Origin: Christensenellaceae bacterium OttesenSCG-928-K19
Lineage (GTDB): Bacteria; Bacillota; Clostridia; Christensenellales; Christensenellaceae
Length of the DNA stretch: 64,000 nt
Reading direction: 5' to 3'
Assembly (NCBI GenBank): GCA_030266015.1
Contig: JAJDHD010000006.1
Location: 1-64,000 of the forward strand
A program made the translations under genes and the position numbers. The notes beneath the pieces are model-generated. The model searched no databases, had not been told where the DNA came from, and saw nothing but the letters and a program-made list of their open reading frames with translations. Each line of letters begins with the position of its first letter. Position 1 is the stretch's first letter. Positions 1 to 64,000 of the stretch are shown piece after piece.

Positions 1-21
1 AATATTGTTCTGAATTCTCAT
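1..21 (-). CDS. Flagellin, first seven codons only (runs off the left edge)
   Basis: Only the start of a leftward gene is present. The visible residues MRIQNNI match the usual flagellin N-terminus, which begins MRI-N-N followed by a helix. A strong GGAGG lies 8 bases upstream of the ATG at 21-19. A sigma-28-type promoter is found about 145 bases upstream, as expected for a hag/fliC gene. If correct, the product is the filament subunit secreted through the flagellar export apparatus and polymerised outside the cell. Seven codons are thin evidence; the call rests on the combination of N-terminus and promoter. Confidence 0.6.
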
Positions 22-164
22 TTTATAATCCTCCTTGATTTATTTTCGGCTTCTTGCCGTAAAATGAGATTAACTTCGTTTTGACCTTTTTCTTTCTAAA
101 CACCCTGCCAACGTCCCGGGATTGCATGGGTTTAGAACAGCGGCCAAATCCTCCGTTATATGCT

Positions 165-193
165 CTATCGGTATTCCTTTAGAAAAACTTTAG
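165..193 (-). promoter_or_regulatory. Sigma-28-type promoter of the flagellin gene, long leader
   Basis: On the minus strand CTAAAG (188-193) is followed after about 16 bases by ACCGATAG (165-172), close to the TAAA...GCCGATAA pattern of motility sigma factors. The leader that follows is about 140 bases. It contains an AACGGAGGATTTGG segment near 145-155 in addition to the real Shine-Dalgarno GGAGG at 29-33. Two GGA sites in a flagellin leader resemble the CsrA control known for hag in Bacillus; that is inference. The rest of 34-372 is AT-rich and I see no gene in it. Confidence 0.6.
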
Positions 194-372
194 CGTTTTT
201 TTAAATATTTTTTAATATTTTTTTCGCATTGTCTAAAAACCGCTTTGCAATGCTGTTTTTCACTAATTTTTTTCTAAAGCAACTCGCCGATAGCACAATC
301 TTTTCTTTTATAAACCACCCAGCTTTTCCCAAAACATATATAAGCACTTTTTTTCTTCAAAAATCTTTGCGC

Positions 373-404
373 AAAAAAGCCGCCTTCAATAAAAGAAAGC
401 GGCT
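373..404 (-). terminator. Rho-independent terminator after the dehydrogenase gene
   Basis: The minus strand reads AGCCGCTTTC, a short loop, then GAAGGCGGCT followed by TTTTTT. It lies just after the stop codon at 427 and ends the DeoR-regulator/dehydrogenase transcript. Confidence 0.8.
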
Positions 405-426
405 CTTTCAATCTTCTTATCTTCCC

Positions 427-1689
427 CTATGCGTCCAGCGGCTCAGCATTTGCAAGCAAATACTGCTCTGCCTCCAATGACCAAAGCCCATCGTTCCTAT
501 CGCAAATTTCCGCCAGCTTTGCAAACAGCGGATTGCTCTTTCCCTTTTCCGCAAAATCATCAATTGCCGTCAATGGCAGTTTAATATGGTTATAGATAAG
601 CTTTTTCCCGCCTGGAATATTGGGAAGGTTCAAAACAGATTCGGCCGCTGCATCTATCCCGCCTATGTGTGTAACCAGAATCGAAGGATCTATCTGCTTC
701 TTTGTGGACATCGACAGTCCTTCTAGCATATCATCCACATTGCCACCATTTGTCGCAACGATATGTGTAGAATAATAGTGAACATTATAAAAATTCATGC
801 TAGCAGAGAATTGTGTGTCAGAAGGCCCCGCAAAGAAGTTGAGGCATCCATCATACGCAAGCAACGCGTCTGCCTGTTCCACCACGCTTTTTACAGGCGC
901 AAATACAATGACATCATTAAACCCTTCCCCATTGGTATATTCCTTCAATGACGACACGGGGTCTTCCATGCCACCTGTATTTACATAAACAAGCTTAACC
1001 CCTTCTTTCGCTGCCATCTCAGGCGAAAGTAGCTTTGCCGCCCGAGCAAGCCTTTTATCATCAATATCAGTCACTACAAGCATGCCCGGTTTTTGCTTCC
1101 GGTGTATAATGTAATCTATAAAAGCAAGACCCATTGGGCCAACGCCGGCAAGAGCCGCCATGTTGCCGCCTTCCACAGGCTCCATCACATGTGTATATTC
1201 GCTTTTTATTGTGTGATAGCAAGAATGTGCCGCACCAATTACACAAGAAATTGGCTCTGTAAGCGCACCATAATAGAAAGCATCTCCTTCATATGGCAAC
1301 ACATAACCGCCTTCCACTACAAAACCGGGAACAATTCCATACGTTCCGTTGCCACCAATATTGGCGTAGCTGTATCCAATCGCTTCGTATGTTTCCTTCA
1401 TTGCCGTTTGAATAATAAAACGTTCCCCTGGCTTATATTTATTTTTCCACTTAGCGCCAACCTCTACAATCTCCCCGCAGAATTCATGGCCCACAATTGT
1501 CGGATTTTCCTTTACATTATCCGGAACCCGTCTGTGATCCTCGCCCAAAAGGGCAGCTTTATAGGACGACATGCAAATGCTGTCCACCACCATCTTGACC
1601 AGCAGTTCATCGTCTTTCAGGGGGGGCAGCTCGAATGTCTCCACCCGCAAATCCTTTTTTCCATAAATCCGTAATGCCGTTGTTTTCAT
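427..1689 (-). CDS. Zinc-type sorbitol/sorbose-1-phosphate dehydrogenase-like oxidoreductase
   Basis: A 420-residue cytoplasmic medium-chain dehydrogenase. The GroES-like half has the conserved GHEFCGEIVEVG stretch around residues 67-78. The nucleotide-binding half has a glycine-rich turn, AALAGVGPMGL, near 178-188. The length and the long insert before the Rossmann fold resemble the sorbose-1-phosphate reductase branch rather than ordinary alcohol dehydrogenases. It likely oxidises or reduces a sugar (phosphate) or polyol with NAD(P). It follows a DeoR regulator by 16 bases and shares its transcript, which supports sugar-responsive control. AAGGAGG precedes the ATG. The exact substrate cannot be read from sequence, and no transport genes for it are nearby. 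Confidence 0.82.
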   Translation of the reverse strand: MKTTALRIYGKKDLRVETFELPPLKDDELLVKMVVDSICMSSYKAALLGEDHRRVPDNVKENPTIVGHEFCGEIVEVGAKWKNKYKPGERFIIQTAMKETYEAIGYSYANIGGNGTYGIVPGFVVEGGYVLPYEGDAFYYGALTEPISCVIGAAHSCYHTIKSEYTHVMEPVEGGNMAALAGVGPMGLAFIDYIIHRKQKPGMLVVTDIDDKRLARAAKLLSPEMAAKEGVKLVYVNTGGMEDPVSSLKEYTNGEGFNDVIVFAPVKSVVEQADALLAYDGCLNFFAGPSDTQFSASMNFYNVHYYSTHIVATNGGNVDDMLEGLSMSTKKQIDPSILVTHIGGIDAAAESVLNLPNIPGGKKLIYNHIKLPLTAIDDFAEKGKSNPLFAKLAEICDRNDGLWSLEAEQYLLANAEPLDA

Positions 1690-1705
1690 TCGTTGCCTCC
1701 TTAAT

Positions 1706-2464
1706 TTATATCAATTGTACATTTTTACGCGCAGCTTCGCGCACAATCTCTTCCTCAAGTTCATCATCTGATACAAGAATATCAATATCTTCCATCCGGG
1801 CAAATGTAAATGGCATAATTTTATCCACTTTTTTGCTGTCCATCAGAATAATTTTTCGCCGCGCACGGCTTATCACTTCTTTTTTTATTTCACATTCGGT
1901 ATATGTGCCACTTGTAAAGCCATTTTCCATAGAAAATCCACTGGACGCCATAAATGCAACGTCAATATTTACTTCCCGTATAAACGCGCAGGAATTCACA
2001 CCTGATACGGAAATTGTATTCCTGTTCACCTGCCCGCCAACCAGTGTCACGCTTGGTTTTTGCTTTTTTATCAGCTCCATTGCAATGTTCACGCCAGATG
2101 TCATGATAGAAAGATATTCATCTTCCATTTCCCGTGTAAAAAGCATCATCGTAGTGCCGCTGTCTATATAGATGGAACGTCCACGCTCAATAAACTGCTG
2201 TGCCTTTTTGGCAATTGCAAATTTTTGCGCAACATTCTCCAAGGTTCGCTCAGAATAAATATCTTCCGCCGCAATCGATAGTCTGCTCATTGCAACTGCC
2301 CCACCACGCGTGCGTCTCACAAACCCGTTATCCTCCAGATATTTCAAATCACGCCGCAGCGTCATACTTGAACAATCCGGAAAGCTTTTCTCGAGATCCT
2401 TCAGCTTTACTTCACCGCGCGCACGCAGCAAATCCTTTATTCCCTCTCGTCTTTCTGTCTTCAT
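1706..2464 (-). CDS. DeoR-family transcriptional regulator
   Basis: The protein has 252 residues, normal for the family. The N-terminal helix-turn-helix covers about residues 1-57 and includes the signature LKDLEKSFPDCSSMTLRRDL. The C-terminal DeoR sensor domain, an isomerase-like fold that binds sugar phosphates, follows with IYIDSGTTMMLF near 98-109. It sits 16 bases ahead of the dehydrogenase gene, so it very likely controls that gene and itself. A perfect inverted repeat (TTGTAA-TGT-TTACAA) overlaps its own promoter and is the best operator candidate. Confidence 0.9.
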   Translation of the reverse strand: MKTERREGIKDLLRARGEVKLKDLEKSFPDCSSMTLRRDLKYLEDNGFVRRTRGGAVAMSRLSIAAEDIYSERTLENVAQKFAIAKKAQQFIERGRSIYIDSGTTMMLFTREMEDEYLSIMTSGVNIAMELIKKQKPSVTLVGGQVNRNTISVSGVNSCAFIREVNIDVAFMASSGFSMENGFTSGTYTECEIKKEVISRARRKIILMDSKKVDKIMPFTFARMEDIDILVSDDELEEEIVREAARKNVQLI

Positions 2465-2497
2465 AGTGGCCCCTCATTTTCCTATGGTTTCTATCAT

Positions 2498-2526
2498 ATC
2501 ATATCATTCTTTTGTAATGTTTACAA
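2498..2526 (-). promoter_or_regulatory. Promoter of the deoR-dehydrogenase transcript with overlapping inverted repeat
   Basis: On the minus strand TTGTAA (2521-2526) is followed by a 17-base spacer and TATGAT (2498-2503). The -35 box is half of a perfect inverted repeat, TTGTAA-TGT-TTACAA, at 2512-2526, so a bound repressor would block the polymerase. Autorepression by the DeoR protein is inferred. Confidence 0.65.
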
Positions 2527-2596
2527 CAATATTTTTAACAATTAATGTTCGTTTCTATCACGTGTTGTCTTCTTTTTAACAATATGGTTTTTTGAA

Positions 2597-2625
2597 TTGA
2601 CATCACGTGAACACTATAATAATAT
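2597..2625 (+). promoter_or_regulatory. Promoter of the padR-like gene with repeated CACGTG sites
   Basis: TTGACA (2597-2602), a 17-base spacer and TAATAT (2620-2625) make a good housekeeping promoter. The spacer holds the palindrome TCACGTGA (2603-2610), and a second TCACGTGT lies at 2558-2565, 45 bases upstream. The pair may be operator sites, possibly for the PadR protein itself. Confidence 0.6.
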
Positions 2626-2671
2626 AATAATGTAGTAAATAGTAAATAACCGTGAAAGAGAATGGGTATGT

Positions 2672-3280
2672 ATGATCTCTAAAATCAATATCATTCTGCT
2701 TGGCATTATCAACGAAAATCCAATGAACCCATATGAGATGACCAAATACATCCAGGACCTTGAATTACGCTCCTGGCTTCCCATTTCCGATTCTTCCATT
2801 TATACCGCTGTAAAAACAATGAATCAAAGGGAGCTGATCACCGGCGAAACAATGCGCGCCGGCAACATGCCCGAGAAAACTGTTTATTCCATTACACCAC
2901 ACGGTAAGCGACAGTTCATTAACGCATTGGAATCCATACTGGTCAGCACCCACATTGACTATATATCCATGACAATCGTCCTGCTGTTCATTCATTGTCT
3001 GCAAGAAAAGCGCTGTCGGGAGTTGCTGGAAAAAAGGCTGCATATATTGCGGTCTGAGCGCACGAGAGTAGAAAATCAAAAAAACAGGATAAAGCGCTCT
3101 GATATGGGACTCTCTATGTTAACCGCGCAGGAACGTATTATCAAATTGCTGGAATTGGAAATCGATACAACACTCGATCTCATATATTATATATCCACAC
3201 CTGAATTTTCAAAAAAACTGATGAACGAGAATCTTTCTTCCATTTACACGGAATTAGCAAAACACAATTCCCCACGTTAA
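2672..3280 (+). CDS. PadR-family transcriptional regulator
   Basis: A 202-residue protein. The N-terminal PadR winged helix covers about residues 1-85: the segment NPYEMTKYIQDLELRSWLPI is followed by SSIYTAVKTMNQRELI. The C-terminal half is a mostly helical dimerisation region with VSTHIDY and LLEKRLHILRSERTRV. Such proteins usually repress efflux or membrane-stress genes in response to small molecules. No candidate target lies next to it; the gene stands alone and converges on holA with a 14-base gap. The start is the ATG at 2672, preceded by AAAGAGAATGGG. Confidence 0.85.
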   Translation: MISKINIILLGIINENPMNPYEMTKYIQDLELRSWLPISDSSIYTAVKTMNQRELITGETMRAGNMPEKTVYSITPHGKRQFINALESILVSTHIDYISMTIVLLFIHCLQEKRCRELLEKRLHILRSERTRVENQKNRIKRSDMGLSMLTAQERIIKLLELEIDTTLDLIYYISTPEFSKKLMNENLSSIYTELAKHNSPR

Positions 3281-3294
3281 GCCGCATTGATATT

Positions 3295-4296
3295 TTATCT
3301 GTTATAGATTCCGACCAAAAGCGCAAATAAATCGGTTTGCAACACAACGCCGCCTTGCTTTGCGTCAAAATCAATCTGTCCTAATCTGTAAATGCTATGG
3401 CGAAGCTTTTGAGCGCTGAAAGACTTGCAGTTTCCTATCGCCCTCTTTGCAGACCACTCTTTCGCCCCCGTTTCTTCCATAATATGCATAATTGTCTTTC
3501 TTTCGGAAAAACCCGCATCCTTACAAGCACGCGCCACCAGCATTTGTTTAAAATTACCTGCCAACAGCGAAATGAGGCTAACCGGGTTTGGCTCTTCCTC
3601 CAGTAGCCTGTCAATGAGAACCTTTGCCGCCGCTTCGTTGCGGGAGCAAAAATTATCATGTATTTTAAACACATTATACTCCAGAGATTTTGACACATAC
3701 TTTTCAATATCCTGTTGCGTAATATTTCCCTTGCTCACCGCGGCAAGCTTTTCAACCTCATTGATCACCACCTGCAAATCTCCGCCGCATAGCTCCCCCA
3801 GCAAGCGCGCATTCTTCTCCGTGATCATCAGATTTCTTTGCGAAACTTCACCCGTCACAAAATCCGCCAGTTGCTTTTCGTTCAAAGGAGCACAATCCAC
3901 CACCATGCCCTGCTGCTCGATTTTTTTATAAAACTTTTTCCTTTTGTCCAGCTTTCCCTTTATACCTATCACCAGGTAATTGCCGGGCGGCATAACAGCA
4001 GCATCCAGTGATCCCGTATACTCTGCAGCGCAGGCCGACGAAAGTATATCCGTATTTCGAATCACAATCACCCTCTTGTCGCTCATAAAGGGCAAGGTTT
4101 CCATAGCACGGGCAACATCCCCCGCATCCGGCCTTTCTTCGAAATACGACACATTAAGCTCTGGCGTTTGCACATCCAAAAGATCAACCGCTTGCCGCAC
4201 GCCTGCTGCTTTCAAAAATTCATCCTCTCCATAAAATAGGATATATTGCTTAGCCTGTCCATCTTTTAATTGCGCTATCGCTTGCTGATACTGCAT
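3295..4296 (-). CDS. holA: DNA polymerase III delta subunit
   Basis: The 333-residue protein matches the clamp-loader delta subunit that opens the sliding clamp during replication. It shows the early segment YILFYGEDEFLKAAGVRQAV, the AAA-like region with PPGNYLVIGIKGKLDKRKKFYK, and the C-terminal helical bundle ending in DFDAKQGGVVLQTDLFALLVGI. It lacks functional Walker motifs, as expected for delta. It is 8 bases downstream of comEC in the same direction, the usual comEC-holA order in Bacillota. GAGG precedes the ATG. Confidence 0.93.
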   Translation of the reverse strand: MQYQQAIAQLKDGQAKQYILFYGEDEFLKAAGVRQAVDLLDVQTPELNVSYFEERPDAGDVARAMETLPFMSDKRVIVIRNTDILSSACAAEYTGSLDAAVMPPGNYLVIGIKGKLDKRKKFYKKIEQQGMVVDCAPLNEKQLADFVTGEVSQRNLMITEKNARLLGELCGGDLQVVINEVEKLAAVSKGNITQQDIEKYVSKSLEYNVFKIHDNFCSRNEAAAKVLIDRLLEEEPNPVSLISLLAGNFKQMLVARACKDAGFSERKTIMHIMEETGAKEWSAKRAIGNCKSFSAQKLRHSIYRLGQIDFDAKQGGVVLQTDLFALLVGIYNR

Positions 4297-4303
4297 AAAT
4301 TCC

Positions 4304-6529
4304 TCACTTCATCATCCTCACCGTCATTTCGTTATCTGTGTCCCACATAAATATCAATGCTCCGCTTTGCGCAGTCTGGCACACTTCGATTTCGTTTGCG
4401 GCAATCAACCTTAATACCTGCGGTTCGGGCAGCCCTTTTGCATTTTCTTTTTTCACGGATACTGCAACTACATCCGGGTTTGTCCTGTCTAATACACGTT
4501 GTGTCACACTGTCCGCAGTTCCACCTTTTGCAATTTTTAACATGTCAACCACAGGAAGCGCCGATTCTTCCAAAACATCTGCTTTTGTCTGTGCCAACAA
4601 GCAAACAGGCCTCCCGTCCAAGCTGACTACCACGGAATAATTCTTGCCATCCGTGCACAAAAACTCCAGCGCAACACCGCCGCCTAAATCAATTCTATCA
4701 TATAATCCATAGGTTTGTATTCTTATTTCACCGTCCCATTTTTTTGGTATGTAATTTCGCGGCACTTTCAGCAGATCAACCTGCCCGGATTTCACAAGCG
4801 TTCCAAGGTTGTTTGTCCTGTCATTTGTGATAATCGCCATATCATAGCTCAAATGGTTGTTTTCCGTGTAAGCCTCCACTTGGGAGCGTTGCAGGTTCCC
4901 GCCATTGTCTATCAGGTAATCTCCTTCTTGTGTACGGATATGGATTGCGTCACCCGTCCCCACGTCAAGCATTGTGATCTCCAGAACGTTTTTGTTTACG
5001 GCAACAGACAGACCTGCACCCAAAATAAGAATACCGGCAACCACCGCCACTAATACAGCTTTCCACTTTTTTCTGATCAAAAGATAATCCGAGCAAATAA
5101 AAATCAGGCCAAACGCCAGCAGCCCTCCCCATACCGGAAAGCCTTCCACCGTTATGTAACCAATCTGTTCTTGCGCTAAAATAGTATTAGCCTGCAGAAG
5201 CAACGTCAACGCAAGCTGCGGAACAACGGCCAGAATTGCAGCAAACGGAGGAAAAAAAGAAAAAACAGAAAAGAACAGGCACATCACAACGGCAACCGAC
5301 GCAAGTGGGATCGCATAAAAATTCGCCAGCGGTGCGATGATCGATATACTGCCAAAATAATAAGCTGTTAGAGGCATCACTGCCGCACTCGCAACACATG
5401 ATACAAAGAACAATGAAGAAAACGTATTTGAAAACTTTATTTTGTCCAGCCATCGGTTGATTGCCGGCATCAGGCACAATAATGCAAAAACAACACTATA
5501 AGACAACAACAAACCCGGCATGAAAAGCAACGGCGTGCCAAAGATACTCAATGTCATCAGCAAGGCAATGCAAAGAAATGTCAACGTGTCCCGCCCTTTA
5601 AACCGCCACCGTCCTACCAACATCATAGCCGTCATAATCACAGCACGCACCACAGATGGTGCAAGTCCCGTCAAAAGTGCATAAAAGGCCAATAGTGCCA
5701 GCACAAGGATAAAACGAAGGTTCCGGGCTACTTTAAGCTTTTTCAGCAAAAACAAAAGCACGCCCGCAATAATCGTAATATGCAAACCGGAAATTGCAAG
5801 CACATGGGATATCCCTGTTTGGGAAAACTCATCCCTTACTTCATCCGGCATTTCCCCTTTTACTCCCAAAAACATTGCTTTTGCAAGCGGTGCCGTCTCT
5901 TCTGTAAAATAGCGATCAAATTGGCCGGACAACGATTCCCTTAACGAGAGCAGTGCGCCATACATCCCCGGGTCATTCCCCAAAAGCTCTACTTCATAGC
6001 CAAAAAAAGACAAGCCTACCCCTTTGGAGGCTAAATACATCCTCTCATCTAATGCGCCAGGATTGCGCGCTTCCGATGGAATATTGATTTTGCTATGAAA
6101 ACGGATACGGTCTCCATATTCCAGCGGTTCTTGTGAATACAAGAAGGCCCGTTTATCAAATTTTATTTTTGTTTGCCTTTCATCATCAGCCAGCCGAACA
6201 TCTGAAATTGTATAACAATTATATTCCCCCTGTTGAACATCGGTAACCCGGCCTTCTATGCGATATTCCACACTGGTATCAATCCCGCTGTAATCAACAT
6301 TGTATTGTGCACAAAAAAGAACCGCGCCCACACAAAAAACTGCCGCATAGAGCAATGGCAGTACGATTTTTTGCCCCACGCAAAGCAACACGAAAAACAG
6401 GCAGGTGCATATTGTCATCACAAAAAGCATACCTTCAAAAGGCAATTCAAGATAATATGCCAGCGCAATCCCCGCCACAAAGAAAAAAGTTGCAAACGCA
6501 ACCGGACGTTCGTTTAAGATACCCCTCAA
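4304..6529 (-). CDS. comEC: ComEC/Rec2 DNA-uptake channel with degenerate metallo-hydrolase domain
   Basis: A 741-residue membrane protein. The N-terminus has several membrane segments and an OB-like domain (about 1-200). The central competence domain (about 215-490) includes GISHVLAISGLHITIIAGVLL and GLAPSVVRAVIMTAMMLVGRW, which mark the transmembrane DNA channel. The C-terminal beta-lactamase-like domain starts at ITMLDVGTGDAIHI and keeps LIDNGG. However, where family members carry SHxDxDHxGG it reads TNDRTNNLGTL, so the metal-binding histidines and aspartates are missing. The channel may be intact while nuclease activity is doubtful. It sits between the ECF component and holA; no other competence gene is in the window. 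Confidence 0.9.
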   Translation of the reverse strand: MRGILNERPVAFATFFFVAGIALAYYLELPFEGMLFVMTICTCLFFVLLCVGQKIVLPLLYAAVFCVGAVLFCAQYNVDYSGIDTSVEYRIEGRVTDVQQGEYNCYTISDVRLADDERQTKIKFDKRAFLYSQEPLEYGDRIRFHSKINIPSEARNPGALDERMYLASKGVGLSFFGYEVELLGNDPGMYGALLSLRESLSGQFDRYFTEETAPLAKAMFLGVKGEMPDEVRDEFSQTGISHVLAISGLHITIIAGVLLFLLKKLKVARNLRFILVLALLAFYALLTGLAPSVVRAVIMTAMMLVGRWRFKGRDTLTFLCIALLMTLSIFGTPLLFMPGLLLSYSVVFALLCLMPAINRWLDKIKFSNTFSSLFFVSCVASAAVMPLTAYYFGSISIIAPLANFYAIPLASVAVVMCLFFSVFSFFPPFAAILAVVPQLALTLLLQANTILAQEQIGYITVEGFPVWGGLLAFGLIFICSDYLLIRKKWKAVLVAVVAGILILGAGLSVAVNKNVLEITMLDVGTGDAIHIRTQEGDYLIDNGGNLQRSQVEAYTENNHLSYDMAIITNDRTNNLGTLVKSGQVDLLKVPRNYIPKKWDGEIRIQTYGLYDRIDLGGGVALEFLCTDGKNYSVVVSLDGRPVCLLAQTKADVLEESALPVVDMLKIAKGGTADSVTQRVLDRTNPDVVAVSVKKENAKGLPEPQVLRLIAANEIEVCQTAQSGALIFMWDTDNEMTVRMMK

Positions 6530-6537
6530 TTTGCGAA

Positions 6538-7062
6538 TTACCCTTTCACACCACGAAAATCAAAGTACCGTGCAATCTGGCGTGTCGCTCCATATATTGC
6601 CGCTGCCGCAGCAACACCAATCCCCCACTGCAAAAGATTAAACGGCACCGACGCTATCATGTAAGAAAACCCAAACATAAAGAATTCAAACAGCCCATAC
6701 CCCAACACCATAATGCCGCCGGCAGCCGCACACGCTACAACATACCTGCCAAAAGCTTGCTTTCCAGTTACTTTGCCAACCACAAGACCCATCAAGCCTT
6801 TAATGATTAGAGTAGGCACCGCATACACGACTGCTCCGCCCGCAACATCGGCAAGACCACTCCCTATGGCGGCAGCCAGTGCTGCAAGTGGGCCGCCCAA
6901 TAAATAGGCGCACATATAAATAATAACGTCACCCAGATTAAAATAAGCGTGTCCAATCCCCACTGGAATTTTTACAAGCCATGTGACAACAAATATCAAG
7001 GCCGCCATTACCGCTGCCATTGTAATTTTTTTTGTAGTATAAGATGAACGATGTCCTTCCAT
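6538..7062 (-). CDS. ECF transporter S component (vitamin-type substrate binder)
   Basis: A 174-residue, strongly hydrophobic protein with five or six membrane segments. The motif GHAYFNLGDVIIYMCAYLLG and the conserved ALAAAIGSGLADVAGG stretch are typical of small S components of energy-coupling factor transporters of the hydroxymethylpyrimidine/thiamine/riboflavin-like group. It would bind one vitamin or precursor and share an EcfAAT module encoded elsewhere. It lies 8 bases before comEC and may be co-transcribed with the GerMN genes. No riboswitch precedes it, so the substrate stays open. Confidence 0.82.
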   Translation of the reverse strand: MEGHRSSYTTKKITMAAVMAALIFVVTWLVKIPVGIGHAYFNLGDVIIYMCAYLLGGPLAALAAAIGSGLADVAGGAVVYAVPTLIIKGLMGLVVGKVTGKQAFGRYVVACAAAGGIMVLGYGLFEFFMFGFSYMIASVPFNLLQWGIGVAAAAAIYGATRQIARYFDFRGVKG

Positions 7063-7084
7063 TCTGCCCTCCTCGCTCCGTATA

Positions 7085-8509
7085 TCAGGAATATCTGATA
7101 ATTCCTGGATTTTTTATGACTGGATCAATAATACTAATTTTACCGTCCCCCAAATATTCTACGCGTTCACCTTCCACTAGAAATTGGACGCGCCTGATTC
7201 CTTCAATGGAGGTCAAGGTATTTACAATAGAAAAAAGCATAATAAATTCCATATCCTCCGATACCGATTGCATCACTTCATCCACTGTTTTGTCAAAATC
7301 AACCACCACAGTATCATTGGCAATATAGACTTCCTTTACATTTTCCAGGCTAATCCCCATCGGAATCGTCGATTCCACCCGGCTATCGGTATCCGCACCA
7401 GACGGTCCACGCATCAATTCACCCAACACCACCCTGGGAACATAAGCTTTGTCCTGCTCTATAATACGATCTACCCCCATCAGGATTGAAGGTGTGGTAC
7501 TGCTTTGCAGATAAAGCAGTATATTAGAGCCCAGCAATTCTTCATAATCAGACATACTGTGGATGACGTCGCCGCCCGCCCTGCCGTTTACTAATATTTC
7601 GATCCCTGTCGTATTTGGCATAAAGCTACAAATCGTATAAGTCAGCGCCGCAACCGCCAGTTTGTTACTGTCAATAAACTTTTGTGAACCCAAAAACGGT
7701 TCCATGTTAAAATTCAATTTCACAATATCATTGCCATTCGTCGTTTCCTCTATCTCATACCCAAGCAGCTTTAGCGTACTCTCCACAACAGGCTGGTGAT
7801 TGTAAGCATCCACCGGCCCTTTAATCAGTTCTTCCACTAAAACGGTAATGTAATCCTCATTACCAGAAAACGCAAGTCGGCGCGCCTCTGGCAGAAGGAA
7901 TGTTTCGGATGCATCCAAAAAATAGAGCACCGCCTGCATAGTGGGATTCTTCGCCTGAGTTTTTTGTTGCAGCAGATTAAGCTGCTCAGCAAGGTCTTCA
8001 TTTGATTTTTGAAACGCGCCCGTTGGCATATTCTGGTAGCCAAACTGCGTCCCGTTGATAAATATATTTACATATGTTTTGCCCGTATAATCTGATAACG
8101 TTGCTGAAAGCGCAAATTTTAGGTTAATCACATCCGATTCCCTGCGCGTCCCTTCTTTGTCCAAATAAACATTGACCACATCTGATAACAACTCAATTCT
8201 ATTCAACTGATATCCTTCCGCCACAGGCGTAAGTGATGCTGTTTGCGGGCCGTCAATCAGCGCTTGTACCACATATTTTTCCCGCATCTCATTTTGCGGG
8301 ACGTTTATTTCACGGGTCTCTGCTTCCAGCTTTGTTCCTGCCTCATTTAAGAAATACAATACCGGATTGACAGTAATGGACGGCTCAAGGTCCACCTCCT
8401 GCATCAACAATCCCTGCTCATATTCTGTTGTTGGCGTGCTCCGCTGCCATGTACTGCATGCTGTTAAAAGCATTAATACTGGCAAAAGAAGACAAATCAG
8501 CTTTTTCAT
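7085..8509 (-). CDS. Lipoprotein with two GerMN domains
   Basis: A protein of about 474 residues starting at the ATG at 8509 (AAAAGGTGAG upstream; an in-frame GTG lies two codons earlier). A lipoprotein signal LICLLLPVLMLLTAC gives a predicted lipidated cysteine. Two GerMN (sporulation/germination) domains follow, about residues 55-175 and 335-450. Each contains the repeated pattern of a VxVYLD or VVVDFDKTVDEV strand and a long helix with VNTLTSIEGIRRVQFLVEGE. It is the second of two tandem GerMN genes behind a histidine kinase. The same gene order occurs in actinobacterial mtrA-mtrB-lpqB, where LpqB (GerMN) tunes the kinase; a similar role here is inference. Confidence 0.83.
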   Translation of the reverse strand: MKKLICLLLPVLMLLTACSTWQRSTPTTEYEQGLLMQEVDLEPSITVNPVLYFLNEAGTKLEAETREINVPQNEMREKYVVQALIDGPQTASLTPVAEGYQLNRIELLSDVVNVYLDKEGTRRESDVINLKFALSATLSDYTGKTYVNIFINGTQFGYQNMPTGAFQKSNEDLAEQLNLLQQKTQAKNPTMQAVLYFLDASETFLLPEARRLAFSGNEDYITVLVEELIKGPVDAYNHQPVVESTLKLLGYEIEETTNGNDIVKLNFNMEPFLGSQKFIDSNKLAVAALTYTICSFMPNTTGIEILVNGRAGGDVIHSMSDYEELLGSNILLYLQSSTTPSILMGVDRIIEQDKAYVPRVVLGELMRGPSGADTDSRVESTIPMGISLENVKEVYIANDTVVVDFDKTVDEVMQSVSEDMEFIMLFSIVNTLTSIEGIRRVQFLVEGERVEYLGDGKISIIDPVIKNPGIIRYS

Positions 8510-8518
8510 TCTCACCTT

Positions 8519-9505
8519 TTAAGACATAAATTTCAATTTATACATGTAATATGTAATCTTCCATACATCATTTTCCAGCGTCAGGCGCACCGGGATGTTC
8601 GTTTTCGACTTCACTTCCCCATCCTGCAGCTTTAGATCATAATTCACCATTACTATATTCATCTTGCCGTCCTGCGACATAATACTGTCTATAATTTCTA
8701 CATTGGAAACAGAGAATTTCGCCGTGGCCAGTTCATTCCTGAAATCTTCCAACGCAGGCTTGTCTTGCCCTGTAGAATCCTTATAAGCGATATACTCATA
8801 CAGTGTTCCCCATTCATTTTTTTCTGTCGCACTTAATATTTCCTGCATGGTATTGGACGGGCTTAACACAATGTCCCCTTTCCTGGAAAACGTCTCTGCC
8901 GGGTCATTTGCATTTCCATCACTCTCTGTTGCAATGCCTGCTTCCAGATTTGTGATAGGCCTACCATTTCCCGTTCCCTCGTCGTCAATCAAAATAGAAA
9001 CACGCGAATATGTCCCTTGCTCCACCAGTGTGTTTACAATAGAATACACCGCCAAGTATTTCCTATCCTTTTCATAATTCATCTCTTCTTCATTTCCTGC
9101 GTCAGGTTCCCTACCAAAGCCTTCCAAAAATTCTTTGCTGAGCGTAACAAAAAGGAATTCTCCCTCTGACGTTACATTCACCACTCTTGTTTCCGGGTTA
9201 ACCAATTGGACAAAGTCCACCATGGACGGGGAGCTCCCTGGATCAATCAACTGCTCAATAATTGCCGTTTCCTGACTTTCGTTTACCGGCACGTCAAAAG
9301 AACGGTTTTCACCCACCAGCCACCTGTTTTGAAGATATCCAAAATAAAGACGGACAGTTGCCTTATCTTTGCTTACGGATTCCGGGCGGGGATCAATCTG
9401 CATCTCTTCTTCCGCTGGTCCCCCACCACATGCACAGAAACAAAACACGACGACTAACATCACTGTCAACAATACAATTGTTTTTTTCTTTCTTCCCAGT
9501 TTCAT
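8519..9505 (-). CDS. GerMN-domain lipoprotein
   Basis: A 328-residue protein with a lipoprotein signal (TIVLLTVMLVVVFCFCAC; predicted lipidated cysteine near residue 24-26). One GerMN domain follows, about 50-185, with the segments SVSKDKATVRLYFGYLQNRW and YLAVYSIVNTLVEQGTYSRV. The C-terminal part (about 210-328) looks like an NTF2-like or DUF4829-type module ending in NDVWKITYYMYKLKF. It starts directly at the stop of the histidine kinase gene (stop 9506, start 9505), so translation is probably coupled. It likely acts outside the membrane with the kinase. Confidence 0.8.
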   Translation of the reverse strand: MKLGRKKKTIVLLTVMLVVVFCFCACGGGPAEEEMQIDPRPESVSKDKATVRLYFGYLQNRWLVGENRSFDVPVNESQETAIIEQLIDPGSSPSMVDFVQLVNPETRVVNVTSEGEFLFVTLSKEFLEGFGREPDAGNEEEMNYEKDRKYLAVYSIVNTLVEQGTYSRVSILIDDEGTGNGRPITNLEAGIATESDGNANDPAETFSRKGDIVLSPSNTMQEILSATEKNEWGTLYEYIAYKDSTGQDKPALEDFRNELATAKFSVSNVEIIDSIMSQDGKMNIVMVNYDLKLQDGEVKSKTNIPVRLTLENDVWKITYYMYKLKFMS

Positions 9506-10981
9506 CTATTTCTCCTCACGTTTGCTCTGTATAGGCAAAACAAGCGTAAATACCGAGCCTTTTCCTTCATTACTTTCCACTTCCACACGTCCGCCGTGCA
9601 TCAACGCAATACGCCGTACAATATGTAATCCCAACCCTGTACCGCCTGTGCCGCGCGCACGGGCCTTGTCCACCCGGTAGAAGCGTTCAAAGATATGCGC
9701 AAGATGCTCTTCTTTCATTCCCACGCCGTTATCCTCTATGCGAATCTGCGCCTCTTGCCCCGCTCTTCTTATCGTGACATACACATGTCCATTTTCCCCA
9801 GTGTATTTAATCGCGTTTTCTATCAGGTTGTTCACCGCTTGCCTGAGCTTCAACGGGTCACATTCTATCGAAACCTCATCGGCCACCTGCACATCAACTG
9901 TAATTTCTTTTTTCTCTGCGATCGGTTCCAGTGAATGAGCACATTTGTTTACAATATCTCTCAAACTCACCCATTCCACATTGATGCTCAATATATCATT
10001 GTCCATTTTAGACAACAACAGTAAATCCGTAATCAACCCGTTCAGCCGGTCTATCTCCCCGTTAATATCCGACAAAAACTCTTTGTATACCGGTTCTTCC
10101 ACATGATCCTGATATAACAAAGATTCCACCAATATCTTCATAGACGCAAGCGGGGTTTTCAGCTCATGCGACGCATCAGAAACAAATTCGCTTCTTTGCC
10201 TGTCTACATTTTGCAACCGGTCGCACATCATGTTAAATGTCTGCCCCAGCTCTGCAAGCTCACTTTTGCCTTCAATATGCGCCCTGCTTTCCAGATCACC
10301 ATTTGATATCTTCATTGCCACATTCGTCAATTCCTGCACCGGGCGTACAATGAAATTCGTGAGCAACATACTGGAAAGAAAAATAATAACGCTTGTAAAC
10401 AAATAAGCCCACAACATTTGCATACGTAGGCTGGCGAGTGCGTCCACAACATCTGTCACTCTGGCAGAAAGCAATACCGCGCCAATAATCTCTCCACCAC
10501 TCATTACAGAAGATGTTGTATAAAGCACAGGGAAATAATTTCCCGTGGCGCCGTCATAAATATTGTGCTTACCATAAGACGCAGAGTTTTTTCCATATAT
10601 GATATCGTTTACTTCATCAACCGTCAGCTTCCAACCATTATATTGCGAAAAGCTATCAACCTGCACAATACCCGAGCTGCTTAACACAAGTATCCTGCCG
10701 CCAATGTCATTGCCGCTTTTGGTAGCAATATTGTACATTTCCACCGCGTCCGACTGCTCCAGATAAGGCGCCACCTGCACCGCGACGCTGCTCATCTCCT
10801 CCCTGTGGCTGTTAATACGTTGTGTATAAAGGAAATTTTCCATAATAGAAGACGCCGCTACAGAAATAACAACAAACATAACGGCCATAACGATGAGATA
10901 AATAATGACAAATCTCCAACGTATGGAATATAGCAGTTTACTTAGCCGCAAAATAGTAGCCCACGCCCCATTTCCGGCCAA
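9506..10981 (-). CDS. Membrane sensor histidine kinase, separated from its response regulator
   Basis: The order is: transmembrane segment (about 20-45), extracellular sensor (about 46-180), second membrane segment (about 185-210), HAMP, HisKA with the phospho-acceptor FVSDASHELKTPLASMKIL, and HATPase with NNLIENAIKYT and RVDKARARGTGGTGLGLHIV. The architecture resembles WalK/PhoR kinases. The open frame begins with TTG at 10981, but that lies in the integrated element's attachment region. In the ancestral chromosome the start was probably a codon overlapping the response regulator stop, for example TTG at 10951. The element has removed the original promoter and coupling, so expression may now depend on transcription from the integrase side. 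Confidence 0.9.
   Translation of the reverse strand: MAGNGAWATILRLSKLLYSIRWRFVIIYLIVMAVMFVVISVAASSIMENFLYTQRINSHREEMSSVAVQVAPYLEQSDAVEMYNIATKSGNDIGGRILVLSSSGIVQVDSFSQYNGWKLTVDEVNDIIYGKNSASYGKHNIYDGATGNYFPVLYTTSSVMSGGEIIGAVLLSARVTDVVDALASLRMQMLWAYLFTSVIIFLSSMLLTNFIVRPVQELTNVAMKISNGDLESRAHIEGKSELAELGQTFNMMCDRLQNVDRQRSEFVSDASHELKTPLASMKILVESLLYQDHVEEPVYKEFLSDINGEIDRLNGLITDLLLLSKMDNDILSINVEWVSLRDIVNKCAHSLEPIAEKKEITVDVQVADEVSIECDPLKLRQAVNNLIENAIKYTGENGHVYVTIRRAGQEAQIRIEDNGVGMKEEHLAHIFERFYRVDKARARGTGGTGLGLHIVRRIALMHGGRVEVESNEGKGSVFTLVLPIQSKREEK
10950..10974. repeat. Left attachment core (direct repeat, displaced end of the response regulator gene)
   Basis: A 25-bp sequence matching 18459-18483 except at 10965 (G against T at 18474). 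The identical 15-bp run AAAATAGTAGCCCAC starts both copies. On the minus strand it reads KWGVGYYF, then AAK and a stop at 10938, i.e. the original last residues of the regulator. Confidence 0.85.
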
Positions 10982-11030
10982 TATTGTAGAAAAGCCATTG
11001 TTCTGCGGTTTCCTGAGCCTTCTTTTTCAT

Positions 11031-11054
11031 TTTGACACCTTATTGACACCTTAT
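11031..11054. repeat. Left arm-type repeat, tandem TGACACCTTAT
   Basis: A 24-bp stretch containing two tandem copies of TGACACCTTAT. It is perfectly repeated in the same orientation at 18313-18336. Position just inside each core suggests integrase arm-binding sites. Confidence 0.7.
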
Positions 11055-11067
11055 TTTTTAATCCTGC

Positions 11068-12264
11068 TTACATACATTCCAGAATTTCTAATGATTCTTT
11101 TTTTTCATTGAGCATTAGATGGTTGTATACTTCCAACGTAGTCGAAGTATCTGCATGACCTAACCACTTACTCACTTGTTCTACTAATACCCCTGCCCGG
11201 AGCAGTCTAGTTGCAAAGGTATGACGCAGGCAATGTAGACTATGGCGTTCAACATCAATATCAGATTCTTCGCACATTCTTTGAAGAGTATGGGTTAGCA
11301 TAAAGCTACTAATTGGATTACCTTTTGTAGATCGCGCTACGTATTCTTGTAGGTTTCCCTTTTTAATACATCGTTTTTTGTATTCGTTTAATGCTTTTAT
11401 TGCTTTGCTATTTAGAGGAACATCACGAATGCTGTTTTTTGTTTTCGGGGATTGTTCAACATGTTTATACTCATATTTTGCATCTTTTAGACTATCTTTA
11501 ACTTCGAAAACCCTGATTTTTACGACATTTCTTCTAATTTTGACAATTTTCTTCTCAGAATCTATGTCGCTCCATTTCAATCCCAGCAATTCTCCGCGCC
11601 TAATCCCTGTGTGTAACAAAAAAACGATGAGATTACCATACCCGAATTTCAAATTACCGTTTCTACAAAACCTTAATTCTGCTGCTTTCTCAAGTTTATA
11701 AACTTGCTCTTTCTCAAAAACGATAATAGGCCGCTTTGGTTTATACAGAGATTCATCCGGTAGTTTGCAATACAGCATGGGGTTTTTCTTTACGGGGATA
11801 TCCCCCATGTCACATGCATACTTATAGCAACTCCTTATGAGACGAAATACCTTTTCAGCCCTTCGATATGAAACCGTTTCAACTGTTGCATCAAGCACTT
11901 GTTGAATATCTTTTGGAGTGATGTTACAGAGTTGCTTTTGTAGAAAATGAGGTTTTATCTGTGTTCTATAGGTTTCTTCATATTTATCAAAACTGGTTAC
12001 TTTAAGAATGTTTCTTTTATACACTACCAACCATCTTTCAAAATAATCATTAAACAAAACCTTTTTCGAACCGCCGACCCCTCTGTATACATCCTTCTTT
12101 AACTCAAGTAGCTTTCTCTTAACTTCCGTCTCTGTTTTCCCATAGACATATCTCGGCTCCAATTCGTTATCTACTTTGTATCTACCAACCCATCGACCAT
12201 CACTTTTACGTTGGTATATTGAACCATCTCCTTTGTCTCTTCTTTTTCCGCTAATTTTAGTCAC
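11068..12264 (-). CDS. int: Tyrosine recombinase/integrase of the element
   Basis: About 398 residues from the GTG at 12264, chosen because AAGGAGAG lies just upstream; longer in-frame starts read into the inverted repeat region. The N-terminal arm-binding domain contains GDGSIYQRKSDGRWVGRYKV. A SAM-like core-binding domain covers about 75-165. The catalytic domain follows with Arg in HTGIRRGELLGLKW, the SLHCLRHTFATRLLRAG box and WLGHADTSTTLEVYNHL with the nucleophilic tyrosine. All catalytic residues appear present, so it should be active. It lies next to the left attachment core and is read toward the histidine kinase. Confidence 0.93.
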   Translation of the reverse strand: MTKISGKRRDKGDGSIYQRKSDGRWVGRYKVDNELEPRYVYGKTETEVKRKLLELKKDVYRGVGGSKKVLFNDYFERWLVVYKRNILKVTSFDKYEETYRTQIKPHFLQKQLCNITPKDIQQVLDATVETVSYRRAEKVFRLIRSCYKYACDMGDIPVKKNPMLYCKLPDESLYKPKRPIIVFEKEQVYKLEKAAELRFCRNGNLKFGYGNLIVFLLHTGIRRGELLGLKWSDIDSEKKIVKIRRNVVKIRVFEVKDSLKDAKYEYKHVEQSPKTKNSIRDVPLNSKAIKALNEYKKRCIKKGNLQEYVARSTKGNPISSFMLTHTLQRMCEESDIDVERHSLHCLRHTFATRLLRAGVLVEQVSKWLGHADTSTTLEVYNHLMLNEKKESLEILECM

Positions 12265-12288
12265 TGTTATCTCTCCTTTCAAAAGAAA

Positions 12289-12327
12289 GATATCAGCGTA
12301 ACACTGTTTATAGTATACGCTGATATC
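12289..12327. repeat. Inverted repeat upstream of the integrase, also present at the right end
   Basis: GATATCAGCGTA (12289-12300) and TACGCTGATATC (12316-12327) are perfect 12-bp inverted copies with a 15-bp gap. A third copy, extended to 17 bp (AGTGTTACGCTGATATC), is at 18287-18303 near the right end. They may be excisionase or integrase sites, or an operator for int. Confidence 0.65.
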
Positions 12328-12348
12328 CAATAAAACTCAAGGATTCTA

Positions 12349-12540
12349 TTAGTAGTACAATTCCTTGCCAATATTCTCAGAAAACCATTCATCAATTAAA
12401 GTTTTATTCGTGAGATAATCTCTCCCGATTTTGATAACTGGAAGAATCCCTGCCTGTAATAATTGATTTAATTTTGTCCTTCCGAACGGAAAAACATTTA
12501 GCAGATCATCTTTTGTGAGAATATCATAATCATTATTCAT
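12349..12540 (-). CDS. Excisionase-like small helix-turn-helix protein
   Basis: A 63-residue protein from the ATG at 12540, which follows the dUTPase stop by 13 bases. The pattern ILTKDDLLNVFPFGRTKLNQ then GILPVIKIGRDYLTNKTLIDEWF matches the MerR-like winged helix of excisionase and helix-turn-helix_17 proteins. It lies between the integrase and cargo, as recombination directionality factors usually do. A longer in-frame extension upstream overlaps the dUTPase gene and looks spurious. Confidence 0.75.
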   Translation of the reverse strand: MNNDYDILTKDDLLNVFPFGRTKLNQLLQAGILPVIKIGRDYLTNKTLIDEWFSENIGKELYY

Positions 12541-12553
12541 AAATAACCATTCC

Positions 12554-13132
12554 CTACTTCCCCGTATGCCCAAAGCCGCCCTTGCGAACCTTGTCTTTGG
12601 TTCTGTCGGTATCTGTATCAAGGCGTTTGAAAAACAAGCCCTGCACGATGCGGTCGCCGGCTGCGATCTTTATGGTATTGTGCTCTGTGAGGTCGATGAA
12701 CGATGTGTTGACCTGGACTGCCTGGGGATCGGGGTTGCCGTTCTCGTCCAAAACCTCTGTGCCGTCTTCATTCATGATGCGGATGGGCGTGTGCATGACG
12801 CCCACGCTGGGGTTGAGGTTGCGCAGGCCAATCTTTATATTCCCCTCAGTTTCTTCATTATTATAATAGTCGGCATCGATCAGCCCAATGGTGTTGGTGA
12901 GCATGAGGTTGTAATCCCCCGCTGAGCTGCGCGGCGCAAGGACAAGGACTTCATCCGGTTTCATATATGCCTTGATGTCTGTCCAGAAATAGATGGACGT
13001 ATTGGGTGGAATCTCTAAATCAACCGGGCAGAAGAAATCACACCCGCTGGCGTTTATGGTTGCCTTGACCGGCTCTGTAATTTCTACATCGTTCTTTTTA
13101 TTCGATACTGTTTCATAATCTCTTTTTTTCAT
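12554..13132 (-). CDS. dut: dUTP diphosphatase (trimeric type), element cargo
   Basis: The 192-residue protein shows family motifs in order: APRSSAGDYNLMLTNTIGLI (motif 2 with the catalytic-site serine, then motif 3 start), DADYYNNEETEGNIKIGLRN (motif 3), AGDRIVQGLFFKR (motif 4) and the glycine-rich C-terminal tail RKGGFGHTGK (motif 5). It hydrolyses dUTP to dUMP and pyrophosphate, keeping uracil out of DNA. Together with the ribonucleotide reductase fragment it gives the element a nucleotide-metabolism theme typical of phage and large plasmids. It is somewhat longer than bacterial dUTPases, with inserts around residues 95-145. Confidence 0.85.
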   Translation of the reverse strand: MKKRDYETVSNKKNDVEITEPVKATINASGCDFFCPVDLEIPPNTSIYFWTDIKAYMKPDEVLVLAPRSSAGDYNLMLTNTIGLIDADYYNNEETEGNIKIGLRNLNPSVGVMHTPIRIMNEDGTEVLDENGNPDPQAVQVNTSFIDLTEHNTIKIAAGDRIVQGLFFKRLDTDTDRTKDKVRKGGFGHTGK

Positions 13133-13228
13133 TTATATTTTCCTTTCGATTGCATAAAAATTCGCACGAAAAAAGGGCTTATCGTCAAGCCCTTTTTGAT
13201 TTGCCGTTATTCTATTGTGCCAGTGCTG

Positions 13229-14776
13229 TTACTTCTGGCTTTGCTTACGTCTGTTGTAGGCTATGCCGCCAATTACGCAGGCCGCCGCGACCATGCACAG
13301 CGCGATCCACAGCCCCATGTTTGCGCTGTCATCCGTCTTGGGGCTGGTGGTGCTGCTTGTAGTCGTCGCTGCGTCCTTCAAAAGCGTAAACTGCGTGCTG
13401 CCCACGTTCACGATGCCGCTGTCGTCAAATTCGGCTTCCAGTGTATATACGCCGCCGGGCAGCGTGGCAAGGAACTCCTTGTACAGCGTCACCTTTACGC
13501 TGCTTTCTTCCGCGATCCCCGCGATGCCGTCATAACCCGGATACGTCAGGTTTGCCAGTGTGGCGCTCTGCGGCACGATGCCAAAGGCCACGCCGTTCAG
13601 CCGCAGCGCTTTCAGGTTTTTGAACTCTCCCGCGAATGTGACGCTGTAATCCTCGCCCGGCTTCACTTCGCTGTTGCCGCCGCCGATGATGCTGTGGTCT
13701 ACGTCCGCCACCGTCACGATAGCCGTGCCCGTTTTTGATTTGTCGAAGCTGGACGTTGCCGTGACGGTCAGCGTCTTTGCTGTCTCTCCCGCGCCCACCG
13801 TGAGCACGCCGTTTGCACTGATGCTGGAATCTGTGCCGTCCACGCTCCACGATACGGAATCGTCCGCGCCGTTCACTGCATCCACCGTGGCGGTGAACGC
13901 TTGCGTCTTCGTTTTTTCAACGGTCGCCGTCCCCGGCGATACCGTCACGCCGTTTGCGGCTGGCTGCGGCACTGTGACCGTTGCAGTGCCTTTTTCCGTA
14001 CTGTTGAACACCGATGTCGCAGTAACGGTCAGCGTTTGCGCGGTTTCGTCTGCTCCCACCCTCAGCAGGCCGCCTGTAATCGTTGTACCCTGCGAGGTAT
14101 TGCCCGAAACAGACCACGTAACGTCCGTTCCCGCGCCGTTAACTGCATCCACCGTAGCCGTAAACTGCTGTGTGTTGCCCTTTTCCACGCTGGCCGTTCC
14201 GGGCGTTATCGTTACGCTGTTCACGGCAGGAACCGGGTTGACTTTTAGTTCACCGAGTTTTGTTGACGTTGCCTTATTATTCTCTGTTTCCGGTGTTGTA
14301 ACCGTGATGTCATAGGTTCCCACGGCCAGCTTGTTCAAGTCTGTGGCCGAGAAAGGCGGAATCGTAATATTACCGTTACTCACGGGAATGGTTTTGCTCA
14401 GTGTGCCTATTTGGATATTCCCTTGCGGCTCTTGCTGTTCGGCAGCTACTCCCGTGATTACAAATCCGATTGACAAAGGATATGGAAACTGCCCTACTGT
14501 GCCGGAATCAAAAGGCAGGGATGTAAGCGACACTTGCGGCGTGGCTTTTTCCTGCCATTGCGCGGTTAGCAAGGTATTTTCACTGGGCATAGTAAAGGAT
14601 TCGCCCGGCTGGTATTCAGCGCCATTCGCACGCTTCCAACGTAAAAACTTATATCCCTCGCGTACGGGCGTTGTGTTGGGGATTGCATAGCTTGTGCCCT
14701 GTGCTACACGGGCTTTTGGCGGCAGGCTGGTTACTCCGTCGGCGTTTGGGTCGTAGTCGAGGTCGTAATAAGGCAC
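13229..14776 (-). pseudogene. Surface protein, C-terminal part after an in-frame stop: repeat, two Ig-like domains, sorting signal
   Basis: This 515-codon open frame is the continuation of the signal-peptide ORF ending at 14879. The two share one frame and are parted only by a TAA at 14881-14879. In order it shows an InlB-type B repeat (about 1-72; VREGYKFLRWKRANGAEY...ENTLLTAQW), a linker domain, two near-identical BIG2-like Ig domains (about 185-275 and 276-365, each TVDAVNGA...WSV), a further Ig-like domain, and a C-terminal cell-wall sorting signal. The sorting motif is SPKTD followed by a hydrophobic helix and NRRKQSQK, with D where sortase substrates usually carry G. The apparent GTG start has no good Shine-Dalgarno. 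Confidence 0.8.
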
Positions 14777-14878
14777 AACGGTGGCGGTGACGGTGTTAGT
14801 ATGCAGGCTTTCACCATCATCGTTGTACGCAGTAACGGAATAGGTATATATCTCGCCGGGGATAACGAGCGTGTCGGT

Positions 14879-15124
14879 TTATGTGGTGGCGGTTATGCCC
14901 GAAACTTCGTTTTGAGAACCGCCGCCCATACAATTAACATTATATCCCATAACCGGGCCGCCGTCTGATGGCGCTTCCCACGACAACATAACTTCCCTGT
15001 CCCCGGGTGTCGCTCGCAGGTTTTGCGGCACACCCGGAGCCGCCGCCCATGCCGTGACCGGGAACAGCGCCAGCACCAGCAGCGCCGCTAACAGGATTCC
15101 AAATACTTTATTTGTTTTTTTCAT
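14879..15124 (-). pseudogene. Surface protein, N-terminal part: signal peptide and half a fibronectin III domain
   Basis: Starts at the ATG at 15124 (AGGTGG 8 bases upstream; an in-frame ATG at 15136 is too close to it). The signal peptide is MKKTNKVFGILLAALLVLAL ending in AWA. A fibronectin type III domain begins with PGVPQNLRATPGDREVMLSW and breaks at a TAA at 14881-14879. The codons after it (TDTLVIPGEIYTYSVTAYND) finish the same FN3 domain in frame, so a single nonsense change is the only lesion visible. A possible promoter, TTGACT-17-TATTTT, lies upstream near 15210-15240. Confidence 0.8.
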
Positions 15125-15245
15125 CAATCCATCCACCTTTCAAAAGTCTTGCAAAAACCACAGGTTTGTGGTATGATTTGGTCATTAAAAAAGCGGTGAC
15201 GCTTTGGTATAAAATAGCACAGCAAAGCCTATAAGTCAAATTTTG

Positions 15246-15272
15246 AAGTGTCCTGATTGGGACACTTTTTCG
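15246..15272 (+). terminator. Hairpin followed by T-run in the gap between surface protein and reductase genes
   Basis: AAGTGTCC-TGATTG-GGACACTT followed by TTT and a T-rich stretch. The T-run is on the plus strand, where no gene reads into it. It could be a relic terminator or an operator. The rest of 15125-15332 holds no convincing gene. Confidence 0.45.
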
Positions 15273-15332
15273 ATTCTTTTTCATTTCATTTTCCACACTC
15301 CCTACGGTTAAGGCTTTTCTCACCAAATCAAT

Positions 15333-17774
15333 TTATTCACAGCGGGAATAACCGCAGGATTTGCAGCTATTGCAGCCGCCTTCAAAGTGCATCTCATTTC
15401 CACATTCCGGACAGGGGTATGCCACCTGCTCCGCGCTATCTTCTTCTACCATGCCTGTTTCCCGCTGGTATTGCCTGTACATATCCAGCACGGCAAACCC
15501 GATGGCAGACGGGCAATTTGACCCCTTTGACCTTCCCTTCCGTTTATTAAACGATGAACAATCCGGGCAACTGAAAAGCTGGTCAGTGATGGAATCTATA
15601 TCCACTCCCGCACGGACAAGCAAAGATAGCAACCGGGACAGGCCAACCATGAAAGACAAGCAACCGCCTTTGCTGCCTTTATTTAAAAAGGTTTCCAGCA
15701 GCTCACCTGTGGCCGGATCGAAATATGCCTCGCAATGCAAGCTTCCGCAGCCGGTAGTAAGCTTTCGCTTGCGGCCATGTACATCGTCATCTACCTGTAT
15801 GATGTCTCCCCTGCCCAGCCCCTGCTCCTTTTCCTGTGTAAGAATCCCCGCCCGGTCGCAGCCGTCACGAAAAATGGTGATTCCCTTTAAGCCCTTTTGC
15901 CACGCCGCAACATAGATATTAAACACTTCCTCTGGCGTGGTATGCCTTGGCAGGTTGACCGTGGAGCTGATTGCCGCATCGATATGCTGCTGCCATGCCG
16001 CCTGCATGTTGATGCGCTCCATGTATGGAATATCGTTGGCACAAATGAAGTAACCGGGCAAATCCTGTACTTCGGCAACGCCATTCTGCTCCATATACTC
16101 TTTTACGATGGGCGTATAGATGGCGTATGTCTTTTCCCCGTAGTGCAGGCTTTCCGTCTTCCGCTCGTATTTGAACGCATACAGTGGTTCTATGCCGCTG
16201 GACACGCCTATCATGTTTGCTATGCTGCCTGTGGGCGCAATGGTGAGTAGCTGCGAATTGCGAAGGCCATAGGTGAGCGCAACTTCCTTTGTTTCCATAG
16301 AGGTGTTTTCATGGAAGAATTCATTATCCATCAGCGCATCCATATCGAACCGTGGGAACGCGCCCTTATCTTTTGCCAGCAGCGCGGAATGATAGATGGA
16401 TTGATCAATCAGCAGCCCGGCTATTTCCTCGCACAGTTCAATGCTCTGCTGAGAGCCGTAACGGATTCCCAATTTGATGAGCATATCGCCAATTCCCATG
16501 ACACCAACGCCGATTTGCCGCCAATCTGCCACGCTGTCCCTTTGTTCTTTTAATGGATGAAGCGGCAGGCCCTCATCCAACACATCGTTCATGCCTTTTA
16601 CCACATCGCCAATGATGGCGAAAAGCCCATCAAAATCAAACGACGCCTTTGTGCTGAACGGGCGATCCGCAAACTCCGCAAGGTTGATGCTGCCGAGCAA
16701 GCAGCTACCCCCCGCAGGAAGCGGCTCTTCCGCACAGGGATTTACACCCGTGTATTTGAAACCGGGATGGTTTGACAGCAGGTTCCATTGTTCTATCCTG
16801 CTCCAGTTAAGAATACCCGGTTCTCCCATTTTCCAATTCTGGCGTGCAAGCTTCTTGAAAATATCCCTGGCCTGAACCTCTTTGCTGATGGTTTCGCCTG
16901 TCTCTTTTCGAGTAAAGGACAACTGGAACGGCTTATCGTTTACCACGGCCTGCATGAATGCGTCATTGATGCGCACGGAAATATTGGCTTTTGTGACCTT
17001 ATCACCGATTGAAAACGTGCCGTTGAACAGCTTGCGATATGCGGATGCGCCGCCTGTGATGCTTGATTTGGAGTAGACGCCGCGCGAGGATTGAAGCCCG
17101 TAGGTATCATACCCAAACCTGACCTTGCGCCCATTTTTGGTGCAAGTGATAAAAACATGGCTGTAGGCTGGAACGCTCTCAATCACCGCCCTTGCCCGGG
17201 CATACAGGTTGCCGGTATCCTTTGTCATCTCCACAAGCTTTTCTTTGACCAGACGATTCAATTCTACCTGGTGGGCTATGTTTGCTTTTTCGGCATTGAT
17301 GCAATCATGCGCTTTTTTGACAATGAACTCATCCGCATAGTTGATATATGCAACGACCTCTTCGGTGCCGACAGCATCTATGGGGTAATTGTAGTGGTAG
17401 GCGAGGGAATGGGGCTGCCGCCTTTTAAGATAGTGTTCCCAGGCAAATCTATGGGCATCGGAATCCCGATACCGATACAGCTCGGCTTCGTATTCCTCTT
17501 TTTTAGCCTGGGACGGCTCGGCGCCCTCTAGCACGCCGGTATCTTCTTCGATGAGGCGGTCTACCATTTTGCTGACGCCCAGGGCGATAGCCTGGCGCAT
17601 CTCTTCGTAGGACTGGGAATCTTTGATATTGAAAAGCTGCTTTAAATCCCATGACGGGTAATGCACCCTGCCAGTGACAGAGCTGTGCATCCCCGCCCAC
17701 TCTGGCTGGCCGTAGACATGCATGGGAGCATCGCGCCCATGGAACAGGTATATCCAGGCTATTAAAAATATCAA
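15333..17774 (-). CDS. Chimeric ORF: unknown N-terminal module fused to the C-terminal two-thirds of a class II ribonucleotide reductase
   Basis: Residues from about 258 to 813 are an adenosylcobalamin-dependent ribonucleoside-diphosphate reductase of the clostridial group. Features are KVTKANISVRINDAFM, the finger loop NPCAEEPLPAGGSCLLGSIN with the catalytic Cys and Glu, LRNSQLLTIAPTGSIANM, and a C-terminal zinc/redox tail with CPECGN and CNSCKSCGYSRC. The N-terminal third of such enzymes (first redox cysteine, GGGCG loop, RRGA region) is absent. In its place are about 250 residues of a module I do not recognise (PEWAGMHSSVTG...RVHYPSWDLKQLF...VRFGYDTYGL). Without the first redox cysteine reduction is unlikely. 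The 5' end is cut at about 17,750, where it meets a fragment read the other way. Confidence 0.75.
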   Translation of the reverse strand: MIFLIAWIYLFHGRDAPMHVYGQPEWAGMHSSVTGRVHYPSWDLKQLFNIKDSQSYEEMRQAIALGVSKMVDRLIEEDTGVLEGAEPSQAKKEEYEAELYRYRDSDAHRFAWEHYLKRRQPHSLAYHYNYPIDAVGTEEVVAYINYADEFIVKKAHDCINAEKANIAHQVELNRLVKEKLVEMTKDTGNLYARARAVIESVPAYSHVFITCTKNGRKVRFGYDTYGLQSSRGVYSKSSITGGASAYRKLFNGTFSIGDKVTKANISVRINDAFMQAVVNDKPFQLSFTRKETGETISKEVQARDIFKKLARQNWKMGEPGILNWSRIEQWNLLSNHPGFKYTGVNPCAEEPLPAGGSCLLGSINLAEFADRPFSTKASFDFDGLFAIIGDVVKGMNDVLDEGLPLHPLKEQRDSVADWRQIGVGVMGIGDMLIKLGIRYGSQQSIELCEEIAGLLIDQSIYHSALLAKDKGAFPRFDMDALMDNEFFHENTSMETKEVALTYGLRNSQLLTIAPTGSIANMIGVSSGIEPLYAFKYERKTESLHYGEKTYAIYTPIVKEYMEQNGVAEVQDLPGYFICANDIPYMERINMQAAWQQHIDAAISSTVNLPRHTTPEEVFNIYVAAWQKGLKGITIFRDGCDRAGILTQEKEQGLGRGDIIQVDDDVHGRKRKLTTGCGSLHCEAYFDPATGELLETFLNKGSKGGCLSFMVGLSRLLSLLVRAGVDIDSITDQLFSCPDCSSFNKRKGRSKGSNCPSAIGFAVLDMYRQYQRETGMVEEDSAEQVAYPCPECGNEMHFEGGCNSCKSCGYSRCE

Positions 17775-17782
17775 CGCCTTTT

Positions 17783-18253
17783 ATGTCCGGCGAGGATATA
17801 CGAGCGCTACAAACAAAACTGAAATCTCTCAATTATCCGCTTGGTGATCTGGATGGCATTTTTGGAACAAAAACACATCAATCGGTTGTAAGCTACCAGA
17901 AAGATAAAAAGTTGAAAGATGATGGCATTGTTGGAAGTGCTACATGGAGTAGCCTTGGTGGAGTATATAAAGCAAGCTCTAATCAGACTTCCGGAGCAAC
18001 TTCTACATCCAATGTAAGCAAGTATAAGCTGACGAGGATATTGAAATACTTATCCCCTTGCATGACCGGTAATGATGTGAAAGAACTTCAAAAGGTATTG
18101 GCGAAGTATACGACTTCCGTTGGAAAGATAGACGGCATCTTTGGGAGCAAGACAAGGGATGCAGTAAAATTCGTACAGAGAAAATTAAAAATAAAGGACG
18201 ATGGAATCGTCGGTCAGAAAACCTGCGAAGCGATTGGTTGGCAATGGAAATAG
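17783..18253 (+). CDS. Two peptidoglycan-binding domains, N-terminally truncated
   Basis: 156 residues made of two PG_binding_1 domains. The first starts RLLKISTPFMSGEDIRALQT (reading upstream of the ATG, from about 17,756) and the second RILKYLSPCMTGNDVKELQK. Each ends in the GIxGxxTW or KTCEAIGW turn. Homology of the first repeat runs upstream of the only start codon, so the gene has lost its 5' part. The missing part was probably a cell-wall hydrolase domain, as in amidases and endolysins with such C-termini. It has no Shine-Dalgarno. It ends 2 bases before a strong terminator. Confidence 0.75.
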   Translation: MSGEDIRALQTKLKSLNYPLGDLDGIFGTKTHQSVVSYQKDKKLKDDGIVGSATWSSLGGVYKASSNQTSGATSTSNVSKYKLTRILKYLSPCMTGNDVKELQKVLAKYTTSVGKIDGIFGSKTRDAVKFVQRKLKIKDDGIVGQKTCEAIGWQWK

Positions 18254-18254
18254 A

Positions 18255-18283
18255 AAATGGTGCTTTCGAGCACCATTTTTTTT
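18255..18283 (+). terminator. Strong terminator after the peptidoglycan-binding fragment
   Basis: AAATGGTGC-TTTCGA-GCACCATT followed by eight T residues, right after the TAG stop at 18251-18253. Confidence 0.9.
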
Positions 18284-18286
18284 GCT

Positions 18287-18303
18287 AGTGTTACGCTGAT
18301 ATC
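18287..18303. repeat. Right-end copy of the integrase-upstream repeat
   Basis: AGTGTTACGCTGATATC, the inverted copy of 12289-12305 (17 of 17 bases). Confidence 0.7.
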
Positions 18304-18312
18304 ATTGTAGAA

Positions 18313-18336
18313 TTTGACACCTTATTGACACCTTAT
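18313..18336. repeat. Right arm-type repeat, tandem TGACACCTTAT
   Basis: Perfect 24-bp copy, same orientation, of 11031-11054. It lies about 125 bases inside the right core. Confidence 0.7.
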
Positions 18337-18343
18337 CTTTCGA

Positions 18344-18370
18344 TTTCAGACGATCTGAAACGGTTTTTTT
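18344..18370 (+). terminator. Hairpin with T-run at the right end of the element
   Basis: TTTCAGA-CGA-TCTGAAA followed by CGG and seven T residues. It would stop rightward transcription from the element before the response regulator region. Confidence 0.6.
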
Positions 18371-18446
18371 CGGTGTTTTTGAGATGTAACCCTAAAATCA
18401 GATTACTTAGAAACCCGCTGTATAAAGCTATTTCAACATCTTCCTA

Positions 18447-19133
18447 TTACTTCGCGGTAAAATAGTAGCCCACTCCCCATTTCGTCAATATATATTCTGG
18501 TTTTGCCGGGTTTTTCTCGATTTTCTCGCGCAGCCTGCGAATGTGCACGTCAACCGTGCGCAGGTCGCCCTGATGCTTCCATACCAGGTCCAGCAGTGTG
18601 TTCCTGTCAAACACTTTCCCACGATTACTGATAAACAGATTAAGCAAATCAAATTCCTTTGCGGTGAGGTCAATCTCTTTGCCGTCAATCTCCACACTAC
18701 GGTTAATCAAAAACACCTTCATGTCTTTTATTTTTACCGTCTGGTTCTGCACAGGCGATTTACCTGCCGTTGCCCTGCGTAAAATCGTTTTAATGCGCGC
18801 TTTCAACTCCAGCATATTAAAAGGCTTTGTCATATAGTCATCGGCGCCAAACTCCAACCCCATGATTTTGTCCATATCCTCGCCTTTTGCCGTCAACATA
18901 ATAATGGGTACATCTGATATACTGCGAATTTTCTGACACACTTCCATTCCATCCATTTTAGGAAGCATTACGTCCAAAAGGACAAGGTCGTGCTTTTCCG
19001 GGTCAAAAACCTCCATGGCTTCTTCTCCGTCATACGCCACATCGATTCCATATCCCTCCTGCTGCTCCAGGTTGAATCGCAATCCTTTTACCAATGTCGG
19101 TTCATCGTCCACAATCAAAATATTTTTTGACAT
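18447..19133 (-). CDS. OmpR/PhoB-type response regulator (3' end supplied by the integrated element)
   Basis: A full-length 228-residue regulator. The receiver domain (1-120) has the acidic pair DDE, the phospho-acceptor Asp in LVLLDVMLPKMDG, and Lys in YMTKPFNMLELKARI. The winged-helix DNA-binding domain (about 130-228) ends LTKWGVGYYFTAK. WalR/PhoP-like in length and motifs. Its natural partner kinase gene is now 7.5 kb away beyond the element. The last codons differ from the displaced end (FTAK here, FAAK at 10938), which shows that the element carried its own replacement 3' end and restored the frame. GGAG lies upstream of the ATG. Confidence 0.93.
   Translation of the reverse strand: MSKNILIVDDEPTLVKGLRFNLEQQEGYGIDVAYDGEEAMEVFDPEKHDLVLLDVMLPKMDGMEVCQKIRSISDVPIIMLTAKGEDMDKIMGLEFGADDYMTKPFNMLELKARIKTILRRATAGKSPVQNQTVKIKDMKVFLINRSVEIDGKEIDLTAKEFDLLNLFISNRGKVFDRNTLLDLVWKHQGDLRTVDVHIRRLREKIEKNPAKPEYILTKWGVGYYFTAK
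18459..18483. repeat. Right attachment core (inside the response regulator gene)
   Basis: 25-bp direct repeat of 10950-10974 with one mismatch at 18474. It encodes KWGVGYYF of the regulator. Confidence 0.85.
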
Positions 19134-19316
19134 AACACGCTCCTAACTGTTTATTTCACAGTATAGTACTAAAACCAGTACCTGCTTTTGACGTATTCCC
19201 TTTCAATTCAGTTCCCACGCCCGCCTCTTTAAAAATATTATAGCACAATTCACTTGGAATGATAATACCCAGACTGTCGGCGGTTGCGCAGGGTCACCGC
19301 AGCACCCATAGGCAAA

Positions 19317-19345
19317 TTGCATTGCGTTATTTTTTGTTGTATACT
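19317..19345 (+). promoter_or_regulatory. Promoter of the amidohydrolase gene
   Basis: TTGCAT (19317-19322), 17-base spacer, TATACT (19340-19345). The Shine-Dalgarno AGGAGG follows at 19362-19367. Confidence 0.65.
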
Positions 19346-19373
19346 ATGTTTTGTTATTTTTAGGAGGAAAAAG

Positions 19374-20165
19374 ATGATCATAGACATGCATGTGCATATT
19401 TTTAAAGACAGTATTGCAAAAAAAGCCCACGCAAAGTTGACCGGCACGGCACAAATCCCCTGCTATACAGATCTTACAGAGCAAACAACACGACAAAAGC
19501 TGGACGAATGGGGTGTCGGCCTCGGCGTTGTTTTACCCATTGCAACAAAACCAAGCCAGCAGGCCGTCATCAACGATTGGGCAAAAACAGTACAGCACGG
19601 CAACCTGATTTGCTTTGGCACTGTACATCCAAACGCGTCGGACGCGCTTTCTGTTCTTGATACTATAAAAGAATATGGTTTTTACGGAGTCAAGCTCCAC
19701 CCAGATTATCAGGATTTTTTTCCAGATGAGGAAAAGTATTTCCCGCTATATGAGAAGACGATAGCATTGGACCTGCCGGTGTCCTTCCACGCGGGTTTCG
19801 ACCCGGTGTCTCCCGACGTAATCCACGCATCCCCCGAGCGTATCCGCAATGTCATAAAGACTTTTCCCGATCTGAAGCTGATTGCCGCACATCTGGGCGG
19901 CCATATGCAATATGACGAAGCGGAAAAATATATCGTGGGCCTGGATACCTTTATTGATATTTCCATGGCTCCGCCTACCTGCCCGCAGGATCAGTTTGAA
20001 CGCATTATTAAAAACCATGGGATCGAAAAAGTTTTATTCGGCTCTGATTGTCCGTGGACTTTCCCGGATATGGAACTTGATATGCTGCGAAAAGCACATC
20101 TCACGCAGGATGAGATGGACCAGATCCTTTACAAAAACGCGCAAAAGCTGCTGAAACTAGGTTAA
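19374..20165 (+). CDS. Metal-dependent amidohydrolase (amidohydrolase-2 family)
   Basis: About 263 residues from the ATG at 19374, chosen for the AGGAGG seven bases upstream; an earlier in-frame start adds a spurious hydrophobic stretch. The TIM-barrel metal site is visible: IIDMHVHIF (first two His), GVKLHPDYQDF (Lys/His strand), VSFHAGFD, LIAAHLGGHM, and the late Asp in LFGSDCPWTF. This set resembles the aminocarboxymuconate decarboxylase-like branch of hydrolases and decarboxylases. The substrate is unknown. It overlaps by 4 bases the stop of the convergent ABC transporter gene. Confidence 0.85.
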   Translation: MIIDMHVHIFKDSIAKKAHAKLTGTAQIPCYTDLTEQTTRQKLDEWGVGLGVVLPIATKPSQQAVINDWAKTVQHGNLICFGTVHPNASDALSVLDTIKEYGFYGVKLHPDYQDFFPDEEKYFPLYEKTIALDLPVSFHAGFDPVSPDVIHASPERIRNVIKTFPDLKLIAAHLGGHMQYDEAEKYIVGLDTFIDISMAPPTCPQDQFERIIKNHGIEKVLFGSDCPWTFPDMELDMLRKAHLTQDEMDQILYKNAQKLLKLG

Positions 20166-21904
20166 TCATTCAACCCTTCAAACTGCATATTGTAGTATTT
20201 GGCATACAGCCCATTCTTTTCCATCAGCTCAGCATGGGCGCCACGTTCCACAATCCCTTTTTCATTCATCACAACAATTTCATCCGCATTTCGAATGGTG
20301 GATAGCCGATGTGCTATCACAATTGTTGTCCGCCCTACGGAAAGTTTTTCCAGTGCATCCTGGATATGCAGTTCGCTTTCATTGTCCAGCGCAGATGTTG
20401 CTTCATCCAATATTAAAATTTTGGGGTTTTTCAAAAACACACGCGCAATAGCAATTCGTTGCTTTTGCCCACCGGAAAGACGCGCCCCGCGTTCCCCAAC
20501 GTTCGTATTATACCCCTCGGGCAGGCTTACTATAAATTCATGGATATTTGCCTGCTTCGCAGCCTCTACAATCTCCCCATCTGTAGCATCCAGCTTACCA
20601 TAAGCAATATTGTCACGCACCGTACCGCCAAACATATAAACATCCTGCTGCACAATGCCCATCGCGCTACGCAATGACTTTAATGTAGCACTACGCACAT
20701 CTGTTCCGTCTATACTCACACTGCCCTCCGCCACATCATAAAAACGCGGCAACAGTGAACAGAATGTTGTCTTTCCTCCGCCGGAAGGCCCCACAAGCGC
20801 AACCGTTTTCCCCGCAGGAATCCCCAGCGTAACATCCTCCAGTACATTTGTGCTGTCATCGTCATAATGAAAAGACACATGGCTGTATACAATATTACCT
20901 TGCACATCTTCCAGCGGCCTCGCATCCGGTCTGTCCACGATTTCCGGTTCTGTATCCACTACTTCTTTAAAACGCTTAAATCCAGCAAACCCTTTTTGAA
21001 ACTGCTCTGTAAAATTAATCAACACGTCAATCGGATTTACAAAAATCCCAATATACAGCGCATAAATTGCAAGCTCTGTCACTTTTAGTGTTCCGTTCGC
21101 AATAAACAGGCCACCCGCTACAAGCACTGTGGCATACAGCATTCCGGTAAAAAACGTGTTGCCCGCATGGAAGTTAGCCATCACATGGTAGCTATCCTTC
21201 TTTGACTCCAGGAACAGGTCGTTGCTTTCGCGAAACTTTTCCCGCTCCCAGTCCTCATTAGCAAATGATTTCACTACGCGGATGCCAGCAAGGCTATCCT
21301 GCACCTGTGAGTTCACACCGGCAATTTTCTTGCGGTTATCTGTAAAAACCCGCTGCATTTTCTTATTTTTACTCAAACTGAAAAGAATCATGGTTACTGT
21401 AACCGCAAGCAATATCAACGTCATGGGCACATTAATCATCAGCAACAGCACAAACGACCCTATTATTTTTAAAGCGGATATCACATAGTTTTCCGGCCCG
21501 TGGTGCGCCAGCTCCGAAATATCAAATAAATCGGAGACAATTTTAGACATCATGTCGCCCGTATTATTTTTGTCATAATAGGAAAAAGACAATCTCTGCA
21601 TATGGTTAAACAAATCCTGTCGCATGTCGCTTTCCATATGCGCACCCATAATATGCCCCCAGGACGTAATATAATATTGACAACCATACCGTACCAGATA
21701 CATTACCACCAGCCCGCACGCCACCCAAACAATCATCCGCAGTATTTCTGCCGGTGATTCTAAAAATAACCCATTCACAAGTATATTCAATATTTGCGGG
21801 AATGCCAGATCTATCACAGAAACAACAATGGCACAAATCATATCCCAGACAAATATCTTTTTATATGGCTTATAATAAGCAAGAAAACTCTTCAGTAATT
21901 CCAT
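20162..21904 (-). CDS. ABC exporter, fused permease and ATPase half-transporter
   Basis: A 580-residue MsbA/LmrA-like half transporter. The six-helix membrane domain covers about 1-310. The nucleotide-binding domain has Walker A GPSGGGKTTFCSLL, a Q-loop near GIVQQDVYMFGG, signature LSGGQKQRIAIAR, Walker B ILILDEATSALD and the H-loop IVIAHRLST. It would work as a homodimer exporting a lipid, drug or peptide; there is no second half-transporter gene beside it. It probably shares a transcript with the upstream foldase lipoprotein gene, which ends 36 bases before its start. Confidence 0.92.
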   Translation of the reverse strand: MELLKSFLAYYKPYKKIFVWDMICAIVVSVIDLAFPQILNILVNGLFLESPAEILRMIVWVACGLVVMYLVRYGCQYYITSWGHIMGAHMESDMRQDLFNHMQRLSFSYYDKNNTGDMMSKIVSDLFDISELAHHGPENYVISALKIIGSFVLLLMINVPMTLILLAVTVTMILFSLSKNKKMQRVFTDNRKKIAGVNSQVQDSLAGIRVVKSFANEDWEREKFRESNDLFLESKKDSYHVMANFHAGNTFFTGMLYATVLVAGGLFIANGTLKVTELAIYALYIGIFVNPIDVLINFTEQFQKGFAGFKRFKEVVDTEPEIVDRPDARPLEDVQGNIVYSHVSFHYDDDSTNVLEDVTLGIPAGKTVALVGPSGGGKTTFCSLLPRFYDVAEGSVSIDGTDVRSATLKSLRSAMGIVQQDVYMFGGTVRDNIAYGKLDATDGEIVEAAKQANIHEFIVSLPEGYNTNVGERGARLSGGQKQRIAIARVFLKNPKILILDEATSALDNESELHIQDALEKLSVGRTTIVIAHRLSTIRNADEIVVMNEKGIVERGAHAELMEKNGLYAKYYNMQFEGLND

Positions 21905-21940
21905 ACTCTACATTAAACTCCGATATTAGTGATATATTCT

Positions 21941-23146
21941 TCACGACAACTCATGATAGACAATATCGGCAGCTTCTACCCATTCGTCAATCATGCTGTT
22001 CCAAAACTCCTCAGCACGCTGTTCACCAACCGTGGATAATATCTCTTCTTCTACATCCGCATATGGCACCGGCCCCGCTTCGGGTCTGGAAACCATTTTG
22101 ATAATGTGATATCCATATTCAGACTCAACCAAATCAGGCGTGACATCCCCAACATTTTTAAGAGCCAGGGAGGCTGCCTCAAAGCTTTCTACAAAGCCAG
22201 ACCCTTCATATACAAAATATCCTTCCGGATAATAAGACATACCGGTATCCTCTCCATACTCTTCGATTAAAGCTTCAAAATCATCACCCTCCAACGCTTT
22301 TTTTAGCACCTCTTCTGCTCTTGGTCTGATTTCATCCAAGGCCTCCTGACGCAACGCATTCGCTTCTTCCGTCTTTCCATCCTGCTCCAACATAGAAATC
22401 TCGCTAAGCGTCTCGTCCGAGATTTTTACCAGCACATGCTTCACGTACAGTGTGTCCTGTGCTACCAAAGAAGGTGTATAGATTGTGATCTCCTGCCCCC
22501 CATTGATGTAATTTTCAAATGCCGCCCGAGGATCTTCAACGTCTTGAGCCTCCAGCCGCTCCAGATTTTCATCATAATATAGCTTCACGTCTTTTTCCGT
22601 CATCTGGTAGCCTTCCATAATTGCAGCATACAGCTTGTTTATGATCAGGCTTTTCTTTTGTTCTTCTATCATCGAATCCTTCGTTACACCAGACTCTTCT
22701 AAATATTCATTGTAACGTGTTCGTGTAATTCCAGCGATATCCGCCCCCGGATCATCTTGTACTTCCGTTTCCACTTCTTCTTGCAGACTGCTCCAAAGGG
22801 AGGTAAAGGATGCTTCTACCGAATTTTCAATCTCCTGAATTTCCTCGGCGCTCAACTTTGCAATTCCCATTTCCTCAGCCTTTTGCATCACAACTTCTAT
22901 CAGCACCAAATTTTCCACAACCGCGTTTTTATACTCATCGGCCTCTTCTTCCGTCATGCCTGCAGTCATCGTATCGGCCGTCAGATCATAATCGCTTAGC
23001 GATGCATTAAGCAAGTCAAGATATTCCTGTCTTGCAATAGCTACACCATTCACTTTTGCTACAACACCGCCGCCCGCGCAGCTTAAAACAGGCAAAACCA
23101 CCAGTACACACAACGCCACCAAAATAATCTTTTTATTAAATCTCAT
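21941..23146 (-). CDS. PrsA/SurA-like foldase lipoprotein with parvulin-type domain
   Basis: About 401 residues from the ATG at 23146, preceded by GGAGG with a 4-base gap; the upstream in-frame extension lacks a ribosome site. The lipoprotein signal is KIILVALCVLVVLPVLSCAG with lipidation at Cys. A SurA_N-like helical region (about 25-190) includes VNGVAIARQEYLDL. A parvulin-like rotamase domain (about 235-375) has ARHVLV-type DTLYVKHVLVKISDE, the FEALIEEYGEDTG turn and ESEYGYHIIKMVSRPEAG. It should help secreted proteins fold outside the membrane. Confidence 0.87.
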   Translation of the reverse strand: MRFNKKIILVALCVLVVLPVLSCAGGGVVAKVNGVAIARQEYLDLLNASLSDYDLTADTMTAGMTEEEADEYKNAVVENLVLIEVVMQKAEEMGIAKLSAEEIQEIENSVEASFTSLWSSLQEEVETEVQDDPGADIAGITRTRYNEYLEESGVTKDSMIEEQKKSLIINKLYAAIMEGYQMTEKDVKLYYDENLERLEAQDVEDPRAAFENYINGGQEITIYTPSLVAQDTLYVKHVLVKISDETLSEISMLEQDGKTEEANALRQEALDEIRPRAEEVLKKALEGDDFEALIEEYGEDTGMSYYPEGYFVYEGSGFVESFEAASLALKNVGDVTPDLVESEYGYHIIKMVSRPEAGPVPYADVEEEILSTVGEQRAEEFWNSMIDEWVEAADIVYHELS

Positions 23147-23356
23147 GTTTCCTCCAATGAAAATCAAATCCAATACCCATGTTATTATCATCGATCTCGC
23201 CAAATATAGCAAGCGGTTGACATCAACACCTCTATTAAAATATAGTAATCAGTATAATAGATTTTATATAGAAATGCGTAAATATTTCATAACAAACATT
23301 TTTAAAAATAATTGCATTGCCCTTCTCATTATGATAATATTAATTCCATCCGTTAC

Positions 23357-23445
23357 GCCGAAATGGCGGAATTGGCAGACGCACAGGACTTAAAATCCTG
23401 CGGAGGTTAAACTCCGTGTGGGTTCGATTCCCACTTTCGGCACCA
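23357..23445 (+). tRNA. tRNA-Leu (anticodon UAA), CCA encoded
   Basis: The acceptor stem GCCGAAA pairs with TTTCGGC. The anticodon stem-loop CAGGA-CTTAAAA-TCCTG gives anticodon TAA for UUA codons. There is a long variable arm (GCGGAGGTTAAACTCCGT), as in class II leucine tRNAs, and a T arm GTGGG-TTCGATT-CCCAC. CCA is encoded at 23443-23445. A weak hairpin with a T-run follows at about 23450-23482. Confidence 0.97.
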
Positions 23446-23549
23446 AAAAGGAATTCGCATTATAGATGCGGGTTTCTTTTTTGATTCTGAGGTTAGTATC
23501 GAACCCACGTGGGTTCATGTGAACACAAGCCAAAGGCGCAGTGTGAACT

Positions 23550-23568
23550 TTCCCACTTTTGGCACCAA
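23550..23568. repeat. Partial duplicate of the tRNA-Leu 3' end
   Basis: TTCCCACTTTTGGCACCAA repeats 23428-23446 with one mismatch, 122 bases further on. Between the copies is a perfect 16-bp palindrome (GAACCCAC-GTGGGTTC, around 23496-23511), an inverted match to the tRNA T arm. This is the usual scar left where an element once integrated into a tRNA gene. The rest of 23569-23862 holds no gene I can support. Confidence 0.6.
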
Positions 23569-23862
23569 GAAAAAATTGATGTCGCAGGCATGGGCTTTTC
23601 CTTTATTCTAAATTCGATACAAAACATACGCGAATTTATGTAATTACGACAGAAATATACATTGCAGGTTTTTCTGCTTTTGGTCTAATAATTTGATTGT
23701 TCCTTTCTCTATTACTCTTTCTAAAAATGGTCTAAATAACACAATAACAAAAAAATCGGTAATATCAGTTGTCCACCAATAAAAAATTACCCTCACTGTT
23801 TCGTAAATAGCTTAGAGTTTATATTTATAGTACTAATCAAATTTTTCCAGGAGGTAACCCCC

Positions 23863-24108
23863 GTGTTTACAATTATCTTGACAAACGGAACACAGGTTTA
23901 TGGCGACGTGATGGACAATACCGTAAAGGATTGTCCTAACACATATATGTCAACGTGTTCAAACAATGTTATTTCGCAACATCTTCGTGAAGTTAGCAAT
24001 ATGCATGGTTTTTTATTCATTCATGCCGATGATTCACCACGCAACCCCGCGGAGCTTCGGAATAAGGTCGTAAGCATAAACCCTCATCAAATTGAAATCA
24101 TGTATTAA
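23863..24108 (+). CDS. Small protein of unknown function, 81 residues
   Basis: Starts at a GTG with a very good AGGAGG 8 bases upstream, which makes it a credible gene despite its size. The product is soluble, begins MFTIILTNGTQVYGDVMD and ends NPHQIEIMY. It has no signal peptide, no membrane segment and three cysteines (CP, CS, none in CxxC). I recognise no family. It lies between tRNA-Leu and a sigma-28-linked gene and has no partner in its direction. Confidence 0.6.
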   Translation: MFTIILTNGTQVYGDVMDNTVKDCPNTYMSTCSNNVISQHLREVSNMHGFLFIHADDSPRNPAELRNKVVSINPHQIEIMY

Positions 24109-24195
24109 AACATTTTATTTGCTGTTTTCCCCCTCTACAAATATAAAAAGCCGCCTGTATGGCGACCTTTTATATAAGATATTGTATAGGTTTAT

Positions 24196-24909
24196 TTATT
24201 CTTCTCCATTTTCCCAAGCATCAAAGCCAGTCATCACTGCATCATATGTTTTCTGGCTTATTTCCGGCATCTTGTCCCGTCCGCCAAACATATTTGCAAC
24301 TTCATCAAATCCTTTAATAAATGCATTTTTTAGCACATCTATTTTGCTGGGATCTCCACCACTGATTGCTTTAGCAAAGTCAAGTATGTTCTGGCTGACC
24401 TGCTTTACACCAAGGGGGCCGTCTTCGCCAATCAAACCTGCGGCCTCGTCGCGAGTCGCCTGGTCTATCTCTACCATTCCACCGTTTGCGGAAATCTGCT
24501 CCATACTAAAGCTATAGGATTCATAATTGAAGTTGAAATTAAATTCCGAATCCCCATTTGCGAAGCTGAAGTCAAACTTAAAAGAGAAAAACTCTTCTGA
24601 AATGTTTGTCAGACTGCTGCTTACATTGTTTTGGTTGCCCAAAAGCTTGTTCACCATGTTTTGCAGCGTAGTCAAATTTTGCTGTGTCACCTGTTTTAAC
24701 GCATTTGCTTTTGCAGTGTCTCGTGTATATATCTTGTTGTTTGGTGCTGCATCTTTTGCTGATTGGCTGCTAAGTTCCAATTCATCTGTAATCACAGTAT
24801 CTGCAGAGTTCGTTTTGCCGTTAGTATTGTTTGTAGAAGCCTGGTCTGGATTTGTTTTAGCCGCATAGGCATTATAGCCTTGATTTGATACACCATTAAT
24901 GTTACTCAT
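24196..24909 (-). CDS. Unknown 237-residue protein under a sigma-28-like promoter
   Basis: The protein starts MSNINGVSNQGYNAYAAKT, with a low-complexity Asn/Thr-rich segment to about residue 60. A helical stretch follows (KQVTQQNLTTLQNMVNKLLG), then a repetitive Phe/Asn-rich beta region (FSFKFDFSFANGDSEFNFNF), and a C-terminal helical part (IDVLKNAFIKGFDEVANMFGG...EISQKTYDAVMTGFDAW). There is no signal peptide. The ATG has a GGAGGG Shine-Dalgarno. The disordered N-terminus and helical end recall secreted flagellar accessory or axial proteins, and the promoter points the same way; the function is otherwise unknown. Confidence 0.75.
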   Translation of the reverse strand: MSNINGVSNQGYNAYAAKTNPDQASTNNTNGKTNSADTVITDELELSSQSAKDAAPNNKIYTRDTAKANALKQVTQQNLTTLQNMVNKLLGNQNNVSSSLTNISEEFFSFKFDFSFANGDSEFNFNFNYESYSFSMEQISANGGMVEIDQATRDEAAGLIGEDGPLGVKQVSQNILDFAKAISGGDPSKIDVLKNAFIKGFDEVANMFGGRDKMPEISQKTYDAVMTGFDAWENGEE

Positions 24910-24952
24910 AAGGATCCCTCCTAAAATAATTTGACATCATGTCACGTATAAC

Positions 24953-24978
24953 TATCGTAAAAATGTGTAACTACTTTA
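24953..24978 (-). promoter_or_regulatory. Sigma-28-like promoter of the 237-residue gene
   Basis: The minus strand reads GCTAAAG (TAAA at 24975-24978), 16 bases, then ACGATAG (hexamer at 24953-24958). It shares GCTAAAG and CGATAG with the flagellin promoter at 165-193. Confidence 0.6.
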
Positions 24979-25480
24979 GCGTTTGTGTTTTTCCCTGCGC
25001 ATATTTACAAGGAATTCATCGTCAATACTTCCGAATCTGCAATATTCAACTCTACACCAGCTGAATACTGCTGTCCTCACATGTATTAAAGCATAATATT
25101 ACCCGCAATGCAATCAGATATTTCCACAATCAGCAATATAACCGCCTTCTATGATAAATTTATATCGCCATATTCACCCTTTCCGTTAATATATCCAAAC
25201 ACCTTCTTCAGCAAAAGCTTTCGATAAATATAATTCTTATAGCACAATTCTACCAAGTTATTTGTTTGTTATTTCATTATTTTCGAGCGCATGTTAGTGT
25301 TTCGTGAATTTATACACATAATATTCACGTCGCTTAGTTATGGCAGCCCCACGCTTTTCTCATATTTATTAAGCTATTTTAGTGGAAGGCATATTCTCCT
25401 ACTTAGCGTTCTTAATAATACACCCATATTATTCCCAACCTCAGTCTTTCTTTGTTCATACACCTGACGATAAAAATATA
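24979..25480. other. AT-rich gap of about 500 bases without a supported gene
   Basis: Stops occur frequently in all frames. No tRNA, repeat or structured RNA is recognised. A few in-frame peptide stretches on the minus strand could be decay products of an old gene, but nothing can be named. Confidence 0.5.
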
Positions 25481-25510
25481 AAAAAAAAGAAAGCAACAGC
25501 TTTCTTTTTT
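25481..25510 (-). terminator. Terminator of the pyr operon
   Basis: The minus strand reads AAAGAAAGC-TGTT-GCTTTCTTT followed by a T-run. It lies 10 bases after the pyrE stop. Confidence 0.85.
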
Positions 25511-25520
25511 CCTTTAAATG

Positions 25521-26099
25521 TTATTTTGTGTTTCTGCTTCCTGGCTTTATTGCAGGTATGCCTTCTTTACACAACGGGCATTCATCAGGTTCAAAAGAAA
25601 CAACCTCCATGCTAAGCACCGAGCGAAATGGCACACCAAAATTCACTTTTCCATTGCTTCTATCCACAACACTCCCCACACCAACAACCTTACCGCCCAG
25701 CTTTTGTATCAATTCAACTACTTCTTTTACCGACCCGCCTGTTGTAACAACATCTTCCGTAACAAGCACATTTGCGCCTTCTGGTATGTCAAACCCACGC
25801 CGAAACGTCATTTTCCCATTCTCACGTTCCGCGAATACATTTTTCACTCCAAGCTGCCTTCCCATTTCATACGCCATAATAATCCCGCCAATCGCAGGCC
25901 CAGCCACAAGGTCAATCTCTTCTTCGCGAAACTGATCCGCAAGCTGTTTACATATCCGTTCCGACACATCCGCATATTGGAACAGCTTTGCACATTGCAT
26001 ATATTTGTCGGAATGCTTGCCTGATGTTAGCAAAAAATGCCCCTCCAGCATCACTTCCTTGTCTTTAAAAATTGTTATAATCTCTTCCCTGCTCAGCAT
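25521..26099 (-). CDS. pyrE: Orotate phosphoribosyltransferase
   Basis: 192 residues; transfers ribose-phosphate from PRPP to orotate to give OMP, the fifth step of UMP synthesis. The PRPP-binding loop [20 protein letters not shown] is at about 110-130, and the early [15 protein letters not shown] matches the family substrate loop. Last gene of the operon, 4 bases after pyrD. The C-terminus carries two cysteines in a CPLCKEG pattern seen in the clostridial/thermophile pyrE branch. Confidence 0.96.
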
Positions 26100-26103
26100 T
26101 TGT

Positions 26104-27021
26104 TTAATCCTCCAATTGTAGTGTTCCTGTCAATTCTGTTATATTTCCAATATCATTTGTTTTGGCAAATTGCTCCAGCTCATTTATAATATCAATGGTA
26201 GCCGCTGGGTTTCGCATTGTCGCCGTTCCCACCATCACAGCATCCGCACCAGCAATCATAAATTCTGCCGCATCTTCGCCTGTCATAATTCCTCCCATGC
26301 CAATAATGGGAAGACCTAAACCCGCCTGGTACACTTCATGCACCATTCTCAATGCAACAGGCTTTATCGCGGGACCCGATAATCCACCGGTAGTATTTTT
26401 GATAATCGGCTTCCGAGTATATGGGTCAATCGCCATACCTGTTAATGTATTGATAAGTGAAAGTGCGTCCGCGCCACCATTTTTTGCCGCTCGCGCCATT
26501 TCTTGTATGCTGGTTACATTTGGCGTTAGTTTAATAATTAGTGGTTTTTTAGCTACTTTTTTCACTTCACTCACTACATGTTCCAATATAGAAGCATCCG
26601 TACCAAAATTCACGCCACCATGCTTCACATTAGGGCAGGATACATTAACTTCAAATAACGCAATCTCTGTATCATTCAGGCGCTCGGTTACATATACATA
26701 ATCCTCCACCGCCGCGCCGGCAATATTTGCAATCTGCACCGTATCAATTCGTTTCACCCGGGAATATTGTTTCTCCAAAAATGCATCCACCCCGGGATTT
26801 TGCAACCCTACTGCATTCAAAACACCACTGGCAGTTTCTGCAATTCTAACCGGCGGGTTTCCCAACCTTTTTTCTTTTGTCAACGCCTTCAGCGTAATTG
26901 CCCCCAAAGCAGCCACATCCATATACTGTGAATATTCCTCACCAAACGCAAGCGTCCCCGAAGCCGCAATTACCGGATTTTTTAGTTCCACTCCTGCAAT
27001 ACTCACTTTCATATCAACCAT
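26104..27021 (-). CDS. pyrD: Dihydroorotate dehydrogenase B, catalytic subunit
   Basis: About 305 residues from the ATG at 27021, which overlaps the pyrK stop (TATGGTTGATATG). FMN-dependent oxidation of dihydroorotate. Visible motifs: [39 protein letters not shown], the active-site loop [19 protein letters not shown] with the catalytic Cys, and [20 protein letters not shown] at the FMN phosphate site. The Cys base and the adjacent pyrK show type 1B, which passes electrons to NAD+ through PyrK. Confidence 0.96.
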
Positions 27022-27784
27022 AAAGCGCATCCACCTCCTTAATATCAAACACCGGACCTTCCAGGCACACACGCTTATTTTCACCACCAATACCACAAAC
27101 ACAAGTTGCACAGCCCCCTGTCCCGCAACCCATATGCTGCTCCATGGAAACCTGCGTCGGAATATCTCCAACTATTGACGCAAGTGTTTTAAACAACGGC
27201 ATCGGACCACACGCAAGAATCACATCCGGCGTATCTTTTGCCAATTCCTCCTTTAGCACATCCGTACAAAATCCACAACCCCCATAACTACCATCATCTG
27301 TTGTTACGCACGTCGCCGCGTATTCGCAAAAATCAGCTTCCTGATATACGGCATCTTCACACCGAAACCCAAGAAACGCCTTATATTCCCTATCCATATA
27401 TTTTGAAAACATAGACTTTAACGGGGCATTCCCAATCCCGCCGCCCACCAGCCAAATCTTTTGCATGGAGGACGTAATGGAAAATCCGTTCCCCAGAGGC
27501 ATCAAAACATCCAAAATATCACCCGGACGCACCTGCGACAATAAACGTGTACCCTTGCCCACAACATAATACGCAATATGAACCTGCCGTTTCTCGTAAT
27601 CTACATAATTGATACTGATCGGCCTACGCAACAATAGCTCATTTGCCGCCGGAATTTGAATGTGTACAAATTGTCCCGGGCGGAACCATTTTAAAAATTC
27701 ATCCTCACAGGTTATTTTTAGCAAGTATGTATTTTGTGCAATCAATTCATTCGACAATACTTTTTCACTGTAATGTTTTTTCAT
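27014..27784 (-). CDS. pyrK: Dihydroorotate dehydrogenase electron-transfer subunit
   Basis: 256 residues. The FAD domain has LLLRRPISINYV (about 54-65), the NAD domain IWLVGGGIGNAPLKSMFSKY, and the [2Fe-2S] site MGCGTGGCATCVCGIGG with a distal Cys in KRVCLEGPVF. It forms a complex with PyrD. GAGGGA precedes the start. A 156-base gap separates it from pyrF and contains a possible internal promoter. Confidence 0.96.
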   Translation of the reverse strand: MKKHYSEKVLSNELIAQNTYLLKITCEDEFLKWFRPGQFVHIQIPAANELLLRRPISINYVDYEKRQVHIAYYVVGKGTRLLSQVRPGDILDVLMPLGNGFSITSSMQKIWLVGGGIGNAPLKSMFSKYMDREYKAFLGFRCEDAVYQEADFCEYAATCVTTDDGSYGGCGFCTDVLKEELAKDTPDVILACGPMPLFKTLASIVGDIPTQVSMEQHMGCGTGGCATCVCGIGGENKRVCLEGPVFDIKEVDALYG

Positions 27785-27818
27785 TCATTCCCTCGCAAAT
27801 ATATTCACAAAACATCCA

Positions 27819-27847
27819 TTTATATCATGCAGTCACTTTACTCTTAA
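27819..27847 (-). promoter_or_regulatory. Possible internal promoter before pyrK
   Basis: TTAAGA (27842-27847), 17-base spacer, TATAAA (27819-27824) on the minus strand, inside the only large gap of the pyr operon. It would give pyrKDE some expression independent of the attenuator. Confidence 0.4.
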
Positions 27848-27940
27848 AATACCGTTCTATCATTTTAAAAAACTCATCAAACAATATGTGTTACTACACT
27901 CCATATGCGTGATCATAACAATCTCGTTTTCAGAACACCC

Positions 27941-28864
27941 TCATTTATAGCTAATCCCATGTTTCCCAAACGTTTGCAAGATATCTCGCTTCATATCCAG
28001 CACAGCCTGCCGCGCCGCCTGCTCAAATGTCAATTCTCTGTATTTTTCATTTAGATATGCCGTTAAAATCGCACGGGAATTATTCACAATTCCCCCCAGT
28101 CCATTTTTATCAAAATTGGGCAGCAGTCCTTCCGCGTTCCCACCTTGTGCACCATATCCCGGAATCAATACAAACATGTTAGGGTGTGCTTTCCTGATTT
28201 GCTTTGCCTGCTCTGGGTATGTCGCGCCTATCACCGCGCCAACGGAAGAATATCCATATTCCCCTATCAGTTCCTGTCCCCATTCATCTACCAAATCAGC
28301 CATATGCTCATAAATCGGTTTGCCTTCTGCCTCTAGATCTTGCAATTCCCCAGAAGAAGCGTTAGACGTTTTTACCAAAACAAAAATACCTTTTTTGTAT
28401 TTCTTGCAATCTTCCACAAACGGTGCAACCCCATCCGTTCCAAGATAACCGTTCACCGTTACAAAATCTGCTCCAAATGCAGTTTCCTGCTTCTGTGCCA
28501 CCTGTGTTGTCCCTAAATATGCTGTAGAATATGCCGAAGCGGTTGCCCCAATATCATTGCGCTTAATATCGGCGATAACGATAAGGCCAACATTATGCGC
28601 ATATTGGATTGTGTTTCGAAACGCGCGTACACCTTCAAATCCATACATTTCATAGTAAGCAGACTGCACCTTCACGCTTGGTATAAGATCAGCCATCGCA
28701 TCGATCAATGCACAGTTATAACGGTATATATTGTTCGCAGCATATTCCAGCGTACCGCCTTCCCCCGTAAGAAAGTCTTCTGGAATATAATCAAACTTTG
28801 TATCCAAGCCAACACAAACAGGATTCTCCAGTGTTTTTATTTTAGAAATCAACTTATCAACCAT
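27941..28864 (-). CDS. pyrF: Orotidine 5'-phosphate decarboxylase, type 2
   Basis: About 307 residues from the ATG at 28864, overlapping the pyrC stop in the same TATGGTTGA arrangement as pyrK/pyrD. It decarboxylates OMP to UMP, the last step. NPVCVGLDTKFDYIP opens the barrel. The catalytic loop IVIADIKRNDIGATASAYS carries the Asp-Lys-Asp set, and FVLIPGYGAQGG the phosphate loop. The length and the loop place it in the longer type 2 group. Confidence 0.96.
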   Translation of the reverse strand: MVDKLISKIKTLENPVCVGLDTKFDYIPEDFLTGEGGTLEYAANNIYRYNCALIDAMADLIPSVKVQSAYYEMYGFEGVRAFRNTIQYAHNVGLIVIADIKRNDIGATASAYSTAYLGTTQVAQKQETAFGADFVTVNGYLGTDGVAPFVEDCKKYKKGIFVLVKTSNASSGELQDLEAEGKPIYEHMADLVDEWGQELIGEYGYSSVGAVIGATYPEQAKQIRKAHPNMFVLIPGYGAQGGNAEGLLPNFDKNGLGGIVNNSRAILTAYLNEKYRELTFEQAARQAVLDMKRDILQTFGKHGISYK

Positions 28865-30128
28865 AAATAATTTTCCCTCCCGCAATAGTATACACCACTT
28901 TTCCAAATAATTCCCGTCCCAAAAAAGGGCTGTTCTTTGCTTTAGATACTATATGCTCTTTTTGATATGTATATTTTTCCTCAACATCACAAATTGCAAT
29001 GTCCGCTCTCGCATTTTTTTTAAGCACGCCCCCATCCACGCCGATAATCTCACAAGGAGTTTTACTCATCAGTCTGGCAATGCCTTGCAATTCCACTTTT
29101 CCCGCCTTAAACAGGTTTGTAACCGCCAACGAGAAAGCTGTTTCAAAACCGATTAATCCAAATGGGGCTTTTTCAAAATCAACCGCCTTTTCTTCTTCAC
29201 TGTGTGGCGCATGATCTGTCGCAATCACATCTATCGTACCATCTGCTATACCGGCAACCACCGCTTCCTTGTCTTTCTCTTCACGCAATGGCGGATTGAC
29301 TTTTGTGTTTGCATTTTTTGATAATATTTCTTCATCCGTAAGTGAAATATAATGTGGTCCTGTTTCGCATGTCACTTTTACACCGTTTTTCTTTGCACGA
29401 CGCACCAGTTCCACACTGCCCTCTGTCGAAACATGGCAAATATGAATACGCGCGTCCAGTTTTTGTGCGTAGTAAAGATCCCGCGCCGTCATGCTATCCT
29501 CAATTGCAGCAGAAATTCCGGGGAGTCCGGCTTTTTCTGCATTCTCCCCCGCATTAGCAACCCCGCCGCCCCTATTTTGCAGGTCTTCCTCATGCAACAT
29601 CAAAAGCACACCCAATTCTTTTGCAGTTTTCATCGCCTGCAAAATAACTTCATCATCCTGCACAGGTAGCCCATCATCCGAAAATGCAACCGCACCCGCA
29701 TTCTTAAGCAAAGAAAAATCTGTCAATTCTTTACCCGCCATCCCGCATGTGATGGCAGCAACCGGCAACACACGCGCCAGCCCTGTTTTTTTTGCTTTCT
29801 CAATGATATAGGCCACAGTTTCCGCAGAGTCGACCACAGGCTTCGTATTCGGCATACAACAAATTGTTGTAAAACCGCCTGCCGCTGCACTACAGGCTCC
29901 GGATAAAATATCTTCTTTATATGTGAGGCCAGGATCGCGCAAATGGCTATGCAAATCGCAAAAACCGGGAAAGGCATATAGCCCTTCCCCGTTTATGACC
30001 TTATCAGCTTGCGCAGATATGCCTTCATCCATCTCCTCAATAATCCCGTTAGTAATAAGGATATCCTGGGCGTACAGTGTTTCATCCGCGTTTATTACTG
30101 TAACATTTTTAATTAATATTTTCTCCAT
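28857..30128 (-). CDS. pyrC: Dihydroorotase, class I
   Basis: About 423 residues. It closes carbamoyl-aspartate to dihydroorotate. Metal ligands: FCDLHSHLRDPGLTYKED, ICCMPNTKPVVDS, LLMLHEEDLQNRGG, IHICHVSTEGSVELVR, and VIATDHAPHSEEEK with the late Asp. The start is the ATG at 30128, preceded by CGGAG with a short gap; a TTG one codon earlier is possible. The usual partner pyrB (aspartate carbamoyltransferase) is not in this operon. Confidence 0.95.
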   Translation of the reverse strand: MEKILIKNVTVINADETLYAQDILITNGIIEEMDEGISAQADKVINGEGLYAFPGFCDLHSHLRDPGLTYKEDILSGACSAAAGGFTTICCMPNTKPVVDSAETVAYIIEKAKKTGLARVLPVAAITCGMAGKELTDFSLLKNAGAVAFSDDGLPVQDDEVILQAMKTAKELGVLLMLHEEDLQNRGGGVANAGENAEKAGLPGISAAIEDSMTARDLYYAQKLDARIHICHVSTEGSVELVRRAKKNGVKVTCETGPHYISLTDEEILSKNANTKVNPPLREEKDKEAVVAGIADGTIDVIATDHAPHSEEEKAVDFEKAPFGLIGFETAFSLAVTNLFKAGKVELQGIARLMSKTPCEIIGVDGGVLKKNARADIAICDVEEKYTYQKEHIVSKAKNSPFLGRELFGKVVYTIAGGKIIYG

Positions 30129-30138
30129 CAATACTCCG

Positions 30139-31437
30139 TTATATTTCTTTTGGCAATACCAGATTCAGCACAATACCCGCAATTGCACTCAAAAAGATAT
30201 TTGACAAAGTGAATGTCTCAGAAAACTCTATCCCACCCGAGAGGCCAAGGCCAATCACCAGCATAATCGAAACGATAATTAAATTCCTGCTATGTGAAAA
30301 ATCAAGATTAGCTTCGGACAGCGTACGCAGCCCAACCGTAGCAATCATGCCAAATAACAGGATCGACACGCCACCCATCACCGCACCCGGAATGGATCCG
30401 AGGAATACTGAAAATACTCCAAAAAAGCTGATGATGACAGCAAATACCGCCGCAATTCGAAGCGTTGTCGGGTTGTAGTTTTTAGTTACTGCCAGCACAC
30501 CCGTATTCTCGCCATAGGTCGTGTTTGCCGGACCACCTAAAAATCCGGCCAGCATGGTCGCCACCCCATCACCCATTAGTGTTCGGTGCAGGCCGGGATC
30601 TTCCACAAAGTTTTTACCCACAACCGCGCCATTAGTGGTAATGTCCCCAATATGTTCCATGAATGTTACAATCGCCACAGGAGCTATAATCGCTATCGCT
30701 CTACCATCAAATTTCGGCAAAAAGAATGCCGGCACTTGAAATCCAAGATTGGTGCCATCCTGAAATCCGGTAAAATCAACCTGCCCCATTAAAGCGGCAA
30801 CAATATACCCCACCGCAATCGCCATGATGATAGGCACCAGCTTAAAAAATCCTTTTGCAAATATTGAAATAACAACCATTGTTGCAATCACCACAAGTGC
30901 GATCACCCAACGCATCCACAGCACATCGGCGATCTCACCACCCGGTGCGCTTATAATATTGGTAAACGCTGTTGGCGCCAGCGTTAGCCCTATCACCATA
31001 ATCATTGGTCCCACAACGATCGGTGGAAAAATTGACATAACTCTTTTTACCCCTACCAGTCTAACAATCAATGCTAGTAAAAGATAAACTGCACCTGCTA
31101 CAATAATACCGCCAGTAACATAAGGCAACGCATCCTGATATGCCTGGCTGCTCAACGCTCCTTCAACAGACGGATCCACCCCGCTAAACTGGGATGCTGT
31201 AATAATAATAACGCCAATAAACGCAAAGCTTGAGCCAAGGAATACTGGTACTTTTCCTTTTGTGACCAAATGAAAAACCAATGTTCCCACACCCGCGCAG
31301 AAAATCGCAACTGCCGGGTTAATGCCTGTAAGAAGCGGAACTAATACTGTCGCTCCAAACATGGCAAATAAATGCTGAAACCCAAGAATAATATTTTTAC
31401 CAATTCCATATTTCTTATGTCCCAATTTCTCGTTCAT
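30139..31437 (-). CDS. pyrP: Uracil permease (NCS2 family)
   Basis: 432 residues with about 14 membrane segments. Begins LGFQHLFAMFGATVLVPLLTG, the family opening. It has a FMEHIGDITTNGAVVGKNF stretch and the conserved GPANTTYGENTGVLAVTKNY, matching UraA/PyrP substrate residues. Imports uracil with protons; in the pyr operon it provides salvage alongside synthesis and is under PyrR attenuation. It overlaps nothing and starts 75 bases after pyrR. Confidence 0.94.
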   Translation of the reverse strand: MNEKLGHKKYGIGKNIILGFQHLFAMFGATVLVPLLTGINPAVAIFCAGVGTLVFHLVTKGKVPVFLGSSFAFIGVIIITASQFSGVDPSVEGALSSQAYQDALPYVTGGIIVAGAVYLLLALIVRLVGVKRVMSIFPPIVVGPMIMVIGLTLAPTAFTNIISAPGGEIADVLWMRWVIALVVIATMVVISIFAKGFFKLVPIIMAIAVGYIVAALMGQVDFTGFQDGTNLGFQVPAFFLPKFDGRAIAIIAPVAIVTFMEHIGDITTNGAVVGKNFVEDPGLHRTLMGDGVATMLAGFLGGPANTTYGENTGVLAVTKNYNPTTLRIAAVFAVIISFFGVFSVFLGSIPGAVMGGVSILLFGMIATVGLRTLSEANLDFSHSRNLIIVSIMLVIGLGLSGGIEFSETFTLSNIFLSAIAGIVLNLVLPKEI

Positions 31438-31512
31438 GCTCTACCTCCAACCATATATTTATCCCGCAAGCGCAAATCCCCTTTCACCTGCGCCCACAAT
31501 AATAGAAGCAAG

Positions 31513-32058
31513 TCACTCTTTAACCCGCTCAAGATACACGCCCTGCCCTCCATCAAACTCAGGCATTTTTACAGTAATCCGCTCGTTAGGTGCGGTGGGG
31601 ACATTCTTTCCAACAAAGTCAGCTTTTATGGGCAACTCCCTATGCCCTCTGTCCACCAATACCGCAAACTTAATCCACGCCGGTCTCCCCATATCCATAA
31701 TCGCATCCATAGCCGCCCGTGCTGTGCGCCCGGTATACAACACATCATCCACCAGCACCACATTCTTTCCTGTCACGTCAAAGTTAACGTTTGTATTATC
31801 AACCCGCAGTTTTTCAACCATTTCGTTCATATCATCACGATAAAATGTAACGTCTAATATCCCAACTGGAATTTTTGCGGCCGCAATGTTCTCTATCTGC
31901 TCTGCGATACACTCCGCCACACTTACGCCGCGTCTTCTAATTCCAATCAGCACAATATCCTTCGTATCTTTTGTGCGTTCCAATATCTGATGCGCGATCC
32001 GCTTTAACGTGCGCAACACCGTTTCCGAATCCATTATTTCCGTCATTCTTCTATCCAT
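31513..32058 (-). CDS. pyrR: Bifunctional pyr operon regulator / uracil phosphoribosyltransferase
   Basis: 181 residues. With UMP bound, PyrR grips the leader RNA and promotes termination. The PRPP site is VVLVDDVLYTGRTARAAMDAI; IGIRRRGVSVAECIAEQI and RVKE at the end are also typical. First gene of the operon, directly after its own attenuator, so it controls itself. Start at the ATG at 32058. Confidence 0.96.
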   Translation of the reverse strand: MDRRMTEIMDSETVLRTLKRIAHQILERTKDTKDIVLIGIRRRGVSVAECIAEQIENIAAAKIPVGILDVTFYRDDMNEMVEKLRVDNTNVNFDVTGKNVVLVDDVLYTGRTARAAMDAIMDMGRPAWIKFAVLVDRGHRELPIKADFVGKNVPTAPNERITVKMPEFDGGQGVYLERVKE

Positions 32059-32073
32059 GGCTCAACACCCCAC

Positions 32074-32155
32074 AAAAAAACCTTTGCACGCCACAAAACG
32101 CACAAAGGTATACAATCGCTTGCATGAACCACCTTCCGGTCTCTCGTGGACTCGC
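32074..32155 (-). promoter_or_regulatory. PyrR-type attenuator in the pyr leader
   Basis: Reading the minus strand: GAGTCCACGAGAGACCGG (32154-32137) resembles the PyrR binding loop AGUCCNGNGAGG. GAAGGT just after it can pair with ACCTTT, the 5' arm of the terminator (antiterminator). The terminator is CCTTTGTGCG-loop-CGTGCAAAGG (two G-U pairs) at 32107-32081, followed by seven T residues. The usual three-part switch is therefore complete: UMP-bound PyrR holds the loop, frees the terminator and shuts the operon down. Confidence 0.8.
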
Positions 32156-32184
32156 TTAAAGGCATATATCTTGTTGTTAATAAA

Positions 32185-32213
32185 AGTATATCAAACTACA
32201 GCTTGTGTTTCAA
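32185..32213 (-). promoter_or_regulatory. Main promoter of the pyr operon
   Basis: TTGAAA (32208-32213), 17-base spacer, TATACT (32185-32190) on the minus strand. It begins 9 bases after the rluD stop. Confidence 0.8.
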
Positions 32214-32221
32214 TAGCAAAT

Positions 32222-33136
32222 TTATATTTCTTTTAAAGTATCCAACACCTTCTCAAAATACTGTGGCAGTGGTGCGGAAAATTCCATTTCCTGTCCCGTC
32301 GTCGGATGCCGTAGACGCAGCTTTTCCGCGTGTAACAATTGCCCATCCACACCAAATGGATTCCTCAGCTTCGTATACAGCGCATCACCCACTACCGGAT
32401 GCCCCATATGCTTCATATGCACACGGATTTGATGTGTTCTGCCTGTCTCAATCTCAACAGCAAGCAACGTGTATTGCCCATATCTCTTTAACACCTCATA
32501 ATGAGACACCGCTTCCCGTCCCATTCTCGAAACCGCCATTTTCTTTCTATCTTTCGGATGACGGTCAATATTAGTTCGTATTGTTCCCGTATCCTCTTTC
32601 ACATTACCATGGCACAATGCAATATATGTTTTTTTTATGCTTCGGTCTTTTAATTGGTTGCTGAGCGACAAATGTGCGACGTCATTTTTTGCCGCCACAA
32701 TCACACCTGATGTATCCTTATCCAGCCTGTGCACAATTCCCGGCCTAAGTTCACCGCCTATACCAGAAAGATCTCTGCAGTGGAATAGTAATGCGTTCAC
32801 CAGTGTTCCATCCGGATTTCCCGCCGCCGGATGCACCACCATCCCCTGCGGTTTATTTATCACAATAATATCCTCATCCTCATAAACAATATCAAGCGGA
32901 ATATCTTGTGCTTGCAGTCCCGTTTGCTCCGCCTGTGGTATATCTACAATAACCGTATCACCAGTTTTCAACATATATCCGGCTTTCACTTGCTTTCCAT
33001 TTACCAGCACCATGCCTTGGGTAATCAACGTTTTAATAAAAGAACGCGTATGTTCTTTTAGCTCACCTGCTAAATACGCGTCCAGCCTTTTTCCTGTATT
33101 CTCATTAATAATGAATTCAGTCCGCCTGCTGCTCAT
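32222..33136 (-). CDS. RluD-family 23S rRNA pseudouridine synthase
   Basis: 304 residues. The N-terminal S4 RNA-binding domain (about 12-75) has RLDAYLAGELKEHTRSF. The catalytic domain has the essential Asp in GIVHRLDKDTSGVIVAAKN and later GRTHQIRVHMKHMGHPVVGD. It converts uridines in large-subunit rRNA helix 69-like sites or others of the RluA class; RluD is the nearest by length and the lspA linkage (overlap of 20 bases). Exact target uridines cannot be fixed from sequence. Confidence 0.92.
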   Translation of the reverse strand: MSSRRTEFIINENTGKRLDAYLAGELKEHTRSFIKTLITQGMVLVNGKQVKAGYMLKTGDTVIVDIPQAEQTGLQAQDIPLDIVYEDEDIIVINKPQGMVVHPAAGNPDGTLVNALLFHCRDLSGIGGELRPGIVHRLDKDTSGVIVAAKNDVAHLSLSNQLKDRSIKKTYIALCHGNVKEDTGTIRTNIDRHPKDRKKMAVSRMGREAVSHYEVLKRYGQYTLLAVEIETGRTHQIRVHMKHMGHPVVGDALYTKLRNPFGVDGQLLHAEKLRLRHPTTGQEMEFSAPLPQYFEKVLDTLKEI

Positions 33137-33635
33137 CGCCTACTTCTTTCTTCTTTCCCTTGTCCCAGAACCATATCACAAAAATGCCAAGCAGCACCGC
33201 ACCAATGCACACAAAGCTGTCTGCTACATTAAATACCGCGAAATTAAAATCAAATTCCAGCATATCCACAACATACCCCCGGAAAACACGGTCTATCAGG
33301 TTGCCAATAGCACCACCAATAATAAAGCTTAGGGACAACTTCAATAACCATGTTTTCATATCCCTGCACTTGTATAAGAGCCAGATCATTATAATAGCAA
33401 GCACACCCGACAAAAGCGCCAAAAGCCATGTCATATTTGAAAGCATAGAAAACGCCATTCCTGTATTCTCAGCATAGGTAAAATTAAAGAACCCGGGGAT
33501 AAATTCATATGTCTGCCCCGGCAGATACTGCAACACCGTTTGCGCAAAATATTTCGCTACTTGGTCAAAAATAACAATACCAACAATAATAGCAATAACG
33601 ACCCACTTTTGTTTTTTCCATTCCATCTCTTTCAT
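33117..33635 (-). CDS. lspA: Lipoprotein signal peptidase (signal peptidase II)
   Basis: 172 residues, four membrane helices. The catalytic aspartates are in IGGAIGNLIDRVFRGYVVDML and FAVFNVADSFVCIGAVLL. Cleaves prolipoproteins after lipid attachment; substrates in this window include the GerMN, PrsA-like and amino-acid-binding lipoproteins. The C-terminus has an extended charged tail. Paired with rluD, a common order in Bacillota. Confidence 0.95.
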   Translation of the reverse strand: MKEMEWKKQKWVVIAIIVGIVIFDQVAKYFAQTVLQYLPGQTYEFIPGFFNFTYAENTGMAFSMLSNMTWLLALLSGVLAIIMIWLLYKCRDMKTWLLKLSLSFIIGGAIGNLIDRVFRGYVVDMLEFDFNFAVFNVADSFVCIGAVLLGIFVIWFWDKGKKKEVGDEQQAD

Positions 33636-33779
33636 ACCTTGCCAGTATACCGTATCCCAAGAATAAACTCAACAAGAAATTGACTAAACAGCGAACATTG
33701 CGCAACCCACAAAAAGATGGTATGATTATCACTGTTGTAGCGAAACAATATGGCAAATGAAAGAATTGATTGGATAGAT

Positions 33780-34835
33780 ATGAGTGGTATTATTGTATTA
33801 ACGGGTGGCGGGTCTGCCGGGCATGTTACGCCAAATCTCGCCTTGGTCGATGACCTCAAGCAACACGATTATGAGATTCATTATATTGGTACCGAGGATG
33901 GAATTGAACGCACCATCGTCCGCGACTTGCCTTATCACAGCATTGAGGCAGGCAAACTGCGCCGTTATTTAAGCAAAGAAAACATCAAAGACTTTTTTAA
34001 AATTTTCCGCGGTTACCGCCAGGCAAAAAAAATATTGAAAGATCTGAATCCAAGGCTCGTCTTCGCCAAAGGCGGCTTTGTTTCCGTTCCGGTGGTTTGG
34101 GCCGCTGCCAAGCTTGGTATCCCAACTGTGCTGCACGAGAGTGATTACTCTCCCGGGCTTGCTAATCGGCTGTGCGCTAGAAAAGCAAGGAAAATATGCC
34201 TTTCTTTCGATGTTCCCAACCAATATGGCAGTAAATCCGTTGTGACCGGCTCTCCCGTCCGCTCTTCCCTGCTTTCCGGCAATAAGGAAAAAGGATTGCA
34301 GTTTTTGGGGTTTAAAAGCGGGAAGCCTGTGTTATTAATAATGGGTGGATCGCTTGGAGCCAAAGCAATCAATGACGCTGTAGATGGCTGCATCGATTCG
34401 CTCACCAGCTCATATTGTGTGGTACACCTGCGTGGCAAAGGCAATTTAAATGAATCGCTGTCTACCCACGAGAACTATCGACAATTTGAGTTTTTAGAAA
34501 AAGAGCTTGCGGATGTATTTTCCGCAACAGACCTCGCGCTTTCCCGTGCGGGTGCAAACGCTGTGTTTGAATATCTGACGCTCTGTATCCCCCCGTTGCT
34601 TATCCCATTGCCCTTGTCTGCCAGCCGCGGCGATCAACTGCAAAACGCCGCTTATTTCAAAGAGCATGGCTATGCTCATGTGCTGCAGCAAGAGGAGCTG
34701 ACAAGCGAAGCTTTACCAGCAGCCGTAGGCGCGCTTTTTAAGGATAAGGATAAGATCATCAAATCTATGAAAGCCAGCGGTGCGCTCGACGGGACGGCAA
34801 ACGTCCTAAAAGTAATTTATGAGAGTGTGCGCTAA
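33780..34835 (+). CDS. murG: UDP-GlcNAc:lipid I N-acetylglucosaminyltransferase
   Basis: About 351 residues from the ATG at 33780, the position that gives the family N-terminus MSGIIVLTGGGSAGHVTPN; an earlier in-frame ATG at 33750 adds ten atypical residues, and no strong Shine-Dalgarno decides it. Adds GlcNAc to lipid I on the inner membrane face. Further motifs are GGFVSVPVVWAAAKLGIPTVLHESDYSPGL, LLIMGGSLGAKAIND, and LSRAGANAVFEYLTL for UDP-GlcNAc. It stands apart from any dcw cluster and its stop overlaps the next gene (TAATG). Confidence 0.93.
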   Translation: MSGIIVLTGGGSAGHVTPNLALVDDLKQHDYEIHYIGTEDGIERTIVRDLPYHSIEAGKLRRYLSKENIKDFFKIFRGYRQAKKILKDLNPRLVFAKGGFVSVPVVWAAAKLGIPTVLHESDYSPGLANRLCARKARKICLSFDVPNQYGSKSVVTGSPVRSSLLSGNKEKGLQFLGFKSGKPVLLIMGGSLGAKAINDAVDGCIDSLTSSYCVVHLRGKGNLNESLSTHENYRQFEFLEKELADVFSATDLALSRAGANAVFEYLTLCIPPLLIPLPLSASRGDQLQNAAYFKEHGYAHVLQQEELTSEALPAAVGALFKDKDKIIKSMKASGALDGTANVLKVIYESVR

Positions 34836-36307
34836 TGGAAATTCAATATTTTGTAGAAAATTATAGCACTTTGCCTGTCGCCGACCGCAAATCCTATGTA
34901 TCAGAGCTTACTAAAAGCAAGGAGCTTCACAAGCTATACCAGCTTACTAAAGGCGAGTACGCGCGTTCTGCCACCCGCATCCTTGCGGATATGGGCGCGC
35001 GCGTTGCTGATTTTGTAAAAGAAAATGCAGATGGTATCTTGCATCTTCTAAAATCCTCCGACCCGAAGGTGCGTATGCACGCCGCCCAAATTATTGGCAA
35101 TACATGCGCAGTAGAATACCTTGATGAGCTTTTTTATTCGATCATGCATGAGGATACAATGTATGCTCTCCCCTCTTTTCTGCTAGCAATCGGCAGTTCA
35201 AAAGCCGAACGCGCAAAAAAATTCCTGGATGAATATACACTGCGGAGCGATATTGACAAGCATTTGGACGAAGAAAAAGCAGCACTTACAAAAGCGCTGG
35301 CAAATTTTGTATCGAAAAGTAAGGTTCGCGTGCGCATTACCTCAAATGACATTATTCTTTTATCAACATCAAATCCCAACGTCACATATTCTACGTTTCA
35401 GAAACTGGGAATGAAGCCAAAAAAGTTTGGTGATTACATTGCTGTCTCCAAATTGAATAGTTTTGAAGACATTTATCAAACACGTGCCTTTAACGAGGCC
35501 TATATCTATCTTGGAAAATGCACAATACAGGAATTGCCGGAATTCATCGCAAAACGCGAAACCGCTATTTTGCAGCGTACCGGTGTAACGGGCTATCGGT
35601 TAGAGGTCAAAAGCGTTTCCCATGAGGTGCGGCTTGACATCATTAAAAAGTGCATCAACTCCTGTACAAAACTGATCAACACGCCATCGGCTTATTCCAT
35701 TGAAATTGTGCTCGACATCAACGATGGAATGGTAGATGTTCTTTTGAATCCGCTTGCCGACAAGCGTTTTTCTTACCGAAAAAAAACAATTTCTGCCAGT
35801 ATCAATCCTGGTGTAGCCGCCACTGTATGCGCATATGCCAGCGAATTCTTTGACCCAGACGCACGAGTGTTGGATAATTTTTGTGGCAGCGGCACTTTGC
35901 TCTATGAACGTGGATTTTATCCCCACCACACCCTTACAGGCGTAGATATCAACCGGCACGCGATTGATGCCGCAAACGAAAATAACCGATTTTCCAACCA
36001 CCATCCACAGTTTCACCATATGGATGCGTTAAAATTCACTGCGAAAAAGTACGATGAAATTATTACCAACATGCCATTTGGCCTGCGCGTAAGCAACCAT
36101 ACGCAAAACGAACGGCTTTACAGGCAGTATTTTGCCATCTTACCCGAAATTCTCACTTCGGACGGCATAGCAATCCTGTATACACAAGAAAAACACCTGA
36201 CCGAACGTCTGGTAAAAATGAGCAATAAATTCGAAATATTAAAACGGGCAACCTTCGAAGCTGGAGGCTTATTCCCCGCGGTTTATATTCTGGGCAAAAC
36301 AAAATAA
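34835..36307 (+). CDS. HEAT-repeat protein fused to an RNA-methyltransferase (THUMP/UPF0020-type) domain
   Basis: 490 residues. The N-terminal third is helical with HEAT-like repeats (GILHLLKSSDPKVRMHAAQIIGNT, DELFYSIMHEDTMYALPSFL). The middle (about 165-310) resembles a THUMP/ferredoxin-like RNA-binding region. The C-terminal Rossmann methyltransferase starts INPGVAATVCAYA, with AdoMet motif VLDNFCGSGTLLYERGF and the catalytic NMPFGLRVS in place of NPPY. This fits Trm14/RlmL-type N2-guanine or adenine RNA methylases. It overlaps murG by one base and is probably translationally coupled. The target RNA is unknown. Confidence 0.8.
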   Translation: MEIQYFVENYSTLPVADRKSYVSELTKSKELHKLYQLTKGEYARSATRILADMGARVADFVKENADGILHLLKSSDPKVRMHAAQIIGNTCAVEYLDELFYSIMHEDTMYALPSFLLAIGSSKAERAKKFLDEYTLRSDIDKHLDEEKAALTKALANFVSKSKVRVRITSNDIILLSTSNPNVTYSTFQKLGMKPKKFGDYIAVSKLNSFEDIYQTRAFNEAYIYLGKCTIQELPEFIAKRETAILQRTGVTGYRLEVKSVSHEVRLDIIKKCINSCTKLINTPSAYSIEIVLDINDGMVDVLLNPLADKRFSYRKKTISASINPGVAATVCAYASEFFDPDARVLDNFCGSGTLLYERGFYPHHTLTGVDINRHAIDAANENNRFSNHHPQFHHMDALKFTAKKYDEIITNMPFGLRVSNHTQNERLYRQYFAILPEILTSDGIAILYTQEKHLTERLVKMSNKFEILKRATFEAGGLFPAVYILGKTK

Positions 36308-36316
36308 AATGCATCA

Positions 36317-36349
36317 TAAAAAACACCCTGCAATCCGCAAGGTGTTTTT
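36317..36349. terminator. Bidirectional terminator between the methyltransferase and glnA
   Basis: AAAAAACACC...GGTGTTTTTT with a CTGCAATCCGCAA loop region. A- and T-runs on both sides serve the two convergent genes. Confidence 0.85.
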
Positions 36350-36364
36350 TGGTCTTAGCATCAA

Positions 36365-37795
36365 TTAAAGATCATAATACATGTCATATTCAACTGGTTG
36401 CGGCATTTCATTGTATCTTGCGGATTCCGCACGCTTGTGCTCAATCCAGATTTCAATCAGCTTCTTGGGGAACACGCCACTTTCCGTCAAATATTTGTTA
36501 TCCTTTTCCAGCGCATCCAGCGCTTCATCCAAGCTTTGGGGCAATGATTTTATTTTAGCCTGTTCTTTCTTTGTAAGATTGTACAAATTAAAATCGTATG
36601 GCCCATACCCTTCCTTTTCCGGATCAATTTTTTTCTTTATTCCATCTATTCCCGCCATTAATATTGCGGAATACGCATAATATGGATTGCATGTTCCATC
36701 CGGACAACGCAACTCAAATCGTTTGTCCGCCGGGGCCTTGGCATAAGCCGGTATACGGATAACCGCACTCCTGTTAGACGTGGCATATCCTATTGTCACT
36801 GGCGCTTCATACCCGGGGACAAGGCGCTTATAAGAATTTGTGCTTGGATTTGTAAAAGCACACAGTGACGGTGCGTGTTTTAGCAACCCGCCAATAAAAT
36901 ACAACGCAGTATCACTCAATTGCGAATACCCCTTCTTGTCATAAAAAACCGGCTTCCCTTTTTTGAAGAGGTGCATGTGCACATGCATTCCATTTCCCGC
37001 CTCGCCATAGATCGGCTTTGGCATAAATGTCACTGTTTTGCCTTCCGCAACAGCAGCGTTCTTTATGATGTATTTTGTCATCATTGTCTTATCTGCCATC
37101 TCACGCATTCCGCCAAATTCCACTTCAATTTCAAGCTGTCCGGGCCCGCCTACCTCATGGTGGTGGTATTTTACCGGGATTCCCTGCTTTTCCATCATCA
37201 TAGATACCCGGCTTCTGAACCCGCTTAATATATCCATTGGCGGTGCCATGTGATAACCGCCCTTTTTGGGCATTTTATAACCCAAATTGCTTGATTCAAT
37301 ACCTGTATTCCATTCTGCCTGCTGTGTATCCACATGAAATTTAGATGTGTTTGGCGTAACGGCATAACTCACATGGTCAAACACATGAAATTCAAACTCC
37401 GGGCCAATACGCATTTCATCAGCAATCCCCGTATTTTTCAGGTATTCTTCCGCATGAAACGCAACATTGCGTGGGTCTTGGTCAAAACGCCTGTTGCTTG
37501 GCAAATCAATCACATAAACGTCGCCAATCATTGCCAGCGTTGGCACCTCGGCAAACAGATCAGTGTACGCTGTTGAAAGATCAGGAATAAACACCATATC
37601 GCTTGCTTCTATAGGAGCAAAGCTATAATTCGATCCATCAAAGCCAATTCCATCTTCCATGGTCGCTTGTGTTAGCCTATCTACTGGCATCGTAAGATGG
37701 CGCCATCGGCCATTTAGGTCAATCATCATGAAATCCACCATCATAATTTCATTTTTCTTGCAATACTCTTTTGCTTCCGACAATGTTTTGAACAT
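36365..37795 (-). CDS. glnA: Glutamine synthetase, type I
   Basis: 476 residues, the dodecameric bacterial type; makes glutamine from glutamate, ammonia and ATP. Motifs: GFDGSNYSFAPIEASDM, GPEFEFHVFD for metal ligands, EVGGPGQLEIEVEF, NGMHVHMHLF, the ATP loop KPIYGEAGNGMH and RIPAYAKAPADKRFELR. The region where adenylylated enzymes carry NLYDLP reads NLYNLTKKEQ, keeping the tyrosine, so adenylylation cannot be excluded. GGAGG precedes the ATG. No GlnR-type operator (TGTNAN7TNACA) is obvious. Confidence 0.95.
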   Translation of the reverse strand: MFKTLSEAKEYCKKNEIMMVDFMMIDLNGRWRHLTMPVDRLTQATMEDGIGFDGSNYSFAPIEASDMVFIPDLSTAYTDLFAEVPTLAMIGDVYVIDLPSNRRFDQDPRNVAFHAEEYLKNTGIADEMRIGPEFEFHVFDHVSYAVTPNTSKFHVDTQQAEWNTGIESSNLGYKMPKKGGYHMAPPMDILSGFRSRVSMMMEKQGIPVKYHHHEVGGPGQLEIEVEFGGMREMADKTMMTKYIIKNAAVAEGKTVTFMPKPIYGEAGNGMHVHMHLFKKGKPVFYDKKGYSQLSDTALYFIGGLLKHAPSLCAFTNPSTNSYKRLVPGYEAPVTIGYATSNRSAVIRIPAYAKAPADKRFELRCPDGTCNPYYAYSAILMAGIDGIKKKIDPEKEGYGPYDFNLYNLTKKEQAKIKSLPQSLDEALDALEKDNKYLTESGVFPKKLIEIWIEHKRAESARYNEMPQPVEYDMYYDL

Positions 37796-37829
37796 GCAAA
37801 ACCTCCACTTTTTTTGTATATTACCTTTT

Positions 37830-37857
37830 ATTGTAACAATCTCACACTAAATAGCAA
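37830..37857 (-). promoter_or_regulatory. Promoter of glnA
   Basis: TTGCTA (37852-37857), 16-base spacer, TACAAT (37830-37835). The leader is short, so no glutamine riboswitch is present. Confidence 0.55.
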
Positions 37858-37886
37858 TGTATTTTTCGTAATTTTATAGATAAAAC

Positions 37887-37914
37887 TAAAAAACAGCCCG
37901 GTAAAAACCAGGCC
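37887..37914 (-). terminator. Terminator after uvrA
   Basis: The minus strand reads GGCCTGG-TTTTTA-CCGGGCT followed by a T-run, 13 bases after the uvrA stop; one G-U pair. Confidence 0.75.
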
Positions 37915-37926
37915 ATCTTCATCTTC

Positions 37927-40785
37927 TCAATCAAATTTGGGAATCAGGTAACTCTCTGGCGTCGCATTTTCAAAAATTCGGCGCAGGTATTCGCCCGTGT
38001 GGCTAAGAGGCGTTTTAGAAACCTGCTCCGGAGTGCCCTGTGCCACGATTGTACCACCATTATCACCACCATCCGGACCTAGATCGATGATATAATCCGC
38101 ACTTTTAATTACGTCCAGGTTATGCTCTATCACAATCACTGTATTCCCTTTGTTTGCCAGTCTGTTTAAAACCTTCACCAGCTTCTTTGTATCGTCCATG
38201 TGCAAACCGGTTGTCGGTTCATCCAATATAAAAAGTGTATTCCCCGTCTGCTTTTTGGCAAGATGCGTTGCCAGCTTTACGCGCTGCGCCTCCCCGCCCG
38301 AGAGCGTGGTAGAGGGCTGCCCCAGCTTGACATATGTAAGCCCCACATCCATCAGCACCTTTAGCTTACTCTCCAATCTGGGCAGGTTTTCAAAAAACTT
38401 ATACGCTTCTTCCACTGTCATGTCCAGCACTTCAAATATATTTTTGCCTTTATACCGCACCTCCAGCGTTTCGCGGTTATACCGCTGCCCTTTGCACACC
38501 TCGCAAGGCACATATACATCGGGCAAAAAGTGCATTTCTATTTTTATAATACCATCGCCTTTGCACGCTTCGCAGCGCCCACCTTTTACATTAAAGGAAA
38601 AACGGCCCTTCTGATAACCAGCGGCTTTTGCATGGTTTGTCATGGCAAAAAGATCACGTATCAAATCGAACAACCCCGTGTAGGTTGCCGGGTTGCTTCG
38701 TGGTGTGCGCCCAATTGGTGATTGGTCGATATCCACAATCTTATCCAGATACTCCAGCCCTTCTATTGTGTCATGCGCTCCTGGCTTGTCCTTAGAATGG
38801 TAAAACCGCTGCATAGCCGCCCTTCGCAGTATCTGGTTCACCAGCGTGCTTTTACCACTGCCGGACACTCCCGTCACCGCGGTGATCACACCCGTAGGAA
38901 ACCTTACATCAATATTCTTCAGATTGTTTTCCCGCGCGCCCTTCACTGTCACCCAGTGCTTTGGCTTGCGCAGCTTGGAAGGAATTTTTATCTGTTTCTT
39001 GCCAGAGAGGTATTGCCCCGTGATACTCTTTTTGTTGTCCATAATCTCCCTGGGTGTGCCTTCCGCAACAATCTTTCCACCATGTGCGCCCGCACCAGGC
39101 CCAATGTCCACAATATGATCCGCAGCAAGCATTGTCTCCTCATCATGCTCCACCACGATCAGCGTATTACCGAGATCCCGCAGCCCTTTCAGCGTTTTCA
39201 GCAGCTTTGCATTGTCTTTTTGATGAAGTCCAATGCTTGGCTCGTCAAGAATGTATAGCACGCCCATCAACCCACTGCCAATTTGCGTCGCCAAGCGGAT
39301 ACGCTGTGCTTCCCCCCCGGACAATGTTCCGGCTGCACGCGAAAGCGTTAAATATTCAAGTCCAACGTTTAATAAAAAATCAAATCGTGCATTTAGTTCC
39401 TTTAATACACGTCCCGCGACCGCCGCTTGCTTCGAATCCAGCTTTACGGTATTGATATAATCGCGCGCCGCACGGATGGAAAGATCGGAAAGCTCCGCAA
39501 TGTTCATATCGCCAATTTTTACAGACAATGTTTCTGGCTTATAACGCTGTCCACCGCACGCCTCGCAGGGCACTTCAACCATATAGGCTTCTATTTCGCC
39601 TTTTGCATAGTCTGAAGTCGTTTCTACATAACGGCGCTCCATGTTATGCACCAGTCCTTCGTAGCTTGCCATATAATAGCCTTTGCCACCCGCGTCGTCA
39701 TAATACACCTTCAGCTTTTCGCCGTCCGTGCCATAAAGGAGCACATGCTGCACCACATCCGGCAAATCCTTATATGGCGTATCCATGTCAAAATGATATT
39801 TCTTCATCAACGCGTCAAGATAATTTTTTGCAATTGTGCCCGGCTGGCCAAAATTCCAACCAGTCACCTTCAGGGCACCCTCACGCAATGTTTTGGTCCG
39901 GTCATTCACCAGCAAATCCGGGTCTACGCGAAGTATCATGCCCAGCCCTGTACATTCCGGACAGGCACCAAATGGGCTGTTAAAAGAAAACATACGTGGT
40001 TCCAACGCGTCTATGCTGATACCACAATCCGCGCAAGCGAAATTCTCATTCATCAGGTAATCAACACCCGTATCCATATCATGCAGGATCACAAGACCAC
40101 CAGCCATTTTGAGTGCGGTTTCAATCGAATCCGCCAACCTGCGTGCGCTATCCGGCTTCAAAATGACTCTGTCCACAACAGCCTCTATTGTATGCTTTTG
40201 CTGCCGCTCCAGCGTTATCTCTTCCTCAAGCTCGTGTATCGCGCCATCCACCCTAGCCCGCGTAAAACCGTCCTTTGCCAAGCCTTCCAACACTTTCTTA
40301 TGCTCGCCCTTCTTTGCGCGTATCACAGGCGCAAGTATCATCACCTTTGCCCCGTCACCCTTGGACATTGCCGTATCCACCATCTGGTCTATTGTTTGCC
40401 GAGTAATCTTTTTTCCGCATTTTGTGCAATACACCTCGCCGGCGCGCGCGTACAAAAGCCGCAGGTAATCATGTATTTCTGTAACCGTACCCACAGTAGA
40501 GCGCGGATTCTTCGCTGTTGTTTTCTGGTCAATGGAGATTGCAGGTGAAAGTCCCTCGATCAGATCAACATCCGGCTTTTCCATCTGACCCAAAAACTGC
40601 CGCGCGTAAGACGAAAGCGACTCCACATAACGCCGCTGTCCTTCCGCATATATTGTGTCAAATGCAAGCGATGACTTACCACTTCCCGAAAGTCCCGTCA
40701 CCACGATAAATTTATCACGCGGTAGTACAATATCAATATTTTTTAGATTATGCTCCCGCGCACCTTTAATGTGTAGCTCATCCAT
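37927..40785 (-). CDS. uvrA: Excinuclease ABC subunit A
   Basis: 952 residues, full length. Two ABC-type ATPase modules have Walker [21 protein letters not shown] and [15 protein letters not shown] and signatures [17 protein letters not shown] and [17 protein letters not shown]. Zinc fingers: [15 protein letters not shown]...CPECTGLG and CEACKGDG...CEVCKGQRY. Finds bulky DNA lesions and loads UvrB. Starts 31 bases after the uvrB stop and is likely co-transcribed. Confidence 0.97.
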
Positions 40786-40816
40786 GTAATTCTTATGTTC
40801 CTTTCCTGCGATTTCG

Positions 40817-42793
40817 CTATTTCTTTTTTCCCCGTTCTTCCAGGTCAGTAATCATATCCCGGAGCTTGGCTGCCACTTCAAATTCTAGCTCCACGGCAGC
40901 CTGCTTCATTTGCTGTGTCAGCAGGTCTATGCGCATTTTACGCTCGTCTTCCGGCATTTTAGCCACCTGCTTTGTTTCATCCACCTTTTGCGAAATGGCA
41001 AACCCATCTGTAATCTCTTTGCTGATAGAGGTTGGCGTAATCCCATGCTCGTCATTGTAAGCCTGCTGCAACGCACGGCGGCGGTCTGTCTCACCCACGG
41101 CCGCTTTAATTGATTTTGTCATTACATCCGCATACAAAATTACCCTGCCCTGCGCATTCCTTGCGGCGCGCCCGATTGTTTGAATCAGCGAAGTTTCATT
41201 CCGCAAAAAGCCTTCCTTATCCGCGTCCAGTATGGCAACAAGCTCCACCTCCGGAATATCCAACCCTTCACGCAACAAGTTAATACCCACAAGAACGTCA
41301 AACTCGCCCAACCGCAGCCCGCGGATGATCTCAATCCGTTCCAATGTTTCAATATCAGAGTGCATATATTTTACCCGCACGCCCATCTCTGTATAATATT
41401 CTGTCAGGCGTTCAGCCAGCTTCTTCGTAAGTGTGGTCACGAGCACGCGCTTTTTCCGCTGGGCAATATCGCGTATTTCATCCAACAGGTCATCAAGCTG
41501 CCCTTCTGTTTTGCGAATTTCCACGGCAGGGTCGAGAAGCCCGGTGGGACGCACAATCTGCTCCACCACCTTACCCTTCGCAAGCGTACGTTCATATTCC
41601 GCCGGCGTTGCCGATACATAAACCGCCTGGTTCAGCCGCGTGTTGAATTCATCAAATTTGAGCGGGCGGTTGTCAAAAGCGGCCGGCAACCGGAACCCAT
41701 AATTCACCAGCATTTCCTTACGAGAGCGGTCTCCATTAAACATCGCCCTTACCTGTGGCAGCGTCGCGTGCGATTCATCCACAAAGAGAAGATAGTCATC
41801 TGGGAAGAAATCAAGCAGCGTATACGGCGGCTCACCTGCATTACGGCCATCAAAATAACGGGAATAGTTCTCAATTCCAGAGCAATAGCCAAGCTCCTTC
41901 AGCATTTCCATGTCATATACCGTGCGTTGGGTCAGGCGTTCCGCTTCAAGCAGCTTTCCTTCATCCTTGAACGTTGTCACTTGTGCCGCAAGATCTGCCT
42001 TAATTTGTGGCAGCACCGCTTCCACCTTGCCCGGCTCCACAGCGTAATGCGTCGCCGGGAAAATTAGCGTATAGCTAATCGCATTGACCTTTTTGCCCGT
42101 CAGCGCATCCACCTCATAAAGCTCCTCAATCTCATCTCCAAAATATTGCACCCGCACGGCCAATTCAAATTGACTGGCAGGTATGATTTCCACAATATCG
42201 CCTCGTACACGGAATGTGCCACGTGTCATATCCATGTCGTTGCGCACGAAATTGATAGACACCAGCTTTTCCAAAAGCTGCTCACGTGGAAAAACCGCTC
42301 CTTTACGCAGCGCCACCGCAAGGTTAGCATAATCATCCGGCGCGCCAATACCATAGATGCAAGATACGCTTGCCACCACAATCACATCCCGCCGTTCCAG
42401 CAGGGAGGATGTCGCCGAATGCCGCATCTTATCAATCTCGTCATTAACACTGGAGTCTTTTTCAATGTAAAGGTCACGCCCAGGGATATACGCCTCTGGC
42501 TGGTAATAATCGTAATACGATACAAAAAATTCTACTGCGTTATTAGGAAAAAATTCCTTAAATTCGCTGCATAGCTGTGCCGCCAAGGTTTTATTATGCG
42601 CCAAAACAAGCGCCGGACGACCAGTGCGCGCAATCACATTTGCCATGGTAAACGTTTTACCGCTGCCTGTAACACCAAGAAGCACCTGCGCGCGTTTTCC
42701 CTCTTCCACCCCCTGCACAAGTGCGTCAATCGCCGCTGGTTGATCCCCGGCAGGCGCATATCTCGAATGTAATTCAAATGGCCTTTCTTCCAT
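40817..42793 (-). CDS. uvrB: Excinuclease ABC subunit B
   Basis: About 658 residues from the ATG at 42793 (GGAAAGG just upstream; an in-frame GTG two codons earlier is possible). DEAD/DEAH-like helicase fold with Walker [20 protein letters not shown], the beta-hairpin [24 protein letters not shown] box [11 protein letters not shown], motif [21 protein letters not shown] and a C-terminal UVR domain (about 620-655) that contacts UvrC. I see no LexA-type box in the upstream region. Confidence 0.97.
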
Positions 42794-42902
42794 ATTCACC
42801 TTTCCTTAAATCCATAGTATCATTCGTGGCTGTCAAAAAACGTAAAAACAGATAAAAATTTAATCATTATCCGTCATCCCAACGCAAATAATGCATCCTT
42901 AT

Positions 42903-42908
42903 ATTATA
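42903..42908 (-). promoter_or_regulatory. -10 box of the uvrBA promoter
   Basis: A perfect TATAAT on the minus strand about 110 bases before uvrB, followed by a purine-rich start region. The -35 element is weak (ATTCACAC region). Confidence 0.45.
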
Positions 42909-42956
42909 CCATTTTTTTTGCGGAATGTGTGAATATTATATTAACTTGCCTACATC

Positions 42957-42984
42957 AAAAAACCACCGGATCATCCAGTGGTTT
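42957..42984 (-). terminator. Terminator after the FucU-like gene
   Basis: The minus strand reads AAAACCACTGG-ATGAT-CCGGTGGTTTTTT, 24 bases after the stop. Confidence 0.85.
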
Positions 42985-43007
42985 TCCTTACATCAACTAA
43001 AAATCAG

Positions 43008-43439
43008 TTATTTGAAAATAACGCCCTTTGTTAGAATGATATTGGAATAGCCCTCATGCTCACTCGTCGCCACAACCGCAAAACAACGCCTGGCTCTTTC
43101 GTAAAACGCAAACCGTTCCATTTTTTCAAACTCTGTGTGCGCCCCAGCAAAATCATGTTTTCTGATCACTTTTTCAAATGTTTCCCACACCCGTGGCTGT
43201 GTATCTGGCGGGGCTTCCATCAACACCACAGGCTTTTCCACAAATGTGTCAAGCGGCATAAATTCCAGCACTGCCTCCAAAAGCTCCGGTACCGTGTGCC
43301 CATCCGCGCGCACAACGCGTTGCCCCATCGTTTCCGATGGAAAATTTACGTCGCCAAAGCAAATCTCATCGCCGTGTCCCATCTCCATAATCGTTTTCAT
43401 CAGGTCTGGCGAGAAAATTTCCGGTATATTCCTAAGCAT
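43008..43439 (-). CDS. RbsD/FucU-family sugar mutarotase
   Basis: 143 residues, full length for the family. It shows MLRNIPEIFSPDLMKTIMEM, then GHGDEICFGDVNFP with the catalytic-site His/Asp, VLEFMPLDTFVEKPVVLM, and the C-terminal FYERARRCFAVVATSEHEGYSNIILTKGV. The ERARRCFAVVATSE segment favours the FucU (L-fucose) branch over RbsD. Interconverts sugar anomers to speed catabolism. No fucose genes lie beside it; neighbours are uvrB and an FkbM methyltransferase. Confidence 0.88.
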   Translation of the reverse strand: MLRNIPEIFSPDLMKTIMEMGHGDEICFGDVNFPSETMGQRVVRADGHTVPELLEAVLEFMPLDTFVEKPVVLMEAPPDTQPRVWETFEKVIRKHDFAGAHTEFEKMERFAFYERARRCFAVVATSEHEGYSNIILTKGVIFK

Positions 43440-43511
43440 AATTTTTTACTCTCCTTATTTTAATAATATGAAATCATTATATCATTTCCCACAACAAATT
43501 CTACTGGAAAT

Positions 43512-44564
43512 TCAAACAAAATAATAAATCAAATCCCATGCCGGCACCGCAGGAAAACGGCGCAGGTATACCCGGTAATCTTGCCTTTGTTCAAAAACCT
43601 GGAGCGGCAGGGCGTATAAATCTTCATTTCGGTGATAAGCGGAAACCAACATCTTCGGTTTATTCTTACTTATTACTTCACACGCACCAATAATAGCGCG
43701 GCGCTCATTCCCCTCCACATCCAGTTTTATGAGCGTCGCATCGGGCGCAATCCCATCAATTTTACATGTTTGCACCGCCTGTCCCACATCACCGTTCAGC
43801 GCCGACTGTCTGCCAGCGTTTGCCGCAAACAATGCATTGCCATTCGCATCATCAGCCGCACTATTGAAACAAACACAATTATCAAACTCTTTTGTGTTTT
43901 TAAGCAACTTTTTAAAATTTTTCGCATCCGGCTCCAGCGCATAGATTTTTTTGTAATTACCCACTCGTTTCGCAAAAGCCTGTACCGTATCGCCATCATA
44001 CGCGCCCGCATCAACATAAATTTCATCTTCTGATAAATTCAAAAACTCTTGTGAGAACAATCCATCATCCGAAGTATATTCCATCAATCTGGAAATCTCA
44101 CCACCAATTTTATAGTTTAACATACTGGTATAAAGCTCTCTTGACTCTTTATCTGCCAGCAACTCATATGCCTGTTCAAATTCGCTTTTATGTGCTTCAA
44201 AAAAACTTTCAGTAAACGCCACACTGCCTGCCACCTCCACATCCGGCACGTATACCTCCTGCTCCCCGGAAATACGCAGTATGTTCTGCATCACATCCTG
44301 GCGGTGTGTGCCAAACGCGACCAATACAACCATATCGCCAAATTTCTCTTTTGCCTGCGCATATGTTGTAACCGTATGCTCCCAAAACACCTGTCCACGC
44401 ACAAACCCGTCGCTTGCAAACACTCCTTCAAATGGTATACCGCACGCCTCCAATTCACAGATTATTTTATCCGCACCATTCCCCATTCCATACAGCACAA
44501 TCGGTTTGTTTGCGTGTGCCAACCGCTCCCAGAGCGGCATGGCATCTACCTTCAATTTATCCAT
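43512..44564 (-). CDS. FkbM-family methyltransferase with N-terminal Rossmann-like domain
   Basis: About 350 residues from the ATG at 44564, overlapping the mutY stop (GGTAATGGATAA). The N-terminal part (about 1-130) has IVLYGMGNGADKIICELEAC, a nucleotide-binding-like fold seen in sugar-modifying proteins. The C-terminal FkbM methyltransferase (about 175-350) has DEIYVDAGAYDGDTVQAFAK (AdoMet site), IYALEPDAKNFKKL and ATLIKLDVEGNERRAIIGA. Likely O-methylates a sugar or glycan; the coupling with mutY is probably accidental. Confidence 0.83.
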   Translation of the reverse strand: MDKLKVDAMPLWERLAHANKPIVLYGMGNGADKIICELEACGIPFEGVFASDGFVRGQVFWEHTVTTYAQAKEKFGDMVVLVAFGTHRQDVMQNILRISGEQEVYVPDVEVAGSVAFTESFFEAHKSEFEQAYELLADKESRELYTSMLNYKIGGEISRLMEYTSDDGLFSQEFLNLSEDEIYVDAGAYDGDTVQAFAKRVGNYKKIYALEPDAKNFKKLLKNTKEFDNCVCFNSAADDANGNALFAANAGRQSALNGDVGQAVQTCKIDGIAPDATLIKLDVEGNERRAIIGACEVISKNKPKMLVSAYHRNEDLYALPLQVFEQRQDYRVYLRRFPAVPAWDLIYYFV

Positions 44565-45618
44565 TACCTTTACCACCCATAAAAAACGGCATATATGCCG
44601 CAAACGCAGACGGCACAGCATATTTTTCCAAGATCTCCACCCTGCTCGGCCATATAAACCCTGCGTGCTTTCCCTTTTTTACTTTTACATAAAAACCCTG
44701 CATCAGCCATTCCACATGGGTGAAAATGTGTTTTGTCGCACCCACCGGAGCAATGGATTCCACCTGCAATCCCCGATCCATAGCCCACCTTCGCACTTCT
44801 TCGTTATCGCAGAACCCATCCATTGACGGCAGCTCCCACAACCCGGCAAGCAGTCCTTTATCCTGCCGTTTTTGCAGTGCCAGCCTTTGCCCGTCCGTAA
44901 TCAGCAATATTGTACGTTTCACTTTCCGCCGTTTTGCTTTTGGCTTCTTTACAGGCAGTTCCAGTTGAATTCCAGCCGCCTTTGCCTCACATATGTGGAT
45001 TAACGGGCACACACCACAAAGTGGTGCGCCGTTAGGCAAGCACACCATAGCACCCAGCTCCATCAATGCCTGTGTAAAATCCCCCGCCTGGCCTTTGGGC
45101 ATCATTTGCCTTACTTCATCCTCCACTTGCTTCTTTGTGCCCGGCAATGCAATATCGCAATTATCTGCCTTCAGCCGCGCAAAAACGCGCAACACATTAC
45201 CGTCTACAGCAGGATGTGGCAATCCAAACGCTATGGAAGCGATTGCCCCTGCTGTGTAAGCACCAATTCCGGGAAGCTTTTCAAGCTCAGAAGGTGATGA
45301 TGGCAATTCTCCCCCATGCTCCAGCTCCACAATACACGCTGCTTTTTGCATATTACGCACGCGGTTGTAATAGCCAAGCCCTTCCCAAAGCTTCAAAATC
45401 TGACTCTCCGTTGCGTTCGCCAAAGCGTGAATATTGGGCAGTTCCCGCATAAACCTGTCAAAATATGGCCTCACTGTTTTCACACGCGTTTGTTGCAGCA
45501 TGATCTCAGATACCCACACGCGATACGGCGTAGGATCATCGCGCCAAGGCAAGCTTCGTGCGTTTCTTTCATACCAATCCAGCAATGGTTTTATAATCCC
45601 ATCAAGATAATCCATCAT
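44557..45618 (-). CDS. mutY: A/G-specific adenine DNA glycosylase
   Basis: 353 residues. Removes adenine opposite 8-oxoguanine. The helix-hairpin-helix region with the catalytic Asp reads LPGIGAYTAGAIASIAFGLP then AVDGNVLRV. The [4Fe-4S] loop is CLPNGAPLCGVCPLIHIC. The C-terminal NUDIX-like domain (about 225-350) starts KVKRTILLITDGQRLALQKR and recognises 8-oxoG. GAGG lies 7 bases before the first of two adjacent ATG codons. Confidence 0.95.
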   Translation of the reverse strand: MMDYLDGIIKPLLDWYERNARSLPWRDDPTPYRVWVSEIMLQQTRVKTVRPYFDRFMRELPNIHALANATESQILKLWEGLGYYNRVRNMQKAACIVELEHGGELPSSPSELEKLPGIGAYTAGAIASIAFGLPHPAVDGNVLRVFARLKADNCDIALPGTKKQVEDEVRQMMPKGQAGDFTQALMELGAMVCLPNGAPLCGVCPLIHICEAKAAGIQLELPVKKPKAKRRKVKRTILLITDGQRLALQKRQDKGLLAGLWELPSMDGFCDNEEVRRWAMDRGLQVESIAPVGATKHIFTHVEWLMQGFYVKVKKGKHAGFIWPSRVEILEKYAVPSAFAAYMPFFMGGKGNG

Positions 45619-45783
45619 TGTCCATCCTCTTCACTGTTTCTATTTTACTATAGTTATACCACAAAACAAATACCTTGCTTACAAACATAGATACTATTAA
45701 TAATCGGCGATATTAATTTCTATATCATCATTTTTTAGCACACGCACATATAACAAAATCAATTCGGACTGGTCAATAATGTA

Positions 45784-45812
45784 TTGAGTGAAGATGTTTT
45801 ATCTGCTATGAT
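45784..45812 (+). promoter_or_regulatory. Promoter of the secreted nucleotidase gene
   Basis: TTGAGT (45784-45789), 17-base spacer, TATGAT (45807-45812). GGAGG follows 7 bases before the ATG at 45861. Confidence 0.65.
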
Positions 45813-45860
45813 AGGTATACTAACAATGCATGCTCATTCAATATCAGTTGGAGGAACCTG

Positions 45861-47618
45861 ATGAAACTTAAACTTAGATTGACCACATTTGTGCTCCTCG
45901 TTGTCTTTTTTTGCATACAAATGCCTGTGTTCGCCGCCGGACTACCGTGGCAGAACAGCGATCTTTCCGGCAATACTGTAATTATCCATACAAACGATTC
46001 TCACGGGCATGTAGATGACAACATGGGATTTGCAGCGATAAGCGCGCTCAAACAAGAGTATGAAGACGCAGGGGCTGCCGTATTGTTACTTGACGCAGGT
46101 GATACCTTCCATGGTATGCCCACTGCCACCCTTACAGAGGGCAGGGACATCGTCCCTTTGTTAAACGAACTCGGATACGCGGCCACAACCCCTGGAAACC
46201 ATGATTTTAATTACGGTTACAAGCATTTGGCCGAGCTTGCCGATATGCTTGATTTCCCGATCATCTCAGCCAATATCCTTCTGAATGGCGAATTGATGTT
46301 TGAGCCAAATATCATAATTGAGAAAAACGGAGTCAGGTTTGGCGTTTTCGGGCTAACCACACCGGATACCGATTTCCAGACAAGCCCGCAGCATATGGAA
46401 GGCGTCTCCTTTGATGCCCCTGCCAAGGCCGCAACAGAACAAGTTGACCTCTTACAGGAGCAAGGAGTTGATTATATCATTGCGCTGACGCATATTGGCG
46501 TGGATCACACCAGCGAATATACAACCGACCGCCTTGCCGCCGAGGTAAAGGGTATCGATATCATTATCGATGGACACAGTCACACACAAATGCAGGATGG
46601 TCTTGCTGTTGATTCCTACACCACGCTTGAGCCCCACGGTGATACACTGATCGCTTCCACTGGAGCACATATTGAAAATATTGGCGTAATCACGTTTCCA
46701 GCGGAGGGCAAAATCACCGCAAAACTTTATAATGAAGAAGATTTCCCTGATCAGGACAGTACTGTTATAGATTTGGTCGATGAGATCAAATCTCGTCAAA
46801 GCCCCGAGCTTCAAGCAGTCATTGGTTACACCCCCGTGAACCTAAACGGCGAACGCGAGGATGTACGCACCAGCGAGACAAACCTTGGCGATCTCTCTGC
46901 CGATTCCCTCCTAGACGCAACCGGGGCTGATCTTTCCTTTATGAACGGAGGCAACATCCGCGCCACCATAGCTCAAGGAGACATCACGCGCGAAGATATT
47001 ATTACTGTATTTCCATTTGGAAATTTCATCCTAACAAAGGAAGTTACGGGCAAGACCATCATAGATGCTCTTGAATTGAGTGTATCCGGTTACCCCGGCG
47101 AGTTTGGCGGATTCTTACAGGTAGCTGGTATATCTTTTCAATTTGACCCAAATCAACCAAAAGGAAGCCGCATATTTGACGTACAAATAAATGGGGATGA
47201 AATAAACCCTGACGATTCCTATGTTCTTGCAACAAACGACTATCTGGCAGCCGGCGGCGACGGTTATACCATGCTGGCAGATGCACCAGAAATCAGCTAT
47301 TATTCTTCGCTGGAGGAAGTTTTTACCAGCTACCTCCAAAAAATCGCTGAATTTCCCGCCAGCACACAAGGGCGAATCACAATGGGAGCAAACGCATCAA
47401 ATTCTACGGAAGAGCAGACAGATGCTGCTGATACGGAAGCAACAATTGCTGATGCAGGCACTTACACCGTTCAAAAAGGAGATTCCCTCTGGGCAATTGC
47501 AAAAAGCCAGCTTGGCGACGCATACCGCTGGCCCGAAATCTACCAGCTTAATAAAGAGCAAATTGCCGACCCTGACTTAATCGACATCGGCTGGCAGTTG
47601 GAACTGCCAGCAGCTTAG
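45861..47618 (+). CDS. Secreted 5'-nucleotidase / metallophosphoesterase with C-terminal LysM domain
   Basis: 585 residues. The signal peptide is LRLTTFVLLVVFFCIQMPVFA. The metallophosphoesterase domain (about 35-265) shows VIIHTNDSHGHVDDN, LLDAGDTFHG, TPGNHDFNYG, ALTHIGVDH and DGHSHT, all metal ligands. The 5_nucleotid_C domain (about 310-500) has FMNGGNIRATIAQGDITRED and ATNDYLAAGGDGY. A LysM (about 535-584, YTVQKGDSLWAIAKSQLGDA) would hold it on peptidoglycan. Hydrolyses external nucleotides or cyclic nucleotides, feeding salvage. Confidence 0.93.
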   Translation: MKLKLRLTTFVLLVVFFCIQMPVFAAGLPWQNSDLSGNTVIIHTNDSHGHVDDNMGFAAISALKQEYEDAGAAVLLLDAGDTFHGMPTATLTEGRDIVPLLNELGYAATTPGNHDFNYGYKHLAELADMLDFPIISANILLNGELMFEPNIIIEKNGVRFGVFGLTTPDTDFQTSPQHMEGVSFDAPAKAATEQVDLLQEQGVDYIIALTHIGVDHTSEYTTDRLAAEVKGIDIIIDGHSHTQMQDGLAVDSYTTLEPHGDTLIASTGAHIENIGVITFPAEGKITAKLYNEEDFPDQDSTVIDLVDEIKSRQSPELQAVIGYTPVNLNGEREDVRTSETNLGDLSADSLLDATGADLSFMNGGNIRATIAQGDITREDIITVFPFGNFILTKEVTGKTIIDALELSVSGYPGEFGGFLQVAGISFQFDPNQPKGSRIFDVQINGDEINPDDSYVLATNDYLAAGGDGYTMLADAPEISYYSSLEEVFTSYLQKIAEFPASTQGRITMGANASNSTEEQTDAADTEATIADAGTYTVQKGDSLWAIAKSQLGDAYRWPEIYQLNKEQIADPDLIDIGWQLELPAA

Positions 47619-47642
47619 GCTTACAACAAGAAAGGAGCCATT

Positions 47643-48176
47643 ATGAACATTTGGCATGAACTATCCGATGACAGGATAAAAAGTGACAACTTTATAAGTG
47701 TTATCGAAATCCAAAAAGGTGGAAAATCAAAATATGAGCTTGACAAGGACACAGGCTTTTTGAAGCTGGATCGCGTATTATTTACCTCCACGGTTTATCC
47801 TGCTAATTACGGCTTCATCCCACGCACATATGCCGAGGATAACGACCCATTAGACGTACTTGTAATCTGCTCTGAGCCAATTATTCCGTTAACGCTGGTT
47901 CAATGCTACCCTATTGGTGTTATCATCATGACGGACGATGAGCAACAGGATGAAAAAATAATCGCCATACCGTTTGGCGATCCAATGTATAACGGATATC
48001 GCGACGTGACTGCATTACCCAGCCATGTGCTAGATGAAATGACACACTTTTTCGAAGTATACAAAATGTTGGAGCATAAAAAAACGACCGTGCACGAAGT
48101 GCGCGGCCGTGATGATGCCATAAAGGTTATCGACAAGTGCATCGGGCGTTACCACGACTACTTCCCGGGACTGTAA
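47643..48176 (+). CDS. ppa: Inorganic pyrophosphatase, family I
   Basis: 177 residues, hexameric soluble type. It shows KYELDKDTGFLKLDRVLFTS then YPANYGFIPRTYAEDNDPLDVLV, the signature with three metal-binding Asp. The later ITALPSH-type segment DVTALPSHVLDEMTHFFEVYK and KVIDKCIGRYHDYF complete it. Hydrolyses PPi, pulling nucleotide and amino-acyl reactions forward. It starts 24 bases after the nucleotidase, with AAGGAG. Confidence 0.94.
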   Translation: MNIWHELSDDRIKSDNFISVIEIQKGGKSKYELDKDTGFLKLDRVLFTSTVYPANYGFIPRTYAEDNDPLDVLVICSEPIIPLTLVQCYPIGVIIMTDDEQQDEKIIAIPFGDPMYNGYRDVTALPSHVLDEMTHFFEVYKMLEHKKTTVHEVRGRDDAIKVIDKCIGRYHDYFPGL

Positions 48177-48181
48177 TCTGG

Positions 48182-49321
48182 TTATTCCCCAAAAACGGCA
48201 GCTGCCGTTTCCATGCGTTGCGTAACAGGAACGGAAAACGGACAACGGCCCTCGCAGCTTCCGCACCTGATGCAATCTGATCCATGGGCCTTGAGCGAAG
48301 AATAATGCTGCACAATGCTCTTTGGAATGTTGTTTTTATCCAGTAATGCAATATCAAGATAGCGATTTACCGAAGCTATATCAATATCCACCGGGCAAGG
48401 CAGGCAGTGGTTGCAATAAACACAGCTGCCTTGGAAGTTCCCTTCCGTGTTGCTGATGATTTCAGAGTAATCTTTCTCTTCATCGTTCAAATCAAAATAT
48501 GACACAGCATGGCGCACTTCTTCGGCAGACTTACAACCCAGCAACGTGCTCACCACCGCCGGACGCTCCAGCGCGTAGTGAATGCACTGCCCTACGCTAA
48601 GCGCATCACCAAAAGGTGAATGTTCCTTTGACAGCAGCTTTCCCGCGCCCAACGTCTTCATCACAGAAATGGACACCCCCTGCCGCTCGCACGCCTGGTA
48701 TAGCGCTGCGCGCGCAGGCTCAATCCCGGAAGCGCTCGCTACAGATTCCACCATATCATCCAATATCATATCCGCGCCCATCATGTCAAAAGCCGGATTA
48801 ATGCTGAACATTAATAGGTCGATCTCCCCTGTTTCCACAATCCTGCGCGCCGTGACAGGGTTGTGCGAGCTTGCACCCAGCCTGCGAACCACTCCCTGCC
48901 GCTTCAAATCCTGCGCGTAGCGCAAAATCTCTGTTTCAAACACATCTTTAAAGTTTTCTTCTGTATCAATAAAAAACAGCATCCCAAAATCGATATAATC
49001 CGTATCAAGATGGCGAAGCAGATTTTCAAAATAACGCTTAACGGTGTCAAGATCACGGCTGATATCATATTGCTCATTGATATCGGTGGAGCAAATATGC
49101 CCCTGTATCAAAAATTTTTCCCTGTTCCCGGCAATGGCCCGCCCAATATTTTTACGCACCTCATCGCCCGGCATAAACAAATCCATCATATTAATGCCTT
49201 GCTTCATCGCCTCGTGGATCGTTTCTTCCACCGTTTCATACGGTTTGCCATCCAAATGTTCCGTGCCAAGCCCAATCACACTTGCCTTCCATCCGGTATC
49301 AGCAATTTCCCTATATTCCAT
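48182..49321 (-). CDS. Aldo/keto reductase with C-terminal ferredoxin-like [4Fe-4S] domain
   Basis: About 379 residues from the ATG at 49321 (GGAGGG upstream). The barrel domain begins MEYREIADTGWKASVIGLGT with NMMDLFMPGDEVRKNIGRAI. The catalytic tetrad is degenerate: the usual Asp-Tyr site reads MDLFMP and the Lys/His positions are unclear (SSHNPVTARR). The C-terminal part (about 305-360) has two cysteine clusters, CVYCNHCLPCPVDID and CIRCGSCEGRCPF, for iron-sulfur binding. Such proteins are common in anaerobes; their substrates are unknown. Next to an MFS permease gene. Confidence 0.85.
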   Translation of the reverse strand: MEYREIADTGWKASVIGLGTEHLDGKPYETVEETIHEAMKQGINMMDLFMPGDEVRKNIGRAIAGNREKFLIQGHICSTDINEQYDISRDLDTVKRYFENLLRHLDTDYIDFGMLFFIDTEENFKDVFETEILRYAQDLKRQGVVRRLGASSHNPVTARRIVETGEIDLLMFSINPAFDMMGADMILDDMVESVASASGIEPARAALYQACERQGVSISVMKTLGAGKLLSKEHSPFGDALSVGQCIHYALERPAVVSTLLGCKSAEEVRHAVSYFDLNDEEKDYSEIISNTEGNFQGSCVYCNHCLPCPVDIDIASVNRYLDIALLDKNNIPKSIVQHYSSLKAHGSDCIRCGSCEGRCPFSVPVTQRMETAAAVFGE

Positions 49322-49340
49322 GTCTTTGCCCTCCTGCCTG

Positions 49341-50588
49341 TTATTGTGTTGCCTCTTTTTTTGCAAGTTTACGCATTACAAGTATTCCAGCTAACATAAT
49401 CAATGGAAATACTATCGCAACCAGCAAGCCAATCTTCAAACCTGCCTGTTCCGCATCATACCCCATTTTCGCCCCCCACGCAAGCACTGTGTCCGAGCGC
49501 TGCGCCACATCTGAAACAATCCCTGTGATCCACGGGCCAAGCGAACATCCAATATCGCCACACATAGCAAGTACACCAAACATAGCAGTCCCTCCCTTAG
49601 GATAACTTGCGGAGGTAAAGCTGAGCATTCCCGGCCACATTAGGCTGACGGAAAGCCCGCAAAGTGCACATCCTATGAGGGAAATGAATGGATTGTGGAA
49701 CAATGTAGCCATCAGGTAGCACGCCACGCACAGCACTGAGCTGCCGATCAGCGCACCTGCAAGATTGATTTTATTTCCTTTAATCCCATATACCGTACGG
49801 CCAATTCCCATAAACACGGCAAACAAACAAGGTCCCAGCAGATCTCCCACAACCTTGGGCACTTGCAGACCTTTTTCCGCAAATAGCGACGCCCATTGTG
49901 ACATCGCCTGCTCTGCCGCGCCGGCACAAATCATCATAAGCATCGCCAAAATAAATATTTTTGCCAGCATCAGCTTTTTGAGGGGAATCCGTTCATGTTC
50001 CTCTACCGTTGGAGCCAGTGGCACTTTACGGAACAAGAAAAAATTATAAAGCGGTATTGCCGCCCACGCTATGGGCAAGACAAACCAAAGTGAAAGGCCA
50101 ATCAGATAAAGCACCAAAGTGGTAACCAGGACAACCAATACCTGTCCCCAGCTATAAAACGAATGCAGCAGGCTCATTGCCGCAGCCTTTGCATCGCCGG
50201 GAATTGCATCCACAATAGGACTAATAAGCACCTCTATCATACCGCCGCCAATGGAATAAATCACTGTGGCGATTAAAATACCCGCATAAGCGTTCCCCAT
50301 TGTATTTGGCAATACACTTAACATAACAAACCCAGTTACGCAAAAAACGTGCGCAATAAGCACTGCCCGCCGGTGACCAATCCTGTCCGCAAATTTTATC
50401 ATGAACATATCTGTCAAAAGCTGCGTGCCAAACCCAACAAGCACCAGCCTGCCCAGCATTTCAAACGAAACATTAAAATCTGTTTGGAAAATAACAAAAA
50501 AAAGCGGTGCCAGGTTGACAATGATCGCTGAAGTTATATACCCCAAATAACAGGCATGTACTGTATTCTTGTATGTATATTGCCTCAT
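49341..50588 (-). CDS. Major facilitator superfamily transporter
   Basis: 415 residues with twelve predicted membrane segments. The A-loop between helices 2 and 3 reads FADRIGHRRAVLIAHVFCV, the MFS signature. The central cytoplasmic loop is RKVPLAPTVEEHERIPLKKL. The overall pattern resembles the sugar-permease-like (FucP/YfkF-like) group. It ends 19 bases before the reductase start and could supply that enzyme's substrate, which is inference. Confidence 0.85.
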   Translation of the reverse strand: MRQYTYKNTVHACYLGYITSAIIVNLAPLFFVIFQTDFNVSFEMLGRLVLVGFGTQLLTDMFMIKFADRIGHRRAVLIAHVFCVTGFVMLSVLPNTMGNAYAGILIATVIYSIGGGMIEVLISPIVDAIPGDAKAAAMSLLHSFYSWGQVLVVLVTTLVLYLIGLSLWFVLPIAWAAIPLYNFFLFRKVPLAPTVEEHERIPLKKLMLAKIFILAMLMMICAGAAEQAMSQWASLFAEKGLQVPKVVGDLLGPCLFAVFMGIGRTVYGIKGNKINLAGALIGSSVLCVACYLMATLFHNPFISLIGCALCGLSVSLMWPGMLSFTSASYPKGGTAMFGVLAMCGDIGCSLGPWITGIVSDVAQRSDTVLAWGAKMGYDAEQAGLKIGLLVAIVFPLIMLAGILVMRKLAKKEATQ

Positions 50589-50622
50589 GTTATTCTCTTC
50601 TGTTTTTTGGCAAATGGAGTAT

Positions 50623-50654
50623 AAAAAAATGAAGCCTCAAAAAACGAAGCTTCA
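50623..50654 (-). terminator. Terminator overlapping the end of the cyclophilin gene
   Basis: The minus strand reads TGAAGC-loop-GCTTCA followed by TTTTTTT. The stem begins inside the ppiB stop region. Confidence 0.75.
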
Positions 50655-51128
50655 CTTTTCTTCTATTGTAACGCTTTCCATAATGATATCTGCAAGTGGT
50701 GCATCATTATAGTCTGTTTTCATATTCGCAATCTCATCCACAACTTCCATGCCCTCTACCACTTTTCCAAAGGCGGCATACTGGCCGTCAAGATGCGGCG
50801 CATCCGCGTGGACGATAAAAAATTGTGAGCCTGCGGAATCCGGATCCATGCTGCGTGCCATGGAAACCACACCCCGTTTATGCGTCAATGGGTTATCCAC
50901 ACCATTTGAGGAAAATTCCCCGATTATTGTATGGCCTGGGCCACCTGTACCATTTCCCTTTGGACAACCACCCTGTATCATAAACCCCTTGATTACCCTG
51001 TGAAATTTCAGCCCGTCATAAAAACCTTCTTTTACCAGCTTCTCAAAATTCGCAACCGTGTTCGGCGCTGCTTTCTCATTCAGCTTAAGCTTAATTACGC
51101 CGCCATCCTGCATTTTGATCACAACCAT
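50652..51128 (-). CDS. ppiB: Cyclophilin-type peptidyl-prolyl isomerase
   Basis: 158 residues, single-domain cytoplasmic cyclophilin without a signal peptide. [21 protein letters not shown] holds the catalytic Arg/Phe set, [22 protein letters not shown] the second half of the active site. Start at the ATG at 51128 with GGAGGTG upstream. Assists folding of prolyl bonds. Confidence 0.95.
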
Positions 51129-51218
51129 AAAATCACCTCCCCGGCCTCCACCTTGATATTGGTGAGAACCGTTTGCAAGTGTTTATTATATACCAATTCA
51201 ATTGCACTGTCCAGAAAA

Positions 51219-52391
51219 CTAAACCGTCACCCTTTGCAGCATTCCGTTCATAAAAGCAATTGCCACACCAAAATTCGTAATAGGCACACCTTTTTCCTTC
51301 GCTTTTCCGATTTTTGACATCATATTTTGCCTGTTGATCATGCACGCGCCGCAATGGAGAATCATTTTGTATTGGCCAATATCCTCTGGAAATCCATGTC
51401 CAGAAGTTGTTTCATATTGCAGCGCCCCGCCTACATATTCATCCATCCATCCGGGCAGCTTTTCCCGCGCAATATCACCCTTCATTGCATGGTGGGCGCA
51501 CGATTCCGCAATAAGCACCTTGTCCCCTGGGCACAAGCTGGCTATAGCGCGCGCCCCGTTCATAAATTCCCTTATATCCCCTTTCTGCTTTGCCATCAGC
51601 ATAGAGAATGAAGTAAGCGGAATTGTTTTATCCAGATTATCGTTCACATATTTAAACACTTGCGAATCTGTGATTACCAGCTTAGGCGGGTCAGTCAACT
51701 TTCTTAACATAGGGAGCATATCTTCTGTTTTAACAGACACCACCTTACAACCGTTGTCCAGCAAATCACGCATCACCTGCACCTGTGGCAAAATCAACCT
51801 CCCTTTGGGCGCTTGAACATCCTGTGGCATCACAAGCATCACAACATCACCCTTTTGCACAAGGTTTCCGGTTATGCTTTCGTCCCCGGCATCTGCCACC
51901 TGCTCTGTAATCAGTTTTTTCAGCCTGTCAATCCCCTGCCCTGTTTTTGCGTTAATCAGCACTTCATTTTGTCCCGTGGCTTGCTGTTTTATACTCCTAT
52001 CAAACTGGTTCCACGCAATGATTACAGGAACGTCTTTTTCCCGGAGCAGCTTCATAATTTCTGTTTCAGTTGCAAAGTCCGTGTCCCCACCACGAATGAC
52101 AAAAACGGCAATATCCGTTTTGCCCGCCACTTCCCTTGTTTTTTTAACGCGTGCCCTACCCAGTTCCGACTCATCGTCAAGACCTGCCGTATCAATAAAT
52201 ACCACCGGGCCTATAGGCAAAAGCTCCATCGATTTATAAACAGGGTCTGTCGTTGTGCCGGCAACATCCGACACAAGCGCAATCTCGCTACCCACGATTC
52301 GGTTTATCAAGCTGGATTTTCCAGCGTTTGTTTTTCCAAAAAAAGTAATATGGACGCGGTTTGCCCGCGGTGTATCACTTAATGTTCCCAT
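51219..52391 (-). CDS. hydF: [FeFe]-hydrogenase maturation GTPase HydF
   Basis: 390 residues. The GTPase domain has ITFFGKTNAGKSSLINRIVG (P-loop), DTAGLDDESELG and NQFD in place of NKxD. The dimerisation domain follows, and the C-terminal cluster domain carries the three conserved cysteines: AESCAHHAMKGD and LHCGACMINRQ. HydF is the scaffold that accepts the di-iron subcluster and delivers it to hydrogenase. Starts 15 bases after hydG and shares its transcript. hydE and the hydrogenase genes are not in the window. Confidence 0.95.
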   Translation of the reverse strand: MGTLSDTPRANRVHITFFGKTNAGKSSLINRIVGSEIALVSDVAGTTTDPVYKSMELLPIGPVVFIDTAGLDDESELGRARVKKTREVAGKTDIAVFVIRGGDTDFATETEIMKLLREKDVPVIIAWNQFDRSIKQQATGQNEVLINAKTGQGIDRLKKLITEQVADAGDESITGNLVQKGDVVMLVMPQDVQAPKGRLILPQVQVMRDLLDNGCKVVSVKTEDMLPMLRKLTDPPKLVITDSQVFKYVNDNLDKTIPLTSFSMLMAKQKGDIREFMNGARAIASLCPGDKVLIAESCAHHAMKGDIAREKLPGWMDEYVGGALQYETTSGHGFPEDIGQYKMILHCGACMINRQNMMSKIGKAKEKGVPITNFGVAIAFMNGMLQRVTV

Positions 52392-52406
52392 AATACCCTC
52401 CTACGG

Positions 52407-53813
52407 TTAAAACCGGAAATCCCTTTCGCCTGCCTTGATGCGCGCAATATAATCCATTGCTTTGCCGCGCACCTTGTCGTCCGGAATCCCGCTTATTTGC
52501 TCCGTCACCACTTTGTCCGCCAGCGCTTTGAACTCTTCATCGCCATAATCCTCCGCGTATTCCGTCAATGTCAACAGTGCATTTGCCCCACAAATATTAG
52601 CAATCTGTCCGTTTTTGGCAAGCTTCATAAAACGGTCGCCCGTGCGCCCTTCCCTATAGCAAGCAGTACAAAAGCTTGGAATATAGCCGCTTTTTAAAAG
52701 CTCCTTCGTCATCTCTATCGGTGTCCTATGGTCTTCTATCTCAAACTGTGGCTTTTGCGTACCCATGGTGTAACCACCCACACCTGTCGCGCTGCCCGCG
52801 CTCACTTGTGAGATTCCCAGCTTTATCACGCTGTCCCGGTATTCGCCACCCTCCCGCGTGGAGAGAATCATGCCCGTATATGGCACCGCCATGCGAATGA
52901 TCGCGACGATCTTTTTATAGTCATCATCCGATACCGCGTGCTCAAAATCATTCTTTTTCACATCACCCGCATCGCGTATACGCAACATGGAAATCGTATG
53001 CGGCCCCACGCCGAATTTTGCCTCCAAATGCTCAGCGTGCATGATTTGTCCTACAAGGTCATAATGCCAATCATATAACCCATAAAGCACACCCAGGCCC
53101 ACATCGTCAATTCCCGCCTGCATGGCACGATCATGCGCCGTCGTGTGATATTCATAATTTGCCTTTGGCCCTTTAGGGTGCATATATTCATAAGTTGGCA
53201 AATGATACGTTTCCTGGAACAATATATATGTTCCAATGCCCGCTTCCTTCAGCCGCTTGTAATTTTCTACGGTTGTCGCCGCAATATTGATATTTACGCG
53301 CCGTATGGCGCCATTGTCAAATTTTATAGAATAAATAGTTTTGATACTTTCCAATAGGTATTCCATCGTGTTGTTCTTGGGATCTTCTCCCGTCTCCAGC
53401 GCCAAACGTTTGTGTCCCATTTTCTCCAGCGCACGTACTTCCTGCACAATCTCCTGCTGCGTCAGCTTTTTCCGCTCCATGCAGGATGATGCGTGATATC
53501 CGCAATAACGGCATTCATTTACACAATAATCCGAAAGATAAAGCGGTGCGAACATCACAATACGATTGCCATAGATATGCTGCTTTATTTGCGCGGCAGC
53601 AGCAAACATCTCTTCTTTCAGTTTGCCGTCCTCCACATAGGAGAGCACTGCTGCCTCGGTGTAGGAAAGCCCTTTAAAGGAGCGCGCCTTCTGAATAATC
53701 TCTTTCACATCCTGTTGGTCTTCCGCCCGCTTTTGTGCCTGCCACAATGTCTTCACAATCTCTTCATCATTGATGAATTCTTTTGCCATCTCTGACATTT
53801 TGTCATATTTCAT
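52407..53813 (-). CDS. hydG: [FeFe]-hydrogenase maturase HydG (tyrosine lyase)
   Basis: About 468 residues from the ATG at 53813 (GAGGAGGG upstream). Radical SAM enzyme that splits tyrosine to make CO and cyanide ligands. The N-terminal cluster is YLSDYCVNECRYCGYHASS (CxxxCxxC). The C-terminal dangler cluster motif is SFCTACYREGRTGDRFM. The ALETGEDPKN and STREGGEYRD segments also match HydG and separate it from the related ThiH. It is the first gene after a structured leader and promoter. Confidence 0.95.
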   Translation of the reverse strand: MKYDKMSEMAKEFINDEEIVKTLWQAQKRAEDQQDVKEIIQKARSFKGLSYTEAAVLSYVEDGKLKEEMFAAAAQIKQHIYGNRIVMFAPLYLSDYCVNECRYCGYHASSCMERKKLTQQEIVQEVRALEKMGHKRLALETGEDPKNNTMEYLLESIKTIYSIKFDNGAIRRVNINIAATTVENYKRLKEAGIGTYILFQETYHLPTYEYMHPKGPKANYEYHTTAHDRAMQAGIDDVGLGVLYGLYDWHYDLVGQIMHAEHLEAKFGVGPHTISMLRIRDAGDVKKNDFEHAVSDDDYKKIVAIIRMAVPYTGMILSTREGGEYRDSVIKLGISQVSAGSATGVGGYTMGTQKPQFEIEDHRTPIEMTKELLKSGYIPSFCTACYREGRTGDRFMKLAKNGQIANICGANALLTLTEYAEDYGDEEFKALADKVVTEQISGIPDDKVRGKAMDYIARIKAGERDFRF

Positions 53814-53846
53814 AATACCCTCCTCGTATATGCCTATCCACAAACC

Positions 53847-53937
53847 AAAAAGTGCCGTCCCAAAAGGACAGCACAAAAAATCAACCTCAGATTATGCCAT
53901 CCTCCCGCTCAGATTTCTCCTTGCGGTCAGAAACTAT
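53847..53937 (-). promoter_or_regulatory. Hydrogenase-maturase leader RNA with terminator/antiterminator switch
   Basis: The leader transcript starts near 53937. About 60 bases in lies a terminator: GTGCTGTCC (53874-53866), loop TTTTG, GGACGGCAC, then TTTTT. Upstream, GGATGGCAT (53902-53894) can pair along all nine bases with GTGCTGTCC when G-U pairs are allowed, so it would undo the terminator. Before it TTTCT pairs with AGAAA, and CCGC in that loop can pair with GCGG just downstream (53908-53905), giving a pseudoknot-like fold beside the antiterminator strand. I match it to no riboswitch class I know, and there is no T-box sequence. Confidence 0.65.
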
Positions 53938-53943
53938 ACCTTA

Positions 53944-53972
53944 ATAGTAATATAAACCGTTTCCCGCGTCAA
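53944..53972 (-). promoter_or_regulatory. Promoter of hydG-hydF
   Basis: TTGACG (53967-53972), 17-base spacer, TACTAT (53944-53949) on the minus strand, directly after the hexokinase stop. Confidence 0.7.
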
Positions 53973-53987
53973 TAACCAATATTCATC

Positions 53988-55250
53988 CTACCGGGAAAGC
54001 CCGGCAATCGCACATCCTTTTAAAACGGCATGGTCAATAGAAATAATATCCGGCTCATACCCACGCCCCCGCAAATATGCCATTAATACCTGATGCAGCT
54101 CCTCCTTAAGCCCAGGCATTTTTTCATAGGTTGTCCCTTCTATTGTCATGCAGAGCTTATTGTTGGTTTTAAACGATTTTTCCGCCACAGCCGCCATTTG
54201 CAACGCAGCAACCCGTGCAGCACGCAAAACTATATTTTGCAGCAATTCCCTGGCGTTTTCATCATCCTCATCGCTTAACATATGTTCCGCAATAATACCG
54301 CTTCCATCCATCAGGTATTCCGACACATCACGAGTTGTGAGGTTCGTAATCTCCTTCACTCCCCTTGTGCGAAAAACGCCCTCATCCGCAGCCGTATCCA
54401 GCGTATATTCACAAAGCGCCCCCAGATAAGCACCGCTTGTCATCTTCTCCGCGATCCCTATTTCTGGATGGATTGTGGTAGCGTCATATCCAAAATCTAT
54501 ATCCGAGCGTGGCAGGCGGCTGTAACTACCTGCCTCTGTATTAATTACCATTACCCCATCCTTGGGATACCCGGAAATTTTGCCGATTTTCGCATTGCTT
54601 TCCAAATAGCAACTGTTGCTTCCAGTACCAAGAATTGTGCCTGTAAACGCGCCATACCCATAATTCAATCGCTCTGCCTTGCCTGCAAGCGCTGTTGCCA
54701 CGCTATCATTGATAATGATAACCTTTACACCCGGCACGCCCATTTTTTCCAGCGACTTTTTTATTTCCGCCCCCAACTGTTTCCCTTTCTCACCCTTTAC
54801 CTGAACTTCTTTTGTGATTTCTATAAGCTCGGCGTCTATCTCTGGCGTTGATTTTGCACGATAGGCAAATGACATAACAATCTCTTTTGATTTTGCACAA
54901 TAATGCGCAATGTAACCTGCCAGTGCATCAAAAAACTGCTGGGCGTCCAGGGCTTCTTTCACACCGGGCATAATCTGTCGCTCCAACTTTCCCATCTGGA
55001 AATTGCCCTCATCATCAAAATGCGTAAGGGCTATCCTCAAGTTGGTGCCGCCTGCGTCTATGCAAATCACTTTTTTGTTTTTCTGTACATCTTCGCGCAG
55101 TTGTAAATAGCTAGGAAGCATCAAAAGCGAGCTTTCCTGCCCGTCCAGCCCTTTTTGCATTTCATCCAGATACGTTGCGATTTGCTCTTCTATTTTAATC
55201 GCATTGTATTCCATTCCATGCTTTTGTATGAATTCCTTTGCTTTTGACAT
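53988..55250 (-). CDS. Eukaryotic-type hexokinase
   Basis: About 420 residues from the ATG at 55250 (GAGGGA upstream). It is not a ROK kinase. It belongs to the hexokinase_1/2 fold known mainly from eukaryotes, with phosphate-1 KVICIDAGGTNLRIAL, the sugar loop MSFAYRAKST, catalytic Asp in IIINDSVATALAG, phosphate-2 GTILGTGSNSCYLE, NTEAGSYSRLPRSDIDF and the C-terminal adenosine motif AVLKGCAIAGL. Phosphorylates glucose or another hexose with ATP. Close homologues occur in some gut Clostridia, so this may be an old transfer or a shared ancestral type. Confidence 0.88.
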   Translation of the reverse strand: MSKAKEFIQKHGMEYNAIKIEEQIATYLDEMQKGLDGQESSLLMLPSYLQLREDVQKNKKVICIDAGGTNLRIALTHFDDEGNFQMGKLERQIMPGVKEALDAQQFFDALAGYIAHYCAKSKEIVMSFAYRAKSTPEIDAELIEITKEVQVKGEKGKQLGAEIKKSLEKMGVPGVKVIIINDSVATALAGKAERLNYGYGAFTGTILGTGSNSCYLESNAKIGKISGYPKDGVMVINTEAGSYSRLPRSDIDFGYDATTIHPEIGIAEKMTSGAYLGALCEYTLDTAADEGVFRTRGVKEITNLTTRDVSEYLMDGSGIIAEHMLSDEDDENARELLQNIVLRAARVAALQMAAVAEKSFKTNNKLCMTIEGTTYEKMPGLKEELHQVLMAYLRGRGYEPDIISIDHAVLKGCAIAGLSR

Positions 55251-55299
55251 TTCTATCCCTCGCCATTTCTTTTTGTTATCACCCTTTTGTTTCATTTTA

Positions 55300-55328
55300 A
55301 TTATATAATGCCACTGTGTATTACGCAA
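55300..55328 (-). promoter_or_regulatory. Promoter of the hexokinase gene
   Basis: TTGCGT (55323-55328), 17-base spacer, TATAAT (55300-55305) on the minus strand. It is back-to-back with the promoter of the divergent gene, with only 8 bases between the two -35 boxes. Confidence 0.75.
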
Positions 55329-55336
55329 TTTTTAAT

Positions 55337-55365
55337 TTGACGCTTTATAGCAATTGGCATACAAT
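55337..55365 (+). promoter_or_regulatory. Promoter of the glycerol-1-phosphate dehydrogenase-like gene
   Basis: TTGACG (55337-55342), 17-base spacer, TACAAT (55360-55365). Divergent from the hexokinase promoter. Confidence 0.75.
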
Positions 55366-55410
55366 GTGAATGGAATCATGGCAGCTATTATATTCTGATG
55401 GAGGATACCA

Positions 55411-56697
55411 ATGTTTGAGCACCTGTTAGACGTCAATCACTGCGAATGCGGCAAGAACCACTCTCTGACCACACGCGACTATATTGTGGAAAAAGATGCG
55501 TTGGAAAAGCTACCGCAACTGTTGCAAAAATTAAAGGTACAACAAAAGCCGCTCGCCATATATGATCAAAACACCTATCACGCCGCATTTGAAAAGCTTG
55601 ATCGTTTTCTGCCGGACGTGGATACCCTTATTTTGCAGGGGGATGTCATCCATGCGGATGAGACGCAAGTGGAAGCGATCGCTCATGCCGCGCCCGGCCA
55701 CAGTGTATTGCTTGCCGTAGGCTCCGGAGTAATTAACGACACTGTGCGCTATGTTGGATTTGAGCAGAACATCCCGACTGTGTCCGTTCCCACTGCCGCA
55801 AGCGCGGATGGTTTTGTGTCAAATTCCTCCGTCATGACATTTAACGGTGCAAAGCGAACAATCCCCACCGTTCCTCCTACTGCAGTCGTGGCCGATCTGG
55901 AAATCATCGCTGCCGCCCCACAAAAGCTTACAGCCGCAGGCGTTGGCGATATGCTCAGCAAATATATTAGCGTTGCCGACTGGCATGTGGGGCATCTGAT
56001 TGCCGGGGAATACTATTGCCCGTTTGTAGCCAATCTGGAAATCTCCGCACTGGATCTCATAGTGAAGCAGATAAACGGGATTGCCCAACGCGATATACCA
56101 AGTATGGGCAGTCTTGTGGAAGGGCTGCTGCTCTCTGGTCTTGCCATGCAAATGGTGCAAATTACACGCCCGGCCTCCAGCTTCGAGCATCATTTTTCTC
56201 ATTTTTTGGACGTTGTGCCTATGGGGGATAACATTGATTGCAGTGCGTTGCACGGCGAAAAGGTAGGGATTGGTTCTATCATAGCCGCAAAATATTATCC
56301 TGTTTTTGCCGCTTCGCTGGAACGCATCTTCAAAGAAAACCTCTCCAATCAATTTAGTCTTGAGCGCGTTCATGAATATTACAAGACCTTTCCACAGGGT
56401 GTAGTTGACCTTGTTTTAAAAGAAAATGCTTCAACTGCAACAAACACGCTCGATGCATCTTTGTTGCAAAAAAACTTTGCCAGGGTAATGGATATTGCAA
56501 ATGGAATTCCCTCCCCCAAAGTAATGCGCGATGCGCTGCTTCGCGTGCACGGGTATACGGATTACCGCGAGATTGGCATCACACCGAATCAGTTCCGGCA
56601 TATCATGAAGATATGCAGCTATATTCGCAACCGATTCACCATGCTTCGTCTCATCAGCGATTATGAATTGTTTGATTTCAGTACGATGGATGATTGA
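55411..56697 (+). CDS. sn-Glycerol-1-phosphate dehydrogenase family (AraM/EgsA-like)
   Basis: 428 residues. The N-terminus DVNHCECGKNHSLTTRDYIVEKDAL is characteristic of bacterial AraM. The NAD-binding turn is LLAVGSGVINDTVRYVGFEQNIPTVSVPTAASADGF. Metal ligands are likely in LTAAGVGDMLSKYI and in SSFEHHFSHFLDVV plus ALHGEKVGIG. Reduces dihydroxyacetone phosphate to sn-glycerol-1-phosphate, as in Bacillus AraM, where it feeds heptaprenylglyceryl phosphate. No pcrB-like prenyltransferase is nearby. Its promoter faces that of hexokinase. GGAGG lies upstream of the ATG. Confidence 0.88.
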   Translation: MFEHLLDVNHCECGKNHSLTTRDYIVEKDALEKLPQLLQKLKVQQKPLAIYDQNTYHAAFEKLDRFLPDVDTLILQGDVIHADETQVEAIAHAAPGHSVLLAVGSGVINDTVRYVGFEQNIPTVSVPTAASADGFVSNSSVMTFNGAKRTIPTVPPTAVVADLEIIAAAPQKLTAAGVGDMLSKYISVADWHVGHLIAGEYYCPFVANLEISALDLIVKQINGIAQRDIPSMGSLVEGLLLSGLAMQMVQITRPASSFEHHFSHFLDVVPMGDNIDCSALHGEKVGIGSIIAAKYYPVFAASLERIFKENLSNQFSLERVHEYYKTFPQGVVDLVLKENASTATNTLDASLLQKNFARVMDIANGIPSPKVMRDALLRVHGYTDYREIGITPNQFRHIMKICSYIRNRFTMLRLISDYELFDFSTMDD

Positions 56698-56717
56698 TAA
56701 AAAGACAGATGGACTGG

Positions 56718-56748
56718 GAATGGGGTAACTATTTCTCCATTCTTTTTT
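56718..56748 (+). terminator. Terminator after the glycerol-1-phosphate dehydrogenase gene
   Basis: GAATGGGG, loop TAACTATTT, CTCCATTC (one G-U pair), TTTTTT. Confidence 0.75.
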
Positions 56749-56825
56749 CTTGTATATTAATCAAAACTCAATCCGAACATCTCACATTTTTAGTTAGAAA
56801 ATATTCGAATTTCAAAATATTTTTA

Positions 56826-56854
56826 TTGTTCTCCCTGCCTTCATTTGTTATTAT
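56826..56854 (+). promoter_or_regulatory. Promoter of the CofE-like gene
   Basis: TTGTTC (56826-56831), 17-base spacer, TATTAT (56849-56854). Confidence 0.55.
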
Positions 56855-56895
56855 ATAGCGTGGGTCAAAAATAAGAAACCAGAGGTAAGTATAAT

Positions 56896-58086
56896 ATGTC
56901 AAGATATGTAGGCACAGTTTCCCGCGGAATAAGGGCGCCCATCATCCGGGAAGGCGACAACCTGCCCGCTATTGTTGTGGATAGCGTAATGCAGGCTTCC
57001 GAAGGTGAAAACTTTGCGTTACGTGATAAAGATATCGTTGCCGTAACCGAGGCCGTGGTTGCACGTGCACAGGGTAATTACGCCACAGTTGACCAAATTG
57101 CCACCGACGTCAAATCAAAATTTGGCGACGATACCATTGGCGTGATCTTCCCTATTCTGAGCCGCAACCGGTTTGCCATTTGCCTGCGCGGGATTGCACG
57201 CGGCGCAAAAAAAATTGTCTTGATGCTAAGCTATCCGTCGGATGAAGTAGGCAACCACCTGATATCACGCGACCAAGTGGAGGCAGCCGGCGTTAACCCA
57301 TGGCGGGATGTGCTGTCTCTAGAAAAATACCGCGAATTATTCGGTGTAAACCTCCATCCGTTTACCGGCATGGATTATGTAGCTTATTATGGCGATTTGA
57401 TTCAGGAAGAAGGTGCGGAGGTAGAAATTATCTTCGCAAATGAAGCTGTTGCTATTCTTCCTTATACAAAAAATGTCCTTTGCTGTGACATACACACACG
57501 GGAACATTCCAAACGCAAGCTAAAAGATGCCGGCGCACAAAAAATTTATGGCATGGATGATCTCCTGACTGTTTCTGTGGACGGCAGCGGCTATAATCCC
57601 GATTATGGCTTGCTCGGCTCTAACAAATCCACAGAAACCGGCGTAAAGCTTTTCCCCCGGGATTGCGAAAAATTTGTGGATGAAGTCCAAAAACTATTGC
57701 ATATCCGCACGGGAAAACAGATTGAAGTTATGGTATACGGTGACGGCGCTTTTAAAGACCCTGTGGGGAAAATATGGGAGCTTGCTGACCCTGTTGTGTC
57801 TCCCGCCCACACGATTGGCCTCACAGGCACACCAAACGAGCTGAAGCTGAAGTATCTTGCGGATAACCAGTTTGCAGGCCTTGCGGGCGAAGAATTGCGC
57901 ACCGCTATTACAGATTATATAAAGGAAAAGGACGGCAACCTGAAAGGCTCTATGGAATCACAGGGCACCACGCCACGCCGCCTCACCGATCTCATTGGCT
58001 CACTTTGTGACCTTACATCCGGCAGTGGAGACAAAGGCACGCCTATCATACTGGTACAAGGCTATTTCGACACCTATGCCGATTAA
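56896..58086 (+). CDS. Coenzyme F420:glutamate ligase (CofE) family protein
   Basis: 396 residues. The F420_ligase fold is recognised by the start VGTVSRGIRAPIIREGDNLP, RDKDIVAVTEAVVARAQGNY, VIFPILSRNRFAICLRGIARGA, and metal-site regions VMVYGDGAFKDPVGKIWELADPV and LTSGSGDKGTPIILVQGYFD. True CofE adds glutamates to F420, a cofactor of methanogens and actinobacteria; no other F420 gene is here. Its length, greater than the roughly 250-residue archaeal CofE, and wide presence in Clostridia suggest a different acceptor. Single-gene transcript between two terminators. Confidence 0.8.
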   Translation: MSRYVGTVSRGIRAPIIREGDNLPAIVVDSVMQASEGENFALRDKDIVAVTEAVVARAQGNYATVDQIATDVKSKFGDDTIGVIFPILSRNRFAICLRGIARGAKKIVLMLSYPSDEVGNHLISRDQVEAAGVNPWRDVLSLEKYRELFGVNLHPFTGMDYVAYYGDLIQEEGAEVEIIFANEAVAILPYTKNVLCCDIHTREHSKRKLKDAGAQKIYGMDDLLTVSVDGSGYNPDYGLLGSNKSTETGVKLFPRDCEKFVDEVQKLLHIRTGKQIEVMVYGDGAFKDPVGKIWELADPVVSPAHTIGLTGTPNELKLKYLADNQFAGLAGEELRTAITDYIKEKDGNLKGSMESQGTTPRRLTDLIGSLCDLTSGSGDKGTPIILVQGYFDTYAD

Positions 58087-58108
58087 TCTTGCTTCAATGT
58101 AATTGTAT

Positions 58109-58138
58109 AAGAGCCGCCCATGCGGGAGGCTCTTTTTT
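58109..58138 (+). terminator. Terminator after the CofE-like gene
   Basis: AAGAGCCGCCC-AT-GCGGGAGGCTCTT followed by TTTT. Confidence 0.9.
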
Positions 58139-58182
58139 ACGCAAAATATTCGATTAAAATGATGCTGCCTTGTCAAAAACGC

Positions 58183-58235
58183 TTTACTAATGTAGCACAA
58201 TAAACTATAATACTACTGTTGCTATTCGCAACAGT
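58183..58235 (+). promoter_or_regulatory. Promoter of the amino-acid ABC operon with hairpin at the start site
   Basis: TTTACT (58183-58188), 17-base spacer, TATAAT (58206-58211). Four bases on, a perfect inverted repeat ACTGTTGC-TATTC-GCAACAGT (58215-58235) covers the likely start site. It may be an operator or a 5' hairpin that protects the message. Confidence 0.75.
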
Positions 58236-58270
58236 AACTTGACAACAATTTTGAAAGGATACACGAGGAA

Positions 58271-59206
58271 ATGAAGAAAGTATTATTAATCGCACTAATA
58301 GTTGTAATGGCTGTCTTTGCTTTTGCAGGCTGCTCGCCCGCATCCGGAAACACTGCAGCAGAAGAAGACGCTACCACACCTGCAGAGGAGCCTGTAGCAG
58401 CAGAAGATCCTGCAACAGAGGATGCATCTGAGGAGCCAGCAGCGGAAACTGCAGATGCCGCGTCTGAAGAGACTGCAGCGGATGATTCCTGGCAAAAGAT
58501 ACAGGACAAAGGCTCCTTTATAATGGGCTTGGATGACAAATTCCCACCTATGGGTTTTCGCGACGAAGCGGGTGAACTTGTCGGCTTTGACATTGATCTC
58601 GCGCGCCTCATTGCCGAGCAAATGGGCGTGGAAGTGCAGCTACAGCCCATTGACTGGACTGCAAAAGAAATGGAGCTTGACAGTGGCAATATTGACGTGA
58701 TCTGGAATGGCTACACCATCACAGATGAGCGCAAAGAGAAAGTACTGATGAGTGATCCTTACATGAAAAACGAACAGGTAATGCTCGTACTTGCCGATTC
58801 CGACATTACCACACTTGAGGATCTGGCAGGCCAAAAGATTGCTGTGCAGGAAGGGTCTTCCGCACAAAGTATGCTGGAAAAAAGTATGCCCGAGCTACTC
58901 GAAACATTTGACGAATTGGTTGGTTTTAAGGATTACACCACCGCCCTGCTTGACGTGGATTCCGGGCAGGTGGCAGCCCTTGCCGTAGACCTTGTTGTAG
59001 CCGACTATTATATGGCGCAAAAGGAAGGCTCTTATGTTCTGCTTGACGAGCGCCTCGACAAGGAAGAATATGGCATTGGTTTCCGCAAAGGCGACCAGAG
59101 TTTCCATGATGCGCTTATGGCCGCATTTGAAGAGCTGAAGGCAAACGGAGCCGCCGCTGAGCTGAGCAATGAATGGTTTGGCCGTGACGTAACTGCTGAT
59201 TTTTAA
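58271..59206 (+). CDS. Amino-acid ABC transporter substrate-binding lipoprotein
   Basis: 311 residues. The lipoprotein signal is VLLIALIVVMAVFAFAGCSP with lipidation at Cys. An Ala/Glu-rich linker (about 25-75) spaces the domain from the membrane. The periplasmic-binding-type domain (SBP_bac_3) starts ILDKGSFIMGLDDKFPPMGF and continues ELVGFDIDLARLIAEQM, GNIDVIWNGYTITDERKE and DLVVADYYMAQKE. These features indicate binding of a polar or glutamine-like amino acid. First gene of a three-gene importer. Confidence 0.93.
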   Translation: MKKVLLIALIVVMAVFAFAGCSPASGNTAAEEDATTPAEEPVAAEDPATEDASEEPAAETADAASEETAADDSWQKIQDKGSFIMGLDDKFPPMGFRDEAGELVGFDIDLARLIAEQMGVEVQLQPIDWTAKEMELDSGNIDVIWNGYTITDERKEKVLMSDPYMKNEQVMLVLADSDITTLEDLAGQKIAVQEGSSAQSMLEKSMPELLETFDELVGFKDYTTALLDVDSGQVAALAVDLVVADYYMAQKEGSYVLLDERLDKEEYGIGFRKGDQSFHDALMAAFEELKANGAAAELSNEWFGRDVTADF

Positions 59207-59223
59207 TTTTGTATACAGTTTTG

Positions 59224-59254
59224 GGCAGTGTGCCCTGTGCACACTGCCTTTTTT
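59224..59254 (+). terminator. Hairpin between binding-protein and permease genes
   Basis: GGCAGTGTG-CCCTGTG-CACACTGCC followed by TTTTTT. It lies inside the operon. It should cut most transcripts after the binding protein, giving the excess of binding protein such importers use. Confidence 0.85.
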
Positions 59255-59284
59255 CTTAAATGAAGAAACAGGAAGTATCATTCT

Positions 59285-59947
59285 ATGGAAGAATTTGCAA
59301 GATTATTTTTGGAGCTGGGCAAAGGCCTTGGGATCACGCTTTCCTTATTCGGACTTACGCTCGCTTGCTCTATCCCTCTTGGATTTTTGGGATCACAGGT
59401 CAGTCTTTCCAAAAATAAGCCTATAAAATTTATTTACACCATTTACCTGACTGTAATCCGTGGCACGCCCCTTATTTTGCAGGTTGTTTTTATGTATTTC
59501 GGTATCAACATTATCCTTATCAAGCTGGGCGTTGATCCGCGCATTGACAGATACCCTGCTGCCCTGTTGGCTTTTATCATCAACTATACGGCATATTTCA
59601 GCGAAATTTTCCGTGGGGGTATACAAAGCATTAACAAGGGACAATACGAAGCGGCATCTGTACTGGGACTAACCAAACGTGCCACAACAATGAAAATTGT
59701 GATTCCGCAAGTGTTTAAGATTGTCATGCCTTCCCTTGGTAACGAGGTAATCACACTTGTAAAAGATACGGCACTTGTTAATATTATCGCGGTTACTGAC
59801 CTGATGTACCTCACCTATTCCGCGGTATCGCGGGATGTCAGTATCATGCCGCTTTTTGTCGCAGGAATCTTCTACCTTGCTATCAATTCCCTTGTATCTG
59901 CCGTTCTAAAGAGAATTGAAAAACGTATGAATTATTACAGGATTTAG
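59285..59947 (+). CDS. Amino-acid ABC transporter permease
   Basis: 220 residues, HisM/GlnP type. Five membrane segments, starting GLGITLSLFGLTLACSIPLG. The EAA loop that docks the ATPase reads QYEAASVLGLTKRATTMKIVIP with ALPSLGNE-type MPSLGNEVITLVKDTAL. It functions as a homodimer with the ATPase encoded just downstream. Confidence 0.94.
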   Translation: MEEFARLFLELGKGLGITLSLFGLTLACSIPLGFLGSQVSLSKNKPIKFIYTIYLTVIRGTPLILQVVFMYFGINIILIKLGVDPRIDRYPAALLAFIINYTAYFSEIFRGGIQSINKGQYEAASVLGLTKRATTMKIVIPQVFKIVMPSLGNEVITLVKDTALVNIIAVTDLMYLTYSAVSRDVSIMPLFVAGIFYLAINSLVSAVLKRIEKRMNYYRI

Positions 59948-59959
59948 GCGGTGAATGGG

Positions 59960-60721
59960 ATGAATATGCTGGAAGTAAAACATTTATATAAAAGCTTTGG
60001 CACAACCGACGTTTTAAAGGACGTGAATCTGACACTGGAAAAAGGAGAGGTCCTCGCCATCATCGGCCCGTCCGGCAGCGGCAAATCCACGCTGCTTCGC
60101 TGTATCAACTGCCTGGAACGCGCCGAAAAGGGTGATATCATATTGGACAACATTCCCATTGCAACCGAAAAAGACGGGCATACGGAATATTTAAAGGAAG
60201 ATGAGCTGCGAACAGCTCGTCTGCACCTTGGTATGGTTTTCCAAAATTTCAATCTGTTTCCCCACTTGTCGGTACTCCAAAACCTGACACTTGCCCCCAT
60301 CAATGTGGATAAAAAAGACCCTGAACAGGCAAAATCAGAAGCCCTTATCCTGCTTGAAAAAGTGGGACTCTCTGAAAAAGCGGATTCTTACCCGTTTGAG
60401 CTCTCCGGCGGCCAGGCGCAACGTGTAGCAATTGCACGCGCGCTTGCAATGGATCCCGATATGCTGTGCTTTGACGAACCTACATCTGCCCTCGACCCTG
60501 AGCTAACCGGCGAGGTGCTTGCCGTAATTAAAGACCTTGCCAAAGAACATATGACCATGCTGATCGTAACGCATGAAATGGGCTTTGCCAAGGAGGTCGC
60601 CACAGAGGTTTGCTTTATGGACAACGGCATCATACTGGAGCGCGGCAAACCACAAGAGCTGCTTGTAAACCCAAAAGAAGAACGTATTCGTTCCTTCCTC
60701 AATAAATTACTGAGCGTCTGA
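59960..60721 (+). CDS. Amino-acid ABC transporter ATP-binding protein
   Basis: About 253 residues from the ATG at 59960, 8 bases after AGGCGG; a GTG at 59951 is less likely. Walker [20 protein letters not shown]-loop MVFQNFNLFPHLSVLQNLTL, signature LSGGQAQRVAIARALAMDP, Walker B MLCFDEPTSALDPEL, H-loop IVTHEMGFAKEVA. GlnQ/HisP family. It lies 12 bases after the permease gene. Confidence 0.95.
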   Translation: MNMLEVKHLYKSFGTTDVLKDVNLTLEKGEVLAIIGPSGSGKSTLLRCINCLERAEKGDIILDNIPIATEKDGHTEYLKEDELRTARLHLGMVFQNFNLFPHLSVLQNLTLAPINVDKKDPEQAKSEALILLEKVGLSEKADSYPFELSGGQAQRVAIARALAMDPDMLCFDEPTSALDPELTGEVLAVIKDLAKEHMTMLIVTHEMGFAKEVATEVCFMDNGIILERGKPQELLVNPKEERIRSFLNKLLSV

Positions 60722-60799
60722 CCTTTTTCATTTTAAAGCCCTTTCCCTCTTTGCACAAAAGTGGTAGAATAAACCGTACCAAAAAATACGGAGGCTGCC

Positions 60800-61525
60800 A
60801 TGACAACAAGACTGGAACGCGAACATTATCTACGTGCGGCAGACGTGGACATCAACGGAAAATGGATGCCCTCTGCTGTTTTTGTGCGTATGCAGGAGCT
60901 GGCGGAAGACCACGCAACAAAGGTTGGCGCTGGACGCATTTATCTTGGTGAGACCATGGGGCTTGCATGGGTGTTGACACGCGTATATCTAAAGATGTAT
61001 CGGTACCCCTGCCTGGGCGACACCATAACCGTGGCAACCTGGCCGCTAAAGCCCACAAAGCTAACATTCCTGCGTCATTTCAAGATGACAGACAGCACTG
61101 GCGACACACTCGGCGTTGCGTCCAGCCAGTGGGTTTTGTTTGATATTAACGACCGCATACTTCGGCGAACCGCAATAATTGGGGATTACCCCTATGACCC
61201 AGACGCACCCACCATGCTGGAAGAACCAGGCAAAATAAAGCTACCGCCCGATATGGAGTTTAAAGAAACTCGAAAAGTGCGTTACAGCGATGTAGACATG
61301 AACGGACACATGAACAACACAAAGTACCTAAATTGGATTTGTGAGCTTTTCCCCTCTGAGCACCTGAAAACAAAGCGTATTGATGAAATAAAATTAAACT
61401 ATATTGCAGAGCCTTATCTGGACCAGAACGTCGATCTTTTCTATAAGGAAGCAGATGGCGGCTGGTTTGTTTGCGGAAAAACCGAAGAAAAGACTATTTT
61501 TGATTCATTTGTAACCTGGATCTGA
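60800..61525 (+). CDS. Acyl-ACP thioesterase
   Basis: 241 residues with two hot-dog domains. The first (about 1-130) has the segment GETMGLAWVLTRVYLKMYRY. The second (about 150-240) carries RYSDVDMNGHMNNTKYLNWI, the Asn/His catalytic set of the plant-type FatA/FatB and bacterial TE families. Releases fatty acids from acyl-carrier protein. GGAGG 7 bases before the ATG; 12 bases before the phosphofructokinase gene, so the two share a transcript. Confidence 0.9.
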   Translation: MTTRLEREHYLRAADVDINGKWMPSAVFVRMQELAEDHATKVGAGRIYLGETMGLAWVLTRVYLKMYRYPCLGDTITVATWPLKPTKLTFLRHFKMTDSTGDTLGVASSQWVLFDINDRILRRTAIIGDYPYDPDAPTMLEEPGKIKLPPDMEFKETRKVRYSDVDMNGHMNNTKYLNWICELFPSEHLKTKRIDEIKLNYIAEPYLDQNVDLFYKEADGGWFVCGKTEEKTIFDSFVTWI

Positions 61526-61537
61526 GAAGGAGAAATT

Positions 61538-62614
61538 ATGGCGAAAAGAATTGGTATTTTGACAAGTGGCGGCGATTGCCCCGGGCTGAACGCAACAATC
61601 CGCGGTGTTGCAAAAGCAGCATATGAACAAATGGAAGGTGTGGAGATTGTTGGCATTGCTGGCGGTTTTTCCGGCTTGATCAAAGGGGAATACCGAGAAA
61701 TGAAGCCCAGCGAGTTTTCTGGCATATTAAATGTCGGCGGCACCATACTTGGCACTGTGCGCACTCCCTTTAAAAACATGCGAAAAATAGAGGACGACAA
61801 AATTGACAAGGTTGCAAACATGGTTCACAATTACGAAAAGATGAAGCTGGATTGCTTGTGTACCCTCGGCGGAAACGGCACACACAAAACAGCCAACCTG
61901 CTCTCCGAAGAAGGCCTGAACATCGTTGGCTTGCCCAAGACGATCGACAATGATATTTGGGGAACAGACGTGACATTTGGGTTCCATACAGCCGTTGATA
62001 TCGCCACAGATGTCATTGACAGGCTGCACACAACAGCCGCCAGCCATGGACGCGTAATGATAGCTGAACTCATGGGCAACAAGGCCGGATGGCTGACGCT
62101 TTATGCAGGCCTTGCCGGCGGCGCTGACGTTGTCATTATTCCGGAAATCCCGTATAGCCAGGATGCAGTGCTTGAGTCAGTGTATAAGCGCGCTGAGGGG
62201 GGCAAGGCGTTTTCCATCATTGCAATTGCCGAAGGCGCCCTGCGCAAGGACGAGGCCGGCATGAAGAAAAAGGAAATTCGTAGTCTCCGCGCGGCAGAAG
62301 GTGTTTCCAGCGCTGCCGAACGGCTGACAAAAACCATTGAAACAGAAACCGGCATAGAAACACGGCTTGTTGTTCCCGGCCATATGCAGCGCGGCGGTTC
62401 CCCCAGCGCCTATGATCGTATTTTAGCTACAAAATTTGGCGTACATGCCGCCCAATTAATCAACCATGGTAAATTTGGGTATACCGTTGCCCTCCAAAGT
62501 AATAAACTGACCGAAAACAAATTGAAAGACATCGCCGGTAAAACTAAATATGTTTCCCCTGCGTCCGACATTGTAAAGGTCGCACGCAGCATGGGTATGT
62601 CGCTTGGCGATTAA
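61538..62614 (+). CDS. pfkA: 6-Phosphofructokinase (ATP or pyrophosphate type uncertain)
   Basis: 358 residues. It shows GILTSGGDCPGLNATIRGVA, CTLGGNGTHKTANLL and LPKTIDNDIWGTDVTFGF, followed by GRVMIAELMGNKAGWLTLYA, the fructose-6-phosphate site. At the two positions that separate donors it has G in GGNGT (ATP-like) and K in PKTIDND (pyrophosphate-like), a mixed signature known from longer, atypical bacterial enzymes. It catalyses the committing step of glycolysis. AGAAGGAG upstream. Confidence 0.93.
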   Translation: MAKRIGILTSGGDCPGLNATIRGVAKAAYEQMEGVEIVGIAGGFSGLIKGEYREMKPSEFSGILNVGGTILGTVRTPFKNMRKIEDDKIDKVANMVHNYEKMKLDCLCTLGGNGTHKTANLLSEEGLNIVGLPKTIDNDIWGTDVTFGFHTAVDIATDVIDRLHTTAASHGRVMIAELMGNKAGWLTLYAGLAGGADVVIIPEIPYSQDAVLESVYKRAEGGKAFSIIAIAEGALRKDEAGMKKKEIRSLRAAEGVSSAAERLTKTIETETGIETRLVVPGHMQRGGSPSAYDRILATKFGVHAAQLINHGKFGYTVALQSNKLTENKLKDIAGKTKYVSPASDIVKVARSMGMSLGD

Positions 62615-62735
62615 CCTGCTCCCGAAAAGCAGTCATGCCACAAGTATCTCACTGTAATGCAACCATCAAATCGTGCATGTTCTCTGTCGATTCATGCTGC
62701 TATTATGGTAGAATTTTCTTTTTTTAGATTTCATA

Positions 62736-62762
62736 TTAAGTAAACGCTCCTTTGTTACGATA
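62736..62762 (+). promoter_or_regulatory. Possible sigma-28-like promoter of the 166-residue gene
   Basis: TTAAG (62736-62740) and ACGATA (62757-62762), with 17 bases between TTAA and ACGATA. It resembles the two motility-type promoters at 165-193 and 24953-24978, though the -35 box is TTAA instead of TAAA. Confidence 0.4.
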
Positions 62763-62773
62763 TGCTACTATCA

Positions 62774-62834
62774 TAAGAGTGCTGCAAACATAAAGCATCT
62801 GTAGCACTTTGTTTCCGGGTTGCTCTTATCATTT
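62774..62834 (+). ncRNA. Structured 5' leader of the 166-residue gene
   Basis: An outer stem ATAAGAG...CTCTTAT encloses a second stem GTGCTGCA...TGTAGCAC (one G-U pair). A CCGG motif then recurs (TTTCCGGG inside, TTTTCCGG after). No known riboswitch is recognised. The Shine-Dalgarno AAGGAGG lies about 25 bases after the outer stem. Confidence 0.4.
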
Positions 62835-62865
62835 GGTTTTCCGGAACAGATTTTAAGGAGGAACT

Positions 62866-63366
62866 ATGAACAACATTTCAACAGGAACTTCTATTCCCAA
62901 TGAAAAACATGCGCCATATACCGCTGACGGAAAAGCATACGTTGCATCCGCTGCCACTGATTTGGTTACGACAGGTACATTTGACAAAACGGTTTATGGT
63001 TGGGTCACCTGCACTCCAGAAAAAGAACAATCCACAAATTTCGCTTCATATACAATGAATTATAATATCGCATCGGGTATCCCAGAAGAAATGAAGAACT
63101 ATATGGTGTCCATGATCGACCGTTTTTCTACCTTTGGCTCCACCACCATGTTTAACGCATTTTCCAAGCATGGCCTTGAACCAAACGACATTACGCTGTC
63201 CTTCACAGGAAAAGGATTAAAATACAGCTTTTCTGGCTTTAATACAAAGACGTTGGATGTTGTAGAGTTAGTGCGGCATACCATGGATGAAATTAACTTC
63301 ATTAACAAAATGGAGCAGAACGCACAGAACGAACAATGGCTGGGCTTACTGAAAAAATACTGCTAA
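62866..63366 (+). CDS. Unknown 166-residue protein, possibly motility-linked
   Basis: Strong AAGGAGG upstream of the ATG, a structured leader and a terminator support a real gene. The protein starts MNNISTGTSIPNEKHAPYTA, with a low-complexity polar N-terminus like that of the 237-residue gene. A beta-rich core follows (FDKTVYGWVTC...FASYTMNYNIASG) and a helical end (LVRHTMDEINFINKMEQNAQ). No signal peptide or membrane helix. I do not recognise a family. The sigma-28-like promoter suggests expression with flagellar genes; function unknown. Confidence 0.7.
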   Translation: MNNISTGTSIPNEKHAPYTADGKAYVASAATDLVTTGTFDKTVYGWVTCTPEKEQSTNFASYTMNYNIASGIPEEMKNYMVSMIDRFSTFGSTTMFNAFSKHGLEPNDITLSFTGKGLKYSFSGFNTKTLDVVELVRHTMDEINFINKMEQNAQNEQWLGLLKKYC

Positions 63367-63395
63367 ATTCTACTTGATAAAAATATGCTGTTATA

Positions 63396-63427
63396 AAACA
63401 CCAGGGACACAGCCTTGGTGTTTTTTG
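63396..63427. terminator. Terminator between the 166-residue gene and the cardiolipin synthase gene
   Basis: AAAACACCAGG, loop, CCTTGGTGTT followed by TTTTT. The plus direction is clear and the minus direction is weaker. Confidence 0.8.
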
Positions 63428-63451
63428 TATTCCCGGTCAACATCATTTATA

Positions 63452-64000
63452 TTACATCATAGGGCCTATAATACGCAAAATTGCCTGCATAAACCGCTGG
63501 TACCAACGCACATTTTGCGTATCCGCAAAACCAATCTCCCTACTTACTTCCACGGTATCCAGATAATCCTGCTTCATATGCGCAAGACAGGATGCATTAT
63601 GCAGCCACACACCACATTCAAAATGAAGGTAAAGGCTCCTGAAATCTAAATTTACCGTGCTGACCATTCCGGTCGTATCATCACAAAGAATTGTTTTGGA
63701 ATGAATGAACCCCGGCGTATATTCATAAATTTTCACTCCCGCTTTTATGAGTGGCGCATAATGTGCCTTTGTAATCAAGAATACTAATTTTTTATCTGGA
63801 ATATGCGGCACAGTGATGCGCACATCTACACCGCTCATTGCGGCATTCTCCAGCAGCATTGAAAGCTCGTTCCCTAAAATAAGGTATGGCGTATTAATGT
63901 ATAGATATTTCTGTGCACGGGAAATCATATTTGCAATAATCCCTTCGCTTAAACAGATATCATCCAACGGCATATCCGAGAATGGCTGCACCAACCCGTC
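63452..64000 (-). CDS. Cardiolipin synthase, C-terminal part (runs off the right edge)
   Basis: The frame is open to the window end, so the 183 visible codons are the C-terminal end of a longer gene. The second phospholipase-D motif is FIHSKTILCDDTTGMVSTVN (HxKx4D). YLYINTPYLI before it and FECGVWLHN after it are typical of bacterial Cls. It joins two phosphatidylglycerols into cardiolipin at the membrane. The first HKD motif and membrane anchors lie outside the window. Confidence 0.88.
   Translation of the reverse strand, partial: DGLVQPFSDMPLDDICLSEGIIANMISRAQKYLYINTPYLILGNELSMLLENAAMSGVDVRITVPHIPDKKLVFLITKAHYAPLIKAGVKIYEYTPGFIHSKTILCDDTTGMVSTVNLDFRSLYLHFECGVWLHNASCLAHMKQDYLDTVEVSREIGFADTQNVRWYQRFMQAILRIIGPMM

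Follow-up and report, generated by a model that had tools for sequence, protein, structure and literature searches.

The RAT element recognised by LicT is a short leader hairpin that precedes a terminator, and its two internal loops are bound in a similar manner by a dimeric protein (PMC3369936). Ferredoxin hydrogenase genes have been reported to be preceded by tandem Wco riboswitches (PMC9481103). We analysed the leader of the hydG-hydF genes in a 64,000-nucleotide stretch of a Christensenellaceae genome (the window) and compared it with these and related systems. Like RAT, this leader contains a short hairpin broken by two internal loops ahead of a terminator (PMC3369936). However, the RAT loops are described as non-identical and asymmetric, whereas the loops found here are near-identical 2x2 loops, and RAT prevents termination, whereas the present hairpin is expected to promote termination by competing with a separate antiterminator. 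In BglG/LicT targets the antiterminator hairpin overlaps the 5' arm of the terminator; here the element ends at 53900 and the terminator starts at 53874. The RAT sequence also differs from that of the element.

With OFF-type terminator-coupled riboswitches the leader shares a conserved aptamer-like domain with covariation, tandem and ribosome-binding-site versions, and the mutual exclusion of element, antiterminator and terminator in computed folds; it differs from them in matching no Rfam 15 family and in that its effector is putative. The GA/RA mismatches at its helix junctions resemble those of a kink-turn, a candidate that was rejected because there is no 3-nt bulge and the window loops are symmetric (2x2, GA/GA and AA/GA). 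When the window and 20 further loci were searched against Rfam 15, including T-box, Moco/Wco and all listed riboswitches, no family reached its gathering cut-off and only tRNAs were found, in agreement with the preliminary description, which had recognised neither a known riboswitch class nor a T-box. The best sub-threshold match in the leader scored 19.2 bits against a cut-off of 45, and the architecture of Moco/Wco riboswitches is quite different. Searches of the open-access literature on hydG or FeFe hydrogenase together with riboswitch, structured RNA or TM1266 found no description of the element.

In our view, with a probability of about 0.8, the window element belongs to a so far undescribed family of cis-regulatory RNAs through which Clostridia control their [FeFe]-hydrogenase maturation genes, working as an OFF attenuator with an effector. 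In our classification it represents a new terminator-coupled leader RNA family, in which the mechanism is of a known kind, the structure and gene set are new, and the effector is possibly new. Gut and industrial Clostridia owe much of their H2 production to [FeFe]-hydrogenases, and to our knowledge it is hardly known how the expression of HydE, HydG and HydF is matched to need. A conserved RNA switch on exactly these maturation genes would give a direct handle on their regulation. The features of the locus, all on the minus strand, are as follows.

53944-53972 (-): sigma-70 type promoter of the hydG leader, TTGACG (53972-53967), 17 nt, TACTAT (53949-53944); 9/12 match in a consensus scan
about 53937-53847 (-): whole hydG-hydF leader, 91 nt
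53900-53931 (-): conserved 32-nt hairpin, P0 UCU/GGA, loop GA/GA, P1 CCGC/GCGG, loop AA/GA, P2 GGA/UCU and GAAA tetraloop; 40.1 bits with the R3 covariance model, RNAalifold and covariation on 26 leaders
53905-53908 (-): 3' strand of P1, GCGG, with its partner CCGC at 53926-53923; 96% of P1 cells paired, with GC/CG/AU/UA exchanges
53900-53904 (-): switching segment GAGGA, formed by the outer-loop GA and the 3' strand of P0, doubling as the 5' part of the antiterminator in mutually exclusive folds
53892-53904 (-): 5' strand of the predicted antiterminator, GAGGAUGGCAUAA; predicted fold at -25.8 kcal/mol for a transcript that stops short of the terminator 3' arm
53864-53876 (-): 3' strand of the predicted antiterminator, comprising the terminator 5' arm and loop; pairing and fold prediction
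53847-53874 (-): intrinsic terminator, GTGCTGTCC TTTTG GGACGGCAC and T tract, with a 10-bp stem at 53874-53852
53818-53825 (-): hydG ribosome-binding site, GAGGAGGG, read from the sequence
52410-53813 (-): hydG, radical SAM maturase (TIGR03955, 705.6 bits)
51219-52391 (-): hydF, maturation GTPase (TIGR03918, 523.8 bits)

The promoter, leader and terminator before hydrogenase maturase genes that the preliminary description had read from the letters are thus in place, and the two profile matches confirmed the downstream genes as hydG and hydF. The gene directly upstream of the leader (53988-55328, minus strand) encodes a eukaryotic-type hexokinase (Pfam Hexokinase_1, 77.9 bits; Hexokinase_2, 119.5 bits), which is unusual in bacteria.

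The consensus of the hairpin consists of P0 (YCU/RGR), a GA/RA loop, P1 of 3-4 bp, an AA/GA loop and a variable P2. RNAalifold, run on 26 leaders with no structure given, returned the fold (((..((((..(((......)))..))))..))) with two-sided changes in 7 of its 10 pairs. Across these 26 leaders, whose members were picked by eye, the nested hairpin was paired in 93.1% of cells and carried 60 two-sided changes (16 ± 4 in shuffles), and its covariation score was 0.714, as compared with 0.282 ± 0.027 for shuffled alignments and at most 0.161 with the partners slid. P1 occurs as CCGC/GCGG, CCAC/GUGG, CGCC/GGCG, CAUC/GAUG, CACU/GGUG, GUCU/GGAC, CUCC/GGAG and others, and is reduced to 2-3 pairs in some leaders. 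The first UCU pairs with the second AGGA, the first AGGA with the second UCU, and CCGC/GCGG forms the helix between them. The two internal loops are one motif, CUGA facing RAAG, in opposite orientations, so that the hairpin is pseudo-two-fold symmetric.

The hairpin lies upstream of [FeFe]-hydrogenase maturation genes (the TM1266 regulator, hydE, hydG or hydF) across the class Clostridia. Each of the nine hydG-carrying genomes in the window's family has the leader core, TTCTGACCGCAAGGAG...TCTGAGCGG.AGGAYGG, which immediately precedes hydG in the window's genus and one other, and hydE of hydE-hydG-hydF in a third; elsewhere in the order, many other families have the same leader ahead of TM1266-hyd operons. 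In one sister genome (L002/L003; G001:C73) the hydG match is in three pieces (residues 1-110, 105-387 and 379-468) with extra DNA between them, which could be an assembly problem or the result of insertions. A sequence-heavy model (R1) gave one strong match per hydG-carrying genome of the family and, elsewhere among the 396 genomes of the order, scored no higher than about 23 bits. Searching the class with R1 added a single remote member, G442, in which the element precedes a TM1266-family gene and hydG, and in a search of the phylum with R2 the window was the only match. These wider matches were few because both models were too tied to the P1 sequence of the window's family.

The wider set comprised the upstream regions of the order's hydG operons and 110 TM1266 upstream regions from the class, the latter chosen since the TM1266 gene heads many hydG operons. 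Read by eye, these regions showed the same architecture in different letters. A strict descriptor was built from C/U-C/U-GA, a P1 paired in full, a short loop with A at its end, P2 of 3 bp or more, GA/AA, a likewise paired P1' and RARG. It was composed after the sequences were known and hence serves as a chance control and not as a blind test. Matches were found in 37 of the 110 class regions (in 30 shuffles, mean 4.0 and maximum 10) and, from the order and family, in 13 of 44 regions (0.8 in shuffles). Conservation and covariation among relatives, on which the preliminary description had let its proposal of a new cis-regulatory RNA upstream of hydG-hydF depend, are strongly present, and the proposal is supported, with a range that extends well beyond hydG-hydF leaders.

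A structural model (R3) applied to 40 whole genomes yielded 24 matches of at least 26.6 bits, all 24 at hyd or TM1266 loci; since 21 of them were training members, this search speaks for the specificity of the model and not for its sensitivity. In seven control genomes (G009, G013, G015, G045, G068, G088 and G402) nothing scored above 23.1 bits with R3. The next match away from hyd genes (G735:C132, 26.4 bits) lies within a coding region and was taken as chance; those in G009 (23.1 bits) and G740:C137 (24.3 bits) are probably chance as well. Searches of plasmids and viral contigs with the leader found nothing. Many TM1266 genes have no element directly upstream, and a check of the vicinity of 20 such loci gave one clear match only. 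At L263:10992-11024 (-), a 25.5-bit element lies upstream of hydG, just past a TM1266 gene on the opposite strand, so that the hydG leader there would run antisense to TM1266.

A script placed a terminator-like hairpin downstream of the element in 48 of 48 leaders, a few of them probably misplaced. The stretch that begins at the end of P1', includes RAAGG and runs on for about 10 nt pairs with the 5' arm and loop of the terminator. The cognate antiterminator-terminator duplexes had a mean of -12.7 kcal/mol, as compared with -9.7 kcal/mol for permuted partners, and none of 10,000 permutations was as good (48 leaders). For the window, the preliminary description had paired the strand GGATGGCAT with the terminator 5' arm over nine bases; this pairing holds and is predicted to cover 13 bp (53904-53892 with 53876-53864), and the antiterminator stems in the window can be extended to about 14 bp, into CGG. 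When the window transcript was cut before the terminator 3' arm, the antiterminator fold (-25.8 kcal/mol) kept P1 and P2 and opened P0, whereas the same transcript with P0 intact gave -16.1. The earlier suggestion of an aptamer-like element in competition with the antiterminator is consistent with these computed, mutually exclusive folds.

The 91-nt window leader folds at -32.6 kcal/mol, better than 200 of 200 dinucleotide shuffles (z = -3.74). This is the terminator fold, which in the full transcript is the most stable without effector (-32.6 vs -25.8); this weighs against the proposed switch in that it makes switching depend on kinetics. In 38 of 46 leaders, the fold predicted before the terminator is completed was the antiterminator, and stabilisation of the hairpin should therefore turn the genes OFF. 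The simplest reading of these models is a default ON state during transcription that would change to OFF once the complete hairpin, including P0, is stabilised.

The analysis shows the conserved structure with its covariation, its link to hyd genes and the leader-by-leader complementarity of antiterminator and terminator, whereas we infer that regulation is in the OFF direction and that an effector takes part. The proposed course of events is as follows. The first ~40 nt of the transcript would fold into the hairpin, in which near-identical, inverted internal loops (CUGA/RAAG) flank the short P1. A bound effector would stabilise the whole hairpin including the outer P0 and retain RAAGG within it; with RAAGG sequestered, the antiterminator would not form, the terminator would, and hydG-hydF would stay untranscribed. 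Without effector, RAAGG and the next bases would be free to pair with the 5' arm and loop of the terminator, and transcription would go on. Internal copies right before the hydG ribosome-binding site may act on translation in the same sense.

In 20 of 46 leaders a promoter-like sequence was found near the element (median distance 12 nt), as compared with about 10% of shuffled controls, which often puts the element right at the start of the mRNA. Tandem hairpins precede a single terminator in four TM1266 upstream regions (L138, L115, L117 and L129), where each copy has its own, different and complementary P1 (in L138, GUCA/UGAC followed by CGCC/GGCG). Copies before hydF are accompanied by a terminator in L093 and L095, and L090 is similar. 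Other additional copies immediately precede hydG, and in these the ribosome-binding site follows right on the 3' side of the hairpin; there are seven such sites, L132 being listed together with L241 as one.

L132:311-342 (-): copy adjoining the ribosome-binding site
L075:156-187 (-): copy adjoining the ribosome-binding site
L096:154-184 (-): copy adjoining the ribosome-binding site
L074:153-185 (-): copy adjoining the ribosome-binding site
L103:94-125 (-): copy adjoining the ribosome-binding site
L111:408-438 (-): copy adjoining the ribosome-binding site
L076:2996-3023 (+): copy adjoining the ribosome-binding site

These seven sites suggest a translational version of the element.

As to the effector, the two-fold symmetry of the hairpin tips the balance slightly towards a dimeric RNA-binding protein and away from a small ligand; TM1266, which most of the operons concerned encode, is the first candidate for this protein. 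A homodimer, possibly of TM1266, would clamp the inverted loops and repress the operon by autoregulation, and we give this explanation close to an even chance. The pseudo-two-fold symmetric loops around a short helix recall the targets of LicT and SacY (PMC3369936), and several element copies are found per operon. TM1266 (TIGR03959, PF21699), about 85 aa long and regarded as a putative regulator, lies beside hyd genes and heads many element-bearing operons; it has, in our reading of its domain matches, no DNA-binding domain, and its structure has been solved (2NZC, titled 'hypothetical protein'). Against a protein effector, TM1266 is not known to bind RNA, the element is missing from many TM1266 genes, and the window's family has no TM1266 gene in its hyd operon, the gene lying elsewhere in G004 and G005. 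In the window genome (G000), which is 72% complete, no TM1266 gene was found, an observation that counts against the protein and in favour of a small ligand. It appears rather unlikely that TM1266 itself is a new kind of RNA-binding regulator that clamps this hairpin with its two-fold symmetry and, by attenuation and by blocking ribosome-binding sites, tunes the maturation of hydrogenases across Clostridia. The element nonetheless offers a possible function for this protein, for which we found no role described, and the leader RNA could be used as bait for the effector, be it protein or ligand.

Alternatively, the two internal loops may bind a small molecule or metal linked to H-cluster synthesis (Fe2+, AdoMet, a tyrosine product, GTP or similar) and work the same OFF switch, as a riboswitch; this candidate we place somewhat short of even odds. 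The spread of the element over many families with no obligatory neighbour gene fits such a ligand, as do the tandem copies, which recall pseudo-cooperative riboswitches, and the use of one element in transcriptional and apparently translational versions. On the other hand, a plain hairpin whose two symmetric loops are short offers little room for a ligand pocket, and the regulated genes are hyd maturation genes only.

In the preliminary description the sensing fold was an H-type pseudoknot formed by TTTCT/AGAAA and CCGC/GCGG, which we now regard as very improbable. The window sequence allows both stems to be drawn, and UACCU/AGGUA in G442 resembled support for a related pseudoknot stem. CCGC/GCGG is indeed real, but as the nested middle helix, whereas TTTCT/AGAAA is not conserved: this pseudoknot-only stem was paired in 41.7% of cells and a UCU/AGG variant stem in 71.8%, against 93.1% for the nested fold. 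RNAalifold also yields the nested fold, although pseudoknots are outside its scope. The pseudoknot models R1 and R2 were dropped once the wider leaders showed nested P0 and P2. Equally improbable is an ordinary unregulated terminator combined with a conserved DNA operator (repressor site): the letters CUGA and AAGG are conserved near the promoter, but the reading was rejected because the P1 and P2 letters vary freely in complementary pairs. Copies also lie between genes, beside ribosome-binding sites and away from promoters, and antiterminator and terminator match leader by leader.

A variant form of the hairpin, UUCUGA-N4-CAY-GA-GGG-UUCG-UCCC-GA-RUG-NNAAGGCG, was observed in L153, L128, L114, L122, L164, L202 and L217, which come from several other families of Clostridia. 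It has extra bases between CUGA and P1 and probably represents a subfamily.
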